A stretch of DNA of 49,326 bases from an uncultured Prevotella sp. (lineage in GTDB: Bacteria > Bacteroidota > Bacteroidia > Bacteroidales > Bacteroidaceae). Positions 1 to 49,326 of the stretch are shown piece after piece (position 1 is the first letter of the stretch; each line of letters opens with the position of its first letter). The DNA lies in assembly GCA_900322035.1 (NCBI GenBank), contig ONYL01000030.1:1-49326 (forward strand). The letters run 5' to 3'. The position numbers were made by a program, and so were the translations under genes. A model generated the notes under the pieces. The model saw nothing but the letters and a program-made list of their open reading frames with translations, was not told the origin of the DNA and did not search any database.

Positions 1-113
1 CAAAGATACACAAAATATCTCAACTTTCTATCGTGTAGTTACGATATTTGGCTGATTGGATGGGCTTGCCCCAGCCACGGAACTTTTCCGATGGGCCCAT
101 AGTTGGATAGATT

Positions 114-2624
114 TTATTTTCTAACGGTTATTTTCTTTGTCAGTGGACCTTGTGCCGTCTTAGCCCGAAGAATATAGGTGCCTTGTGGCAGACCAGTTGT
201 GGACAAACTTGTTCCGTTGGATGAGGCTACGCATTGGCCAACCATGTTGTAAAGGCAGATTTGCTGTGCCTGGCAAAGTATCCGGCTACCATCGAAACTG
301 ATGACTTTGTCCACAGTCGTCTTTGAGATGCCGGTATTTACCGGTTCTCCGGCAATGAATTTTACACGATTGTTGTCGCTTGGTATTATGTATTCGCTTG
401 ATTGCGGATTGTAGAGCGACAATTCGTAGGTGTGTCCCTCTATGGCCTTTTCCATCGCTAAGGTGAAAGTGAACGTTGTACCAGTGCTGCCAGCTGGAAT
501 GGCAATGCTGTCGGTGGCGATCCTTTCCGTTTCTTCCCACTCATCTTCGTCGTAGAAGACTGCCGTGAGCGGACCATTGAAATCATTTCCCTCATTGCTG
601 ATGGTGGCCTCAAGGACTATGTTGTTGGAAGGGACTACACCATTCTCACCGGAGAGAATTCTTAGATCGTCGTCTATATTCAACATAGCTGGTTTGACTG
701 CACCCTTTAAGGCGATATGTCCTATGGCAAGTTCAATGTCTTCCTTGTCTCCGTATTCATCCTCTTCTGTACTCGTGCCTATGAATTTTACCACGTAGTC
801 ATCATCGGTGACGAGGTCATCGTTGAGAGGTTCGGTAAATGTTAGGGTTGTAACAGTGTGTCCGGGAATGGCCACGATGCGACTCTCAGTGGTTTGGGTG
901 GGGTAAACTCTGCGTTTTCCGTTGACATAGAATAATAGACTAACGTCGCCCACGTAGTCACCGCCCTGATTGTTGAAGGTCACCGTAATCTTATTGGTCT
1001 GTCCGCCGATGAGCGTGTCGGGAGTAATGTCTTCCACAGAAACCTTCGGTCCACCTTCAGTCTCCCAGGTCATGTCCGTGTCGGTCAAGGTCAGACTGTA
1101 GTATTTGTTGGCTCCGGCAAGCACATTCATGAAACGCGTCTTGCTGTAGTCGTCGTTGGCGGTGGTGTAGGTAGGTACCAGCAGATAGCTGCCAGCTTTA
1201 ATACTGTCGGGGATAGAAAGCTTGTATGTCAGTTTGTCGTCTCCATCATAGAGGCCTAAAGTATCGGGCTTTATAGTTGACTGCCATATGATGGTGCTGT
1301 CAGGAGTCATCAGTGTCCAGTTGAGCTTGCAGAACAACGTATCTGACGTGGATGAAATGTTGGTCAGTCCGTAGATTGAAGTGCTGACGGCAGAGTTGCG
1401 GTCGAAGGTGTCACTGATGCTTTTTACTTTGTTGTAGACCAGATTCCACACCGTTTCAGCCGAGCCGCCCTGGTCGGGCTGCATACCGGCGATGAAAAGC
1501 TGATGATATTTGAAGGCAGCATTCGATGCCGAACCGCCTACCCCCTGTTCCATGGGCTGGAGTGAGGAAATCAAGAAGTAGCCGTTGTTCATTCCGCCCC
1601 ACCCCCAGTTGACGTGGTAAAGGCCATCGGCATCCATACCGTCGAGCACGAAGAAGTGGCCTTCCTGTCTCCTGGTCACTCCACCATACGGAACGGGTCG
1701 CCCGGCTTCAATCTCGCTGATGAGCATGCTCTCATAGTCTGACGCTGGAGTATAGTCGCGGGGGACATAGCGCGCCCCCTTGTCATAACCAAAATATTTG
1801 GTAATCACAGGAACCACATCCACATCGTAAGCCCCTGTGCCACTGGGTGTATAGTCACTCTGGAGCGCTGCTCCGATGTTAAACATCAGTTTCGCGATGG
1901 CACTTTTCGTCGTGTCTTCACTATATTTGTCGCATGTCGGCGTCATCACGCTCCAGTCGTAAGACGTATTCAGATCTGCACTTACTGTTTGTTTGGCCGT
2001 GGCTGTGGTATACGAGATGCTGCCCGTAGAAGCATTAGGATATTTCCAAAAATACATCACTTGGGCCAAGGCCGTGGCTACACAACCCGTTGGAGCGCGT
2101 CCGCTCACCTCTTCCTCCTCATATTCGTCATAGTACGTGATATAGGGACAATAGAGATTGTAAGGTGATTCCTGGTCCCAGGCAATCTCTCCGAGCAGGG
2201 GCTCCACCACTTTCGCGGCCCGGCGAGGCTTACTCATGGTTGTATTGGGATGTGAGATGAGATATTCCATTTGAGCTTCCATCTGGCTGATCCACCATTT
2301 CATGTTGGTAGGCATGATGGCTGTGTCGTATGTTCCTCGGTCGGTATATCCAAGAATTTCGGGTGCTCTGTCGTCACCAGCGATGATCACGAATCCTTCG
2401 TTCCGCCCATTGTTGAACGCATAGAGCGTGTTTTGCCCTTTGGCATCCTTGCCGGTATAGGCAAGTGAAAGGGTCTTGGCAGCAGGCGCGACTTTGTGTC
2501 CTTCGGCTGCTCTGATAAGATACTGCGCGGCAATGGCCTTCGCCCTGTTTGGAGTCACTGGGGCGGAGGTAATGGTGAGGCTTGTCAAAAGGAGAAGAAG
2601 CCCGGTTAGATAAATTTTCTTCAT
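114..2624 (-). CDS. Secreted C10-family (streptopain-like) cysteine protease with T9SS sorting domain
   Basis: This 836-residue protein is a secreted papain-fold cysteine protease of peptidase family C10, the family of streptococcal SpeB and Prevotella interpain A. Residues 1-20 form a signal peptide, about 21-145 an inhibitory propeptide, and about 146-385 the catalytic domain. The nucleophile is Cys181 in PTGCVATALAQ and the catalytic histidine is His323 in EGHFFVLDG, followed by the NWGWGG motif (339-344) usual for the family. The middle holds beta-sandwich-like repeats, and the last ~60 residues (LYNMVGQCV, then GTYILRA and a basic end) match a type A sorting domain for type IX secretion, so the enzyme is probably exported and anchored at the surface. 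It is divergent from a TPR/AraC regulator. A role in degrading host protein is inference from the family. Confidence 0.93.
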   Translation of the reverse strand: MKKIYLTGLLLLLTSLTITSAPVTPNRAKAIAAQYLIRAAEGHKVAPAAKTLSLAYTGKDAKGQNTLYAFNNGRNEGFVIIAGDDRAPEILGYTDRGTYDTAIMPTNMKWWISQMEAQMEYLISHPNTTMSKPRRAAKVVEPLLGEIAWDQESPYNLYCPYITYYDEYEEEEVSGRAPTGCVATALAQVMYFWKYPNASTGSISYTTATAKQTVSADLNTSYDWSVMTPTCDKYSEDTTKSAIAKLMFNIGAALQSDYTPSGTGAYDVDVVPVITKYFGYDKGARYVPRDYTPASDYESMLISEIEAGRPVPYGGVTRRQEGHFFVLDGMDADGLYHVNWGWGGMNNGYFLISSLQPMEQGVGGSASNAAFKYHQLFIAGMQPDQGGSAETVWNLVYNKVKSISDTFDRNSAVSTSIYGLTNISSTSDTLFCKLNWTLMTPDSTIIWQSTIKPDTLGLYDGDDKLTYKLSIPDSIKAGSYLLVPTYTTANDDYSKTRFMNVLAGANKYYSLTLTDTDMTWETEGGPKVSVEDITPDTLIGGQTNKITVTFNNQGGDYVGDVSLLFYVNGKRRVYPTQTTESRIVAIPGHTVTTLTFTEPLNDDLVTDDDYVVKFIGTSTEEDEYGDKEDIELAIGHIALKGAVKPAMLNIDDDLRILSGENGVVPSNNIVLEATISNEGNDFNGPLTAVFYDEDEWEETERIATDSIAIPAGSTGTTFTFTLAMEKAIEGHTYELSLYNPQSSEYIIPSDNNRVKFIAGEPVNTGISKTTVDKVISFDGSRILCQAQQICLYNMVGQCVASSNGTSLSTTGLPQGTYILRAKTAQGPLTKKITVRK

Positions 2625-2650
2625 AATGAAAATAATAGTTTAGTTCGTTG

Positions 2651-2658
2651 CAAATTTA
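2651..2658 (-). promoter_or_regulatory. -7 element for the C10 protease
   Basis: The minus strand reads TAAATTTG, matching the Bacteroidetes TAnnTTTG box, 27 bases upstream of the protease start. No TTTG lies at the expected distance upstream, so only half of the promoter is convincing. Confidence 0.45.
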
Positions 2659-2778
2659 AGGAAATTACAGACAGTGATCGTTCTTTTCCCCTTTCGGGGT
2701 GTCTAATTTCAAGGAATTAGAACATAAATAGATGTTTGGAAGTCTTGAAAAAGTGAATATCTCTTTGAAATTATTTAT

Positions 2779-2786
2779 TAACTTTG
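2779..2786 (+). promoter_or_regulatory. -7 element deciding the regulator start
   Basis: TAACTTTG matches the Bacteroidetes -7 box and lies 26 bases before the ATG at 2813. A longer open frame begins at 2732, but that start would lie upstream of the transcript, so the 2813 start is preferred. No well-placed TTTG is seen; the nearest is only 11 bases upstream. Confidence 0.5.
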
Positions 2787-2812
2787 CACTTGAATTTATT
2801 ATTTTGTCATTC

Positions 2813-4447
2813 ATGCGATATACCCTATATGTTCTCTCTTTTCTGTTCTTTGCAGCAACGCATAGCCTTGCTGCAGGGGCCTCATTAGACTCAAGAGAAT
2901 TAAAACGCTATGCAGACATGCCAACGGAACGCCTCTCGGCCTTAGGAGTACACTATCTCAACGAAAGACAGAAACCCGATTCGGCATTGGTCTGCTACAC
3001 CATCATCGCCGATAGATATCGAAATAAGGAGGGCAGCAAAGCAGAAATGCGGTGCTATGCGCTGGCACTCAATAATTTGGGCTATCTCTACGGGGGCTAT
3101 TATTTGGATTTTGAACATGCCTACGACTATCTTCTTCAGGCCGTCGTGGCAAGCAAGAAATATCATATCAACGACAACCTTGCCTATGCCTATCTGAATT
3201 TGGCAGCTATATATTTCAACCGCAGTGGGCTGTTGGGAATCAGCGACAACGACCATCAAATACTGAAATACTCGAGAATGGCCTTTGATGAAGCCATTAG
3301 ACAAAAACAATGGAATGTGGCAAGCGCGAGTTTTTTCAACTTGTTCTCCTTTCTCTGCGATTCAGGTTCTATCGGTGAGATACAGGATGAGGTCAGGCGG
3401 TTTCTGAGTATTCCAGCCCTGAAACACGATCCGCTATCTAAATTTGTCTTCGATGATTATCAAGGGACTTTGGCTTTTAAAGCGGGAAATTATGAAAAGT
3501 CTTTAATTTGGTATCAGAAACAATTTCGTGATGCTGAGAATGTAAAGATGGTGACCGTGAGCTGTAAGCTGTTAGCGCTTTGGAATATCTATGAGGTTTA
3601 TCATAAGAAAAAGCAATGGCATGAGGCGAAGGCTATCCTGCAGCAACTCGACGGCTATGCATCGAAATATAATGATGCTGCAACACATAACAGAGTACTT
3701 CGCCACTGGGCCGGTTTGTATCGTGAACAGGGAAAGAGCGCTTTGGCAGACCGCTATGATTATCTGTATCTCAAGTCCAAAGACAGCTTGCTGACAAAAA
3801 GCAATGCCGAACGTATGGAGCGATCTGCTTTTGTCTATGAACTTTCTCAGTTGAACAATCAACTCTCAGCCAGCAATGCCCGTCATCATCAGATGGTGAT
3901 GATCGTGGTGGTATTGTCGGCTTTCATCATCGTTATTGCCGTAGCCCTCGTGATTAACATCCGTGGACTAAGAAAGCAGAAAGCCTACGTAAGAAAGCTT
4001 TACGAGAAGAATGTGGAGTTGCTGGCGCATAAAATGCCCATCACGAAATCTCCTTCGTCGGCAGAAGAACGTCCGTCGGGACTTAACGAAGATCTAAAGA
4101 GCTCACTGTTTGGACGTATAGACCAAGCCATCAACGAACCTGAAAATTTCTCCTCTCAGGATTTCTCCCTTCATCAATTAGCCATTCTTGTCGAGTCCAA
4201 TGACAAATATGTGTCGCAGGTGATCAACGAGAGGTATCATAAGAACTTCAAACAGCTGCTCAGTGAGGTCCGTGTGGCTGAGGCTTGCCGCCGGCTTAGC
4301 GACCAGGAACACTATGGACATCTCACCATTGCTGGCATTGCAGCTGATGTGGGGTTTGGCTCCCGTTCTAATTTCGCCTTAGCTTTCAAGCGGATCACGG
4401 GGATCTCTCCTTCAGATTTCCTTCATCAGGCGCGCAGGCAAAGTTAG
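2813..4447 (+). CDS. Membrane-spanning TPR sensor with C-terminal AraC-type DNA-binding domain
   Basis: The 544-residue product looks like a one-component membrane regulator. Residues 1-22 form a signal sequence. The next ~330 residues are helical and resemble tetratricopeptide repeats (AYALALNNLGYLYGG, AYAYLNLAAIYFNRSG), expected in the periplasm. One membrane segment lies near residues 363-385 (MIVVVLSAFIIVIAVALVI), then a basic linker. The last ~90 residues are an AraC-type double helix-turn-helix (LAILVESNDKYVSQVIN, IAADVGFGSRSNFALAFKRITG, ISPSDF). There is no histidine kinase or receiver domain. I chose the start at 2813 because it gives a clean signal peptide and follows the -7 box. It is divergent from the C10 protease, which it may control; that target is inference. 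Confidence 0.85.
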   Translation: MRYTLYVLSFLFFAATHSLAAGASLDSRELKRYADMPTERLSALGVHYLNERQKPDSALVCYTIIADRYRNKEGSKAEMRCYALALNNLGYLYGGYYLDFEHAYDYLLQAVVASKKYHINDNLAYAYLNLAAIYFNRSGLLGISDNDHQILKYSRMAFDEAIRQKQWNVASASFFNLFSFLCDSGSIGEIQDEVRRFLSIPALKHDPLSKFVFDDYQGTLAFKAGNYEKSLIWYQKQFRDAENVKMVTVSCKLLALWNIYEVYHKKKQWHEAKAILQQLDGYASKYNDAATHNRVLRHWAGLYREQGKSALADRYDYLYLKSKDSLLTKSNAERMERSAFVYELSQLNNQLSASNARHHQMVMIVVVLSAFIIVIAVALVINIRGLRKQKAYVRKLYEKNVELLAHKMPITKSPSSAEERPSGLNEDLKSSLFGRIDQAINEPENFSSQDFSLHQLAILVESNDKYVSQVINERYHKNFKQLLSEVRVAEACRRLSDQEHYGHLTIAGIAADVGFGSRSNFALAFKRITGISPSDFLHQARRQS

Positions 4448-4533
4448 GTCTATATCTCTATGACCATCGCTTAAACATGAATACTTGCCTGTTGTGGCCT
4501 TATGAATGAGAAATAGCAGTGTCCAATATGCAT

Positions 4534-4575
4534 AAAAAAAAACGCTCCGCCTCAGAGATACTGAGACAGAGCGTT
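4534..4575 (-). terminator. Rho-independent terminator of clpB
   Basis: On the minus strand a stem of AACGCTCTGTCTCAG and CTGAGGCGGAGCGTT closes a five-base loop and runs into nine T residues. It lies 67 bases past the clpB stop. The plus-strand side has no T run, so it acts mainly on clpB. Confidence 0.85.
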
Positions 4576-4641
4576 ACATTATTTAACTGCTAAATTTCTA
4601 TTATGGGAAAAACTAACTTCTGTTTTCCTTGCCAAGAACCA

Positions 4642-7230
<2,589 letters not shown>

Positions 7231-7395
7231 AGTTTGTGTTCCTTTCTTTCTGACCTATTTCTCGCAAAGGACGTGCCGATAAATACTGGCTGACATTTTG
7301 ACGCAGAAGATAAGACAAACTGTCGGATGAATAATAAATTTAAAAGAATGGGCCCGAGGATAGAGACTGGGTAGTTGAAAAAAAAACTTGAATGT

Positions 7396-7426
7396 TTTGT
7401 TCTTCCCCCGAATTCCATTATCTTTG
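7396..7426 (+). promoter_or_regulatory. Consensus Bacteroidetes promoter for the OPT transporter
   Basis: TTTG at 7396-7399 and TATCTTTG at 7419-7426 are 19 bases apart, the consensus layout for the primary sigma factor of Bacteroidetes. The expected transcript start, near 7433, leaves a leader of only about 17 bases before the ATG at 7450. Confidence 0.85.
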
Positions 7427-7449
7427 CAAGAAACTAAACAATTTTGCAC

Positions 7450-9435
7450 ATGACAGAAGTAGAAAAGGCAGAGAAGCAGGCCTATCAGTTGCCTGACAAT
7501 GCGTTCCGGGAGTTGAAGCCCGGGGAAGAGTATGAGCCCATCATGCGGCCCGATAAAGTTTATCCAGAAGTCACCCCGTGGTCGGTGAGCTGGGGATTCG
7601 TAATGGTAGTGCTGTTCTCAGCCGCAGCGGCCTATTTAGGTTTGAAAGTGGGTCAGGTTTTTGAGGCTGCCATCCCCATTGCCATCATTGCCATAGGCTT
7701 GCAGCAGGCCACCCACCGCAAGAATGCCATGGGCGAGAACGTGATCATCCAAAGCATCGGCGCCTGTTCGGGAGCTGTTGTTGCCGGTGCCATCTTTGTG
7801 TTGCCTGCCATCTATATGCTCGACCTGCAGGCCAGTTTCTTTAAGATCTTCTTGGCTTCGGCCCTTGGCGGCGTGTTGGGCATCCTTTTCCTCATCCCCT
7901 TCCGCAAGTATTTCGTCAAGGACATGCACGGCAAGTATCCCTTCCCCGAGGCCACGGCTACCACGCAGGTGCTCGTCTCGGGTGCGCAGGGCGGCAGCCA
8001 GGCCAAGCCATTGTTGCTCTCCGGTTTGATCGGTGGTCTCTACGATTTTATCGTGAGCACGTTCGGATTGTGGAACGAGAACTTTACCTCGCGTGTGACA
8101 GAATTCGGACAGTATGTTGCTGATCATGCCAAACTTGTGTTCAAGGTCAACACCGGTGCGGCCGTTTTTGGTCTGGGTTATATCGTGGGCTTCCGCTACG
8201 CCCTCATCATCACCCTCGGCTCGCTCAGCGTGTGGTGGCTCATCGTGCCGGCACTCAATCTGTTTATGCCCGACACGGTGCTCAACATTTGGGACCCTGC
8301 CATCACTACCCCTCTGAGTCAGATGTCGCCTGAGGATATTTTTAAGAACTACGGCCGCAGCATCGGTATTGGCGGTATCGCCATGGCCGGTGTGATTGGC
8401 ATCGTGAAGAGCTGGGGTGTCATAAAAAGTGCCGTCAGTCTGGCCAAACGCGAGATTAAGGGCAAGGGTGCCAGTCAGCAGGAAGTGATCCGCACGCAGC
8501 GTGACATCTCCTTCAAGATCATCGGTTTCGGCAGCGCTGCCGTGCTGCTCATCACCTTCATCTTCTTCTATTTTGGTGTGATGAACTTCAACTTGCTACA
8601 TGCCGTCGTGGCCATCCTGCTTGTGGCCGTCATCGCCTTCCTTTTCACCACCGTGGCCGCCAATGCCATAGCCATTGTGGGCAGCAACCCCGTATCGGGC
8701 ATGACGCTCATGACCCTCATCCTGGCTTCCGTGGTGATGGTGGCCGTGGGACTCAAGGGCGAGGCCGGCATGTTGGCCGCCCTGCTCATGGGAGCTGTGG
8801 TCTGCACCGCCCTCTCCATGGCCGGAAGCTTCATCACCGACTTGAAGATCGGTTATTGGCTCGGCACTACACCCAAGAAGCAGGAGACATGGAAATTCCT
8901 TGGCACCATCGTGTCGGCGGCTACCGTGGCCGGTGTGATGATTGTTCTCGACAAGACTTACGGCTTCAAGAGTGGCGCCCTTGCCGCTCCCCAGGCCAAC
9001 GCTATGGCCGCTGTGATAGCCCCCTTGATGAACGGGCAGGGCGCTCCGTGGGTGCTCTACGGCATCGGTGCCGTCATCGCACTCATTCTTGATCGTTTCA
9101 AGATTTCGGCTTTGGCTTTCGCCTTAGGCATGTTCATCCCCATCCAGCTCAACGTGCCTCTCTTGGTGGGTGGCGCCGTGCACAGTTTCATCGCCAGCCG
9201 TTCCAAGGATGAGGAGGTCAACAAGGCCCGCAGCGAGAAGGGTACGCTCATCGCCAGCGGCTTCATTGCCGGTGGAGCTTTGATGGGTGTTGTCAGCGCC
9301 CTGCTGAAGTTTGGCGGCGTGGACTTCGACTATGCGGCTTGGTGGGAGACCGCCAATTCTGAGTGGCTGTCGTTGGCCGCTTACCTGCTGCTGATTTCCA
9401 TCTTTATCCTTATGACCCGTCCTTCGAAGAAATAA
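7450..9435 (+). CDS. OPT-family oligopeptide transporter
   Basis: The 661-residue protein is a polytopic inner-membrane transporter of the OPT family, which imports small peptides or metal chelates with protons. After a charged N-terminus (PGEEYEPIMRPDKVYPEVT), hydrophobic segments fill the rest, about 14-16 helices. Recognisable stretches are SAAAAYLGLKVGQVFEAAIP, GENVIIQSIGACSGAVVAG, and KYPFPEATATTQVLVSG, all typical of bacterial OPT members. A TTG codon at 7444 could extend the frame by two residues, but the ATG at 7450 fits the promoter distance and is preferred. Substrate cannot be read from the sequence. It is a single-gene unit, divergent from clpB. Confidence 0.92.
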   Translation: MTEVEKAEKQAYQLPDNAFRELKPGEEYEPIMRPDKVYPEVTPWSVSWGFVMVVLFSAAAAYLGLKVGQVFEAAIPIAIIAIGLQQATHRKNAMGENVIIQSIGACSGAVVAGAIFVLPAIYMLDLQASFFKIFLASALGGVLGILFLIPFRKYFVKDMHGKYPFPEATATTQVLVSGAQGGSQAKPLLLSGLIGGLYDFIVSTFGLWNENFTSRVTEFGQYVADHAKLVFKVNTGAAVFGLGYIVGFRYALIITLGSLSVWWLIVPALNLFMPDTVLNIWDPAITTPLSQMSPEDIFKNYGRSIGIGGIAMAGVIGIVKSWGVIKSAVSLAKREIKGKGASQQEVIRTQRDISFKIIGFGSAAVLLITFIFFYFGVMNFNLLHAVVAILLVAVIAFLFTTVAANAIAIVGSNPVSGMTLMTLILASVVMVAVGLKGEAGMLAALLMGAVVCTALSMAGSFITDLKIGYWLGTTPKKQETWKFLGTIVSAATVAGVMIVLDKTYGFKSGALAAPQANAMAAVIAPLMNGQGAPWVLYGIGAVIALILDRFKISALAFALGMFIPIQLNVPLLVGGAVHSFIASRSKDEEVNKARSEKGTLIASGFIAGGALMGVVSALLKFGGVDFDYAAWWETANSEWLSLAAYLLLISIFILMTRPSKK

Positions 9436-9506
9436 AAAATCATCCATGGCTGGTCCTGCGCCGTCTTTGTGGTGAGGGCCAGCCGCTACAAACGAGACAA
9501 GCGGCT

Positions 9507-9545
9507 AAGAATGGAAAGCTATCCGTTCTTCGCCGCTTTCTCTGT
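9507..9545 (+). terminator. Possible terminator of the OPT transporter
   Basis: AAGAATGG at 9507-9514 pairs with CCGTTCTT at 9523-9530 with one G-U pair, followed by a pyrimidine-rich, only partly T-rich tail. A second hairpin, AGCCGC with GCGGCT, lies directly before it. Confidence 0.45.
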
Positions 9546-9595
9546 TGTTGAGTCCTCTGTATCATTCTGAAGCCCTATTTTTTTACGGTTGAATT

Positions 9596-9868
9596 GGCAC
9601 AGCGGATTTTTTCCGTGGAATCATGGTAAGTTTATATGTAAAGGGGAAGGAAAATGGTCATGTCCAGGCTTACGCTCCTACTGGAGCTATGGTTCTGAAG
9701 TGACGGAGTAGTCTTACGAGCAAGCTCGACGGCTACCCCGTCACTTCAGAACCCCACCTTTGGAGGCAAGCCTATTCATGATTTTCTATTACCATTTACT
9801 CATTGGCGAAGTCAGGACTATACGAAATGAAACAACATATCCAATCCACGGAAAATATCCATTGAACC
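9596..9868. mobile_element. MITE-like palindromic element with 8-bp flanking duplication
   Basis: The 8-mer GTTGAATT occurs directly before (9588-9595) and directly after (9869-9876) this segment. The two ends are inverted copies matching at 19 of 24 bases, with the core TTTTCCGTGGA shared exactly. The centre is a perfect 16-bp inverted repeat (9691-9706 against 9738-9753) with smaller nested stems in the loop (CGAGC with GCTCG). It codes for nothing. An 8-bp duplication with ends beginning GG would suit mobilisation by an ISL3- or IS1595-type transposase, but that family assignment is a guess. Confidence 0.6.
9691..9753. repeat. Perfect 16-bp inverted repeat at the centre of the MITE-like element
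   Basis: GGTTCTGAAGTGACGG at 9691-9706 is the exact reverse complement of 9738-9753. The 31-base loop contains GTAG with CTAC and CGAGC with GCTCG, so nearly the whole segment can fold as one cruciform or RNA hairpin. Confidence 0.9.
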
Positions 9869-9954
9869 GTTGAATTTAGGATTCTATTATGGCAAAAAAC
9901 AGTATAACCCTTGCTGTGATTACACCGGGCAGCCTCTTGGACCGCGGATCTCAC

Positions 9955-10150
9955 ATTGGCGAATGCCATGCAACCGTTTGGCGAATGCCATGCAACCGTT
10001 TGGCGAATGCCATGCAACCGTTTGGCGAATGCCACGCAACCGTTTGGCGAATGCCATGCAACCGTTTGGCGAACGCCATGCAACCGTTTGGCGAACGCCA
10101 TGCAACCGTTTGGCGAACGCCATGCAACCGTTTGGCGAACGCCGCAATTT
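9955..10150. repeat. Array A: nine tandem 22-bp repeats with a dyad core
   Basis: The dyad GGC-nnnn-GCC recurs every 22 bases, starting at 9958, 9980, 10002, 10024, 10046, 10068, 10090, 10112 and 10134. Each unit is the core GGCGAATGCC or GGCGAACGCC followed by ATGCAACCGTTT. The first five copies have AATG and the last four AACG, so copies have expanded locally. One copy has CAC for CAT. There are no spacers, so it is not a CRISPR array. It lies just past the end of the minus-strand acyltransferase operon. A related array lies at 26.7 kb. Confidence 0.95.
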
Positions 10151-10272
10151 GTCTACGGATGATGCATGAAGACAGGTAGATATACATGTGTCACAAAGAA
10201 TGGTAAATGCGTGTCTCCCTCTTATGGGTCTTGGGAGGAAACTATTTTGATTGTGGATGATGAACTCCCTAC

Positions 10273-11208
10273 TCAGCGTAGCAGCTGCGCCCTGCCGAAG
10301 ATCCACGACAGATGCAGACGGTCGAGGGACTTGGCAATGAGCAGCGAACCCACAATGCCCATCACGATGACCGCTACGGCATGCAGCACTCCACTTGCGT
10401 CGAATTGGAAAATGGGAAGAAGATATTTGCCCGCCATCGTGAAAATGGGGTGGAACATATAGACGGGCAGGGTGTTGCGGCCTAAATACAAGATGGCGTC
10501 GAGCGGCTTGCCATGACAATACCGCTTGAGGTAGGCGGCCGACGAGAGAAAGCAAAACGCCATCACCAACACGAGGACATTGCCCCAATACCACTCTGAG
10601 TCGATGAAGAGCAGCAGCAACAGGGGGACGACGGCCAACCAAGAGGGGGCGAACAGCTTGTTGTAGTCGACCATAGAGACACGCAACACTATACCTATAT
10701 AATAATATATGGCGTGGGTCCAGTTCAGTAGGGGAGTGAACTGGGACACGCAAAGGAGGACAATGCCGTAGGCGATGAGCTTGAACGAGCCGGACTTGCC
10801 GGGAAGGCAACGGAATGTGGCGTAGCCCAAGAAGCCGCACACCAACATGACCCGAAAGAACCAGTAGGGGCCTATGGCGTGGATGCACAGCACGTAGAAC
10901 GCCGTGTCCCAATCCAAATGGTCGATGCCGTCCCTCACGGGCAAATAGAGCGAGAGCACCATGTAGCCGGTGACCAAGATCACGTAAGGCGACAGGATTC
11001 GGAGCAGGTAGACGGCAAACTTCTTGACGGGCTTGTCGAAGTTGACCAGATAGCCGGTGACCAACAGGAACGTGGGCATGAGAAACGACAACACGCCACT
11101 CTTGACATTGGGGTGGATATTGCCAAAATTGACAATATGCACAAAGATGACAAGGGCAATCAATATGGCTCTCTGAAAGTCTATCTCGTCAATGTGGCTC
11201 TTGGGCAT
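10273..11208 (-). CDS. Acyltransferase-3 family membrane protein
   Basis: The 311-residue protein resembles acyltransferase family 3, integral membrane enzymes that O-acylate surface sugars or lipids. It has about ten hydrophobic segments. Near the N-terminus are Arg13 and, in IALVIFVHI, His24, the spacing expected for the OafA-type catalytic region. The later motif LGRNTLPVYMFHPIF is also typical. It is the last gene of the six-gene operon, five bases after the SGNH gene. Its acyl donor and acceptor cannot be read from sequence; acetyl transfer to a surface glycan is the usual role in the family. Confidence 0.83.
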   Translation of the reverse strand: MPKSHIDEIDFQRAILIALVIFVHIVNFGNIHPNVKSGVLSFLMPTFLLVTGYLVNFDKPVKKFAVYLLRILSPYVILVTGYMVLSLYLPVRDGIDHLDWDTAFYVLCIHAIGPYWFFRVMLVCGFLGYATFRCLPGKSGSFKLIAYGIVLLCVSQFTPLLNWTHAIYYYIGIVLRVSMVDYNKLFAPSWLAVVPLLLLLFIDSEWYWGNVLVLVMAFCFLSSAAYLKRYCHGKPLDAILYLGRNTLPVYMFHPIFTMAGKYLLPIFQFDASGVLHAVAVIVMGIVGSLLIAKSLDRLHLSWIFGRAQLLR

Positions 11209-11213
11209 GGCGG

Positions 11214-12119
11214 TCAGCTTTTGTCGTTCAGATTGGCATGGATGACACTGATGAACTCATGGGTGAAGAGGTCTGCCCCATGGCTGTTGAGGTGCACTTC
11301 GTCCTTGAACAGCTCGGGATGCAGATAGTATTTCTTCGACCAGGAATAGTCGTAGAGGGGGATTTGGCGATCCTTGCAGTAGCGGGCCAGCCATTGAGAG
11401 CAGCCCCGTGTGGTCAGGCGGAGCGTAGGAGCGTAGGTGACGACGAGCCTCACGTTGCGGCTGCGGCAGAGGCTGACGATATGGTCCAGCCTCGACAGGC
11501 GTACTGAGTCGGGAGAGAAGGGCTTGGTGGAGACTTCGTGGGGAGTGTGGTAGGCACCGTCCAAAGGTTGGTAGCCGCACAGTTCGGGACACTTCTTGGA
11601 GAGGCACAGCTGCAGCACCTCGTTGAACACGCGGTTGTTGCGATAGAGGTTGGACTGCAGCTTCAGCCGCTCCAAGGGACTGTAGGCGCTGTCCATGGCC
11701 TGGGTGAGCGGCACGCTCATGCCATAGAGGCATTTCAGGTTCTTGAACTGGTCGTCCTTGGGGGCTTCCATCATGTCGGAGCTGACGTCGAGTACAATCA
11801 GCTTGGGCGTGCAGCGCTTGAGATACGAGGCCACGCACAGGTCGAAATAGTCCATCTTCACCCCCGACCGCCCTCCGTTGAAGCAGCTGAGGCCCGTCTC
11901 CCGCTGGATGATGCGTGGGTCGAAACTGTGGTGGGCCCTCGACGCTCCGAGGATGAGAACGTCAGACGTGCGGTGGAACAGCGTCTGGATGGTGTTGGAG
12001 AGGTTGTACTGCGTCTGGGGCGCATGGCGGATGATCAGCTTGGAGGTGGCTCCCACCACAAGGTCGGCACAGAGGAGGGTGGCGGCAAACAAAGCGACGA
12101 AAAATATCTTTTTCTTCAT
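11214..12119 (-). CDS. DltD/AlgJ-like SGNH-fold protein, membrane anchored
   Basis: The 301-residue product begins with an uncleaved-looking hydrophobic segment (residues 5-22), so the rest is probably periplasmic. It has an SGNH-hydrolase-like layout: GASRAHHSF with Ser60 as the candidate nucleophile, and near the end DEVHLNSHG with Asp273 and His276. The frame is open upstream to 12227, but 12119 gives a sensible signal anchor and lies 11 bases after the MBOAT stop. Proteins of this type (DltD, AlgJ, AlgX) accompany MBOAT enzymes and pass acyl groups to polymers. That role here is inference from the neighbours. The acceptor is unknown. Confidence 0.78.
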   Translation of the reverse strand: MKKKIFFVALFAATLLCADLVVGATSKLIIRHAPQTQYNLSNTIQTLFHRTSDVLILGASRAHHSFDPRIIQRETGLSCFNGGRSGVKMDYFDLCVASYLKRCTPKLIVLDVSSDMMEAPKDDQFKNLKCLYGMSVPLTQAMDSAYSPLERLKLQSNLYRNNRVFNEVLQLCLSKKCPELCGYQPLDGAYHTPHEVSTKPFSPDSVRLSRLDHIVSLCRSRNVRLVVTYAPTLRLTTRGCSQWLARYCKDRQIPLYDYSWSKKYYLHPELFKDEVHLNSHGADLFTHEFISVIHANLNDKS

Positions 12120-12130
12120 TGACCCTAAGT

Positions 12131-13579
12131 CTAAAATTGGAAATATATGAATTGCGGCCCGTTGAACTCTCCCTCCAACAGGATGACGGCCAAGAGCAAG
12201 GCCATGCTCACGGCCTGGACATACCATTTGGGAGAGTGGAAGAAATGGATGTTGAGCTTCTCCTCGTCCTTCCAGTCCTTGAACAGCATGAGCAGCAAGG
12301 GCGGGAAATACATGATGAACGTCACGCGCTGGGCCACATACGGATAGAGGAATCCCGCGGAATACTGCGACAGATAGCCGAAGAAGTCGGCGATGCTATT
12401 GCTGCGGAAGATGATGTTGCCAAGCGTCACGAAGGCGAGCATCTTCAGGATGCGCAGGTAGCGGTAGGTGGTGTTCTTCTTCAGGGAGTGTGCTTTCTCA
12501 AAGTGTTTTCTCCTCTTCGACACCAAGTTGTTGAAGATGAGGCAGCAGCCATGATAGAATCCGAAGAGGATGAACGTCCAGTTGGCTCCGTGCCAGGCGC
12601 CAATGGCAAGGAGGTTGATCATCACGGCCAAGTTGAGCCCCCACATGCCGAGGTTGCGGAACTTGAGGTTGAGCGGTGTGAACACATAGTCGGTGAGCCA
12701 GCTGGTGAGCGTGATGTGCCACCGCTTCCAATACTCCGTGATGTTGACGGCGAAGAACGGCAGGCGGAAGTTCTCCAGGCTTCGGATGCCCAATATGCGT
12801 CCCACGCCGATGGCCATGTCGGAATAGCCCGAGAAGTCGGCGTAGAGCTGGAACGAGTAGAGCACGGCGGCGATGGTGAGCGAGGTGGCGTTGTGGTGGG
12901 TGTAGTTGTTGAACACGGCGTCGGTGTAGCCGCATATCACGTCGGCTACGCACATCTTCTTGAACATGCCCCAGAGGATGCGCTTGCAGCCTTCGGCCAC
13001 GTCGGCCAAGCAGAGCTGGTGCGGCGTGCCCAACTGCTCCAAGAAGGCCTTGGGGCGGTCGATGGGGCCGGAGAGTATGGTGGGGAAGAAGGCCACGTAG
13101 GTGGCGAAGCGGATGAAGTCGCCCTCCGCGTCCATCTTCTTGCGGTGTATCTCCACGAGGTAGCTGATGAGCTTGAATGTGAAGAAGCTGATGCCTACGG
13201 GCAGGATAATCTTGAGGGTGTGGTGGCTGACGTGGAATCCCATCGAGGTGAACAGGTCCTCGAACGACTCGATGAAGAAGTTGAGATACTTGAAATAGAG
13301 CAACAGCAGGATGCCCAGCCACACGCCAAGGTTGGTGAGGCGCGACGCCTTTCGGGGGGCCGCGTCCCTGTGGCGTTGGATGCCCTTACCTATATAATAG
13401 GTGACGACGGTGCTCACCAAGAGGATGGGAACGGCCTTCCAGTTGGCGTAGGCGTAGAAAAAGTATGACGCTATCAGAAGAAGTATGTTCTGCCAGTTTG
13501 AGTTCTTTCGGCAAACGCCGAAGTAAAGGACCAAAACTGGCAGAAAAAAGAGCAGGAAGGCAAGCGAGTTGATAGTCAT
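12131..13579 (-). CDS. MBOAT-family membrane O-acyltransferase (DltB/AlgI-like)
   Basis: The 482-residue membrane protein belongs to the MBOAT family, close to AlgI and DltB. It has about ten hydrophobic segments, the motif YADFSGYSDMAIG (246-258), EYWKRWHITL with His288, and GAWHGANW with the invariant MBOAT histidine His330. DltB moves an acyl group from a cytoplasmic carrier protein across the membrane to an outside acceptor. Here the carrier-protein gene ends two bases before this start and an SGNH partner follows 11 bases after the stop, so the same job is likely. The acyl group is probably what the FkbH-like protein loads. Confidence 0.93.
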   Translation of the reverse strand: MTINSLAFLLFFLPVLVLYFGVCRKNSNWQNILLLIASYFFYAYANWKAVPILLVSTVVTYYIGKGIQRHRDAAPRKASRLTNLGVWLGILLLLYFKYLNFFIESFEDLFTSMGFHVSHHTLKIILPVGISFFTFKLISYLVEIHRKKMDAEGDFIRFATYVAFFPTILSGPIDRPKAFLEQLGTPHQLCLADVAEGCKRILWGMFKKMCVADVICGYTDAVFNNYTHHNATSLTIAAVLYSFQLYADFSGYSDMAIGVGRILGIRSLENFRLPFFAVNITEYWKRWHITLTSWLTDYVFTPLNLKFRNLGMWGLNLAVMINLLAIGAWHGANWTFILFGFYHGCCLIFNNLVSKRRKHFEKAHSLKKNTTYRYLRILKMLAFVTLGNIIFRSNSIADFFGYLSQYSAGFLYPYVAQRVTFIMYFPPLLLMLFKDWKDEEKLNIHFFHSPKWYVQAVSMALLLAVILLEGEFNGPQFIYFQF

Positions 13580-13581
13580 CT

Positions 13582-13827
13582 CTATTTCTTGAGTCTGTTC
13601 TCGATAGAGTCAACCAATTGGCCGACGTTGCTCCAACTCAGGATTTCGTTGGAGGTAAACTTGATGCCGAAAGCCTTCTCTATGGCCACTATGAGCTGCA
13701 CGTGGCTCAGCGAGTCCCATTCCTCCACATCGTCGGCAGTGGTATCGTCGTTCAACACAATGTCTTCGTTGTCCAACTCGTCGCAGAAGATTTCGTTCAC
13801 TTTCTTGAAGATTTCACTTCTTTCCAT
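13582..13827 (-). CDS. Stand-alone acyl carrier protein
   Basis: The 81-residue acidic protein is an acyl carrier protein. Ser39 in the motif EEWDSLSHV is the site for phosphopantetheine attachment, and the helix after it (LIVAIEKAFGIKF) is typical. It is not the fatty-acid ACP by context: it sits between a VOC protein and an MBOAT acyltransferase and is encoded two bases before the latter. It most likely holds the acyl group loaded by the FkbH-like protein and hands it to the MBOAT, as DltC does for D-alanine. No phosphopantetheinyl transferase is encoded nearby, so a housekeeping one must modify it. Confidence 0.93.
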   Translation of the reverse strand: MERSEIFKKVNEIFCDELDNEDIVLNDDTTADDVEEWDSLSHVQLIVAIEKAFGIKFTSNEILSWSNVGQLVDSIENRLKK

Positions 13828-13846
13828 AATCGATAAATGTTGTTAC

Positions 13847-14245
13847 TTATTTCTTGTTTACTAATTCCATGAACCCCATTTCGGCATTGAAGAAATAGCA
13901 TATCTTGCGGTTTCCCAAGGCCGGGGCCTCCACGGGTTTGAAGAGGGGAGTCCAGTTGTTGGCGGTCAGCTCCTCGCTGAGCCTGTCCACGTCGTCGCAG
14001 GCGTAGCAAAGGTGGTAGGGCGCTACGCCCCGCTTCTTGAGCATGCGGAGCATCGTGGCGTTGTTGTCGTAGGGCCGCACCAGCTCGATGTCGGTCTCTC
14101 CCTCCTTGCGGAGGAAGCAAATCTTGGTTCTCTGCCGGTCGTCGTCCACCGTCGGCCCGCGCTGGTAGCCCAAAAGCTCAAACTGGCGGGCTGTGCGGTC
14201 GATGTCGTCGGTGAGGTATCCGATGTGTTCCAATTCGAAGTCCAT
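13847..14245 (-). CDS. VOC-superfamily (glyoxalase/epimerase-like) protein
   Basis: The 132-residue protein has the vicinal-oxygen-chelate fold, the superfamily of glyoxalase I and methylmalonyl-CoA epimerase. The four metal-ligand positions are filled: His7 (LEHIGYL), Glu54 (DIELVRP), His78 (PYHLCYA) and Glu127 (GFMELVN), so it is probably an active metalloenzyme. The frame is open up to 14272, but the ATG at 14245 starts the domain correctly and lies just after the upstream stop at 14251. Placed between an FkbH-like loader and a carrier protein, it may act on the carrier-bound three-carbon unit, for example at the alpha carbon; that is inference. Confidence 0.85.
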   Translation of the reverse strand: MDFELEHIGYLTDDIDRTARQFELLGYQRGPTVDDDRQRTKICFLRKEGETDIELVRPYDNNATMLRMLKKRGVAPYHLCYACDDVDRLSEELTANNWTPLFKPVEAPALGNRKICYFFNAEMGFMELVNKK

Positions 14246-14250
14246 AGCTG

Positions 14251-15996
14251 TTATTCTTTTGTGATGTAGCATTCGCGGGGCTGGTAGCCGTCCACGCTAA
14301 GCTCGTATCTCTTGGAGCCGTCGGCCTGCTCTTCCATCAAGGTGAATCCCAATTGGTCGTAGTGTTCCTTCACCATCTGGTTCTTCAGCGTGGGCAGGTA
14401 CTGGCCTACAATCTTCCTGTAGCCGCGTCTGCGGGCCTCCTCCACCATCGTGTTGAGCGTGAAGTTCTCCATGCCGCGTTTCAGCACCCTGCAACTCATG
14501 AACCACGTGTCCACGAAGAGACTTTCGCTGTCCAAGGGCCTCATGATGACGACGGCGATGAGGCCGTTGTCGCCGAACTTGTCTTTGAGCGTGAAGCTCA
14601 GGTCGGCCACTTTGTCGTCGTCGGCGAAAGCCTTGATGTCGGCCTCCGTGTAGCGCACCGTGCGCAGGTTGAACTGGTTGCTCCGCTGCGAGAGCTGGGC
14701 CACGCGGGGGGTGTTGAAGGGCGTGAACCCGCCGACGGTCGACACCATGCCCAACGACTTGAGGAAGTCGGCCTCGCTGTCGAAGGTCTTCTTCAGCGAT
14801 ACGCGCTTGGCCTCCACCTGGTATTGCTTGGTGCGGTCCTTGTCGGCGCTGCTGTAGTTGGCCGTCTCAAAGAGATTGAGCGAATAGAGGTACTCCAAGT
14901 ATTCGGCGGGGTCCTCGGGCAGCTCGGGAACGGTGATGCCCGGGATGTGTTCCCTCACGATGTTGCGCTCGAAGGGATTGTCGTCGAGGAAGACCATGGA
15001 GTCGAAGGCGATGTTGAGGATGCTTTGTATGGTCCTGATGTTGTCCACCTTTGTCTCCCAATTGGCCTGGAACACGGCGATGTCGTCCAACTTGAGAATC
15101 ATGTCGGGATGCTTGAGGAAAGGCTCCTTGGCCTTGTCCTCGTCGTTCTTCGAGGCTACGCAGACGATGATGCCTCGCTGGCGCAGCTTCTTCACCCACA
15201 TCTGAAACTCCGTGAAGGCCTTGCCGATGCCCAAGCCGTGGCCGAGCTGGATTCCCTCCAGCCCGTCGTCGCCTACCACTCCGCCCCAAAGGGTGTTGTC
15301 CAAGTCCAAGATGAGGCATTTCTTGAACTGTCCCTTGCAGGCGCAGATGATGTCCATCACTCTGTCGGCCACGTAGGGGACAGCGTCGACGCTGAGCACC
15401 ATCTCCGTGCTGACGTAGATGTTGGCGTCGAACATGAAGTCGCGGCCCAGCTTGTTTTGCAGCCCGGCGATGTCGCAGACGAACAGGTTGGGGTGCTTCT
15501 GGGCAAGTTCCATCAGTCCGAAGTTGAGTTTGCGCACCTGATAGGTGAACGACGACTCCACCTTGTTGGCGTAGGAGCCGAACACCGTGTCCTCAATCTC
15601 AGGATAGTTGAGGCAGATGATCTTCTTGCCGCCCAATGCGGGTGTCTCGGCTACGGACTCCACAAACTGCAACCGCTCGCTGGCCAAGGAGACCTGCTCC
15701 TGCGGGGAGAGCATGCTGTGCTTTTCGCAGAGTTTGTGGGTGGACTGGAAAAGGACGATGAACTCGGCGTCGTGTTTGTAGAGCTCGCTGTCGGGATCCA
15801 TGAATTGTTGGTACACTTGGTTGTACTCGGCCTCGAATAGGTCGATGTTGTATCCTTTGGCCACGCCTAAGCCACGAAGAGCCGTAGCCAAGAACTGGGT
15901 GGCCGTGTCGCCTATCAGGGCTACGCGGACCACAGGATTTGATGCGGCGGGCTGCTTGGCCAGCCTTTTCAGATCTTTCAACGTTAGTTTGCCCAT
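14251..15996 (-). CDS. FkbH-like HAD/GNAT protein, probable glyceryl (or similar) loader of the carrier protein
   Basis: The 581-residue protein matches the FkbH family, whose studied members turn 1,3-bisphosphoglycerate into glyceryl thioester on an acyl carrier protein. An N-terminal SGNH-like region spans about 1-220. The HAD phosphatase domain follows with DLDNTLWGG (231-239), the SKND segment (282-285) and DDNPFER (338-344). The C-terminal third is GNAT-like, with the family block QRSNQFNLRT (437-446). The frame is open upstream to 16161, but MGKLTLKDLK at 15996 fits the family start and the promoter. It is the first gene of the operon, and no AMP-dependent ligase accompanies it, so it most likely supplies the acyl group for the carrier protein. 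Confidence 0.9.
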   Translation of the reverse strand: MGKLTLKDLKRLAKQPAASNPVVRVALIGDTATQFLATALRGLGVAKGYNIDLFEAEYNQVYQQFMDPDSELYKHDAEFIVLFQSTHKLCEKHSMLSPQEQVSLASERLQFVESVAETPALGGKKIICLNYPEIEDTVFGSYANKVESSFTYQVRKLNFGLMELAQKHPNLFVCDIAGLQNKLGRDFMFDANIYVSTEMVLSVDAVPYVADRVMDIICACKGQFKKCLILDLDNTLWGGVVGDDGLEGIQLGHGLGIGKAFTEFQMWVKKLRQRGIIVCVASKNDEDKAKEPFLKHPDMILKLDDIAVFQANWETKVDNIRTIQSILNIAFDSMVFLDDNPFERNIVREHIPGITVPELPEDPAEYLEYLYSLNLFETANYSSADKDRTKQYQVEAKRVSLKKTFDSEADFLKSLGMVSTVGGFTPFNTPRVAQLSQRSNQFNLRTVRYTEADIKAFADDDKVADLSFTLKDKFGDNGLIAVVIMRPLDSESLFVDTWFMSCRVLKRGMENFTLNTMVEEARRRGYRKIVGQYLPTLKNQMVKEHYDQLGFTLMEEQADGSKRYELSVDGYQPRECYITKE

Positions 15997-16162
15997 ACAG
16001 TGTTGTTGCCTTAGCTTAATTGGTTTGTTGGTTTGTCCGTCAGCCTCTTTCCGCCCGACTGCTGCGTCGGCTGTGAAATCGCTGGCTGTTACTTCCCGAT
16101 GGGCCCGGCTTCGTTTCGCCAAGTCCTGGCCCGTTTGCCGATGGCCCCGAAGTAAATGCATG

Positions 16163-16193
16163 CAAAGGTATAAAAAAATCCTTTGTCTGCAAA
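16163..16193 (-). promoter_or_regulatory. Perfect promoter of the FkbH-MBOAT operon
   Basis: On the minus strand TTTG (16193-16190) and TACCTTTG (16170-16163) are 19 bases apart. Transcription should start near 16156, leaving an untranslated leader of about 160 bases before the start codon at 15996, long enough to carry regulation. Confidence 0.85.
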
Positions 16194-16645
16194 AATAACG
16201 TTAGGTTATTTGCTCCTCGTGCAGGAAGAAGGGGCAAGGCTGCTATGGCTTCCATCTTGGACAATGGACAACATCGTCAAAGTTGTCGCGTGTGGCCCCA
16301 CTCCTGACCCCTGGTTGCACCCCGCTGCCACCTCCCTGCAAAAAAGTGGGGCTATCGCTCAAAACATCTACCCAAAGGCGCCCACCCGTGGCGGATGCAT
16401 GCCTTTGCGCCTGAATTCCCGTTCCTTCATGGCCTTCTGCGGCACAAATCGGCTCTGTTACAATCGTGTCTCATGTATCAAAACGTCATGCAATGTGGGT
16501 ATAACAGCCCCCTGTACTTCTTGTAATCCTTTCTTTTTGTTGTCAAATGTGTTGTAAGCGGCAACTTCATAAATGCCATCTGGCCGGACACAAATCCTTG
16601 TAAATAAGTTTTTGTGTAATTAGTTGACAAAAAGTCGAAGAAAAA

Positions 16646-16677
16646 TTTGGTAGTTTTGTCAAAATGATTTAACTTTG
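16646..16677 (+). promoter_or_regulatory. Perfect promoter of an orphan transcript
   Basis: TTTG at 16646-16649 and TAACTTTG at 16670-16677 are 20 bases apart. No plus-strand gene follows before the converging pncA gene, so the promoter must drive a non-coding transcript. Confidence 0.75.
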
Positions 16678-16683
16678 CATTCG

Positions 16684-16915
16684 GATGAAAATCCAAGCTC
16701 CTTAGAAAAAAGGTAGCGTAGCCAGAGCGAGAAATGTCGTCAATTCTGACTAAATGGGTATGACGAGAATTGGGCCTGTTATTTAGGAATCGGAACCACT
16801 TAGGACAGGTCTGTCATATATTTCTCAAAGAAACTTCCTTTTATATCTTCTCTTTTGTCAGACGGTTCCGACAAAAGCTCAAGGTCGGTTCTTCGCGAGA
16901 AGGCCGGCCTTGTTT
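16684..16915 (+). ncRNA. Candidate small RNA of about 230 nt
   Basis: The segment runs from the expected start of the promoter at 16646-16677 to a strong hairpin with a T-rich tail near 16911. Internal stems include CAATTCT with AGAATTG (16752-16785 region), GACAG with CTGTC, and an 8-bp perfect stem CTTTTGTC with GACAAAAG (16852-16877). It has no plausible reading frame. I checked by eye for tmRNA, RNase P and SRP RNA signatures and found none. A 6S-like RNA remains possible. Ends are estimates. Confidence 0.5.
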
Positions 16916-16920
16916 GTTTA
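16881..16920 (+). terminator. Terminator-like hairpin ending the orphan transcript
   Basis: AAGGTCGG at 16881 pairs with CCGGCCTT ending at 16911, with a nested TTCT and AGAA stem, followed by GTTTGTTTAT. A second 8-bp stem lies just before it at 16852-16877. Confidence 0.6.
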
Positions 16921-16957
16921 TCGTGAAATTTTGGCTATTCCTTGGTTCAACGGCAGC

Positions 16958-17521
16958 TCATTCCACAGTAATCGTGTAGTCTCGGACAATCTGGTCCAAA
17001 GCATGCTCGTCGCTGATGGCGGCGACGAACCGATCGAGAAGGTGGACACAGCCCGCACCGAATAGCCTGATGGCACCTAAGAGACTTTCCTTGACACAAT
17101 ATTCCCGGGCAACACCACAGATGTCGATTTGCTCTATGTTTTCGTCGGCCACAAGCCGACGAAGGCGGTCGGCCGACTCCTGGTTGTCGAATATGGAGTA
17201 TTCCTCTACTTCCGGGCGGATGCCCTTGGTGAGGTAGACGCATTTGCCCGCTGTAGCTTCTGCGGTTTCGACGAGAGAAGATCGGATGCCGGCTCCATCG
17301 CTGTGCTGTAGGCAGTGGACGGGCCAAATGCCACCGTTAGTCTGGAAAGAAGAGTGATTGTAGGGATGCCAGTCTTGGGTGAACACTTTCAGCAGGTAGT
17401 CGCCGTCGTGCTGACGAATATAGTCGGCCAGCCGGTCCATCATCTGTGGTGCGCCCTCCACGCTGAGGCTTCCTTCGAGGAAGTCGCGCTGGGCGTCAAT
17501 GACGAGGAGTAACTTTCTCAT
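16958..17521 (-). CDS. pncA: Nicotinamidase (isochorismatase fold)
   Basis: This 187-residue enzyme hydrolyses nicotinamide to nicotinate for NAD salvage. It has the isochorismatase-like fold with the full PncA catalytic triad: Asp9 in VIDAQRDF, Lys99 in YLTKGI and Cys142 in GVAREYCV. The metal site is Asp50, His52 and His56 in TQDWHPYNHSSF. Length is normal. Its start overlaps the end of the upstream lipoprotein gene by 26 bases, so the two are probably co-transcribed. Confidence is high because the metal-binding motif separates nicotinamidases from other cysteine hydrolases of the fold. Confidence 0.93.
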   Translation of the reverse strand: MRKLLLVIDAQRDFLEGSLSVEGAPQMMDRLADYIRQHDGDYLLKVFTQDWHPYNHSSFQTNGGIWPVHCLQHSDGAGIRSSLVETAEATAGKCVYLTKGIRPEVEEYSIFDNQESADRLRRLVADENIEQIDICGVAREYCVKESLLGAIRLFGAGCVHLLDRFVAAISDEHALDQIVRDYTITVE

Positions 17522-17942
17522 TCTTGTGTTGTTTGGTTGCGTATTCTTTCTGTTTCATGAGGATATATCTCACTTGCGCGCAGAGCACATCGTATCGCGC
17601 CTGCAGCGAGTCGCGCTTCACCGAGAGCATGTTGCGGTCATAGTGTGAACGGGCCATTTCGAGCTGTCGGCCGGTGGCTTGCAGAGCAGAGTCGGTGAGC
17701 CCTACCTGTTGGCGTGTCATGTCGAGCGAGGCTTTCTGCCACACCTCTAAAGCATGGCTGCGGCCTTCCACGTTCTTGGGGAAGCGGAGCCGGAACGACT
17801 CGATGGAGTCGAGCGTCTGTTGATAGGCCTTGGCAGCATAGAGCGAGTCGATCTGCCTTAAGAGGGTATCGGCGCCTTGTCCTGCGGGGGTTGTGCAGGC
17901 GGCCATAAGCGCGGCGAGGATGATAACTGCAATTTTTCTCAT
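17496..17942 (-). CDS. Small helical lipoprotein of unknown function
   Basis: The 148-residue product has an N-terminal lipoprotein signal (AALMAACTT, lipidated Cys16). The rest is strongly helical and charged, with a TPR-like stretch (DSLYAAKAYQQTLDSIESFRLRFP) and then a long coiled-coil-like region. I do not recognise a family. It is the first gene of a two-gene unit with pncA and overlaps it by 26 bases. A -7 box TACCTTTG on the minus strand (17955-17948) lies just before the start, giving an almost leaderless message. Confidence 0.75.
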   Translation of the reverse strand: MRKIAVIILAALMAACTTPAGQGADTLLRQIDSLYAAKAYQQTLDSIESFRLRFPKNVEGRSHALEVWQKASLDMTRQQVGLTDSALQATGRQLEMARSHYDRNMLSVKRDSLQARYDVLCAQVRYILMKQKEYATKQHKNEKVTPRH

Positions 17943-17947
17943 GGCTG

Positions 17948-17955
17948 CAAAGGTA
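17948..17955 (-). promoter_or_regulatory. -7 element for the lipoprotein-pncA pair
   Basis: The minus strand reads TACCTTTG, six bases from the start codon. This implies a leaderless or very short leader. No TTTG is found at the -33 spacing. Confidence 0.45.
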
Positions 17956-18052
17956 ATGAAAATATTGGAAAGGATGGGTGATGTTGGAGATTTTTAATTG
18001 ATTTCGTCATGGGCCGAACGGGAAAAGAGAAGAAAAATATAAACGGTTTTAT

Positions 18053-18083
18053 TTTGTATTCCTCACGATTTCCACTACCTTTG
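18053..18083 (+). promoter_or_regulatory. Consensus promoter of cca
   Basis: TTTG at 18053-18056 and TACCTTTG at 18076-18083 are exactly 19 bases apart. The ATG at 18110 follows after about 20 bases of leader. Confidence 0.85.
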
Positions 18084-18109
18084 CAAATCAAAAGGAAAAA
18101 ATACAGATC

Positions 18110-19558
18110 ATGCGAATGCTTTCGGATGCCGAATTGGCACAACTTCTCGATAAAGATATCTTTCACCTCATAGGCGACGTGGCTGACGAGTTAGGATGTG
18201 AATGCTATGTTGTTGGCGGCTATGTAAGAGACTTGTTTCTTGAGCGACCCAGCAACGACATCGACGTGGTCGTTGTCGGCAGCGGCATCCGTGTGGCTGA
18301 GGCCTTGAGAGACCGGCTGGGAAGGCGGGCGCATTTCTCGGTGTTTCGTAATTTCGGAACAGCACAGGTGAAATACAAGGGGTTGGAAGTGGAATTTGTC
18401 GGAGCCCGCAAGGAAAGCTACAGACACGACAGCCGCAAACCCCACGTGGAGGACGGCACGTTGGAGGACGACCAAAACCGCCGCGACTTCACCATCAATG
18501 CTTTGGCGGTGAGCCTGAACAAAGCAACTTTTGGGGAACTCGTCGATCCCTTCGATGGCGTTTACGATTTGGAAGACGGCATCATCCGCACACCACTCGA
18601 TCCCGATGTGACCTTCTCCGACGACCCATTGCGCATGATGCGCTGTGTGAGGTTTGCCACCCAGCTCAACTTCTATATCGAGGATGAGACTTTCGACGCC
18701 CTTACGCGCAATGCCGATAGGATCAAGATTGTCAGCGGCGAGCGCATTGTGGTGGAACTCAACAAAATCATGCTCTGCAAGACTCCCAGCCGAGGGTTTG
18801 TCGACCTGCAGCGCTGTGGTCTGCTGCGGCTCATCCTACCCGAACTGTCCGTGATGGATGAGGTGGAGACGCGCAATGGCCGCTCCCACAAGAACAACTT
18901 CTACCACACGTTGGAGGTGGTGGACAACGTAAGTTGCGCCACGGCGGGCGACGACTTCGATCCAGAGCGCCGTCTCTGGCTCCGATGGGCGGCCCTTTTC
19001 CACGACATTGGCAAGCCCCGCTCCAAGCGTTTCGACCCTGTGGTGGGATGGACGTTTCACAACCACGACTTCATAGGCGCCAAGATGATACCCCAAATCT
19101 TCAGACGTATGAAGATGCCCATGGACGCCAAGATGAAATATGTGCAGAAACTTGTAGAGCTTCATCTTCGTCCCATCGCCATTGCCGACGACGAAGTGAC
19201 CGACAGTGCAGTGCGCCGACTGCTCAACGACGCTGGGGAGGACATCGACGACCTGATGACACTCTGCGAGGCCGACATCACCAGCAAGAACCAAGTGCGC
19301 AAGCAGAGGTTTCTCGACAACTTCCGTATCGTGAGGGAAAAGCTTGCCGACCTGAAGCAGCGCGACTACAAGCGGCTGCTACAGCCTTGCATCGACGGCA
19401 ATGAGATCATGGAAATGTTCCACCTCAAGCCCAGCCGTGAGGTGGGGCAGCTCAAGCAGGCCCTCAAGGATGCAGTGCTCGACAACAAGGTAGCCAACGA
19501 GCGGGAACCGCTGATGAAATTGTTGATGGACAAAGCCCACGGAATGGGCTTGTGTTAG
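18110..19558 (+). CDS. cca: CCA tRNA nucleotidyltransferase with HD domain
   Basis: The 482-residue enzyme adds or repairs the CCA end of tRNA. The class II nucleotidyltransferase head has the GG motif VVGGYVRD (34-41), catalytic Asp50 and Asp52 in NDIDVVVV, and the RRDFTIN motif (124-130). The C-terminal half has an HD phosphohydrolase domain (HTLEVVDNV, then RWAALFHDIGKP), as in many bacterial CCA enzymes. The start at 18110 fits the promoter; a second ATG two codons later is possible. It is monocistronic, with a strong terminator after it. Confidence 0.96.
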   Translation: MRMLSDAELAQLLDKDIFHLIGDVADELGCECYVVGGYVRDLFLERPSNDIDVVVVGSGIRVAEALRDRLGRRAHFSVFRNFGTAQVKYKGLEVEFVGARKESYRHDSRKPHVEDGTLEDDQNRRDFTINALAVSLNKATFGELVDPFDGVYDLEDGIIRTPLDPDVTFSDDPLRMMRCVRFATQLNFYIEDETFDALTRNADRIKIVSGERIVVELNKIMLCKTPSRGFVDLQRCGLLRLILPELSVMDEVETRNGRSHKNNFYHTLEVVDNVSCATAGDDFDPERRLWLRWAALFHDIGKPRSKRFDPVVGWTFHNHDFIGAKMIPQIFRRMKMPMDAKMKYVQKLVELHLRPIAIADDEVTDSAVRRLLNDAGEDIDDLMTLCEADITSKNQVRKQRFLDNFRIVREKLADLKQRDYKRLLQPCIDGNEIMEMFHLKPSREVGQLKQALKDAVLDNKVANEREPLMKLLMDKAHGMGLC

Positions 19559-19600
19559 GCCCTGCCATCACCCTGTCTTCCTTCGCTAAAGGACAATATG

Positions 19601-19640
19601 GCCGCCGTCAAGCTGCTTGACGGCGGCTGTCTGTTTACTT
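19601..19640 (+). terminator. Terminator of cca
   Basis: GCCGCCGTCAAG and CTTGACGGCGGC form a perfect 12-bp stem with a three-base loop (19601-19627), followed by TGTCTGTTTACTT. Confidence 0.8.
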
Positions 19641-19682
19641 CTTCCAATTACAACTAATGTTTGTTAAAACTCAGATACATTG

Positions 19683-19713
19683 GTTGAGTTTCCAATTATT
19701 ATCGTTAATTTTG
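19683..19713 (+). promoter_or_regulatory. Near-consensus promoter of the RND operon
   Basis: GTTG at 19683-19686 (one change from TTTG) and TAATTTTG at 19706-19713 are 19 bases apart. A leader of about 85 bases follows. Confidence 0.65.
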
Positions 19714-19803
19714 CAGCTGAAAACCGAAAAGGAGTTTTTAGTTTTCTTTCTAAGTTGCGTAAACTTTAGCTTTGATCAATAACACTTTATAATATAAATA
19801 GGT

Positions 19804-21006
19804 ATGAGAATTAAAACAATTTTGCTCGCTGCCATTGCAGCACCCTTGCTGGTTTCCTGTGGAGGCAAGAGTGGAGGTATGCCGAACTTTGGCGATAACC
19901 AGTTTGCCGTGCGGACAGTTGAATCTGGTAGCGCGTCGTTGCAGACTACTTATCCCGCAACGATCAAGGGTATCCACGATGTGGAGGTACGCCCCATGGT
20001 TTCCGGTTTCATCACTAAGGTTTGCGTGCAGGAGGGGCAGGCCGTGCAGAGAGGCCAACTCCTCTTCACTATCAATAGTGAAACTTATCAGGCTCAGTTG
20101 CGACAGGCACAGGCTGCACTCAACACAGCCCGCTCACAGGCTAACACCACGCGCTTGACCTGGCAGAACAACAAGAAACTGTTTGACAAGCATATCATTG
20201 GACAATATGAGCTTTCTACTTCCCAGAACAGCTACGAAAGTGCTGTGGCCCAAGTGCGTCAGGCTGAGGCAGCAGTGGCTTCTGCCAAGGAGATGTTGAG
20301 CTACTGCTACGTGAAGAGCCCCGCCACGGGCTATATCGGTTCGCTTCCCTACAAGGTGGGTGCCTTGGTAAGTCCTTCCATCACCACGCCGCTGACCACC
20401 GTGAGTGACATCAGTGTGGTTGAAGTGTTCTTCTCCGTCCCCGAAAAGACCGTGCTCAGCATGATCAAGGGCTCCGGAAGCGAGAAGGCAGCCATAGCTT
20501 CCTTCCCCGCAGTGAAATTGCAGATGAACGATGGCACCATCTATAATCATCCCGGCCGCGTGGTGAAGATGAGTGGAGTAGTGGATCCCTCTACGGGAGC
20601 CTTGAGCGTTATTGCCCATTTCAACAATCCCGAAAAACTTCTCAAGAGTGGCGGCTCCGGCAGCATCATCATCCCGACCGATGACAGTCATGCCATCCTC
20701 GTACCGAAGGAAGCCTGCTCTGAGGTGCAGGATAAAATCTTCGTTTATGTCGTGGGCAAGGACAACAAGGTGAAATATACCGAGATCAAGGTGAATCCCC
20801 AAGATGACGGCAACAACTATATCGTTACCTCGGGCCTTAGGGTTGGCGACCGCTACGTATCGAAGGGCATCACCAAACTCACCGATGGCATGCAGATTCA
20901 GCCCATCACCGAAGAACAGTATCAGAAGAATATAGACAAGGCAACCGAAATCTCCAAACAACAGGGGACGGCCTCAGGCTTCGTGAACGCCATGAAAGGC
21001 AAATAA
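19804..21006 (+). CDS. RND efflux periplasmic adaptor (AcrA/MexA-like lipoprotein)
   Basis: The 400-residue protein is the membrane-fusion subunit of a tripartite efflux pump. A lipoprotein signal ends at Cys19 (PLLVSCGG), anchoring it to a membrane. It then has the barrel-sandwich halves (VRPMVSGFITKVCVQEGQAVQRGQ and YCYVKSPATGYIGSLPYKVGALV) around a helical hairpin rich in alanine and glutamine, and a beta-barrel region. It begins a three-gene operon with the permease and the outer-membrane channel. No local regulator gene is present, so control must come from elsewhere. The substrate is unknown. Confidence 0.95.
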   Translation: MRIKTILLAAIAAPLLVSCGGKSGGMPNFGDNQFAVRTVESGSASLQTTYPATIKGIHDVEVRPMVSGFITKVCVQEGQAVQRGQLLFTINSETYQAQLRQAQAALNTARSQANTTRLTWQNNKKLFDKHIIGQYELSTSQNSYESAVAQVRQAEAAVASAKEMLSYCYVKSPATGYIGSLPYKVGALVSPSITTPLTTVSDISVVEVFFSVPEKTVLSMIKGSGSEKAAIASFPAVKLQMNDGTIYNHPGRVVKMSGVVDPSTGALSVIAHFNNPEKLLKSGGSGSIIIPTDDSHAILVPKEACSEVQDKIFVYVVGKDNKVKYTEIKVNPQDDGNNYIVTSGLRVGDRYVSKGITKLTDGMQIQPITEEQYQKNIDKATEISKQQGTASGFVNAMKGK

Positions 21007-21091
21007 TCCGCGAGGCGGGGACAGACTGCGGCCAACGTCGCCTGCCCTTAAACGAAACACTGTCTGATAACTTAACATAAGTAAGAAAACA

Positions 21092-24000
21092 ATGACATTT
21101 ACCAATTTCATAAAACGACCGGTGCTCTCCACCGTGATATCCATCTTCTTCGTGCTGCTGGGTACCATCGGTTTGGTGTCGCTGCCTATAGAGCAGTATC
21201 CCGACATTGCACCACCTACCATCATGGTACAGGCATCCTATCAAGGAGCTGATGCCGAGACGGTGATGAAGTCTGTTGCCGTGCCTTTGGAAGAAAGCAT
21301 CAATGGCGTGGAGAACATGACCTACATGACCTCTCAGACCACCAACGACGGTATGTGTATGATCACCGTTTATTTCAAGCAGGGAGCCAACCCTGATATG
21401 GCTGCCGTTAACGTGCAGAACCGTGTGTCGCAGGCCCAGGCCCTGCTGCCGGCTGAGGTTACTCAGGTGGGTGTGACGGTGACGAAGCGTCAGACCTCCA
21501 ACGTCATCATGTATGCCGTCACCTCCGACGGACGCTACGACGACCAGTTTGTGACCAACTACAACAACATCAACATCGTGCCGCTCATCAAGCGTATCAA
21601 CGGTGTGGGCGACGTGAATAGTCCCTCTTCGGCCAACTACTCCATGCGTATCTGGCTTCAGCCCGACAAGATGAAGGAATACGGACTGATGCCCTCCGAC
21701 ATCATAGGCGTACTGTCCGAGCAGAACATCGAGGCTGCCCCCGGTAAGTTTGGCGAGAACTCCAACGTGGCCTACGAGTACACCCTGCGCTACAAGGGTC
21801 GTCTGTCAACGCCTATCGAATATGACAACATTATTCTAACCAGTAAGACCACCGGTCAGACGCTGAAACTCAAGGATGTTGCCAAGATAGAGCTGGGATC
21901 GCTGATGTATAGTGTGAGCCTTCGCAACGATGGCATCCCCGCTTGTATGGGTATGGTGCAGCAGATTGCCGGCTCCAACGCCACCCAAATTGCCACCGAC
22001 GTGAAGGCCGCGCTCGACAATGCACAGAAGTCCATGCCGCCGGGCATGAAAACCGTCATCATGTATGACGTGACCGACTTCCTCTTCGCTTCCATCCACG
22101 AAGTGATCATGACGCTCGTCATTACCCTCTTGTTGGTGTTCCTCGTGGTGTATGTCTTCCTGCAGGACTTCCGCTCCACGCTCATTCCTATGATCGCCGT
22201 GCCAGTGGCCTTGATCGGTACTTTCCTCTTCCTGTGGGTGTTTGGCTTCTCTATCAACCTTCTGACGCTATCAGCCCTACTCTTGGCCATCGCCATTGTG
22301 GTGGATGATGCCATTGTGGTGGTGGAGGCTGTCCATGCCAAGCTCGACCAAGGCTATGACAGTTCGCTAACCGCCGCTATCGACGCCATGAACGAGATCT
22401 CCAGTGCCATCATCTCCATCACGCTCGTTATGGCAGCCGTGTTCGTACCGGTATCTTTTATGGGAGGCACGAGTGGTACCTTCTATCGTGAGTTCGGTGT
22501 AACCATGGCTGTGAGTATTGTGATCTCGGCCGTCAACGCTTTGACGCTCTCGCCAGCCCTCTGCGCCATATTCCTAAAACCTCACAAGGCTGAAGAGACA
22601 GAAAAGAACAAGACTTTCGTGGCCCGTTTCCACGCTGGCTTCAACCGCGTGTTTGAGAAAACCACCAATAAATATAAGAAAGGTGTGGAGTATGTCATCA
22701 ACCATCGCATCATCACCGCCTCACTCGTTGTTGTCGGTATAGTAGCGTTGGCTGTTCTGATGAATACCACCAAGACCGGTCTGGTGCCAGACGAGGATAC
22801 TGGAACGATATTCGTGACCGTCTCTGCTAATCCGGGAACCTCGCAGGAACGCACCAAGAAGATTGTGGATGAGGTGGACAAGATGCTGGCCAACAATCCA
22901 GCCATCCTGCATCGCAACGCTATTCTTGGTTATAACTTCATTGCCGGCCAGGGCTCCGACCAGGCCACGTTCATCATCAAGCTGAAGTCCTTTGAAGACC
23001 GTGCCGGTGGTATCACCGACCGCATCAAGCGAGCTATCAAGGACAAGGATCCCATGGCCCTCGTGGTGAATCCCTACGAGCAAAACTCCGTATTGGGAAT
23101 GATCTATAAGCAGACGGCCAGCATCAAAGACGCTCAGATCTTGGCCTTTGGTCCGCCTATGATTCCGGGCTTCTCTGTGCAGAACGGTGTGACGATGACC
23201 ATGCAGGACAAGACCGGCGGCGACCTGAACAAATTCTTCAGCGTGACCAAGGACTTCCTTGCCGAGCTTAACAAGCGCCCTGAGGTGCAGCAGGCCATGA
23301 CCTCTTACAACCCCAACTATCCACAGTATATGGTGGACGTGGATGTGGCCAAGACCAAGCAGGCCGGCATCTCACCCAAGGTGGTGCTCTCCGTGATGCA
23401 GGGCTATTACGGTGGTCTTTATGCCTCCAACTTCAATGCCTACGGTAAGCTCTTCCGTGTGATGATCCAGGGCGATGTGGCCAGCCGCATGACCCCCGAA
23501 GGACTCTCGCGCATCTATGTACGCACCGCCTCGGGAGAAATGTCACCCGTGAGCGAGTTCGTCACTCTGCATAAAGTCTACGGACCTTCAAATATTGGCC
23601 GTTTCAACCTTTTCACGGCCATCAACGTCAGTGTCAACGCCAACTCCGGCTATTCCTCCGGTCAGGTGATGAAGGCCATCGAGGAGGTGGCCAAGGACAA
23701 CCTGCCCGACGGCTATGGATATGAATACTCTGGATTGAGCCGCTCCGAGGCTGAGTCGAGCAACTCCACGGCGCTGATCTTTGTGCTTTGCTTGGTGTTC
23801 GTCTATCTGATTCTCAGTGCCCAGTACGAGAGCTACATCTTGCCCCTGTCCGTGTTGCTGTCCGTGCCGTTCGGTCTGGCCGGGGCTTTCGCCTTCACCA
23901 ATCTCTTCGGCCACAGCAACGACATCTACATGCAGATTTCGCTCATCATGTTGATTGGTCTGCTGTCGAAGAACGCCATCCTGATTGTGCAGTTCGCCCT

Positions 24001-24355
24001 TGAGCGCCGCCAGACGGGTATGGCCATCAAGTATTCGGCCATCCTCGGTGCCGCAGCCCGTCTGCGTCCTATCTTGATGACTTCATTGGCCATGATTATC
24101 GGTCTGTTACCTTTGATGTTTGCCTCCGGTGTAGGCAAGAATGGTAACCAAACCTTGGGAGCTGCAGCCGTGGGCGGTATGCTCATTGGTACCATCTGCC
24201 AGATCTTTGTGGTGCCGGCACTCTTCGCCGTCTTCCAGTGGCTGCAAGAGAAGGTGAGCCCATTGAAGTTCGATGATGAGATGAACACCGAGGTGCTCAG
24301 CGAGCTCCGCCAGTATAAGCCGAATGTGTCTATTGAAGAATTTGAAAAAGACTGA
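21092..24355 (+). CDS. RND efflux pump permease (AcrB/MexB-like, HAE1)
   Basis: The 1087-residue protein is the inner-membrane proton-driven pump. It starts with FIKRPVLSTVISIFFVLLG, the usual first helix, and has two large periplasmic loops and twelve membrane segments. The proton relay pair is Asp405-Asp406 in AIVVDDAIVVVE, equal to Asp407-Asp408 of AcrB. The lysine partner region lies near the SKNAILIVQFA stretch. Length is normal, slightly longer than AcrB at the C-terminus. It sits between the adaptor and channel genes, seven bases before the latter, and the three products form one pump. Confidence 0.97.
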   Translation: MTFTNFIKRPVLSTVISIFFVLLGTIGLVSLPIEQYPDIAPPTIMVQASYQGADAETVMKSVAVPLEESINGVENMTYMTSQTTNDGMCMITVYFKQGANPDMAAVNVQNRVSQAQALLPAEVTQVGVTVTKRQTSNVIMYAVTSDGRYDDQFVTNYNNINIVPLIKRINGVGDVNSPSSANYSMRIWLQPDKMKEYGLMPSDIIGVLSEQNIEAAPGKFGENSNVAYEYTLRYKGRLSTPIEYDNIILTSKTTGQTLKLKDVAKIELGSLMYSVSLRNDGIPACMGMVQQIAGSNATQIATDVKAALDNAQKSMPPGMKTVIMYDVTDFLFASIHEVIMTLVITLLLVFLVVYVFLQDFRSTLIPMIAVPVALIGTFLFLWVFGFSINLLTLSALLLAIAIVVDDAIVVVEAVHAKLDQGYDSSLTAAIDAMNEISSAIISITLVMAAVFVPVSFMGGTSGTFYREFGVTMAVSIVISAVNALTLSPALCAIFLKPHKAEETEKNKTFVARFHAGFNRVFEKTTNKYKKGVEYVINHRIITASLVVVGIVALAVLMNTTKTGLVPDEDTGTIFVTVSANPGTSQERTKKIVDEVDKMLANNPAILHRNAILGYNFIAGQGSDQATFIIKLKSFEDRAGGITDRIKRAIKDKDPMALVVNPYEQNSVLGMIYKQTASIKDAQILAFGPPMIPGFSVQNGVTMTMQDKTGGDLNKFFSVTKDFLAELNKRPEVQQAMTSYNPNYPQYMVDVDVAKTKQAGISPKVVLSVMQGYYGGLYASNFNAYGKLFRVMIQGDVASRMTPEGLSRIYVRTASGEMSPVSEFVTLHKVYGPSNIGRFNLFTAINVSVNANSGYSSGQVMKAIEEVAKDNLPDGYGYEYSGLSRSEAESSNSTALIFVLCLVFVYLILSAQYESYILPLSVLLSVPFGLAGAFAFTNLFGHSNDIYMQISLIMLIGLLSKNAILIVQFALERRQTGMAIKYSAILGAAARLRPILMTSLAMIIGLLPLMFASGVGKNGNQTLGAAAVGGMLIGTICQIFVVPALFAVFQWLQEKVSPLKFDDEMNTEVLSELRQYKPNVSIEEFEKD

Positions 24356-24361
24356 TGCATT

Positions 24362-25747
24362 ATGAATAAACCATCCATTATCATATTAGCCCTTGCACTG
24401 CTCTCCTTGAGCGGCTGCAAGAGCCTCTATGGCAACTATGAGCGTCCCGAAGTGAAGACTTCCGGCATTGTCCGCGATACAGCCACCAACCACGCCCTCG
24501 CGGAGACCGACACGGCAAGTTTCGGCAATCTGCCCTGGAGAAGTGTCTTCACTGACCCGAAGTTGCAGACACTTATCGAACGGGGACTGAAAAACAACTA
24601 CGACCTGCTCAATGCTGCCCTCAATGTAGATATGGCCGAAGCACAACTCAAGGCTTCCAAACTGGCCTTTCTGCCTTCGTTCACTTTCTCGCCGCAAGGC
24701 ACCATCTCCTCCTGGGACGGTGGAAAAGCCACCAAGACCTATAGTCTGCCCATCAATGCCAGTTGGAATGTGGACCTCTTCGGCAACTTGCGTTCACAGA
24801 AGCGGGCCGCACAGGTGGCGTTGCTCCAGTCGAAGGACTACCAGGTGAGCGTGCAGACCTCGCTCATCTCCAACATCGCCAACTGCTACTATTCCTTGCT
24901 CATGATGGACAAGGAAGTGGAAATCCTCGACGATATGACCAAGCTGACCAAGGAAACCTGGGATATCATGAAGACCCAGATGGAGTTGGGCCGAGTAAGA
25001 TCCACCGGCGTTCAAAGCGCAGAGAACAACTATTACTCAACGCTCACCCAGAAGACGGAACTCTTGCGCCAGATCCGCGACACAGAGAACACTCTCTCCC
25101 TGCTCCTTGGCGAACCTGGGGGATCCATTGCCCGTGGCAAACTTGAGGATCAGAGTCTACCCAGCAATTTCTCAACAGGTGTACCCTTGCAGTTGCTCAG
25201 CAACCGTCCCGACGTACATGCCAACGAGATGGCCCTGGCCCAGTGCTTCTACAATGTGCAGACGGCCCGCTCGCGCTTCTATCCCAATCTCACCATCTCC
25301 GGCAACGGTATCTTCACCAACTCCGGAGGCATGGGCATCGTCAATCCCGGCAAGTGGCTGCTCTCGGCTGTGGGCTCGCTCGTGCAGCCCATCTTCCAGA
25401 ACGGCAAGCTCGTGGCCGGACTGCGTGTGGCCAAAGATCAATATCAGCAGGCATACAACACATGGCAGAACTCTATCCTGAAAGCCGGCAATGAGGTGAG
25501 CAACGCTTTGGTGCTCTACAACTCTTCAGCTCAGAAGAGCAAACTTGAGGCCCATCAGATCGAGGTGTTGAAGAAGAATGTGGAAGATACGCGAGCCTTG
25601 ATGGGTGAGAGCAGCTCTACCTATCTTGAAGTCATCTCAGCCCAGTCGAATCTGCTCAATGTGGAACTCTCCAAAGTGCAGGACGACTTCTATAAGATGC
25701 AGGCTGTGGTCAACCTCTATTATGCTCTCGGAGGTGGTGCCAAGTAA
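24362..25747 (+). CDS. Efflux outer-membrane channel lipoprotein (OprM/NodT-like)
   Basis: The 461-residue product is the TolC-like outer-membrane factor of the pump. It has a lipoprotein signal ending at Cys19 (SLSGCKSLYG), then two copies of the outer-membrane efflux domain with the long amphipathic helices of the channel (LLNAALNVDMAEAQLKASKL, and ALAQCFYNVQTARSRFYP in the second half). The motif LSNRPDV, common in NodT-type channels, is present. It starts seven bases after the permease stop, so it is translated with it. Confidence 0.95.
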   Translation: MNKPSIIILALALLSLSGCKSLYGNYERPEVKTSGIVRDTATNHALAETDTASFGNLPWRSVFTDPKLQTLIERGLKNNYDLLNAALNVDMAEAQLKASKLAFLPSFTFSPQGTISSWDGGKATKTYSLPINASWNVDLFGNLRSQKRAAQVALLQSKDYQVSVQTSLISNIANCYYSLLMMDKEVEILDDMTKLTKETWDIMKTQMELGRVRSTGVQSAENNYYSTLTQKTELLRQIRDTENTLSLLLGEPGGSIARGKLEDQSLPSNFSTGVPLQLLSNRPDVHANEMALAQCFYNVQTARSRFYPNLTISGNGIFTNSGGMGIVNPGKWLLSAVGSLVQPIFQNGKLVAGLRVAKDQYQQAYNTWQNSILKAGNEVSNALVLYNSSAQKSKLEAHQIEVLKKNVEDTRALMGESSSTYLEVISAQSNLLNVELSKVQDDFYKMQAVVNLYYALGGGAK

Positions 25748-25779
25748 GGTTTTCGTTTAACATCTAATTCAGAAAGATT

Positions 25780-26562
25780 ATGGCAAATCATATCAGTGAC
25801 AGAGCTGTTGTCGATCCCAAAGCGCAGATTGGTGACAACGTCACTATTTATCCTTTCGCGTATATTGAGGGCGATGTGGTCATTGGCGACAACTGCGTCA
25901 TCGCTCCCAACGTCAATGTGCTCAATGGCACACGCATGGGCAACGGCTGCAGGGTGTTTCAGAATACCGTGCTTGGAGCCATGCCCCAGGATTTTCATTT
26001 CAAGGGCGACGAGACGGAGTTGGTCATTGGCAATAAAGTGACCTTCCGTGAGAACGTGGTCGTGAACCGTGCAACCTTTGCCGGTGGCCAGACTGTGATA
26101 GGTGACAAATGCTTCCTCATGGAGGGCACGCATATTTCCCACGACACCAAAGTGGGTCCCCACTGTGTGTTTGGCTACGGCACAAAGATAGCAGGTGATT
26201 GCGAGATAGGCCGTGGTGCCGTGTTCTCCAGCAATGTTATTGCCAACCCCGATGTGCGTGTAGGCGACAATGCGATGATCCTTGCCGGTACTACCTTCTC
26301 CAAGGATGTGCCGCCTTACATCCTCGCCGGAGGCACCCCCGTGAAATACGACGGCGTAAACACCGTACTACTTGAATATCTCCACAAGGAGAAAAAAATT
26401 CAAGACCATATCGCAAATGCTTACCGCCTGGTGTTCCACGGACAAACGAGTTTATTTGATGCTGTACTCCAGATTCAGCAGCAGGTGCCCGACAGTCCTG
26501 AGATTCAAAATATCATCAGTTTCTTGAAGGCTTCTAAATTAGGAATTATTGGTAAAATGTAG
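25780..26562 (+). CDS. LpxA-like left-handed beta-helix acyltransferase, divergent copy
   Basis: The 260-residue protein has the hexapeptide-repeat fold and overall plan of UDP-N-acetylglucosamine acyltransferase LpxA, including the C-terminal helical domain. HISHD (118-122) matches the E. coli catalytic region His122-His125, and KDVPPY is conserved. Two other E. coli ligand positions differ: the His144 position is Asp (IAGD) and the His160-Gln161 pair is Asn-Pro (VIANPD). This suggests an LpxA paralogue whose acyl or nucleotide substrate differs from that of the lipid A enzyme. It lies 32 bases after the efflux operon and may be co-transcribed. A terminator follows it. Confidence 0.85.
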   Translation: MANHISDRAVVDPKAQIGDNVTIYPFAYIEGDVVIGDNCVIAPNVNVLNGTRMGNGCRVFQNTVLGAMPQDFHFKGDETELVIGNKVTFRENVVVNRATFAGGQTVIGDKCFLMEGTHISHDTKVGPHCVFGYGTKIAGDCEIGRGAVFSSNVIANPDVRVGDNAMILAGTTFSKDVPPYILAGGTPVKYDGVNTVLLEYLHKEKKIQDHIANAYRLVFHGQTSLFDAVLQIQQQVPDSPEIQNIISFLKASKLGIIGKM

Positions 26563-26592
26563 TTCATACCTATACATTTTTACTCTGTGATG

Positions 26593-26625
26593 GGTGGGTT
26601 TGCCGTGAGGTAAATCCACCTTTTT
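26593..26625 (+). terminator. Terminator of the efflux/LpxA-like operon
   Basis: GGTGGGTTT at 26593-26601 pairs with AAATCCACC at 26612-26620 (one G-U pair), followed by five T residues. Confidence 0.8.
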
Positions 26626-26677
26626 AGTGTGTTGGGAAATTCTCTTGCGTATTGGAATCTTGGGTCTTGGCTGGCGA

Positions 26678-26817
26678 AACAGTGTGGCGGTCGCCGCACA
26701 ACAGTGTGGCGGTCGCCATCCAACAGTGTGGCGGTCGCCATCCAACCGTGTGGCGGTAGCCATCCAACAGTGTGGCGGTAGCCATCCAACAATACGGCAG
26801 TTGCCACACAACAACGT
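26678..26817. repeat. Array B: six tandem 22-bp repeats related to array A
   Basis: Dyad cores start at 26686, 26708, 26730, 26752, 26774 and 26796, a strict 22-base period. Typical units are GGCGGTCGCC or GGCGGTAGCC followed by ATCCAACAGTGT. The last unit reads GGCAGTTGCC, in which both halves of the dyad have changed together (G to A and C to T), keeping the symmetry. Aligned to array A, 16 of 22 positions agree, so the two arrays belong to one repeat family. Confidence 0.93.
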
Positions 26818-26910
26818 GTCAGTGGGCGCGAAAGAGGCTTAAACAAATGAGATCAACAAAAGAATTGCAAAAACAACAGCTCAGACAGATGATTTCTCCT
26901 ATCTCTTCCG

Positions 26911-26918
26911 TATCTTTG
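26911..26918 (+). promoter_or_regulatory. -7 element for mutY
   Basis: TATCTTTG lies five bases before the mutY ATG. This implies a leaderless or near-leaderless message. No TTTG is seen at -33. Confidence 0.45.
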
Positions 26919-26922
26919 CATT

Positions 26923-27939
26923 ATGAATCAAACAGTCTCCACAATCCTTATTCAATGGTATCGCAGTCATGGACGTGATTTGCCTTGGCGGCACACGCGT
27001 GACCCTTACGCCATTTGGCTGTCAGAGGTAATTTTACAGCAGACCCGCATAGCTCAGGGGCTGAGTTATTGGCAGCGATTCATGCACCATTTTCCTACCG
27101 TTGAGCGTCTGGCTTCTGCTACAGAAGATGAGGTCTTGCTCCTCTGGCAGGGTTTAGGCTACTATAGCCGTGCGCGCCATCTTCATGAGGCAGCGCGCCA
27201 AATCGTTGCAAAGGGTGGTTTTCCTACCACGCTTAGGGAGATTAAAAGCCTTAGTGGAATCGGTGACTATACAGCGGCTGCCATTGCATCCTTTGCTTTT
27301 GGAGTTGATGCAGCTGCTGTTGATGGTAACGTCTATCGGGTGTTGGCCCGCGTTTTCGGTATTGATACTCCCATTGACACATCCAACGGTCGGCATCTTA
27401 TTGCAGCTTTGGCTCAAGATCTGGTGCCTAAGGGGCATGCAGATGAGTTCAACCAGGCGATTATGGATTTCGGCGCACTCCAGTGCACGCCACGCAAAGC
27501 GCGTTGTGAAACATGTCCTCTCTTAGACAGGTGCGTGGCTGCGCATGATGGAAGAGTGGAGGAACTGCCTGTTAAGCTGAAGACTACAACGATAAAAGAG
27601 CGGCACTTTACCTATATCTTTATACGTTGCAAGGGACAGACTGCTATTCACCGTCGAAAAGCTGGCGACATCTGGCAGGGACTTTGGGAGCCAGTTCTTG
27701 TTGAGGGAACTGCTCTTCCGCAATGGCAAGGCCAGTGGACGCTGGTTTGTAAAGAGGTCAAACATCAGCTGACGCATCGGCTGATCTTTGCCGACTTTTA
27801 TCTATTTGAGACCGACAGCCGCATATCCTTGCCTGCTGATTATATCTGGATAGATGAAGCGGCATTCAACTGCTATGCCCATCCACAGCTTGTAAAGAAT
27901 CTTGTGGGCCACATTCATCTACATTCTCCATCTCTGTGA
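26923..27939 (+). CDS. mutY: Adenine DNA glycosylase MutY
   Basis: The 338-residue enzyme removes adenine paired with 8-oxoguanine. The HhH-GPD domain has catalytic Glu35 in SEVILQQT, the helix-hairpin-helix LSGIGDYTAAAI (110-121) and catalytic Asp134 in VDGNV. The iron-sulfur cluster loop has Cys188, Cys195, Cys198 and Cys204 in the C-6-C-2-C-5-C spacing. The C-terminal part is NUDIX-like (GDIWQGLWEPV) and recognises 8-oxoguanine. Start and length fit the family. Confidence 0.96.
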   Translation: MNQTVSTILIQWYRSHGRDLPWRHTRDPYAIWLSEVILQQTRIAQGLSYWQRFMHHFPTVERLASATEDEVLLLWQGLGYYSRARHLHEAARQIVAKGGFPTTLREIKSLSGIGDYTAAAIASFAFGVDAAAVDGNVYRVLARVFGIDTPIDTSNGRHLIAALAQDLVPKGHADEFNQAIMDFGALQCTPRKARCETCPLLDRCVAAHDGRVEELPVKLKTTTIKERHFTYIFIRCKGQTAIHRRKAGDIWQGLWEPVLVEGTALPQWQGQWTLVCKEVKHQLTHRLIFADFYLFETDSRISLPADYIWIDEAAFNCYAHPQLVKNLVGHIHLHSPSL

Positions 27940-27970
27940 CGCCCTCGCCCTGATGATGTATACACTTACA

Positions 27971-28006
27971 AAAAAACTGGAACCCCATCTTGAGGCTCCA
28001 GTTTTT
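27971..28006. terminator. Bidirectional terminator between mutY and typA
   Basis: AAAAAACTGGA and TCCAGTTTTT form a stem with A residues on the left and T residues on the right, so it can end transcripts from both converging genes. Confidence 0.8.
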
Positions 28007-28036
28007 ATGTATTTTATCGAAAGCTTGAATCAATGT

Positions 28037-29839
28037 CTATTCCTTGTTTGCCCTCTTGCGCTCCAAATGATCGAGAATGATCTTGCGTATACGCATACTC
28101 TTTGGAGTCACTTCTACATATTCGTCTTCTTTGATGTACTCCAAACATTCCTCAAGACTCATGACTGTCTTGGGGATCACATGAGCCTTCTCGTCGCTAC
28201 CACTGGCGCGCACGTTGGTGAGCTGCTTAGCCTTGGTGACATTAATAACAAGGTCGTTGTCGTGGACGTGCTCTCCCACAACTTGCCCGGCGTAGACCTC
28301 TTCACCTGGATCGATGAAGAACTTGCCGCGATCCTGGAGCTTATCGATGGAGTAGGCGTAGGCTGTGCCCGTCTCCATGGCAATCATGGATCCGTTGGTG
28401 CGGCGCACGATATCGCCTTTGTAGGGCTGATACTCTTTGAAGCGGTGGGCCATGATGGCCTCGCCTTGGCTTGCGGTGAGCACATTGGTACGCAGACCGA
28501 TAATACCACGAGAGGGGATATCGAAAGTGATATTCACGCGGTCGCCCTCTGGCTCCATTCCGGTGAGTTCTCCCTTTCTGCGCGTCACCATATCCACCAT
28601 CTTGCTCGAATAGTCGGTCGGCACGTTGATGTCGAGTTCCTCAATGGGCTCGCACTTTTGTCCATCGATTTCCTTATAGATCACCTGCGGCTGGCCCACT
28701 TGCAATTCGAATCCCTCACGGCGCATGGTCTCGATAAGCACTGAGAGATGGAGCACTCCACGTCCACTGACAATCCACTTGTCGGTCGTGTCTTCAAAAG
28801 GCTTCACTCTCAAGGCGAGATTCTTCTCCAGTTCTTTCTGCAAACGATCATTGATGTGGCGGGAAGTACAGTATTTGCCTTCACGGCCAAAGAAGGGCGA
28901 GTCGTTGATGGTGAACAGCATACTCATTGTGGGTTCGTCGACAGCAATCGGTGGCAGCGGCTCTGGATTTTCAAAATCAGCGATGGTATCGCCAATCTCG
29001 AATTTCTCTAAGCCCACTACGGCGCAAATGTCACCGCTCTCCACAGCGTCGGTGCGCTTATGGCCAATGCCCTCAAAAGTGTGGAGCTCCTTGATCTTAG
29101 TTTTCTCCTGGGTGCCGTCACGGTGACAGATGGTGATGTTCATTCCGTCGCGCAGCGTGCCTCGGTGTACACGACCCACGGCGATACGACCTGTATAGTT
29201 GCTGTAGTCGAGCGATGTGATGAGCATTTGGGGTGTACCTTCCAGTTGCTTGGGAGCCGGAATCACTTCGATGATCTTGTCGAGCAGATAGTCGATATTG
29301 CCCGTAGGGGTTTTCCAGTCTTCACCCATCCATCCGTTCTTGGCCGAGCCGTAAACGACGGGGAAGTCAAGCTGGTCTTCTGTGGCGTTGAGATCGCACA
29401 TCAAGTCGAATACCATCTCATAGACCTGCTCTGGGCGGCAGTTGGGCTTGTCCACCTTATTGACCACCACGATGGGCTTCAAGCCTATTTGTAGTGCTTT
29501 TTGGAGCACGAAGCGTGTCTGTGGCATGGGGCCTTCGAATGCGTCGACCAAAAGCAGACAGCCGTCGGCCATGTTGAGCACACGCTCAACCTCACCGCCA
29601 AAATCGGAGTGTCCAGGAGTATCGAGAATATTGATCTTAGTGCCTTTCCATTTGATAGAAACGTTCTTTGATAGAATCGTTATCCCTCGCTCGCGCTCCA
29701 AGTCGTTGGAGTCGAGCACTTCGCCGCTGTTGTCCTGGCCGTCACGGAACAGTTTACCAGCGAGCATCATCTTGTCGACCAAGGTTGTCTTACCATGGTC
29801 TACGTGCGCAATAACTGCGATGTTACGAATGTCTTGCAT
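28037..29839 (-). CDS. typA: Ribosome-associated GTPase TypA/BipA
   Basis: The 600-residue protein is the translational GTPase BipA, which binds the ribosome and aids 50S assembly and stress responses. It has AHVDHGKT (11-18), [15 protein letters not shown] and [12 protein letters not shown] in the G-domain, then EF-G-like domains and the BipA-specific C-terminal region ([13 protein letters not shown]). The frame extends upstream to 30025, but [14 protein letters not shown] at 29839 is the canonical start, and the -7 box lies between the two. It converges on mutY and is divergent from rpsO. Confidence 0.97.
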
Positions 29840-29872
29840 CTTGTTTACCTTAAAATAGCTATTTTTATGGTG

Positions 29873-29880
29873 CAAAATTA
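29873..29880 (-). promoter_or_regulatory. -7 element for typA
   Basis: The minus strand reads TAATTTTG, 33 bases before the typA start. It rules out the longer upstream reading of that gene. No -33 TTTG is evident. Confidence 0.5.
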
Positions 29881-29898
29881 CAAAAAAAACGGCTAATA

Positions 29899-29930
29899 TT
29901 TGTGCGTGCATCGGAAAAGTTGTAACTTTG
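29899..29930 (+). promoter_or_regulatory. Consensus promoter of rpsO, overlapped by an inverted repeat
   Basis: TTTG at 29899-29902 and TAACTTTG at 29923-29930 are 20 bases apart. The 9-mer TGCATCGGA at 29907-29915, in the spacer, is the exact reverse complement of TCCGATGCA at 29949-29957, in the leader. A second dyad, ATTTTC-G-GAAAAT, spans 29937-29949 at the expected transcript start. Confidence 0.75.
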
Positions 29931-30040
29931 CACCGCATTTTCGGAAAATCCGATGCATTCGACAGCGTGTAGGGGTTGTGATTAAGGCTCCGGGCGCCCG
30001 AAGGATGTAATAATGCGCCAACCATTAATCATTTATTAAA

Positions 30041-30310
30041 ATGTACTTAGACAAAGCAAAGAAGGAAGAGATTTTTGAGCAGAACGGTAAGAGCAAGGTA
30101 GATACGGGTTCTGCAGAGAGCCAGATCGCATTGTTCACTTATCGCATCCAGCACCTCACTGAGCACGTGAAAAGAAATCACAAGGATTTCGTCACCACTC
30201 GTTCTCTGACCCAGCTTGTAGGTAAGCGTCGTGCCCTGCTCAACTATCTTTACGACCGTGACATCGAGCGCTACCGTGCCATTGTGAAGAAGCTCGGTTT
30301 GCGTAAGTAA
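30041..30310 (+). CDS. rpsO: 30S ribosomal protein S15
   Basis: The 89-residue protein is ribosomal protein S15, which binds 16S rRNA early in assembly. It has the characteristic stretch GSAESQIALFTYRIQHLTEHVKRNHKDF and the C-terminal block GKRRALLNYLYDRDIERY, and normal length. It has its own promoter, a leader of about 100 bases with inverted repeats that could serve autoregulation, and a strong terminator. Confidence 0.98.
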   Translation: MYLDKAKKEEIFEQNGKSKVDTGSAESQIALFTYRIQHLTEHVKRNHKDFVTTRSLTQLVGKRRALLNYLYDRDIERYRAIVKKLGLRK

Positions 30311-30337
30311 TCCCCTTCTTCTACTTTTTAGACGATT

Positions 30338-30378
30338 AAAGCCTGCTTGCATCCTTGCAAAGCAGGCTTATTTTTTTT
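30338..30378 (+). terminator. Terminator of rpsO
   Basis: AAGCCTGCTTGC and GCAAAGCAGGCTT form a stem around a short loop, followed by a run of eight or nine T residues. Confidence 0.9.
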
Positions 30379-30395
30379 CGGATGGTCTTGTCTTT

Positions 30396-30842
30396 CTATT
30401 CCTTCTTGTCTGAAGGGTGTGAGGCATCCTCCATAATTTCGCGGAGGGGCACGGTAACGAATTCCCTTTCCCTGATGTGGGGGTGTGGAATGGTCAGCTG
30501 GGGCGTATTCATGGTCAGATCGTCATAGTAGAGAATATCTATGTCGATCAGTCGGTCGTGATAGATCCCATTCTTTGATTTTTCTGTTCTTCCTAAACTG
30601 CGTTCAATTTTTTGAGTAGCCTTCAAAAGTTGAATCGGCGAGAGTGCGGTGCAGATCCTGCAGCAGGCATTCAGAAATTTGTTTTCCGACTGGAATCCCC
30701 ATGGTTCCGTCTCAATCATTCTCGACACACGCTCCAACTTCCCCACCCGAAGGTTGAGCAGTTGGAGCGCGCGATGCATATTCTCTTCCCGGTCGCCGAG
30801 GTTGGTGCCCAGGCTCAGATATACTCTATGGCAATTGTTCAT
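30396..30842 (-). CDS. folK: HPPK, hydroxymethyldihydropterin pyrophosphokinase
   Basis: The 148-residue enzyme transfers pyrophosphate from ATP to 6-hydroxymethyl-7,8-dihydropterin in folate synthesis. It begins VYLSLGTNLGDREENM and has ETEPWGF and the signature RLIDIDILYYDD followed by IPHPHIREREFV. Length is normal. It is the last gene of the ftsX-DUF3098-uppP-truB-queA-folK operon, six bases after the queA stop. Confidence 0.95.
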   Translation of the reverse strand: MNNCHRVYLSLGTNLGDREENMHRALQLLNLRVGKLERVSRMIETEPWGFQSENKFLNACCRICTALSPIQLLKATQKIERSLGRTEKSKNGIYHDRLIDIDILYYDDLTMNTPQLTIPHPHIREREFVTVPLREIMEDASHPSDKKE

Positions 30843-30848
30843 TTCTTG

Positions 30849-32111
30849 TTAGTCGTTGACGATCAGCAGACTGTCGCCGAAACAGCCGAACTTGTAACCA
30901 TTCTCCACGGCTAACTGATAGCATTTCATGACATTGTCATATCCGCCAAAAGCGGCCGTTTCCATGAGCAGTGTCGACTTGGGATGGTAGAAGTTGGCCA
31001 CCATGGTGTCGGCCAGTCCGAAGTCGTAGGGCGGGAAGATAAATTTGTTGGTCCATCCCTCGTATTCTTTCAGCAGTCCGTCGGTGCCCACAGCCGTCTC
31101 TGTAGCCTTTACAACACTGGTGCCGATGGCACACACGTGGTGGCCTTCCTGTTTGGTCTTGTTGACGATGTCGCATGCTTGCTTGTTGACAAACATCTGC
31201 TCAGAGTCCATTTTATGCTTTGTCAGATCCTCCACTTCAATGTCGTTAAAGTTTCCGAGTCCGCAGTGGAGGGTGATGTATGCGCAATTGATGCCTTTGA
31301 TTTCCATGCGTTTCATTAGCTCGCGGCTGAAGTGCAGTCCTGTGGCGGGAGCCGTGACGGCCCCTTCGTTCTTGGCGTAGATACACTGGAAGTATTCCAT
31401 GTCCTCTGCCGTGGCATGGGCGAAGTCATCGGGCGAGGGTGAGGGGATGGGGTTGCCGTTCTCATCCTTCATGTTCTGATACTTCTTGGGGTTCTTCTTC
31501 ATGTCCTCGTGCAGAATTTCCGTGCGGGCGTCCACCACATATCGGGGCAGCGGCGCCTCGCCCAAGGCAAACAGCTCGCGCTTGAACTCGTCGTGGGGAC
31601 AATCGTAGAGAAAGCGCAGTGTGCGTCCGCGGCTTGTCGTGTTGTCGATCACCTCGGCCACCATCGATCCACTGTCGTCGAAGAAGAGTTTGTTGCCGAT
31701 ACGTATTTTGCGAGCCGGCTCCACTAATACGTCCCATAGGCGTTGGTCGGCGTTGAGCTCACGCAGGAGAAACACTTCGATCTTGGCATCGGTCTTCTCC
31801 TTCATGCCATAGAGGCGGGCGGGGAAGACCTTTGTGTCGTTGAAGACGAAGGTGTCGCCTTCGTCGAAGTAGTCAAGGATGTTGCGGAAGTCAAGAAATT
31901 GGCCTTTTTCGGGTTTTCCCTTGGCGTTTTTCTTATACATTTCAATTTCGCCAGAGATACGGTGGAGCACCATCAGACGTGATTCGTCGCGTCGAATCAC
32001 GTTAAAGCTGCACTTTTTTCCGTTCTCATCTGTGAACTCTCGCTTAAAACTGTGAGGATAGAGGGCAATGCTCTCTTCCGGAAGATCGAAACCGAACTGT
32101 GATAATTTCAT
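30849..32111 (-). CDS. queA: tRNA preQ1(34) S-adenosylmethionine ribosyltransferase-isomerase
   Basis: The 420-residue enzyme builds epoxyqueuosine in tRNA by moving the ribosyl part of S-adenosylmethionine to preQ1. Recognised parts are [10 protein letters not shown] near the start, [27 protein letters not shown] and [10 protein letters not shown]. The frame is open to 32171, but [13 protein letters not shown] at 32111 is the natural start and lies four bases after the truB stop. Length is above the E. coli protein because of an internal insertion ([18 protein letters not shown] region). Confidence 0.95.
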
Positions 32112-32115
32112 ATTT

Positions 32116-32832
32116 TTATTCTTTCTCCTTGTTGTTTTTCTTGTCCAGCGTCTCCGTAACCCATTCGTCAAAATGGTCGAAGTCTACACAATTCTCCACT
32201 TTGTATTCTCCCACCCTTGTGCGGCGCAGAGAGGTGAGGTAGGCTCCGCTTTGCAGAGCCCGGCCCAGATCACGGGCCAAAGCCCTGATGTAGGTGCCCT
32301 TGCCGCAGACCACGCGTAGGGTCAGCAGCATCTTCTCGGCATCGAAGTCTACGACCTCGATCTCGTCGATATGGATGTGTTTGGGCTTGAGGTTCACCTC
32401 CTCCCCGTTGCGTCGCATTTTGTAGGCACGTTCGCCTTCTATCTTGCATGCGCTGTAGGAGGGTGGCACCTGGTCTATATCACCGACAAAACGCGGCAGC
32501 ACGTCGTCGATCAGCTGTCGCGTAATGTGTGTGGTAGGATAGGTGGCGTTCACCTCGTGCTCCTTGTCGTAGGAATCCGTTGTTGCTCCGAGCTGCAGCC
32601 CTGCCACATATTCTTTCGTGTGGTTCTGCAGTTCCTCTATCTGCTTGGTGCACCTGCCGGTACACAAGATGAGCACTCCTGTGGCCAGGGGATCGAGAGT
32701 TCCGGCGTGGCCCACTTTCACTTTCTGCCCCATGTGCTGTGTGAGTACCCACCGGCAATGGGCCAGCGCGCCGAAACTCGACATTCTGTATGGTTTGTCG
32801 ATAGCGATGATCTCGCCTTTGATGAAGTCCAT
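32116..32832 (-). CDS. truB: tRNA pseudouridine(55) synthase
   Basis: The 238-residue enzyme makes pseudouridine 55 in the T-loop of tRNA. The catalytic aspartate is Asp47 in [25 protein letters not shown] near the N-terminus and [12 protein letters not shown] are also family motifs. A TTG at 32850 would add six residues and overlap uppP; the ATG at 32832 is preferred because it starts the domain cleanly 10 bases after the uppP stop. It lies within the cell-envelope and tRNA-modification operon. Confidence 0.95.
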
Positions 32833-32842
32833 AAGGCGCAGA

Positions 32843-33718
32843 TCAGTCAAACATTACCATGCTGTGGCCGGTCAGCATCCAAATCAGGATAAAGCCTCCC
32901 ACGAGGATGCGGTAAACGCCAAACCACTTGAAGCCATACTTTGACAGAAAGTCGACAAACCATTTCATGGCGAGCAGGGCCACGATGAAGGCCACCACGC
33001 TTCCCACGATGAGCATCACGATGTTGTCGGTCGTGGCCCACGATGTGCCGACGGCGTGATCGCCGATAAAGAGTTCCAGGAGGTCGAGTCCAGTGGCTGC
33101 TGCCATGGTGGGCACAGCGAGGAAGAAGGAGAACTCGGCGGCCCGGCGACGGGTGAGCTTCTGCGACATGCCACCGACGATGGTGGCCATGCTGCGGCTC
33201 GTGCCGGGAATCATCGAGAAGCACTGTATCACACCAATCCAAAAGGCCCGTCGCTCAGTGAGCGCGTTGGCTTCGCTGCCCTTGTTGAATATTCTGTCGC
33301 AGAAGAGCATGAACACACCACCCACGATGAGCATCACGGGTACGATCCAAATGGCGTTCCCGGGATTGAGCATGAAGTCGATCATGCCGCTTTTCTTCAC
33401 GGCAAAGCCAATCACGCCCGTGGGGAGGAAGGCTACGATGAGCAGCCAGTAGAAACGCCATTTGTGCTTGATCTTTTGCCAGGGCGTACTGCCGGCAGGC
33501 GCGGGGGTATGGTCGAGTCGGAAGAAACGGTTCCAGTAGAGCACGACCACCGAGAGGATGGCGCCAAACTGGATGATGACCGTGAAGGCCCTCACGAAGG
33601 CAGAGTCTTCCACTCCCAACAGGTTCTCGGCAATAAGCATGTGACCCGTGGAGGAGACGGGCAAAAATTCTGTCAGGCCCTCCACGATGGCAATGATGAT
33701 GGTTTGAATCAAATCCAT
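32843..33718 (-). CDS. uppP: Undecaprenyl-diphosphatase UppP (BacA)
   Basis: The 291-residue membrane enzyme recycles undecaprenyl diphosphate to the monophosphate needed for peptidoglycan and polysaccharide export. It has the two family motifs, the N-terminal AIVEGLTEFLPVSSTGHM and PGTSRSMATIVGG, and about eight membrane segments. Basal activity also affects bacitracin resistance in other bacteria. It lies between DUF3098 and truB in the operon. Confidence 0.96.
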   Translation of the reverse strand: MDLIQTIIIAIVEGLTEFLPVSSTGHMLIAENLLGVEDSAFVRAFTVIIQFGAILSVVVLYWNRFFRLDHTPAPAGSTPWQKIKHKWRFYWLLIVAFLPTGVIGFAVKKSGMIDFMLNPGNAIWIVPVMLIVGGVFMLFCDRIFNKGSEANALTERRAFWIGVIQCFSMIPGTSRSMATIVGGMSQKLTRRRAAEFSFFLAVPTMAAATGLDLLELFIGDHAVGTSWATTDNIVMLIVGSVVAFIVALLAMKWFVDFLSKYGFKWFGVYRILVGGFILIWMLTGHSMVMFD

Positions 33719-33730
33719 GTCGGGCGGTAT

Positions 33731-34015
33731 TTATTTTTCTTCGTTATCGTGGTGATGGGCATCTTCCGTGGTAGTCCCTAAGTGGGCTGTCGCGTCTTTT
33801 TTGTGGTAGATCACACCGGCAATCATGAAGATGTAGCCCACAAAGCATACCACCGGAGCCACTTTGATATGTTGGGCGGCGAACACCCCGGGATTGAAAT
33901 GGTCGGGTGTGGATGGGGCACAGGCCATGAGGATGAAGCCTAAGATGACGACGCACATGCCGATGGCCAACATGATGAAGTTGGTGCGGCCGAAAGCATA
34001 ATTTCTCTTGTCCAT
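33731..34015 (-). CDS. DUF3098 small membrane protein
   Basis: The 94-residue product has two hydrophobic helices (FIMLAIGMCVVILGFILMA and VVCFVGYIFMIAGVIYH) and a histidine- and acid-rich tail. It matches the DUF3098 proteins that sit between ftsX and uppP in Bacteroidales. Function is unknown; the constant place after ftsX suggests a role in envelope growth or division. It begins eight bases after the ftsX stop. Confidence 0.85.
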   Translation of the reverse strand: MDKRNYAFGRTNFIMLAIGMCVVILGFILMACAPSTPDHFNPGVFAAQHIKVAPVVCFVGYIFMIAGVIYHKKDATAHLGTTTEDAHHHDNEEK

Positions 34016-34023
34016 TGTGTTGA

Positions 34024-34905
34024 TTAAATTTTATAAAGTTCGCCAGCCTTCATCTTCAGGAAGCTGCTGACGGAGATGTTTGCGCAAATAGCCGTGATGG
34101 TGATGCCGAAGACAAACACCACACCGGCAGTGATGGCCAGCACTTGCCAGGTGGCCACGTTCACGATCTCGGGTTCGAAGTTGTAGAGCGCATAGAAGCA
34201 TCCAGCCAAGACGACGTTGGCGATGACGGCTCCGAGGAAGCCCGTTGCCACGGCCCGCGCCACAAAGGGCCTGCGGATGAAGCTCCACGATGCCCCCACG
34301 AGTTTCATCGTGTGGATCGAGAAGCGGCGGGCATAGATGCCTAAGCGCACAGTGTTGTTGATCAGCGAGAAGGAGACGAGCGTCAGCAGTACGGCCAAGA
34401 ACAGCAGTCCGATGCCGATTTTGGCTAAGTTGCGGTTCACCACTTCGATGAGCCCCTTCTGATAGTTCACCTCTGTCACCTTCGGCATCTTCTTCAGCTC
34501 GGCCGAGATCCAGGCCAGCGAGTCGTTGTTGGCATAGTCGGAGAGCATCGTGAGTTCTACAAACGACTGGTAGGGGTTTTCGCCATCGGTAAACTCCGTG
34601 GGGTTGATGCCCATCTCGCGGGTGGCCTCCTTGAGGGCCTGTTGCTTGCTCACATATTCGATGTGCTTAATGTAGGGGCGTGAGCGCAGCTTTTGGCATA
34701 CACCCTGGGCCTCCGGTGTGGTCATGTCCTGGTCGAGCATCACCGTCACCACAAAGTTCTCCTTCACCGATGCCGAAAGGTTGCGCCCGGTCAGCCCGAA
34801 GAAGACGACGATGCCCAAAAGAATCAGCACCAGGGCAATGCTGATGCATAGAGTCACAGCCTGCAAGCTTGAGCGTTTGCCGGCTTTATTTCTTTTCTTT
34901 CCCAT
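34024..34905 (-). CDS. ftsX: Cell-division ABC transporter permease FtsX
   Basis: The 293-residue protein is the membrane half of FtsEX, which couples ATP hydrolysis to peptidoglycan hydrolase activation at the septum. A basic N-terminus leads into the first membrane segment. A periplasmic domain follows (MLDQDMTTPEAQGVCQ, EFTDGENPYQSFVEL), then three membrane helices. The frame is open upstream, with an alternative ATG at 34920; I chose MGKKRNKAGKRSS at 34905. ftsE is not adjacent in this window, which is common in Bacteroidetes. It begins the six-gene operon. Confidence 0.93.
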   Translation of the reverse strand: MGKKRNKAGKRSSLQAVTLCISIALVLILLGIVVFFGLTGRNLSASVKENFVVTVMLDQDMTTPEAQGVCQKLRSRPYIKHIEYVSKQQALKEATREMGINPTEFTDGENPYQSFVELTMLSDYANNDSLAWISAELKKMPKVTEVNYQKGLIEVVNRNLAKIGIGLLFLAVLLTLVSFSLINNTVRLGIYARRFSIHTMKLVGASWSFIRRPFVARAVATGFLGAVIANVVLAGCFYALYNFEPEIVNVATWQVLAITAGVVFVFGITITAICANISVSSFLKMKAGELYKI

Positions 34906-35009
34906 TTTTCTGATGCCCATTGATAAAAATTCGATGCAAAGTAACAAAAAAAATGTTGGAATAAAGAGTGTTTAACGTGTATTAACAACCATCGTCGAAT
35001 ATTTTTGCT

Positions 35010-35017
35010 TAACTTTG
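35010..35017 (+). promoter_or_regulatory. -7 element for the radical SAM gene
   Basis: TAACTTTG lies 79 bases before the start codon. A clear TTTG at the right distance is not seen. Confidence 0.45.
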
Positions 35018-35096
35018 TCAGCGATAACAACAACGTCGCGGGAGCCTGGAGCCGATCGTGTTCTTTCCGGCTCCCTGTCTTAACCAACTTTAGATT

Positions 35097-35879
35097 ATGT
35101 CAACCCTTCTCTATCCGTCGCCCATCTATGGGCCCGTCCATTCCCGCCGGTTAGGCATCAGCTTGGGCATCAACCTCATGCCTGCCGACGGCAAAATCTG
35201 TACTTTCGACTGCATCTATTGCGAGTGCGGCTACCAGCGCGACCGCCTCACGCGCAGTCCTCATCCCTCCCGTTCTGTGGTGGCTTCGGTCTTGGAGGCC
35301 CAGTTGCGCAAGATGCATGAGGAGGGAGTACATCCCGACGTGCTCACCTTTGCGGGCAACGGCGAACCCACTAGCCATCCCGACTTCCCTGGCATCATCG
35401 ACGATACGCTCCGGCTGCGCGATGAGCTCTGCCCCGGGGCCAAAGTGAGCGTGCTCAGCAACTCTACCTTCATCCACCGACTGGCGGTGCGCGAGGCGCT
35501 GATGAGGGTAGACAACAACATCCTCAAGCTTGACACCGTCGACGCACCATACATCCATCGGGTAGACCGTCCGCTCCAGCCGTCGTACGACGTGGCTAAG
35601 ATCATCGAAGACATGAAGCGCTTTCATGGCCATCTGATCATCCAGACGATGTTTATGCGCGGCACCACAGATGAGGGCATCGACGTTGACAATACCTCCG
35701 AGGCTTTCGTCGCTCCTTGGCTGCAGGCCGTGGCCGACATCGCTCCGGCCGAGGTGATGATCTACACCATCGACCGTGAGACGCCCGACCGCCACTTGCT
35801 CAAAGCTACCCGCCAACAGCTCGACGCCATCCGTGAAAGGGTGAAAGCCCTCGGTATTGAATGCACGGCTTCCTATTGA
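35097..35879 (+). CDS. Radical SAM protein (COG0731-like)
   Basis: The 260-residue protein is a radical S-adenosylmethionine enzyme. The cluster-binding motif is Cys35, Cys39 and Cys42 in CTFDCIYC, preceded by PVHSRRLGISLGINLMP, as in the COG0731 group related to the wybutosine enzyme TYW1. FAGNGEPTSHPDFP carries the usual GNGEPT motif. The real substrate is not known. It stands alone with its own -7 box and is divergent from ftsX. Confidence 0.88.
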   Translation: MSTLLYPSPIYGPVHSRRLGISLGINLMPADGKICTFDCIYCECGYQRDRLTRSPHPSRSVVASVLEAQLRKMHEEGVHPDVLTFAGNGEPTSHPDFPGIIDDTLRLRDELCPGAKVSVLSNSTFIHRLAVREALMRVDNNILKLDTVDAPYIHRVDRPLQPSYDVAKIIEDMKRFHGHLIIQTMFMRGTTDEGIDVDNTSEAFVAPWLQAVADIAPAEVMIYTIDRETPDRHLLKATRQQLDAIRERVKALGIECTASY

Positions 35880-36063
35880 TCCATAAAACGTATCATTGCC
35901 ATGCGGAGCGGATGGTTATGAATACACAACACATAATTGCCAAGCGGATCGGCTTGTCATGCATGGGCCAACTCGTCATTATATTTCGATATATTTATTT
36001 GTTGTTTCGATTTCATCCGGGGCTGCCCCCATTCCATACTAACTCCTAACTCTTATATAGTTG

Positions 36064-36768
36064 ATGAAGAATATTTTTATATATGGTCTTTTGTTCCTAT
36101 TGGGTTCGAGTGCTTCTGTGGCGCAGAACACCGTAGGGAAGTGGTCACTGGTTCCACACATCGGCGTATCCTTGGCCACCCTGTCGAAAGATGAATTCCC
36201 CTCGACCGCCGTAGAGTGGAATACTCAGACCCAATTCCGTTCCAATGTAGCCGGCGGCGTGGATGTAGAATATCAATCTTCCGAGGCCTGTGCCTTCTCC
36301 GCCGGACTGTGGTATCGTGAGGGAGGGGCACGCTATAAGGATCAGACGATCCTCATGGACGAGACCGAGGGCACCGGGCGCGCTTTTCATGATGGCTACG
36401 TCAGGCTCCGCTATTTGGCTCTGCCCCTCATGGCCCACATCTATTTGGCCAAGGGGCTCGCGGTCAATGGCGGGCTGGAAGTGGCATGGCTCATCAGGCA
36501 GAAAGCGCAATATCAGATGCAGACCTACACTTTCGATGCGGAGCACAAAAGTTGGAGGGAGGAGGCTGATCTCAAGTATTCCGACGACAGCAGTGCCCCC
36601 TACCATAAGTGGATGCTCTCCGTTCCCCTGGGACTGAGCTACGAATATGAGCACGTCCTTCTCGACCTTCGCTATGCGTTCGGATTGACCAGCGTCTTTA
36701 AGCGCAGCGTCTCCGACGCCCGCACCCATGGCCTGGTCTTCACCATGGGCTACAGATTCGCGCTATAG
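36064..36768 (+). CDS. Outer-membrane beta-barrel protein (porin-like)
   Basis: The 234-residue product has a signal peptide (LLFLLGSSASVAQ, cut near residue 20), and the rest alternates in the way of a small outer-membrane barrel: PHIGVSLATL, VEYQSSEACAFSAGLWY, YLALPLMAHIYL and a final aromatic strand (TMGYRFAL). This resembles the PorT or OmpW type of Bacteroidetes barrel. An upstream TTG is in frame, but the ATG at 36064 gives the proper signal peptide. Ligand or partner is unknown. A very strong terminator follows. Confidence 0.8.
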   Translation: MKNIFIYGLLFLLGSSASVAQNTVGKWSLVPHIGVSLATLSKDEFPSTAVEWNTQTQFRSNVAGGVDVEYQSSEACAFSAGLWYREGGARYKDQTILMDETEGTGRAFHDGYVRLRYLALPLMAHIYLAKGLAVNGGLEVAWLIRQKAQYQMQTYTFDAEHKSWREEADLKYSDDSSAPYHKWMLSVPLGLSYEYEHVLLDLRYAFGLTSVFKRSVSDARTHGLVFTMGYRFAL

Positions 36769-36830
36769 CCAAGAGCCAAGCATAAGGCAACCGTACACCA
36801 ACGATCGCTCGTTTTTATTAGAAAGTTCGA

Positions 36831-36897
36831 CGCCCCCGCCCGGCACAAACCGATAGATCTCTATCCGTGTTTGTGTCGGGCGGGGGCGAGTTTTTTT
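36831..36897 (+). terminator. Strong terminator of the barrel gene
   Basis: CGCCCCCGCCCGGCACAAAC pairs with a near-perfect complement ending at 36888, with a small GATAG and CTATC stem in the loop, then seven T residues. Confidence 0.9.
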
Positions 36898-37014
36898 GGG
36901 GCGGCTGGAGAATTGATCTCCGTTCGCATACGGACCCTCGGTTTTATCATTTGGTGCTTTTGGGCAGAAGAGCTTTTTATGCTTCCTCTGTATTTTCTTA
37001 CTGAGATCCGCAGA

Positions 37015-37047
37015 TAAAAAACTGAGCTCCTTTGTTGGGAGTTCAGT
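37015..37047 (-). terminator. Terminator of the fkp-NUDIX-GSCFA unit
   Basis: On the minus strand ACTGAACTCCC and GGAGCTCAGT form a stem, followed by six T residues and AT. It lies about 50 bases past the GSCFA stop. Confidence 0.8.
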
Positions 37048-37098
37048 GGATGGGCAAAAGAGACCGATGGGACAGAAGATGGTTGGGGGCGTTATGCC

Positions 37099-37971
37099 TC
37101 AGCATCCCGCGGGGAGACTGTCCGGTTGCGGTGTCGACAGGGGGAAGTATCTGGATTCGAAGGCTTGCTTTCGCTGCCGTGTGGCTTCGGCAAACTGCCG
37201 GTAGGCGTCGCTGTCGGGGTGGAGCGGGCGATGACCGAGGGCCTCGCGGATGGGTGCCCATTCCTCAGCCATGCGGAGGGCCGAGGGCGAGAAATAGGCC
37301 TGCTTGAACCGCGCGTAGAGGTAGTCGGCGGTGGACTCTGAGGGATGGAGCATGTCGGGCGCATAGAAACGATAGTCGCGCAGCTCGTCGTTGACGATCT
37401 CGTAGGCAGGAAAATAGACCATCCGGTCGGAATCCTCCTCGGAGAGCAGGCGGTCGATGGCGAGCAGCAGCGCAGCCTTGCTCAGCTGGCTGGCGTGATA
37501 GCCGTATTTGCGATAGCGGATGGGGCTGACGGTGAACACGGCTCTGACGCTGCTGTTTTGGCGGCGCAGGGCGGCGACGATGGCTTCCAAGGTCTGGGCG
37601 CAGGCTTCCACGTCCAACAGCCTCTCGCGGAATTCGCTCTGCGGCCGTTTCTGGCAGTTGTCGACGACGCGGCCGGTAGCGAGTTCCTCGTAGACGTGGT
37701 TGGTGCCTAAGGTGACGATGGCCACGTCGCAGGGGGTGGCCGGTGCCGCAGGGCCGTCGCGGCGAGGGTAGGGTTGGCCCCGGAGCGTGTGGAGCACGCT
37801 GACGGGATTGTACATCACGCCGAAGGGATTGACCACGGCACGAAAGTGGTCGGCCTGGAAGCGTCGGCCGATGTGGCCGGCGAAGCAGCTGCCCACGCAG
37901 AGGATTCGGTCGGTGGGCAGTATGCGCCAGGAGGGTGACGGCACGTCGACGGGAGTTTGCCACTGCATCAT
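37099..37971 (-). CDS. GSCFA-domain protein
   Basis: The 290-residue protein has the motif that names its family: VGSCFAGHIGRRF near residue 30, a variant of the SGNH-hydrolase block I, then VTLGTNHVYE as the block with the conserved glycine and asparagine, and a late DMLHPSESTADYL with Asp and His, consistent with an SGNH-type esterase. The biological substrate is unknown. The start at 37971 overlaps the upstream NUDIX stop (ATGA). The open frame upstream to 38286 is antisense-like overlap and was left out. Confidence 0.88.
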   Translation of the reverse strand: MMQWQTPVDVPSPSWRILPTDRILCVGSCFAGHIGRRFQADHFRAVVNPFGVMYNPVSVLHTLRGQPYPRRDGPAAPATPCDVAIVTLGTNHVYEELATGRVVDNCQKRPQSEFRERLLDVEACAQTLEAIVAALRRQNSSVRAVFTVSPIRYRKYGYHASQLSKAALLLAIDRLLSEEDSDRMVYFPAYEIVNDELRDYRFYAPDMLHPSESTADYLYARFKQAYFSPSALRMAEEWAPIREALGHRPLHPDSDAYRQFAEATRQRKQAFESRYFPLSTPQPDSLPAGC

Positions 37972-38411
37972 TCCACCCCCTTCTCTTTGAGGTACAAGGC
38001 CCGCCGGAGGATTTCGGCATGGTCGAAGGCCAGCCGGGGCAGCCGGGTGAGGGGAAACCACCGCGCCGCGCGGGCATCGTCGGCCCCCACTGCCTCGGGG
38101 GAGCCTTCGACGTCGGCCCAGAAGGCGATGGAGAGCACGCGCTCGCGCGGATCGCGGTCGACGGCGGTGAAAGCGCCTATGGGGTGCAGGGTGACGACGG
38201 TGAGTCCTGTCTCCTCCTTGAGTTCCCTCCGCGCCGCGTCGTCGGCCGTCTCGTCGATATTCATAAACCCGCCCGGAAAGGCCCATTGGCCTCGGCAGGG
38301 CTCGTTGCTGCGCTCGATGAGCAGCAGACGGGTGGTGCCATCCTGGCAGTGACCGAAAACAAGACAGTCGGCCGCTACGGCAGGATGGGGATATTTATAA
38401 GTATATGTCAT
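37968..38411 (-). CDS. NUDIX hydrolase
   Basis: The 147-residue enzyme has the complete NUDIX box, beginning GFMNIDETADDAARRELKEE and ending TGL, with all glutamates present. Such enzymes split nucleoside diphosphates linked to another group, here probably ADP-ribose or a nucleotide sugar. The region upstream (AVAADCLVFG, LLLIERSNEPCRGQWAFPGG) is typical of the ADP-ribose-pyrophosphatase group. It lies 26 bases after the fkp stop and overlaps GSCFA by four bases, so the three are probably one transcript. Confidence 0.92.
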   Translation of the reverse strand: MTYTYKYPHPAVAADCLVFGHCQDGTTRLLLIERSNEPCRGQWAFPGGFMNIDETADDAARRELKEETGLTVVTLHPIGAFTAVDRDPRERVLSIAFWADVEGSPEAVGADDARAARWFPLTRLPRLAFDHAEILRRALYLKEKGVE

Positions 38412-38437
38412 TTAGTTGATGAGTCATTTTTAGTTAT

Positions 38438-41161
38438 TTAGCTTCTGCTCACCTGCAGTCCTTCGTGGCTGAGGGCCATGTCGACAAAGCGAGCCCGCGG
38501 GTTGAGCGGATGCTGACTGAGGATCCGGCGTATGCTCACGGCCGCCTGTGGGTCTTTGGCCACCATATAGAGGTAGCCGCCACCGCCGGCCCCGGGGAGC
38601 TTGTAGCCCAGGCAGAGGTCATCGATCTGGCGGGTCAGCATGGCCACGGCTTCGGGATTGGTACCACTGTCGAGGAGCTGATTCTGCCGCCATGTCTCGC
38701 GCACGAGCCGTCCCATGCGTTGAAAGTCGTTGCACTGGATGGCATCGTACATTTCCAGCGCGTGGGCCTTCATCTGGCGCAGGAGCTGAAGCTCGTCGTG
38801 CTCGTTGAGGAACATGCGGCGCACGATGTCGGCCAAGATCTTCTTGGCCGTGCGCGTGATGCCGGTGTAGTAGAGCAGGTGGCAGTCGCGGTATTCGGGC
38901 CGGGTGAAGAGATCGTCGGGGAGCCATCTTGCCTGCGGCCGCTGGTCCCATCCTGGCTCGGTATGAATGAGCTTCACGCCCGGCAGCAGTCCGCCGAACT
39001 GATCCTGCCAGCCGCCGCCCGTGGTGAGCAGCTGCTCGAGGATGAGCGTGCGGTGGCCGATCTCGGTTTTGTCCCAGCCACAGCCTAAGAAGTCGCTGAG
39101 CGTGCCCAACACGTTGGCGGCCAAGACGCTGCTCGTACCCAGTCCGGATCCCGCCGGAATGGCCGAGAGCAGCGTGATCTCGATGCCGCCGCCAAAGTCG
39201 CTCAGCTGGTCGCCGAGCGAGGCAAACCGCTCCTCGCAGAAGTCGGGAAGGAAACCGCAGAGTGCCAGTGCCGCCTTGGGAATGGAGAAGGCACTGCCCA
39301 CATGGTTGAAGTCGGCGAGCTGCTCATAGCTCGTCACCGTCTCGCTGGCCCCCAAGTCGATACTTCGGATGACGATATGGTTTTCGCGGCACGGCTTCAC
39401 GTAGGTCTGGATGGGAGGCTGGCCGTTGAGTTCTATGGCGAGGTTCACCACGTCGCCACCCTCAAGGATGCAGTGGGGCGGCGTGTCGGTCCATCCGCCG
39501 GCGATGTCGATGCGCACGGGAGAGCGCCCCCATACAATCTGGTCGTCGCACACCCTCCTGGTGGGTCTCACCTTGTGCTGCAAGGCCTGGCCCGTAATGC
39601 CCTCGGCCAAGAGGCGGAAGGCCCGGCGCTCGTCTTCGCCGGCATGAGGGTTGGCACAGAGCAGACTGCGCATCATGGCGTCGCTGATGCGCTGCATCAG
39701 GGGAGCCGAGGACGGGAGCCCGGCGGGAAGGGGAAGGCCGCCGGCGTTGAAAGCTTTAGAGGCATCCTCCAAGTCGAGCTGATAGAAGACGCTGTGGGCG
39801 TGATTGACCTGCAGGGCCAGCCAGTTGTCACGGCGATAATTCCGCCGCTGCGCTTCCAGCCGGCGGAGGTTGGCCCGAGTGGAGATCTGTTCGGCACTGA
39901 GCAGGTCGCTGTGGCTGTCGCTCCGGCCGCTCATATAATCGTCGAGACTGGTCCATGTGTCGAAAAGCGGGAAGCAAGGAGTGGTCTGTGCCTCACCGGC
40001 GAACCTATCCAAATAGCCGTATCGGCGCACCACCCAGCCTTCCTGTCCAACGGGGATGAAGTCGATGCAGTCGTCGGGGCCGAGCGTGACGGCCCAATCG
40101 TTGTCGGGGGCTCCTGTGACGATATTGTTTCTCGTCAGTTTCCATCCCGGTCCCACACAGCTGTTCTCCACCCAGACGTTCTCGTTCTCGTCGGTGAACC
40201 TGATGGCCGTGTGGGCGTTTTGCACGAAGATGCTGGGGCAGGGCTTCTGGGAATGGTGCATGATGAGGCGCTGGTCGTTGACCAGACTCTGAATGGCCAC
40301 CGTGGAGGAGAGCAGTTCGTGGGAAGTGCCGAAGTGGTAGAACTCACCACCGGGCAGAGGCTGCACAGCCACTTTCAGTCCCGCCACGAGCGGATCCTGC
40401 TGTGACGGACGCTGGCCCAAGCAGCAGCCAAACGTGCCGTAGAGATCATACTCGTTCACTCTCCCGTCGCTCATGGACCGCTCGATCAGCACCTCCACGG
40501 CTTTGTCGCTGAGCAGCCACAGGCCGATATCGGTAAGGTAGTAGTGGTCTTTGGTCAGTTGGCCTAATTGCTGAACCGAAGGCTTTTGGAGCATACATTC
40601 CATCTGGCCGGGTGTGGCCCGACGCGATACAAACACGCCGTGGTCCTTGGCTATCTCCGGCCCCAGCCAGAGTCCGAAGCAAACCACGTCGGCATCGGGG
40701 ATCGCCGGGAGCGGCTGTGTGGCCCTGATGAGCACATCGCCACTCACGACCATAGTGTGGAGGTTGGCGGGTGCCTTGTCCATGATGTGCTCGTAGAGAG
40801 GAATCTGCAGTGAGAGCAGGTCTTGTGAGAGTCGTTGCCCCCGCTCCCAACGGAATACGGGGATGGGCGTGAGGATCTTGCCGGATGGGGCGTAGGCGGG
40901 GAGCCGACGGCTCTGACCGCCGGCATGGAGCAGCAGACGGCGGTCGGACTTCAGCCATTGGCCGAATTTTTCCGGATCGGGGGAGCCCTCGCAGCCTGTG
41001 GCCTGACGATAGGCTTCGAGAAGGAGCCAGGTGGTGCCTCCACCCGAGCCCAATTTGTGGCCGACGGGGTCGTGGGTGCAAAACCAGTCATCGCGGCTCA
41101 ATCCTGTAATATCATGAAAACTTTCCACCAAATTGGGAGGAAGGGAGAGCAGTTTTTTCAT
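38438..41161 (-). CDS. fkp: Bifunctional fucokinase / L-fucose-1-phosphate guanylyltransferase
   Basis: The 907-residue protein joins the two steps that turn L-fucose into GDP-L-fucose, as in Bacteroides Fkp, which is about 950 residues long. The N-terminal half is the guanylyltransferase (KLGSGGGTTWLLLEAY near residue 40, LLLHAGGQSRRLPAYAPSGK). The C-terminal part is a GHMP kinase with IPAGSGLGTSSVLAAN near residue 668. GDP-fucose made by this salvage route decorates surface glycans and glycoproteins in Bacteroidetes. It is divergent from fucP, and both together form a fucose uptake and activation unit. A -7 box lies at 41229-41236. Confidence 0.97.
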   Translation of the reverse strand: MKKLLSLPPNLVESFHDITGLSRDDWFCTHDPVGHKLGSGGGTTWLLLEAYRQATGCEGSPDPEKFGQWLKSDRRLLLHAGGQSRRLPAYAPSGKILTPIPVFRWERGQRLSQDLLSLQIPLYEHIMDKAPANLHTMVVSGDVLIRATQPLPAIPDADVVCFGLWLGPEIAKDHGVFVSRRATPGQMECMLQKPSVQQLGQLTKDHYYLTDIGLWLLSDKAVEVLIERSMSDGRVNEYDLYGTFGCCLGQRPSQQDPLVAGLKVAVQPLPGGEFYHFGTSHELLSSTVAIQSLVNDQRLIMHHSQKPCPSIFVQNAHTAIRFTDENENVWVENSCVGPGWKLTRNNIVTGAPDNDWAVTLGPDDCIDFIPVGQEGWVVRRYGYLDRFAGEAQTTPCFPLFDTWTSLDDYMSGRSDSHSDLLSAEQISTRANLRRLEAQRRNYRRDNWLALQVNHAHSVFYQLDLEDASKAFNAGGLPLPAGLPSSAPLMQRISDAMMRSLLCANPHAGEDERRAFRLLAEGITGQALQHKVRPTRRVCDDQIVWGRSPVRIDIAGGWTDTPPHCILEGGDVVNLAIELNGQPPIQTYVKPCRENHIVIRSIDLGASETVTSYEQLADFNHVGSAFSIPKAALALCGFLPDFCEERFASLGDQLSDFGGGIEITLLSAIPAGSGLGTSSVLAANVLGTLSDFLGCGWDKTEIGHRTLILEQLLTTGGGWQDQFGGLLPGVKLIHTEPGWDQRPQARWLPDDLFTRPEYRDCHLLYYTGITRTAKKILADIVRRMFLNEHDELQLLRQMKAHALEMYDAIQCNDFQRMGRLVRETWRQNQLLDSGTNPEAVAMLTRQIDDLCLGYKLPGAGGGGYLYMVAKDPQAAVSIRRILSQHPLNPRARFVDMALSHEGLQVSRS

Positions 41162-41228
41162 CTTTATTTCGGTTTTTTGTTTCTTATCATCCGTATTCTC
41201 CCCGGCAGGGGGATAACGAAAGCATGGG

Positions 41229-41236
41229 CAAAGGTA
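41229..41236 (-). promoter_or_regulatory. -7 element for fkp
   Basis: The minus strand reads TACCTTTG 67 bases before the fkp start. Between them lies a small CCCC-GGCA-GGGG hairpin. No -33 TTTG is evident. Confidence 0.45.
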
Positions 41237-41330
41237 GTGAAAAATAAGAAAAACCGCTCAGTTCTCCGTTCTAAGTTTGCCATTCTCTCAAAAAAAAGTG
41301 GTGAATGACGGTTTATACAATACTTTTCAT

Positions 41331-41338
41331 TAATTTTG
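41331..41338 (+). promoter_or_regulatory. -7 element deciding the fucP start
   Basis: TAATTTTG lies 20 bases before the ATG at 41359. A longer in-frame start at 41305 would lie upstream of the transcript, so 41359 is preferred. Confidence 0.55.
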
Positions 41339-41358
41339 CGCTCACAAATCGAAACAAC

Positions 41359-42693
41359 ATGCAATCACCCTTATCAGAAAAACCCAAGGACGGTCTGTTC
41401 ACCGTCAATGGAGTCAATTACCTTTTGCCGTTTATCATGATCACGACGTGCTTCGCCCTTTGGGGATTTGCCAATGACGTGACGAATCCCTTGGTGCAGT
41501 CGTTCAGCAAGATCTTTCAGATTTCCAGGTTTGAGAGCAGCTTTGTTCAGGTGGCTTTCTATTTGGGATATTTTGTGATGGCCTTTCCCGCGGCCCTCTT
41601 TATCCAACGCTATTCGTTCAAGGCAGGAGTGGTGATGGGTCTCTCCCTGTATGCGGTCGGCGCCTTGGCTTTCCTCCCGGCCCGATCGACGGGCATGTTC
41701 TACGCTTTCCTGCCCGCTTATTTCATTATGACCTGTGGGCTGTCGTTTTTGGAGACCAGCTGCAATCCTTTTGTCTACTGCATGGGAAGTGAGGCGACAG
41801 CTACGCGCCGACTCAATTTCGCCCAGTCGTTTAATCCCTTGGGAGCCATCACCGGCGCTTACATAGCTCTGACTTATGTTGCCGTAGGGCTCGATCCAGC
41901 CTCCTCAGAGCAGCGCGCCTCGCTCAAGCAGTCGTCACCCGCACAGTTTGAAGCCATCAAGGCCCACGATTTAGACATTCTTGTTCAGCCCTACCTTTAT
42001 ATCGGCATCGTGATTCTTGTGTTGCTTTTGGTCATTGTCTTGACACGAATGCCCAAGGCAGGCGAGCAGGGTGAGAAGAAGAGCTTGTGGACTGCCATCC
42101 GTCAGTTGGCAGGAGAACGCAACTACCGCAATGGGGTCATCGCTCAATTTTTCTATATTGGCGCTCAAACCGTCTGCTGGGCCTACATCATGTATTATGG
42201 CCTGCACGTCTTCCACGACGTGGAAGGCATCGACGAGAAAGTGGCTCACCAAATGACGACAAATTTCTATTTGGGAGCTCTTGCGCTGTTTGCCATTGGC
42301 CGGTTTGTTTGTACTTATTTTTTGAAATATGTCAGCCCCGGTCGGCTGCTCTGCTACCTTGCCGTCGCAGCCATCGCCTTGTTGATGTCTACGATATTCG
42401 TAGGAGGTCGCATAGGACTTTGGTGTCTCGTGCTGGTCAGTGGATGCATGAGCCTGATGTTTCCCACGATTTATGGAATCGCCTTGAAAGGACTGAAAGA
42501 CAATGTGAAATTCGGTGGAGCAGGATTGGTGATGAGTATTCTCGGTGGAAGCGTCATCCCTCCTGTCCAGGCTGCCATCATGGATGTGAAAGGCGGATTC
42601 TGCGGATGGTCTTTCATCAATTTGAGTTTCTTTGTTCCCGTAGTGTGCTTCCTTGTCGTAGCGTGGTATGGCTGGCGGACTTTTAAGGGTTGA
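41359..42693 (+). CDS. fucP: L-fucose:proton symporter FucP
   Basis: The 444-residue protein is a major facilitator superfamily sugar symporter of the FucP family, with twelve membrane segments. Recognised parts are FALWGFANDVTNPLVQSFSKIF with the conserved Asn and Asp after helix 1, and GLSFLETSCNPF, with NFAQSFNPLGAI, both typical of FucP. It imports L-fucose, which the divergent fkp product activates. The substrate is inferred from both family and neighbour; related transporters also carry other sugars. Confidence 0.93.
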   Translation: MQSPLSEKPKDGLFTVNGVNYLLPFIMITTCFALWGFANDVTNPLVQSFSKIFQISRFESSFVQVAFYLGYFVMAFPAALFIQRYSFKAGVVMGLSLYAVGALAFLPARSTGMFYAFLPAYFIMTCGLSFLETSCNPFVYCMGSEATATRRLNFAQSFNPLGAITGAYIALTYVAVGLDPASSEQRASLKQSSPAQFEAIKAHDLDILVQPYLYIGIVILVLLLVIVLTRMPKAGEQGEKKSLWTAIRQLAGERNYRNGVIAQFFYIGAQTVCWAYIMYYGLHVFHDVEGIDEKVAHQMTTNFYLGALALFAIGRFVCTYFLKYVSPGRLLCYLAVAAIALLMSTIFVGGRIGLWCLVLVSGCMSLMFPTIYGIALKGLKDNVKFGGAGLVMSILGGSVIPPVQAAIMDVKGGFCGWSFINLSFFVPVVCFLVVAWYGWRTFKG

Positions 42694-42726
42694 GGCTGTT
42701 GCTGATTGCCGGGAGAAATGCGGCAA

Positions 42727-45423
42727 TCAGCAGCAGCTAAAGAATTTCGCTATGGGCTTCATGAATCTTGTGATGGCCCGGGGATGAGGCCTGCCTGTGT
42801 AGTCGTAGCTTTCGTCGCCCACGCAGACGCTAATTCGCTTGCGGGCCCGGGTGAGGGCCACGTAAAACTTGCGTGCGTCTTCCTTCAGCAACTCCGGGAT
42901 CTCACTGTTGTAGTAATTGGGATAGCGGCCGTCGATGGCGTCAAAAATGAATACGTTGTCGTATTCCAATCCCTTGGCCTTGTGCACAGTGGTCACAAAT
43001 ACCCGCTCGTCCATGGTTTTGCTGCCACAGAGGTCGGCTTCTTTCAATGTGTTGAGCTCTATTAGGTGGGCGTCGAGTTGTTCCTTCAATGAAGGAGTCT
43101 CCTTCTTGTCAATCAGATCGAACGACAGAAACCGGAGGATGTGGGGCAGATTTTCAATGGATCGGAACACACCCTCCAGTCTCATGGCCTTATACATCGA
43201 TTCCATTTCGGCCACCAAGATGGGTAGGGATCCGTTGAGGCCCTGGTTGTAGAGAATGGCGCGGTCGTGAAGAAACAGTCGTTGATACAGGCGGCGCAAG
43301 TTGCCGACATGGCGTTTCACCGTAGGATGGTCTAAGAACATCCTCTGTTGGGGGATCACTTCACGTGACTTCTGCAGGCAGTAGAGCGTAAGCGAGCAAG
43401 TGGCGAATACATCGTCATCGGCCAAGTGGGAGTTCTGGCCTTGCAGATGGAGCTCGGCAAGCAGGGTTTTCAGCTTGAATTGTTTCAGGTCGGGACGCAG
43501 CAGGCGTATCAGCTTCAAAGAGTCGAAATACACCGGGAAGAGCGTTTCCACCTGTTTGCCGTTTAGGTATCGGGCCATATTTTCGCGCAGGATGTGGTAA
43601 TCATAGTCGGCGTTGTGTCCAAGCAATACGCATCCCCGGGCATAATCAAGAAAACGGCCGATGCCCTCGGCAGGTGGAAGCAGTGGGTGGTGTTTGCGCT
43701 CTTCGATGATGGGGTTGACCACGTCGCCCAACATGTCGGGAATCTCCCGGTCGGACTGCAAGTATATACAGAAATCGCTGCCTTCGACCACCTTGCCTCC
43801 ATGTATCTTGCGGGCGGCAATCTGCAGAATGTCATCGTGGAAGATGTCGAGTCCTGTGGTCTCCGTGTCAAATACTACGATGTCTTGGGTGTCGCAGGTC
43901 TTAACGAATTCGGCAAGATAAGTACTGTCGTTATAAAGCAGCACATCACTTGGCATCATGGCGTGCGACTTGAATTCCTGAACGAAGGCCCTGCACGAAG
44001 CCGACGACTCCAAGATGCGCAATCCTCTTAGCACCCGCGTCCATGCCATAAAGTTGAGATCGTTGGCCAGTAAGTCGAAATGAGCCATGAGGCATTTCAT
44101 TTCGATGGAAGAGAAAAGGTCATCACCCGAAATCCTGAAGTGACGGATGCCCATTCTCCGCAAGGTCTCGCTCATTTGCTGCGCGTCGCTGTTGGAATTG
44201 ACGATCACCGCCATGGTCTCCTTGTCGGTGTGGCGCAGGCAGCCGGCGACCATTTGCCCGACGTCGTCAAACTCTTGTTCCAAACATTTGCTGTGGGCGA
44301 CGCGCAGCTCATCGCCCCGTCCGTTGTCGGGATCGGAAGGCAGGGGCAGCAGCTCCGGAGAAATGTCCAAAACCTTCTCGGCGTATTCGTTGAAGACGCG
44401 CAGGAGGTAGCGGGGCGACCGATGATTGACGCCCAAATGATGGATATGGCCCCGGCAACGGTCTTTCAGCTTCTCGATCATTTCCATTTTGGCTCCCATG
44501 AAAGAGAAAATGGCCTGCTGGTCATCTCCCAGATAGACCACAGTGGCCTCCTCATCGGTGAGCAGATCAACGATGCTCATCTGCAGCGGGTTGAGATCTT
44601 GCACCTCGTCGACCTGAATCCATTTGTAGCGCGGGTATGTGTGCAGACGGTCGTGGCTCAGCAGGTCGAAGGTGATGATCAGCAAGTCCTCGAAGTCGAG
44701 CAGATGATGGTCGTTCTTGTATTTTTCGTATTCGAAGGCGAGTTGCATTTTTCTCAGTGTCAGTCGGAGCTGCCGGGTGTCGGTCTGCCTGAAAGCCTCA
44801 CCGTCGAGAAGGTCTTTATAGAAATCGGCGTGACGATAGATGTCGTCGAGCGACGAGGGCGAAAACTCCATGCCCTGCGCCCGGCAGATCGTGCGCAACG
44901 ACAGGATGTCCTCCCTCGTCAACACCTCCTCATGCATGCGTATCTCACGGGCATGCCGGCAGACGACTTGATGAATGAGGTGGGAGAGCTGCATCACTTG
45001 TGAGTAGTACTTCTTTCGATGGAAATCGTGGCAGACCCGGTCCTCGTCCTCCTGCAAGAATCGGGCAATGATGGAGACCGACTCCTCATCGTCGATGATG
45101 GAGCTGTCGTTAGCTACGAGTCCGTTGGAAAACAGAAAACGAGAACAAAACCGGTGGACGTTGCCCACAAACACGGCGTCTACGTCCTCATCATCTACGA
45201 TGGCATGAATGCGTTCAAACATACCGCGCGCCGCCCGGTTGGTGAAAGTCAGGCACAGCATCTCGCTGAAGGGAACCCCCTGGCGATGCGCGCGTTTGAT
45301 TCGCTCGCTGAGGATCTGCGTTTTTCCACAGCCAGGCGACGCCAATACCAAATGGTAACCCCCTTCAGCCTTGATGACCTCCCATTGCGTGTCATCGGGA
45401 ACAAATTCTACCTGCTTCATCAT
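42727..45423 (-). CDS. UvrD-type helicase with inserted DEDDh exonuclease domain
   Basis: The 898-residue protein is a superfamily 1A helicase. Walker A ASPGCGKT is at 28-35, and other motifs follow in order: TFTNRAARGM, the VDEVQDLNPLQ Walker B and LGDDQQAIFSFMGA. A DnaQ-like exonuclease begins near residue 515 with FDTETTGLDIF, then GHNADYDYHIL and SHLADDDVFAT, so it has the DEDDh residues. The helicase then resumes with VHKAKGLEYDNV and FYVALTRARKR. The exonuclease is therefore inside helicase domain 2, not at an end. Start at 45423 follows the -7 box; the longer frame begins inside that box. Confidence 0.92.
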   Translation of the reverse strand: MMKQVEFVPDDTQWEVIKAEGGYHLVLASPGCGKTQILSERIKRAHRQGVPFSEMLCLTFTNRAARGMFERIHAIVDDEDVDAVFVGNVHRFCSRFLFSNGLVANDSSIIDDEESVSIIARFLQEDEDRVCHDFHRKKYYSQVMQLSHLIHQVVCRHAREIRMHEEVLTREDILSLRTICRAQGMEFSPSSLDDIYRHADFYKDLLDGEAFRQTDTRQLRLTLRKMQLAFEYEKYKNDHHLLDFEDLLIITFDLLSHDRLHTYPRYKWIQVDEVQDLNPLQMSIVDLLTDEEATVVYLGDDQQAIFSFMGAKMEMIEKLKDRCRGHIHHLGVNHRSPRYLLRVFNEYAEKVLDISPELLPLPSDPDNGRGDELRVAHSKCLEQEFDDVGQMVAGCLRHTDKETMAVIVNSNSDAQQMSETLRRMGIRHFRISGDDLFSSIEMKCLMAHFDLLANDLNFMAWTRVLRGLRILESSASCRAFVQEFKSHAMMPSDVLLYNDSTYLAEFVKTCDTQDIVVFDTETTGLDIFHDDILQIAARKIHGGKVVEGSDFCIYLQSDREIPDMLGDVVNPIIEERKHHPLLPPAEGIGRFLDYARGCVLLGHNADYDYHILRENMARYLNGKQVETLFPVYFDSLKLIRLLRPDLKQFKLKTLLAELHLQGQNSHLADDDVFATCSLTLYCLQKSREVIPQQRMFLDHPTVKRHVGNLRRLYQRLFLHDRAILYNQGLNGSLPILVAEMESMYKAMRLEGVFRSIENLPHILRFLSFDLIDKKETPSLKEQLDAHLIELNTLKEADLCGSKTMDERVFVTTVHKAKGLEYDNVFIFDAIDGRYPNYYNSEIPELLKEDARKFYVALTRARKRISVCVGDESYDYTGRPHPRAITRFMKPIAKFFSCC

Positions 45424-45444
45424 CTTTCGTTTTGTGTTGCTCTG

Positions 45445-45452
45445 CAAAATTA
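45445..45452 (-). promoter_or_regulatory. -7 element for the helicase gene
   Basis: The minus strand reads TAATTTTG, 21 bases before the ATG at 45423. It places the real start at 45423 or the adjacent ATG at 45420. Confidence 0.5.
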
Positions 45453-45610
45453 ATGATTTCTACCGGAAGAGAGACAACGCAAGGGAGAAAACATACATAA
45501 GGTTTCCACTTTGAGTTTTTTTTCATTGACTAAACCGAAAAGTGGGATTCGCATCACTGTCAAATACACGATCATCGCGCTGCTTGATCATCATGCAGAG
45601 GGTGTTTTTA

Positions 45611-45641
45611 TTTGGATTCTCCTATTTTTTTAGTAAGTTTG
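45611..45641 (+). promoter_or_regulatory. Perfect promoter ahead of a 25-codon frame
   Basis: TTTG at 45611-45614 and TAAGTTTG at 45634-45641 are 19 bases apart. A purine-rich GAGGAAAG precedes an ATG at 45665. Confidence 0.75.
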
Positions 45642-45664
45642 CACCCAAAAAAGAGGAAAGATCA

Positions 45665-45742
45665 ATGGAAGTATTTGCAAGTTGTTTTATATCAACTACT
45701 TGTGTGTTAAACGGTAGAAAAGTGATGACGCAGATTCTGTAA
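45665..45742 (+). CDS. Short 25-codon frame, possible remnant or leader peptide
   Basis: The frame encodes 25 residues (MEVFASCFIS, TTCVLNGRKV, MTQIL) behind a perfect promoter and a possible ribosome binding site GAGGAAAG. I recognise no family. It may be the first part of a gene whose body was lost when the island decayed, or a small peptide in its own right. The next plus-strand item is the recombinase relic. Confidence 0.3.
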   Translation: MEVFASCFISTTCVLNGRKVMTQIL

Positions 45743-45785
45743 AGGGTGCAGATGATGAAGTTTTAACGTATTTAACTTTTATAAA

Positions 45786-45911
45786 CCACAAAAGGCGGAT
45801 GTATGTGCATTTTTTTTGTGGCACACCAATATCAATACCACAGAAATTTACGGCGATGTGATGATTGAAATGAATTTGATGGTATTATCTATTTGGATGG
45901 CGCGGATGTAA
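45786..45911 (+). pseudogene. Relic of a tyrosine recombinase C-terminus
   Basis: The frame ending at the TAA 45909-45911 reads FFLWHTNINTTEIYGDV, the signature of the last catalytic block of tyrosine recombinases, normally (L)GHTNIxTTxIYxxV, with the catalytic His and Tyr. The usual Gly before His is Trp (GGG or GGC to TGG type change). There is no upstream catalytic domain in frame; a stop occurs at 45756. It is a decayed tail of an integrase, marking an old integration next to the helicase gene. Confidence 0.65.
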
Positions 45912-45999
45912 TATGTTGCGTAAAAAGCCAAAATACTACATTGATTTCATGAAAAAGACGACAAACAATGATTTTCTAGTCTCATTAATTCAAAATATT

Positions 46000-46021
46000 G
46001 GCAAAATATTTGGTTATTGCC
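46000..46021. promoter_or_regulatory. Inverted repeat upstream of the AbiEi-type antitoxin
   Basis: GGCAA at 46000-46004 and TTGCC at 46017-46021 form a dyad, extended by flanking TT and AA. AbiEi antitoxins of known systems repress their own promoter through inverted repeats, so this may be the operator. Confidence 0.4.
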
Positions 46022-46061
46022 GAAATTTTGCGTGTCTTTGTCCCCACAAATGACATTTATA

Positions 46062-46790
46062 ATGAAGAATTACAGTCAAGACATAATGGACTATGCTCTC
46101 TCGCATCCCCAATTCGGGTTGCATGAGCTATACTCATATCTTGACAAGGAAGGTAACAAGGATATATCCCACAAAACGGTTTCTTGGTATCTCACAAAAT
46201 TAATAGAATCAGGAAAACTCCAAAGGGTGGCACATGGGAAGTATGATATAGGGGCAAAACAGCAATTCTTGATAACCCCTACAGATGAACAGTTTAGCCT
46301 GAATGAAGAGCTTAAACAGAAATGGCCGTTTGCCAACTTCTGTATATATAATGGTAGTGTCATCAGCCCTCTGCAGCATCATCTTTCAGCCAATAATATC
46401 ACATACATAGAAACCGAGCGTGATGCCGTAACAGCTGTATTTAACCATTTGAGGGATGAGGGGAAAACCGCATATTTGCGCCCAACGCGCGAACTTATAT
46501 ATAATTATATAGACTTGTCACAGCCTTCCATATTCGTCAAGCCGCTTATTACAGAGTCACCCGTCCAAGAATGTAGTGGAATACTGGTTCCTACATTAGA
46601 AAAGCTTTTGGTGGATTTGCAGAAAGACAAAGATTTTTTCTACCTGCAAGAAGCTGAAGGCGTGAACATATTCCAAAACGCGCTATCACTCTACTCTATC
46701 AATGAAAGTCGCCTTTTGCGATATGCAAGTCGTCGTGGTATAAGAAAAGAAATAAAAACAATTATCCAAACCATCAACTCACATGATTAA
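46062..46790 (+). CDS. AbiEi-like antitoxin of a type IV toxin-antitoxin pair
   Basis: The 242-residue protein looks like the antitoxin of an AbiE-type system. The N-terminus is a winged helix (ELYSYLDKEGNKDISHKTVSWYLTKLIESGKLQRVAHGKYDIG), as in AbiEi, and the C-terminal part includes FANFCIYNGSVISPLQHHLSANN and the domain typical of the Bacteroidetes branch. The frame is open upstream to 46017 with an ATG at 46050; 46062 is my choice. Its stop overlaps the toxin start by eight bases, the usual coupling of these pairs. AbiEi normally represses its own promoter and counteracts the nucleotidyltransferase toxin. Confidence 0.8.
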   Translation: MKNYSQDIMDYALSHPQFGLHELYSYLDKEGNKDISHKTVSWYLTKLIESGKLQRVAHGKYDIGAKQQFLITPTDEQFSLNEELKQKWPFANFCIYNGSVISPLQHHLSANNITYIETERDAVTAVFNHLRDEGKTAYLRPTRELIYNYIDLSQPSIFVKPLITESPVQECSGILVPTLEKLLVDLQKDKDFFYLQEAEGVNIFQNALSLYSINESRLLRYASRRGIRKEIKTIIQTINSHD

Positions 46791-47172
46791 CAAAGAATGC
46801 TTCACCACTGAATGGATTGCCCAGAAATCCACAGAACTGCAATACAATGACATGAACCTCATTGAAAAGGTCATCCGTGCTTTTTCTTTGCTCGAAATGC
46901 TGTCTGCATCCGGTTGCCCATTCCATTTCAAGGGTGGTACAAGTTTGATGCTTATTCTTGGCGGCGGTTCTCATCGTTTGTCTATCGATATCGACATCAT
47001 GTGTCCACCTGGTACAAACATTGAAGACTATCTGAAGGACTATGCACAAAGCGGCTTCTTGGAGTATCAACTCGTGGAACGCCGTCAAGCAGGGAAGGAT
47101 GTACCGAAAAGTCATTCCAAGTTCTTTTATCAAGTGGCATTCAAGGGTGTATCGTTTCACTTCGCCCAATAA
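46783..47172 (+). pseudogene. AbiEii-like nucleotidyltransferase toxin, truncated
   Basis: The 129-residue product has the start of an AbiEii toxin: FKGGTSLMLILGG (49-61) and HRLSIDIDI (64-72) with Asp69 and Asp71, the nucleotidyltransferase signature, and a later KSHSKFFYQV with a lysine. Complete AbiEii proteins are roughly 280-300 residues, so more than half is missing. The sequence after the stop does not resume the toxin in any frame. The break lies at 47165-47172 and is followed by unrelated island sequence. Loss of the toxin with retention of the antitoxin is plausible; residual activity cannot be excluded. Confidence 0.75.
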
Positions 47173-47656
47173 AAGCACAAAAATTTTATTTTTTTTTGTC
47201 TTTTCGCCAAATATTGGGATAAAATGAGTACCTTTGTACCCGCTAACTCACGCCGAGCCACCTCTTATGAGGTAGGAGCGGCAATAGGGAGGGAGCACTA
47301 CATATTGAGAAAAGTGTTTGCTAACGCTTTGTTTTTGGTTGTCTTGAACGTCGGAACTTCAGAACACAAATCAAGAGCAATGCAGAGGTAGATGCTACGG
47401 GTAGGTACTATATATGCTGTCCCGTCCGGTGTGCCGACGGCTAACCATGCCGTCATGCACACCTTTATGGGGCGCAAAGTATATACCAACGGCGTGGGTA
47501 TCAAGTCTGTTTGTTTATTTGTGAGGTTTCCGACGACCTGAAGACGACGAACGAGCAGAGGCCAGATACCCCGCTTTCTTTTTGTGTGGTTCATAACTTA
47601 ATTAAACTAACAAGCCTGACTCTGGGTATCTAACAGGCATAACTTTTCAGTGTACA
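47173..47656. other. Gene-free stretch with a structured RNA-like segment
   Basis: This interval separates the truncated toxin from a small lipoprotein gene. It holds a -7 box (47229-47236) and a segment with several strong stems. Short frames (47224-47391 and 47392-47541) share one reading frame and are divided by TAG and TGA; they are discussed below and not called as genes. Confidence 0.65.
47240..47600 (+). ncRNA. Candidate structured RNA in the island
   Basis: Downstream of TACCTTTG (47229-47236) stems follow closely: ACCTC-TTAT-GAGGT, then TCTTGA with TCAAGA, then GGTGTGC plus GACGGC (47428-47441) with GCCGTC plus GCACACC (47449-47463), and a long-range pair GGGTATC (47496) with GATACCC (47565). 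This density of stems suggests an RNA product or a long leader for the lipoprotein gene at 47657. I recognise no Rfam class. Boundaries are estimates. Confidence 0.4.
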
Positions 47657-48115
47657 ATGAAAAAGTTATCATTTCTTACGGCCATTTGCGCAGGCCTGCT
47701 CGCTCTGAGTTTCACAAGTTGCGCATCTTATCAAAATGAGGCTGCGGTTATGAGTCTCGGGAGTAATCTCAACACCTATGTAGAGGCCGACATTGACTAT
47801 GCATCAGCAAAGAAAGTTGAGGCAACAGTGAACACCGCTACTCTGTTGGGCTTTATCCAGTTAGAGCGTAACGGAAACAAAACGTTGAGAAGTGCCAATC
47901 GCTACAAAGGCCTCACAAAGCGTCAGAGCCAAGCTCTGTATCGCGCCAAGGAAAATTCTGGCGTAGACATCATTCTTGAGCCGGAATTTGAGAGTGAGAA
48001 GCACAGTTGGTTCTTTGGAGCCTATCGTACTTCAAAAACTAAGGTCAAGGGCTGGGGCGTAAACGTAAAGGGAATCAAGGAAGACAAACACCAAGATTGC
48101 ACTCCCAATCGCTAA
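47657..48115 (+). CDS. Small lipoprotein of unknown function
   Basis: The 152-residue product has a lipoprotein signal ending at Cys22 (LALSFTSCASY). The mature part starts with acidic and polar residues and includes NTATLLGFIQLERNG and GVDIILEPEFESEKHSWFFGAY, which looks like a small beta-rich domain. Similar lipoproteins are common in Bacteroidales, but I cannot name the family with confidence. It is followed 73 bases later by another small exported protein, with a perfect hairpin between them. Confidence 0.75.
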   Translation: MKKLSFLTAICAGLLALSFTSCASYQNEAAVMSLGSNLNTYVEADIDYASAKKVEATVNTATLLGFIQLERNGNKTLRSANRYKGLTKRQSQALYRAKENSGVDIILEPEFESEKHSWFFGAYRTSKTKVKGWGVNVKGIKEDKHQDCTPNR

Positions 48116-48131
48116 GTTATGAAGTGTTATG

Positions 48132-48169
48132 GTTCCCCATCTGACGTAATATTTTACCAGATGGGGAAC
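48132..48169. repeat. Perfect 12-bp inverted repeat between the two island genes
   Basis: GTTCCCCATCTG at 48132-48143 and CAGATGGGGAAC at 48158-48169 are exact reverse complements with a 14-base loop. The tail is only weakly T-rich (ATTTATAG), so it may be a terminator or a processing hairpin. Confidence 0.7.
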
Positions 48170-48188
48170 ATTTATAGACAGATGCCTT

Positions 48189-48770
48189 ATGAGAAGAGTA
48201 TTTATCACTTTAATTGCCGTATCATTCCTCAACTTGTCAGCATTAGCCCAAATTAAAGGACAAGACTATGTTGTAGACAAAAATGGGGATATAATGATTA
48301 CCAAGATAGTAGAAGGTCTTACTATTCAAAGAAATGAAATATTTTCGGTCGCATTGAATTATATGGAGTATGCCTATAAGGACACCAAGTATAAGATTGT
48401 CATTAACTCTCCAGAGAATGGGGTCGTGGCAGGTGAGGGTGAATATCTCCAGTTTCATGAGGACAGGATTTTCCCCTCTTCGTACTTCCTAAATGCACCA
48501 ATTACACTTAGAGTAGATGCGAAAGACGGAAGAGCCAGAATCTCCGTCATTTTGAGCTACTATACAGGCAAGCGGTCGAACATCAACGAAAGTGAAGACA
48601 TACACGACCGTATCAGCGAGTTCCAACCCGTCAACGAAAGCCAGACGGAACGTCGCAAATTATATAATGCTGCTTTCCCTGTGTTATTCCAAAAAGCCCA
48701 AAAGACACTAAAGGAGGTAGAAGAAGTCTTGAAGTCTACGCGTTCTTCTGTTCCCGATACGGACTGGTAA
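48189..48770 (+). CDS. Exported DUF4468-like protein
   Basis: The 193-residue product has a signal peptide (LIAVSFLNLSALAQ) and then a domain with alternating strands (IVEGLTIQRNEIFSVALNYME, KYKIVINSPENGVVAGEGEY, APITLRVDAKDGRARISVILSYY). The pattern resembles the TBP-like DUF4468 domain found in many Bacteroidetes exported proteins; that match is by eye. The C-terminal 50 residues are charged and helical. Function is unknown. It has a terminator hairpin directly after it. Confidence 0.65.
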   Translation: MRRVFITLIAVSFLNLSALAQIKGQDYVVDKNGDIMITKIVEGLTIQRNEIFSVALNYMEYAYKDTKYKIVINSPENGVVAGEGEYLQFHEDRIFPSSYFLNAPITLRVDAKDGRARISVILSYYTGKRSNINESEDIHDRISEFQPVNESQTERRKLYNAAFPVLFQKAQKTLKEVEEVLKSTRSSVPDTDW

Positions 48771-48788
48771 GAAAGCCTTTGAATAACA

Positions 48789-48836
48789 GAGCGGGAACCC
48801 TTACCGACATTCTCAGCCTCAGGTTCCCGTTCTTTG
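48789..48836 (+). terminator. Terminator of the DUF4468-like gene
   Basis: GAGCGGGAACC at 48789-48799 pairs with GGTTCCCGTTC at 48822-48832, with a G-U pair, and is followed by TTTGTTTC. Confidence 0.75.
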
Positions 48837-48860
48837 TTTCTCCACATTATTATATATTAT

Positions 48861-48887
48861 AGGCCGTCCGTCGTGGCGGTCTTTTTT
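48861..48887 (+). terminator. Second hairpin with T run
   Basis: GGCCGTCC and GGCGGTC pair around a short loop with G-U pairs and are followed by six T residues. Confidence 0.55.
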
Positions 48888-48927
48888 GCCCCTTTGGCTT
48901 ACGCCGCTTCCCGATTAACGGGAATGC

Positions 48928-49326
48928 TCAAATGTGGTCACGGTAGGCTGTGTGGAGCACGGCTCGGAAGGTTGACCAGTAGCCAGCAATAGTGTTGGTG
49001 TGCAGCCTCTGCTTCTTGTGGATGGTCTGTGGGGCAGTATAAAGGTACTCCTTGAACCTGTTGCACAGGTCAACGTCTATCTCGCCAAAGGTGCATTTCC
49101 CTTCGCAGAAGGCTTCGAAATGCTTATAGACGTTCTGCCACTTGGTGTTCCTGGCATCGGACTTCTTCTTGAACCATGCGAGGAAGTTTCCTTTCTCCTT
49201 CTCTCGGTCGAAGAAATCGTAGCGTTCTTCACGATGCTCTCATAGCGGCGGCAGCGCAGTGCCTCGGCTTTCTCAGTCATGCGCTCGTTGTAGTCACGCT
49301 CGCGCTGGTTCTTGGGCTTGGCAAAG
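48928..49326 (-). pseudogene. Tyrosine recombinase fragment, frameshifted and truncated; continues past the window end
   Basis: On the minus strand, from the window end, one frame reads KPKNQRERDYNERMTEKAEA and RYESIV, and after a one-base shift near 49221-49231 the other frame reads ERYDFFDREKEKGNFLAWFK, then YKHFEAFCEGKCTFGEIDVD and NTIAGYWSTFRAVLHTAYRD. This is the arm and SAM-like domain of a Bacteroidetes tyrosine recombinase. It ends in a TGA at 48928-48930 before the catalytic domain. The frameshift and the missing catalytic part make it a dead integrase. The N-terminus lies beyond the window. Confidence 0.8.

What the first reader, a model, noticed from the sequence alone, without database searches (positions are those of the whole stretch)
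10273..16193. A dlt-like operon with an FkbH-type loader in place of the adenylating enzyme
Six tightly packed minus-strand genes (gaps of 2-19 bases) follow one perfect promoter: FkbH-like, VOC, acyl carrier protein, MBOAT, SGNH protein, acyltransferase-3. The dlt operon has a ligase, a carrier protein, an MBOAT (DltB) and an SGNH protein (DltD). Here FkbH, known to put glyceryl on a carrier protein from 1,3-bisphosphoglycerate, takes the place of the ligase. The parts predict that a three-carbon glycolytic acid (glyceryl, or a derivative shaped by the VOC enzyme) is loaded, exported and esterified to a surface polymer or lipid. No glycosyltransferase or polyketide gene is nearby, so it is not a normal FkbH cluster.
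Basis: partly seen in the sequence, partly recalled or inferred. Interest (0 to 1): 0.8.

Follow-up and report, generated by a model that had tools for sequence, protein, structure and literature searches.

The report
Operon predicted to esterify bacterial surface
A gut-type bacterium carries six neighbouring genes that look like a kit for taking a three-carbon acid straight from sugar breakdown, holding it on a small carrier protein and attaching it to the outside of the cell, with one exchangeable slot that seems to decide which acid is made.

Summary
In detail: a compact six-gene minus-strand operon behind one Bacteroidota-type promoter. FkbH, ACP and MBOAT are not neighbours by chance: of 64 related loci with enough flank, 57 have MBOAT and 56 an SGNH-type protein within 6 kb, against about one MBOAT per genome in the genus. 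Two alphaproteobacterial plasmids carry FkbH, ACP, MBOAT, an SGNH-motif protein and VOC together. The same genus has ligase versions: DltA-like ligase, ACP, DltB-like MBOAT. So "dlt-like with FkbH as loader" holds as function; by descent most FkbH-linked MBOATs form their own clade. New here: the slot between FkbH and ACP is exchangeable (nothing, VOC, MaoC+SDR, MaoC+split transketolase); in one 94%-identical pair the swap begins at the FkbH stop codon. I infer that glyceryl-ACP is loaded, then kept, altered at C2 (VOC, this window) or turned into lactyl-ACP (MaoC+SDR), and esterified outside. Acyl group and acceptor are untested. New variant of a known kind.

The parts
16163..16193 (-). Bacteroidota-type promoter TTTG-N19-TAccTTTG (consensus recalled)
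   Evidence: pattern 7 times in window vs 0.34 expected; the only match directly upstream of the operon
14251..15996 (-). FkbH-type glyceryltransferase/phosphatase (581 aa), predicted ACP loader
   Evidence: TIGR01686 304 bits, PF21211 286 bits; solved relative 3slr, BF1531 (B. fragilis recalled from the tag); D231, D233, C502 in 76 of 76 aligned, window included
13847..14245 (-). VOC metalloenzyme (132 aa), predicted to act at C2 of the carried acyl group
   Evidence: PF13669; nearest solved 2qh0/3hdp, filed as lactoylglutathione lyase and glyoxalase I, then methylmalonyl-CoA epimerases; H7, E54, H78, E127 in 28 of 28, window included
13582..13827 (-). acyl carrier protein (81 aa), Ser39 in a W-D-S-L motif
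   Evidence: PF00550; S39 70 of 70; one of two PF00550 matches in the genome
12131..13579 (-). MBOAT membrane O-acyltransferase (482 aa), DltB-like
   Evidence: TIGR04091 208.5 bits, below its cut-off of 375; only solved relatives found are DltB chains; H330 75 of 75; only PF03062 match in the genome assembly
11214..12119 (-). SGNH-like protein (301 aa) with N-terminal hydrophobic anchor, DltD/AlgJ-like role predicted
   Evidence: G58, S60, H276 invariant and D273 at least 90% in 33; in the wider set of 40: G58 40, S60 39, H276 38; profile hits 6vjp/6wn9 E 0.004, AlgJ 0.25, AlgX 0.29 and 0.73, with unrelated chains between; hydrophobic stretch in the first 75 aa of 40 of 40
10273..11208 (-). 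acyltransferase-3 (311 aa), second predicted membrane acyltransferase
   Evidence: PF01757 85 bits; AT3 within 6 kb in 18 of 64 related loci

Best explanation
The operon is a surface-acylation system that works like dlt but is charged without an ATP-dependent ligase. FkbH takes D-glyceryl from 1,3-bisphosphoglycerate, removes the phosphate and passes glyceryl to Ser39-phosphopantetheine of the ACP. The VOC metalloenzyme then alters the carried acyl group at C2, most simply by epimerising it through a metal-held enediolate. The DltB-like MBOAT takes the acyl group from the ACP at the cytoplasmic face and moves it across the inner membrane; the anchored SGNH protein puts it on a hydroxyl of a surface glycan or lipid. 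AT3 is a second O-acyltransferase for the same or a nearby target. Related operons keep loader, carrier and exporter and change the middle enzymes: none (glyceryl), VOC (altered C2), MaoC+SDR (dehydration to pyruvyl-ACP, then reduction to lactyl-ACP), MaoC+transketolase (a larger unit). Shown: gene content, conservation, catalytic residues, linkage, exchange of the slot. Inferred: each reaction, acyl identity, export, acceptor.
For: 57 of 64 loci with at least 6 kb downstream have MBOAT, 56 SGNH-type and 61 ACP within 6 kb (with unfiltered ORFs 71 of all 75 loci have ACP). 160 MBOATs in 150 genus genomes, so by my arithmetic about 0.5% expected by chance. A convergent version (FkbH-VOC facing SGNH-MBOAT-ACP) keeps the content. 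In G528 FkbH and ACP-MBOAT-SGNH lie on different contigs of one genome. FkbH, ACP, MBOAT, VOC and an SGNH-motif protein together on S. meliloti pSymB and a Rhodobacteraceae plasmid, with the residues checked kept except H288 of one MBOAT. 66 of 68 MBOATs of one clade (support 99) have ACP adjacent; 13 of the 15 ACP-less MBOATs fall outside it, and the other two sit in operons that hold an ACP. Ligase-ACP-MBOAT operons in the same genus. Tailoring swap at the FkbH stop codon. [quoted passage not shown]
Against: 7 of 64 related loci have no MBOAT within 6 kb. In an even draw over the phylum 3 of 6 close FkbHs and 1 of 24 distant ones have MBOAT nearby, so FkbH-ACP also stands beside other transferases (hexapeptide, AT3, GNAT). 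Five FkbH+ACP-linked MBOATs (L083, L085, L129, L131, L134) fall outside the 68-row clade. The FkbH of G528 has no ACP or MBOAT beside it. The VOC is below the epimerase cut-off (44 vs 115 bits), and its nearest solved relatives are filed as glyoxalase I. The SGNH call rests on motif and weak profile hits; in the Alphaproteobacteria on motif alone. No structure could be predicted. No acceptor gene was recognised near. FkbH chemistry known to me is from polyketide and peptide pathways.
Confidence: 0.68

Rival explanations
1. The FkbH-ACP part makes a glyceryl-type donor for a cytoplasmic sugar N- or O-acyltransferase elsewhere, while MBOAT-SGNH acetylates a surface polymer independently and is only co-regulated.
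For: FkbH-ACP occurs without MBOAT beside hexapeptide, GNAT or AT3 transferases (L079, L084, L087 hexapeptide; L082 GNAT; L056 AT3); some MBOAT-SGNH pairs stand beside FkbH loci without their own ACP.
Against: 66 of 68 MBOATs of one clade have ACP adjacent, while 13 of 15 ACP-less MBOATs fall outside it; the MBOAT is nearest to DltB, which takes its acyl group from a carrier protein (function recalled); no cytoplasmic sugar acyltransferase in the operon.
Confidence: 0.15
2. The ACP is loaded by FkbH, but the acyl group delivered is not an epimer of glyceryl: the VOC acts as dehydratase or isomerase, giving pyruvyl-, lactyl- or a hydroxy-aldehyde-type acyl.
For: VOC and MaoC+SDR exchange in one slot, as if solving related tasks; nearest solved VOC is filed as glyoxalase I, whose product is a lactoyl thioester (chemistry recalled); both would begin with C2 proton removal (inference).
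Against: L039 has VOC together with MaoC and SDR, so VOC is not simply their substitute (that locus has no MBOAT); the epimerase model is the only NCBIfam match of the window protein and matches 28 of 28 members at E 0.001 or better, below its cut-off for the window protein.
Confidence: 0.3
3. The ACP carries an ordinary acyl chain, and FkbH is a plain phosphatase or has another substrate.
For: HAD phosphatase core (TIGR01681); the solved relative 3slr is filed as uncharacterized.
Against: Full-length TIGR01686 match at twice the cut-off and Cys502 kept 76 of 76 and in 3 of 3 alphaproteobacterial FkbHs; the genome has a second carrier protein that could serve fatty acids; no relative of a KAS III within 6 kb of FkbH in any of 64 loci (one query, other ketosynthase types not searched).
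Confidence: 0.1
4. The genes are a remnant of a mobile polysaccharide island with no joint function.
For: Patchy: FkbH of any kind in 19 of 150 genomes of the genus, own included; standalone here.
Against: All six frames open and tightly spaced; catalytic residues kept; the same set in two bacterial phyla.
Confidence: 0.04

Closest known systems
dlt operon (DltA-DltC-DltB-DltD, D-alanylation of teichoic acids; its function recalled)
   Same: Loader, small carrier protein, DltB-like MBOAT and an anchored SGNH-type protein in one operon; only solved MBOAT relatives found are DltB
   Different: FkbH instead of an AMP-forming ligase; extra VOC and AT3; MBOAT and ACP below the DltB and DltC cut-offs; a Gram-negative host (recalled), so no teichoic acid expected; MBOAT clade not nested in ligase-linked MBOATs
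FkbH-ACP glycerate units of tetronate, methoxymalonate and NRPS pathways
   Same: Stand-alone FkbH next to a stand-alone ACP; same catalytic family; glyceryl-ACP as proposed intermediate (PMC7489565, passages)
   Different: No PKS or NRPS, no FabH-type tetronate enzyme and no methoxymalonyl oxidation enzymes in the operon; the product would go to a membrane acyltransferase
Ligase-ACP-MBOAT operons of the same genus (L144, L146, L147)
   Same: Loader gene first, then ACP and DltB-like MBOAT, then a protein of about 340 aa with a hydrophobic N-terminus (judged by eye)
   Different: Loader is an amino-acid-adenylation/DltA-like ligase; separate MBOAT clade
Bryostatin-type FkbH with DH and KR giving a lactyl starter (recalled, not found in the papers held)
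   Same: FkbH plus dehydratase plus ketoreductase, matching the MaoC+SDR variants of related operons
   Different: There fused in a polyketide synthase; here separate enzymes feeding an MBOAT; this window has VOC instead
AlgI/AlgJ/AlgX and PatA/PatB polysaccharide O-acetylation (recalled)
   Same: MBOAT plus SGNH-type protein
   Different: No carrier protein or loader there; acetyl donor
Glyoxalase I and methylmalonyl-CoA epimerase (VOC superfamily)
   Same: Fold family and four metal-ligand positions; both act next to a thioester-type carbon (recalled)
   Different: TIGR03081 below cut-off, glyox_I not matched by the window protein; sits in an acyl-ACP operon

Membership tests
FkbH family (glyceryltransferase/phosphatase) | TIGR01686 above its curated cut-off | tested here: met
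   304 bits vs 146.65, positions 3-321 of 323
FkbH family (glyceryltransferase/phosphatase) | DxD HAD nucleophile pair and conserved Cys of the S-C-R motif (roles recalled) | tested here: met
   D231, D233, C502 in 76 of 76 aligned and 3 of 3 alphaproteobacterial proteins
FkbH family (glyceryltransferase/phosphatase) | Transfers glyceryl from 1,3-bisphosphoglycerate to an ACP | not testable with these tools
   needs an in vitro assay
dlt operon | DltA ligase | tested here: not met
   no AMP-binding match on this contig; all 5 found in the genome are on C20 and C78
dlt operon | DltB equivalog TIGR04091 | tested here: not met
   208.5 bits, cut-off 375; nearest solved proteins are nevertheless DltB
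dlt operon | DltC carrier | tested here: not met
   NF003464 DltC 18 bits, cut-off 68; a carrier protein with S39 is present
dlt operon | DltD-like anchored SGNH protein | tested here: inconclusive
   G-x-S, D-x-x-H and N-terminal hydrophobic stretch present; no family hit
dlt operon | Teichoic acid as acceptor | not testable with these tools
   host is a Gram-negative Bacteroidota (recalled), acceptor unknown
Active MBOAT | Catalytic His (role recalled) | tested here: met
   H330 in 75 of 75 and in both alphaproteobacterial MBOATs
Methylmalonyl-CoA epimerase | TIGR03081 above cut-off | tested here: not met
   44 bits, cut-off 115
VOC metalloenzyme | Four metal-ligand positions H/E(Q)/H/E (recalled) | tested here: met
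   H7, E54, H78, E127 in 28 of 28 and 2 of 2 alphaproteobacterial VOCs
Tetronate or methoxymalonate glycerate operon | FabH-like or dehydrogenase partners and a PKS | tested here: not met
   none recognised among the six operon genes and 20 flanking ORFs scanned

The most novel reading that the evidence does not exclude
Bacteroidota and some Alphaproteobacteria have an ATP-independent, glycolysis-fed counterpart of dlt. FkbH charges a dedicated ACP with glyceryl, and in Bacteroidota an exchangeable middle module (none, VOC, MaoC+SDR, MaoC+split transketolase) rewrites it on the carrier before one MBOAT-SGNH exporter esterifies the cell surface, so strains change their surface ester (glyceryl, C2-altered glyceryl, lactyl, a larger C5-like unit) by swapping one to four genes between fixed neighbours.
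Probability: 0.45. Interest if true: 0.82.

Novelty: new variant of a known kind. Interest (0 to 1): 0.7.

Why it matters
If true, surface D-alanylation would have a sister chemistry that needs no ATP-consuming ligase and taps a glycolytic intermediate directly, linking surface decoration to glycolytic flux. The exchangeable middle slot would be a compact way to change which small acid decorates the surface, which could matter for phage, immune and antimicrobial-peptide recognition of gut bacteria. It also gives FkbH a role outside natural products and predicts specific ester masses that can be looked for.

Tried and rejected
Chance clustering: rejected by the linkage counts and the two-phylum recurrence. 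Hidden ligase or ketosynthase: no AMP-binding match on this contig; in the 64 loci a ligase-like ORF within 6 kb in 1 (L026, E 2e-07, 5.6 kb away) and a KAS III relative in 0 (single-sequence queries). Between FkbH and MBOAT one gene stays unassigned in each of L066 (302 aa) and L068 (442 aa). Papers on FkbH with MBOAT: two hits, both natural-product clusters where FkbH and MBOAT are assigned to different steps (passages); none for HAD-IIIC with MBOAT or for three of FkbH/ACP/SGNH/O-acyltransferase; ten listed for three of MBOAT/SGNH/ACP/Bacteroid, none relevant by title and abstract start (listing); one, irrelevant by title, for FkbH with lipopolysaccharide (listing). One search was too broad (19,294 papers, the 30 listed hold no FkbH) and says nothing. 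A guess at S. meliloti locus numbers found nothing. The bryostatin parallel could not be verified and stays recalled. Campylobacter cj1302 is an FkbH-domain gene in a flagellar-glycan locus (PMC7099621, passage), and a di-O-methylglyceric derivative is reported on C. jejuni 11168 flagellin (PMC3958885, passage); the link between the two is my inference. Structure prediction of SGNH and VOC was planned and not possible.


Full report
What is there. Six intact minus-strand genes lie between 15996 and 10273 with gaps of 5, 19, 2, 11 and 5 bases, behind a Bacteroidota-type promoter at 16163-16193. They are FkbH, VOC, ACP, a DltB-like MBOAT, an SGNH-like anchored protein and an AT3 (SGNH by motif). 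The genome assembly (2.85 Mb, 87% complete) shows one FkbH, one MBOAT and two carrier proteins; the FkbH, the MBOAT and one carrier are here. The five AMP-binding matches are on other contigs. None of the 20 flanking ORFs scanned matched a glycosyltransferase or PKS family; further small ORFs of the window were not scanned.

Is the grouping real. A scan of genome contigs with FkbH gave 75 loci, mostly Prevotella and other Bacteroidales, with two Chryseobacterium, one Saprospiraceae, one Fibrobacteria and one record labelled Firmicutes. I dropped 11 with under 6 kb downstream before the main count. Of the 64 left, 61 have ACP, 57 MBOAT and 56 an SGNH-type protein within 6 kb; with ORFs not filtered for overlap, all 75 give 71 with ACP and 65 with MBOAT. 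The families were found with profiles built from these same loci, and the SGNH-type count includes three profile groups (SGNH, SGNH5, ALGX19), of which only the last has a Pfam hit above cut-off in the member scanned. The genus has 160 MBOATs in 150 genomes (93 of 150 with at least one), so an MBOAT within 6 kb of a given gene would be expected in about 0.5% of cases (my arithmetic, 3-Mb genomes). Because favours close relatives, I also used evenly drawn samples. In the genus, 10 of 150 genomes (own included) have a near-full-length FkbH at 70% identity or more (a fragment in G515 not counted), and 7 of these 10 have MBOAT within 6 kb. G483 has AT3 there; G478 has ACP and an upstream hexapeptide gene but no MBOAT; G528 has nothing of the set beside FkbH but PDeac-ACP-MBOAT-SGNH on another contig. 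Over the phylum, 31 of 391 other genomes matched; of the 30 fetched (G327 was not), 3 of 6 at 51% identity or more and 1 of 24 below have MBOAT within 6 kb. The tie to MBOAT therefore belongs mainly to the close FkbH subfamily.

Beyond the phylum. On S. meliloti pSymB the order is VOC, MBOAT, a protein with G-G-S and D-x-x-H motifs (annotated as TonB-dependent receptor), ACP, FkbH; on a Rhodobacteraceae plasmid it is ACP, FkbH, MBOAT, a G-S-S/D-x-x-H protein, VOC, acyltransferase. The two motif proteins have no Pfam hit and no hit to my SGNH profiles. At 34-39% FkbH identity, the checked residues are kept: FkbH D, D, C; VOC H, E, H, E; ACP S; MBOAT H330; SGNH G, S, D, H. The exception is H288, Asn in the S. 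meliloti MBOAT. A third plasmid, Niveispirillum, has FkbH-ACP with WcbI and SDR and no MBOAT annotated or found by profile. Of 118 plasmid records with a match I opened four; one had no usable annotation.

The dlt comparison. The only solved relatives found for the MBOAT are DltB. While testing whether ACP-MBOAT pairs exist without FkbH, I found in the same genus L144, L146 and L147: an adenylating ligase (AA-adenyl-dom 318 and 317 bits in L146 and L147 against 317.4; DltA 247 and 260 against 560; L144 one of two pieces, 272 and 224), then ACP, then a DltB-like MBOAT (161 bits in L146 against 375), then a protein of about 340 aa, without family in L146 and L147. L145 has a ketoacyl-ACP synthase III, ACP (weak profile hit, 34 bits), MBOAT and SGNH. 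So the loader position is filled by different enzymes, as the finding proposed. In the MBOAT tree of 90 rows, 68 rows form a clade (99) in which 66 have ACP within 700 bases on the same strand; the other two (L077, L080) have it in the operon with tailoring genes between. 13 further ACP-less rows fall outside, and so do five FkbH+ACP rows: L083 and L085 of Bacteroidota, L129 and L131 of Alphaproteobacteria and the record L134. The ligase-linked three are a separate clade (100), and the sister of the 68 is ten ACP-less MBOATs. Hence the two operon kinds were probably put together separately. Some rows are on long branches, the tree is a quick one, and the ACP-less MBOATs were found only because they lie near FkbH.

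The exchangeable slot. Among the 64 loci the middle enzymes found within 6 kb are: none 24, VOC alone 23, MaoC+SDR 8, MaoC+transketolase with SDR 5, MaoC+transketolase without SDR 2, SDR alone 1, VOC+MaoC+SDR 1. The VOC of L024 is a short ORF on the other strand behind the operon, so 23 includes one doubtful case; the SDR-only locus (L004) scored a MaoC as well when ORFs were not filtered. In L066-L068 the VOC follows the ACP. On the FkbH tree the state changes at least 29 times over 110 rows (long rows present, no shuffle control was printed). The clearest case is L008 against L015: 94% identical DNA over 2541 aligned positions up to the last base of the FkbH stop codon, then MaoC+SDR in one and VOC in the other, then ACP at 87% and most of MBOAT at 76%. 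MaoC keeps D33 and H38 (19 proteins), and SDR keeps Y148 and K152 (16 proteins), each at 93% or more. No KAS III relative lies within 6 kb of FkbH in any of the 64 loci, and no gene between FkbH and MBOAT was assigned as a ketosynthase, so chain extension looks unlikely and the middle enzymes should act on the loaded C3 unit. Dehydration of glyceryl-ACP gives the enol of pyruvyl-ACP, and reduction gives lactyl-ACP; this is inference, with bryostatin as a recalled parallel.

The VOC of this window. Its nearest solved relatives are 2qh0 and 3hdp, filed as lactoylglutathione lyase and glyoxalase I, then methylmalonyl-CoA epimerases. The four presumed metal ligands are invariant. Both relatives work by removing a proton next to a thioester or hemithioacetal carbon (recalled), which fits C2 of glyceryl-ACP. 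Epimerisation is my first choice at about 0.4, dehydration or isomerisation the rival.

Acceptor. Unknown. 20 of 64 relatives have glycosyltransferases and 12 a polysaccharide deacetylase within 6 kb, which points to a surface polysaccharide there; in this window the flanking genes recognised are transport, efflux, RNA, DNA-repair and other housekeeping types, so the operon must act on something made elsewhere.

Novelty. In the papers held, searches for FkbH with MBOAT, for ACP/SGNH/O-acyltransferase combinations, for HAD-IIIC with MBOAT, and for FkbH with lipopolysaccharide showed no description of this set (listings, with passages read); subscription journals are mostly missing, so this is weak evidence of novelty.

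Noticed in passing
window 9956-10143: Tandem array of 8.5 copies of a 22-base unit between the 3' ends of the AT3 gene and the OPT transporter gene (98% matches).
   Followed up: no
window 26678-26791: A second tandem array with the same period of 22 bases but another unit, 5.2 copies, also between genes.
   Followed up: no
L144, L146, L147: DltA-like ligase, ACP, DltB-like MBOAT and a ~340-aa protein (no family in L146 and L147): a dlt-like operon in the same Gram-negative genus.
   Followed up: partly
L145:6889-10666: Ketoacyl-ACP synthase III, a weakly scoring ACP, MBOAT and SGNH protein in a row: perhaps a third kind of loader for the same exporter.
   Followed up: no
L027, L029, L041, L056, L062, L069, L077: Split transketolase (N and C halves) with MaoC and often SDR near FkbH and ACP; might add a C2 unit to a pyruvyl-ACP.
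   Followed up: partly
L109, L111, L112: Distant VOC-FkbH-ACP trio with one or two proteins of about 350 aa, KAS III by Pfam in L109, plus SDR and a second ACP.
   Followed up: partly
L134 (MT839313.1): A 4.4-kb record labelled bacteriophage from human faeces holds FkbH-ACP-MBOAT; it looks like a bacterial contig filed as phage.
   Followed up: partly
window 114-4447: Peptidase C10 protein with Spi inhibitor domain (114-2624) next to an AraC-type regulator (2732-4447).
   Followed up: no
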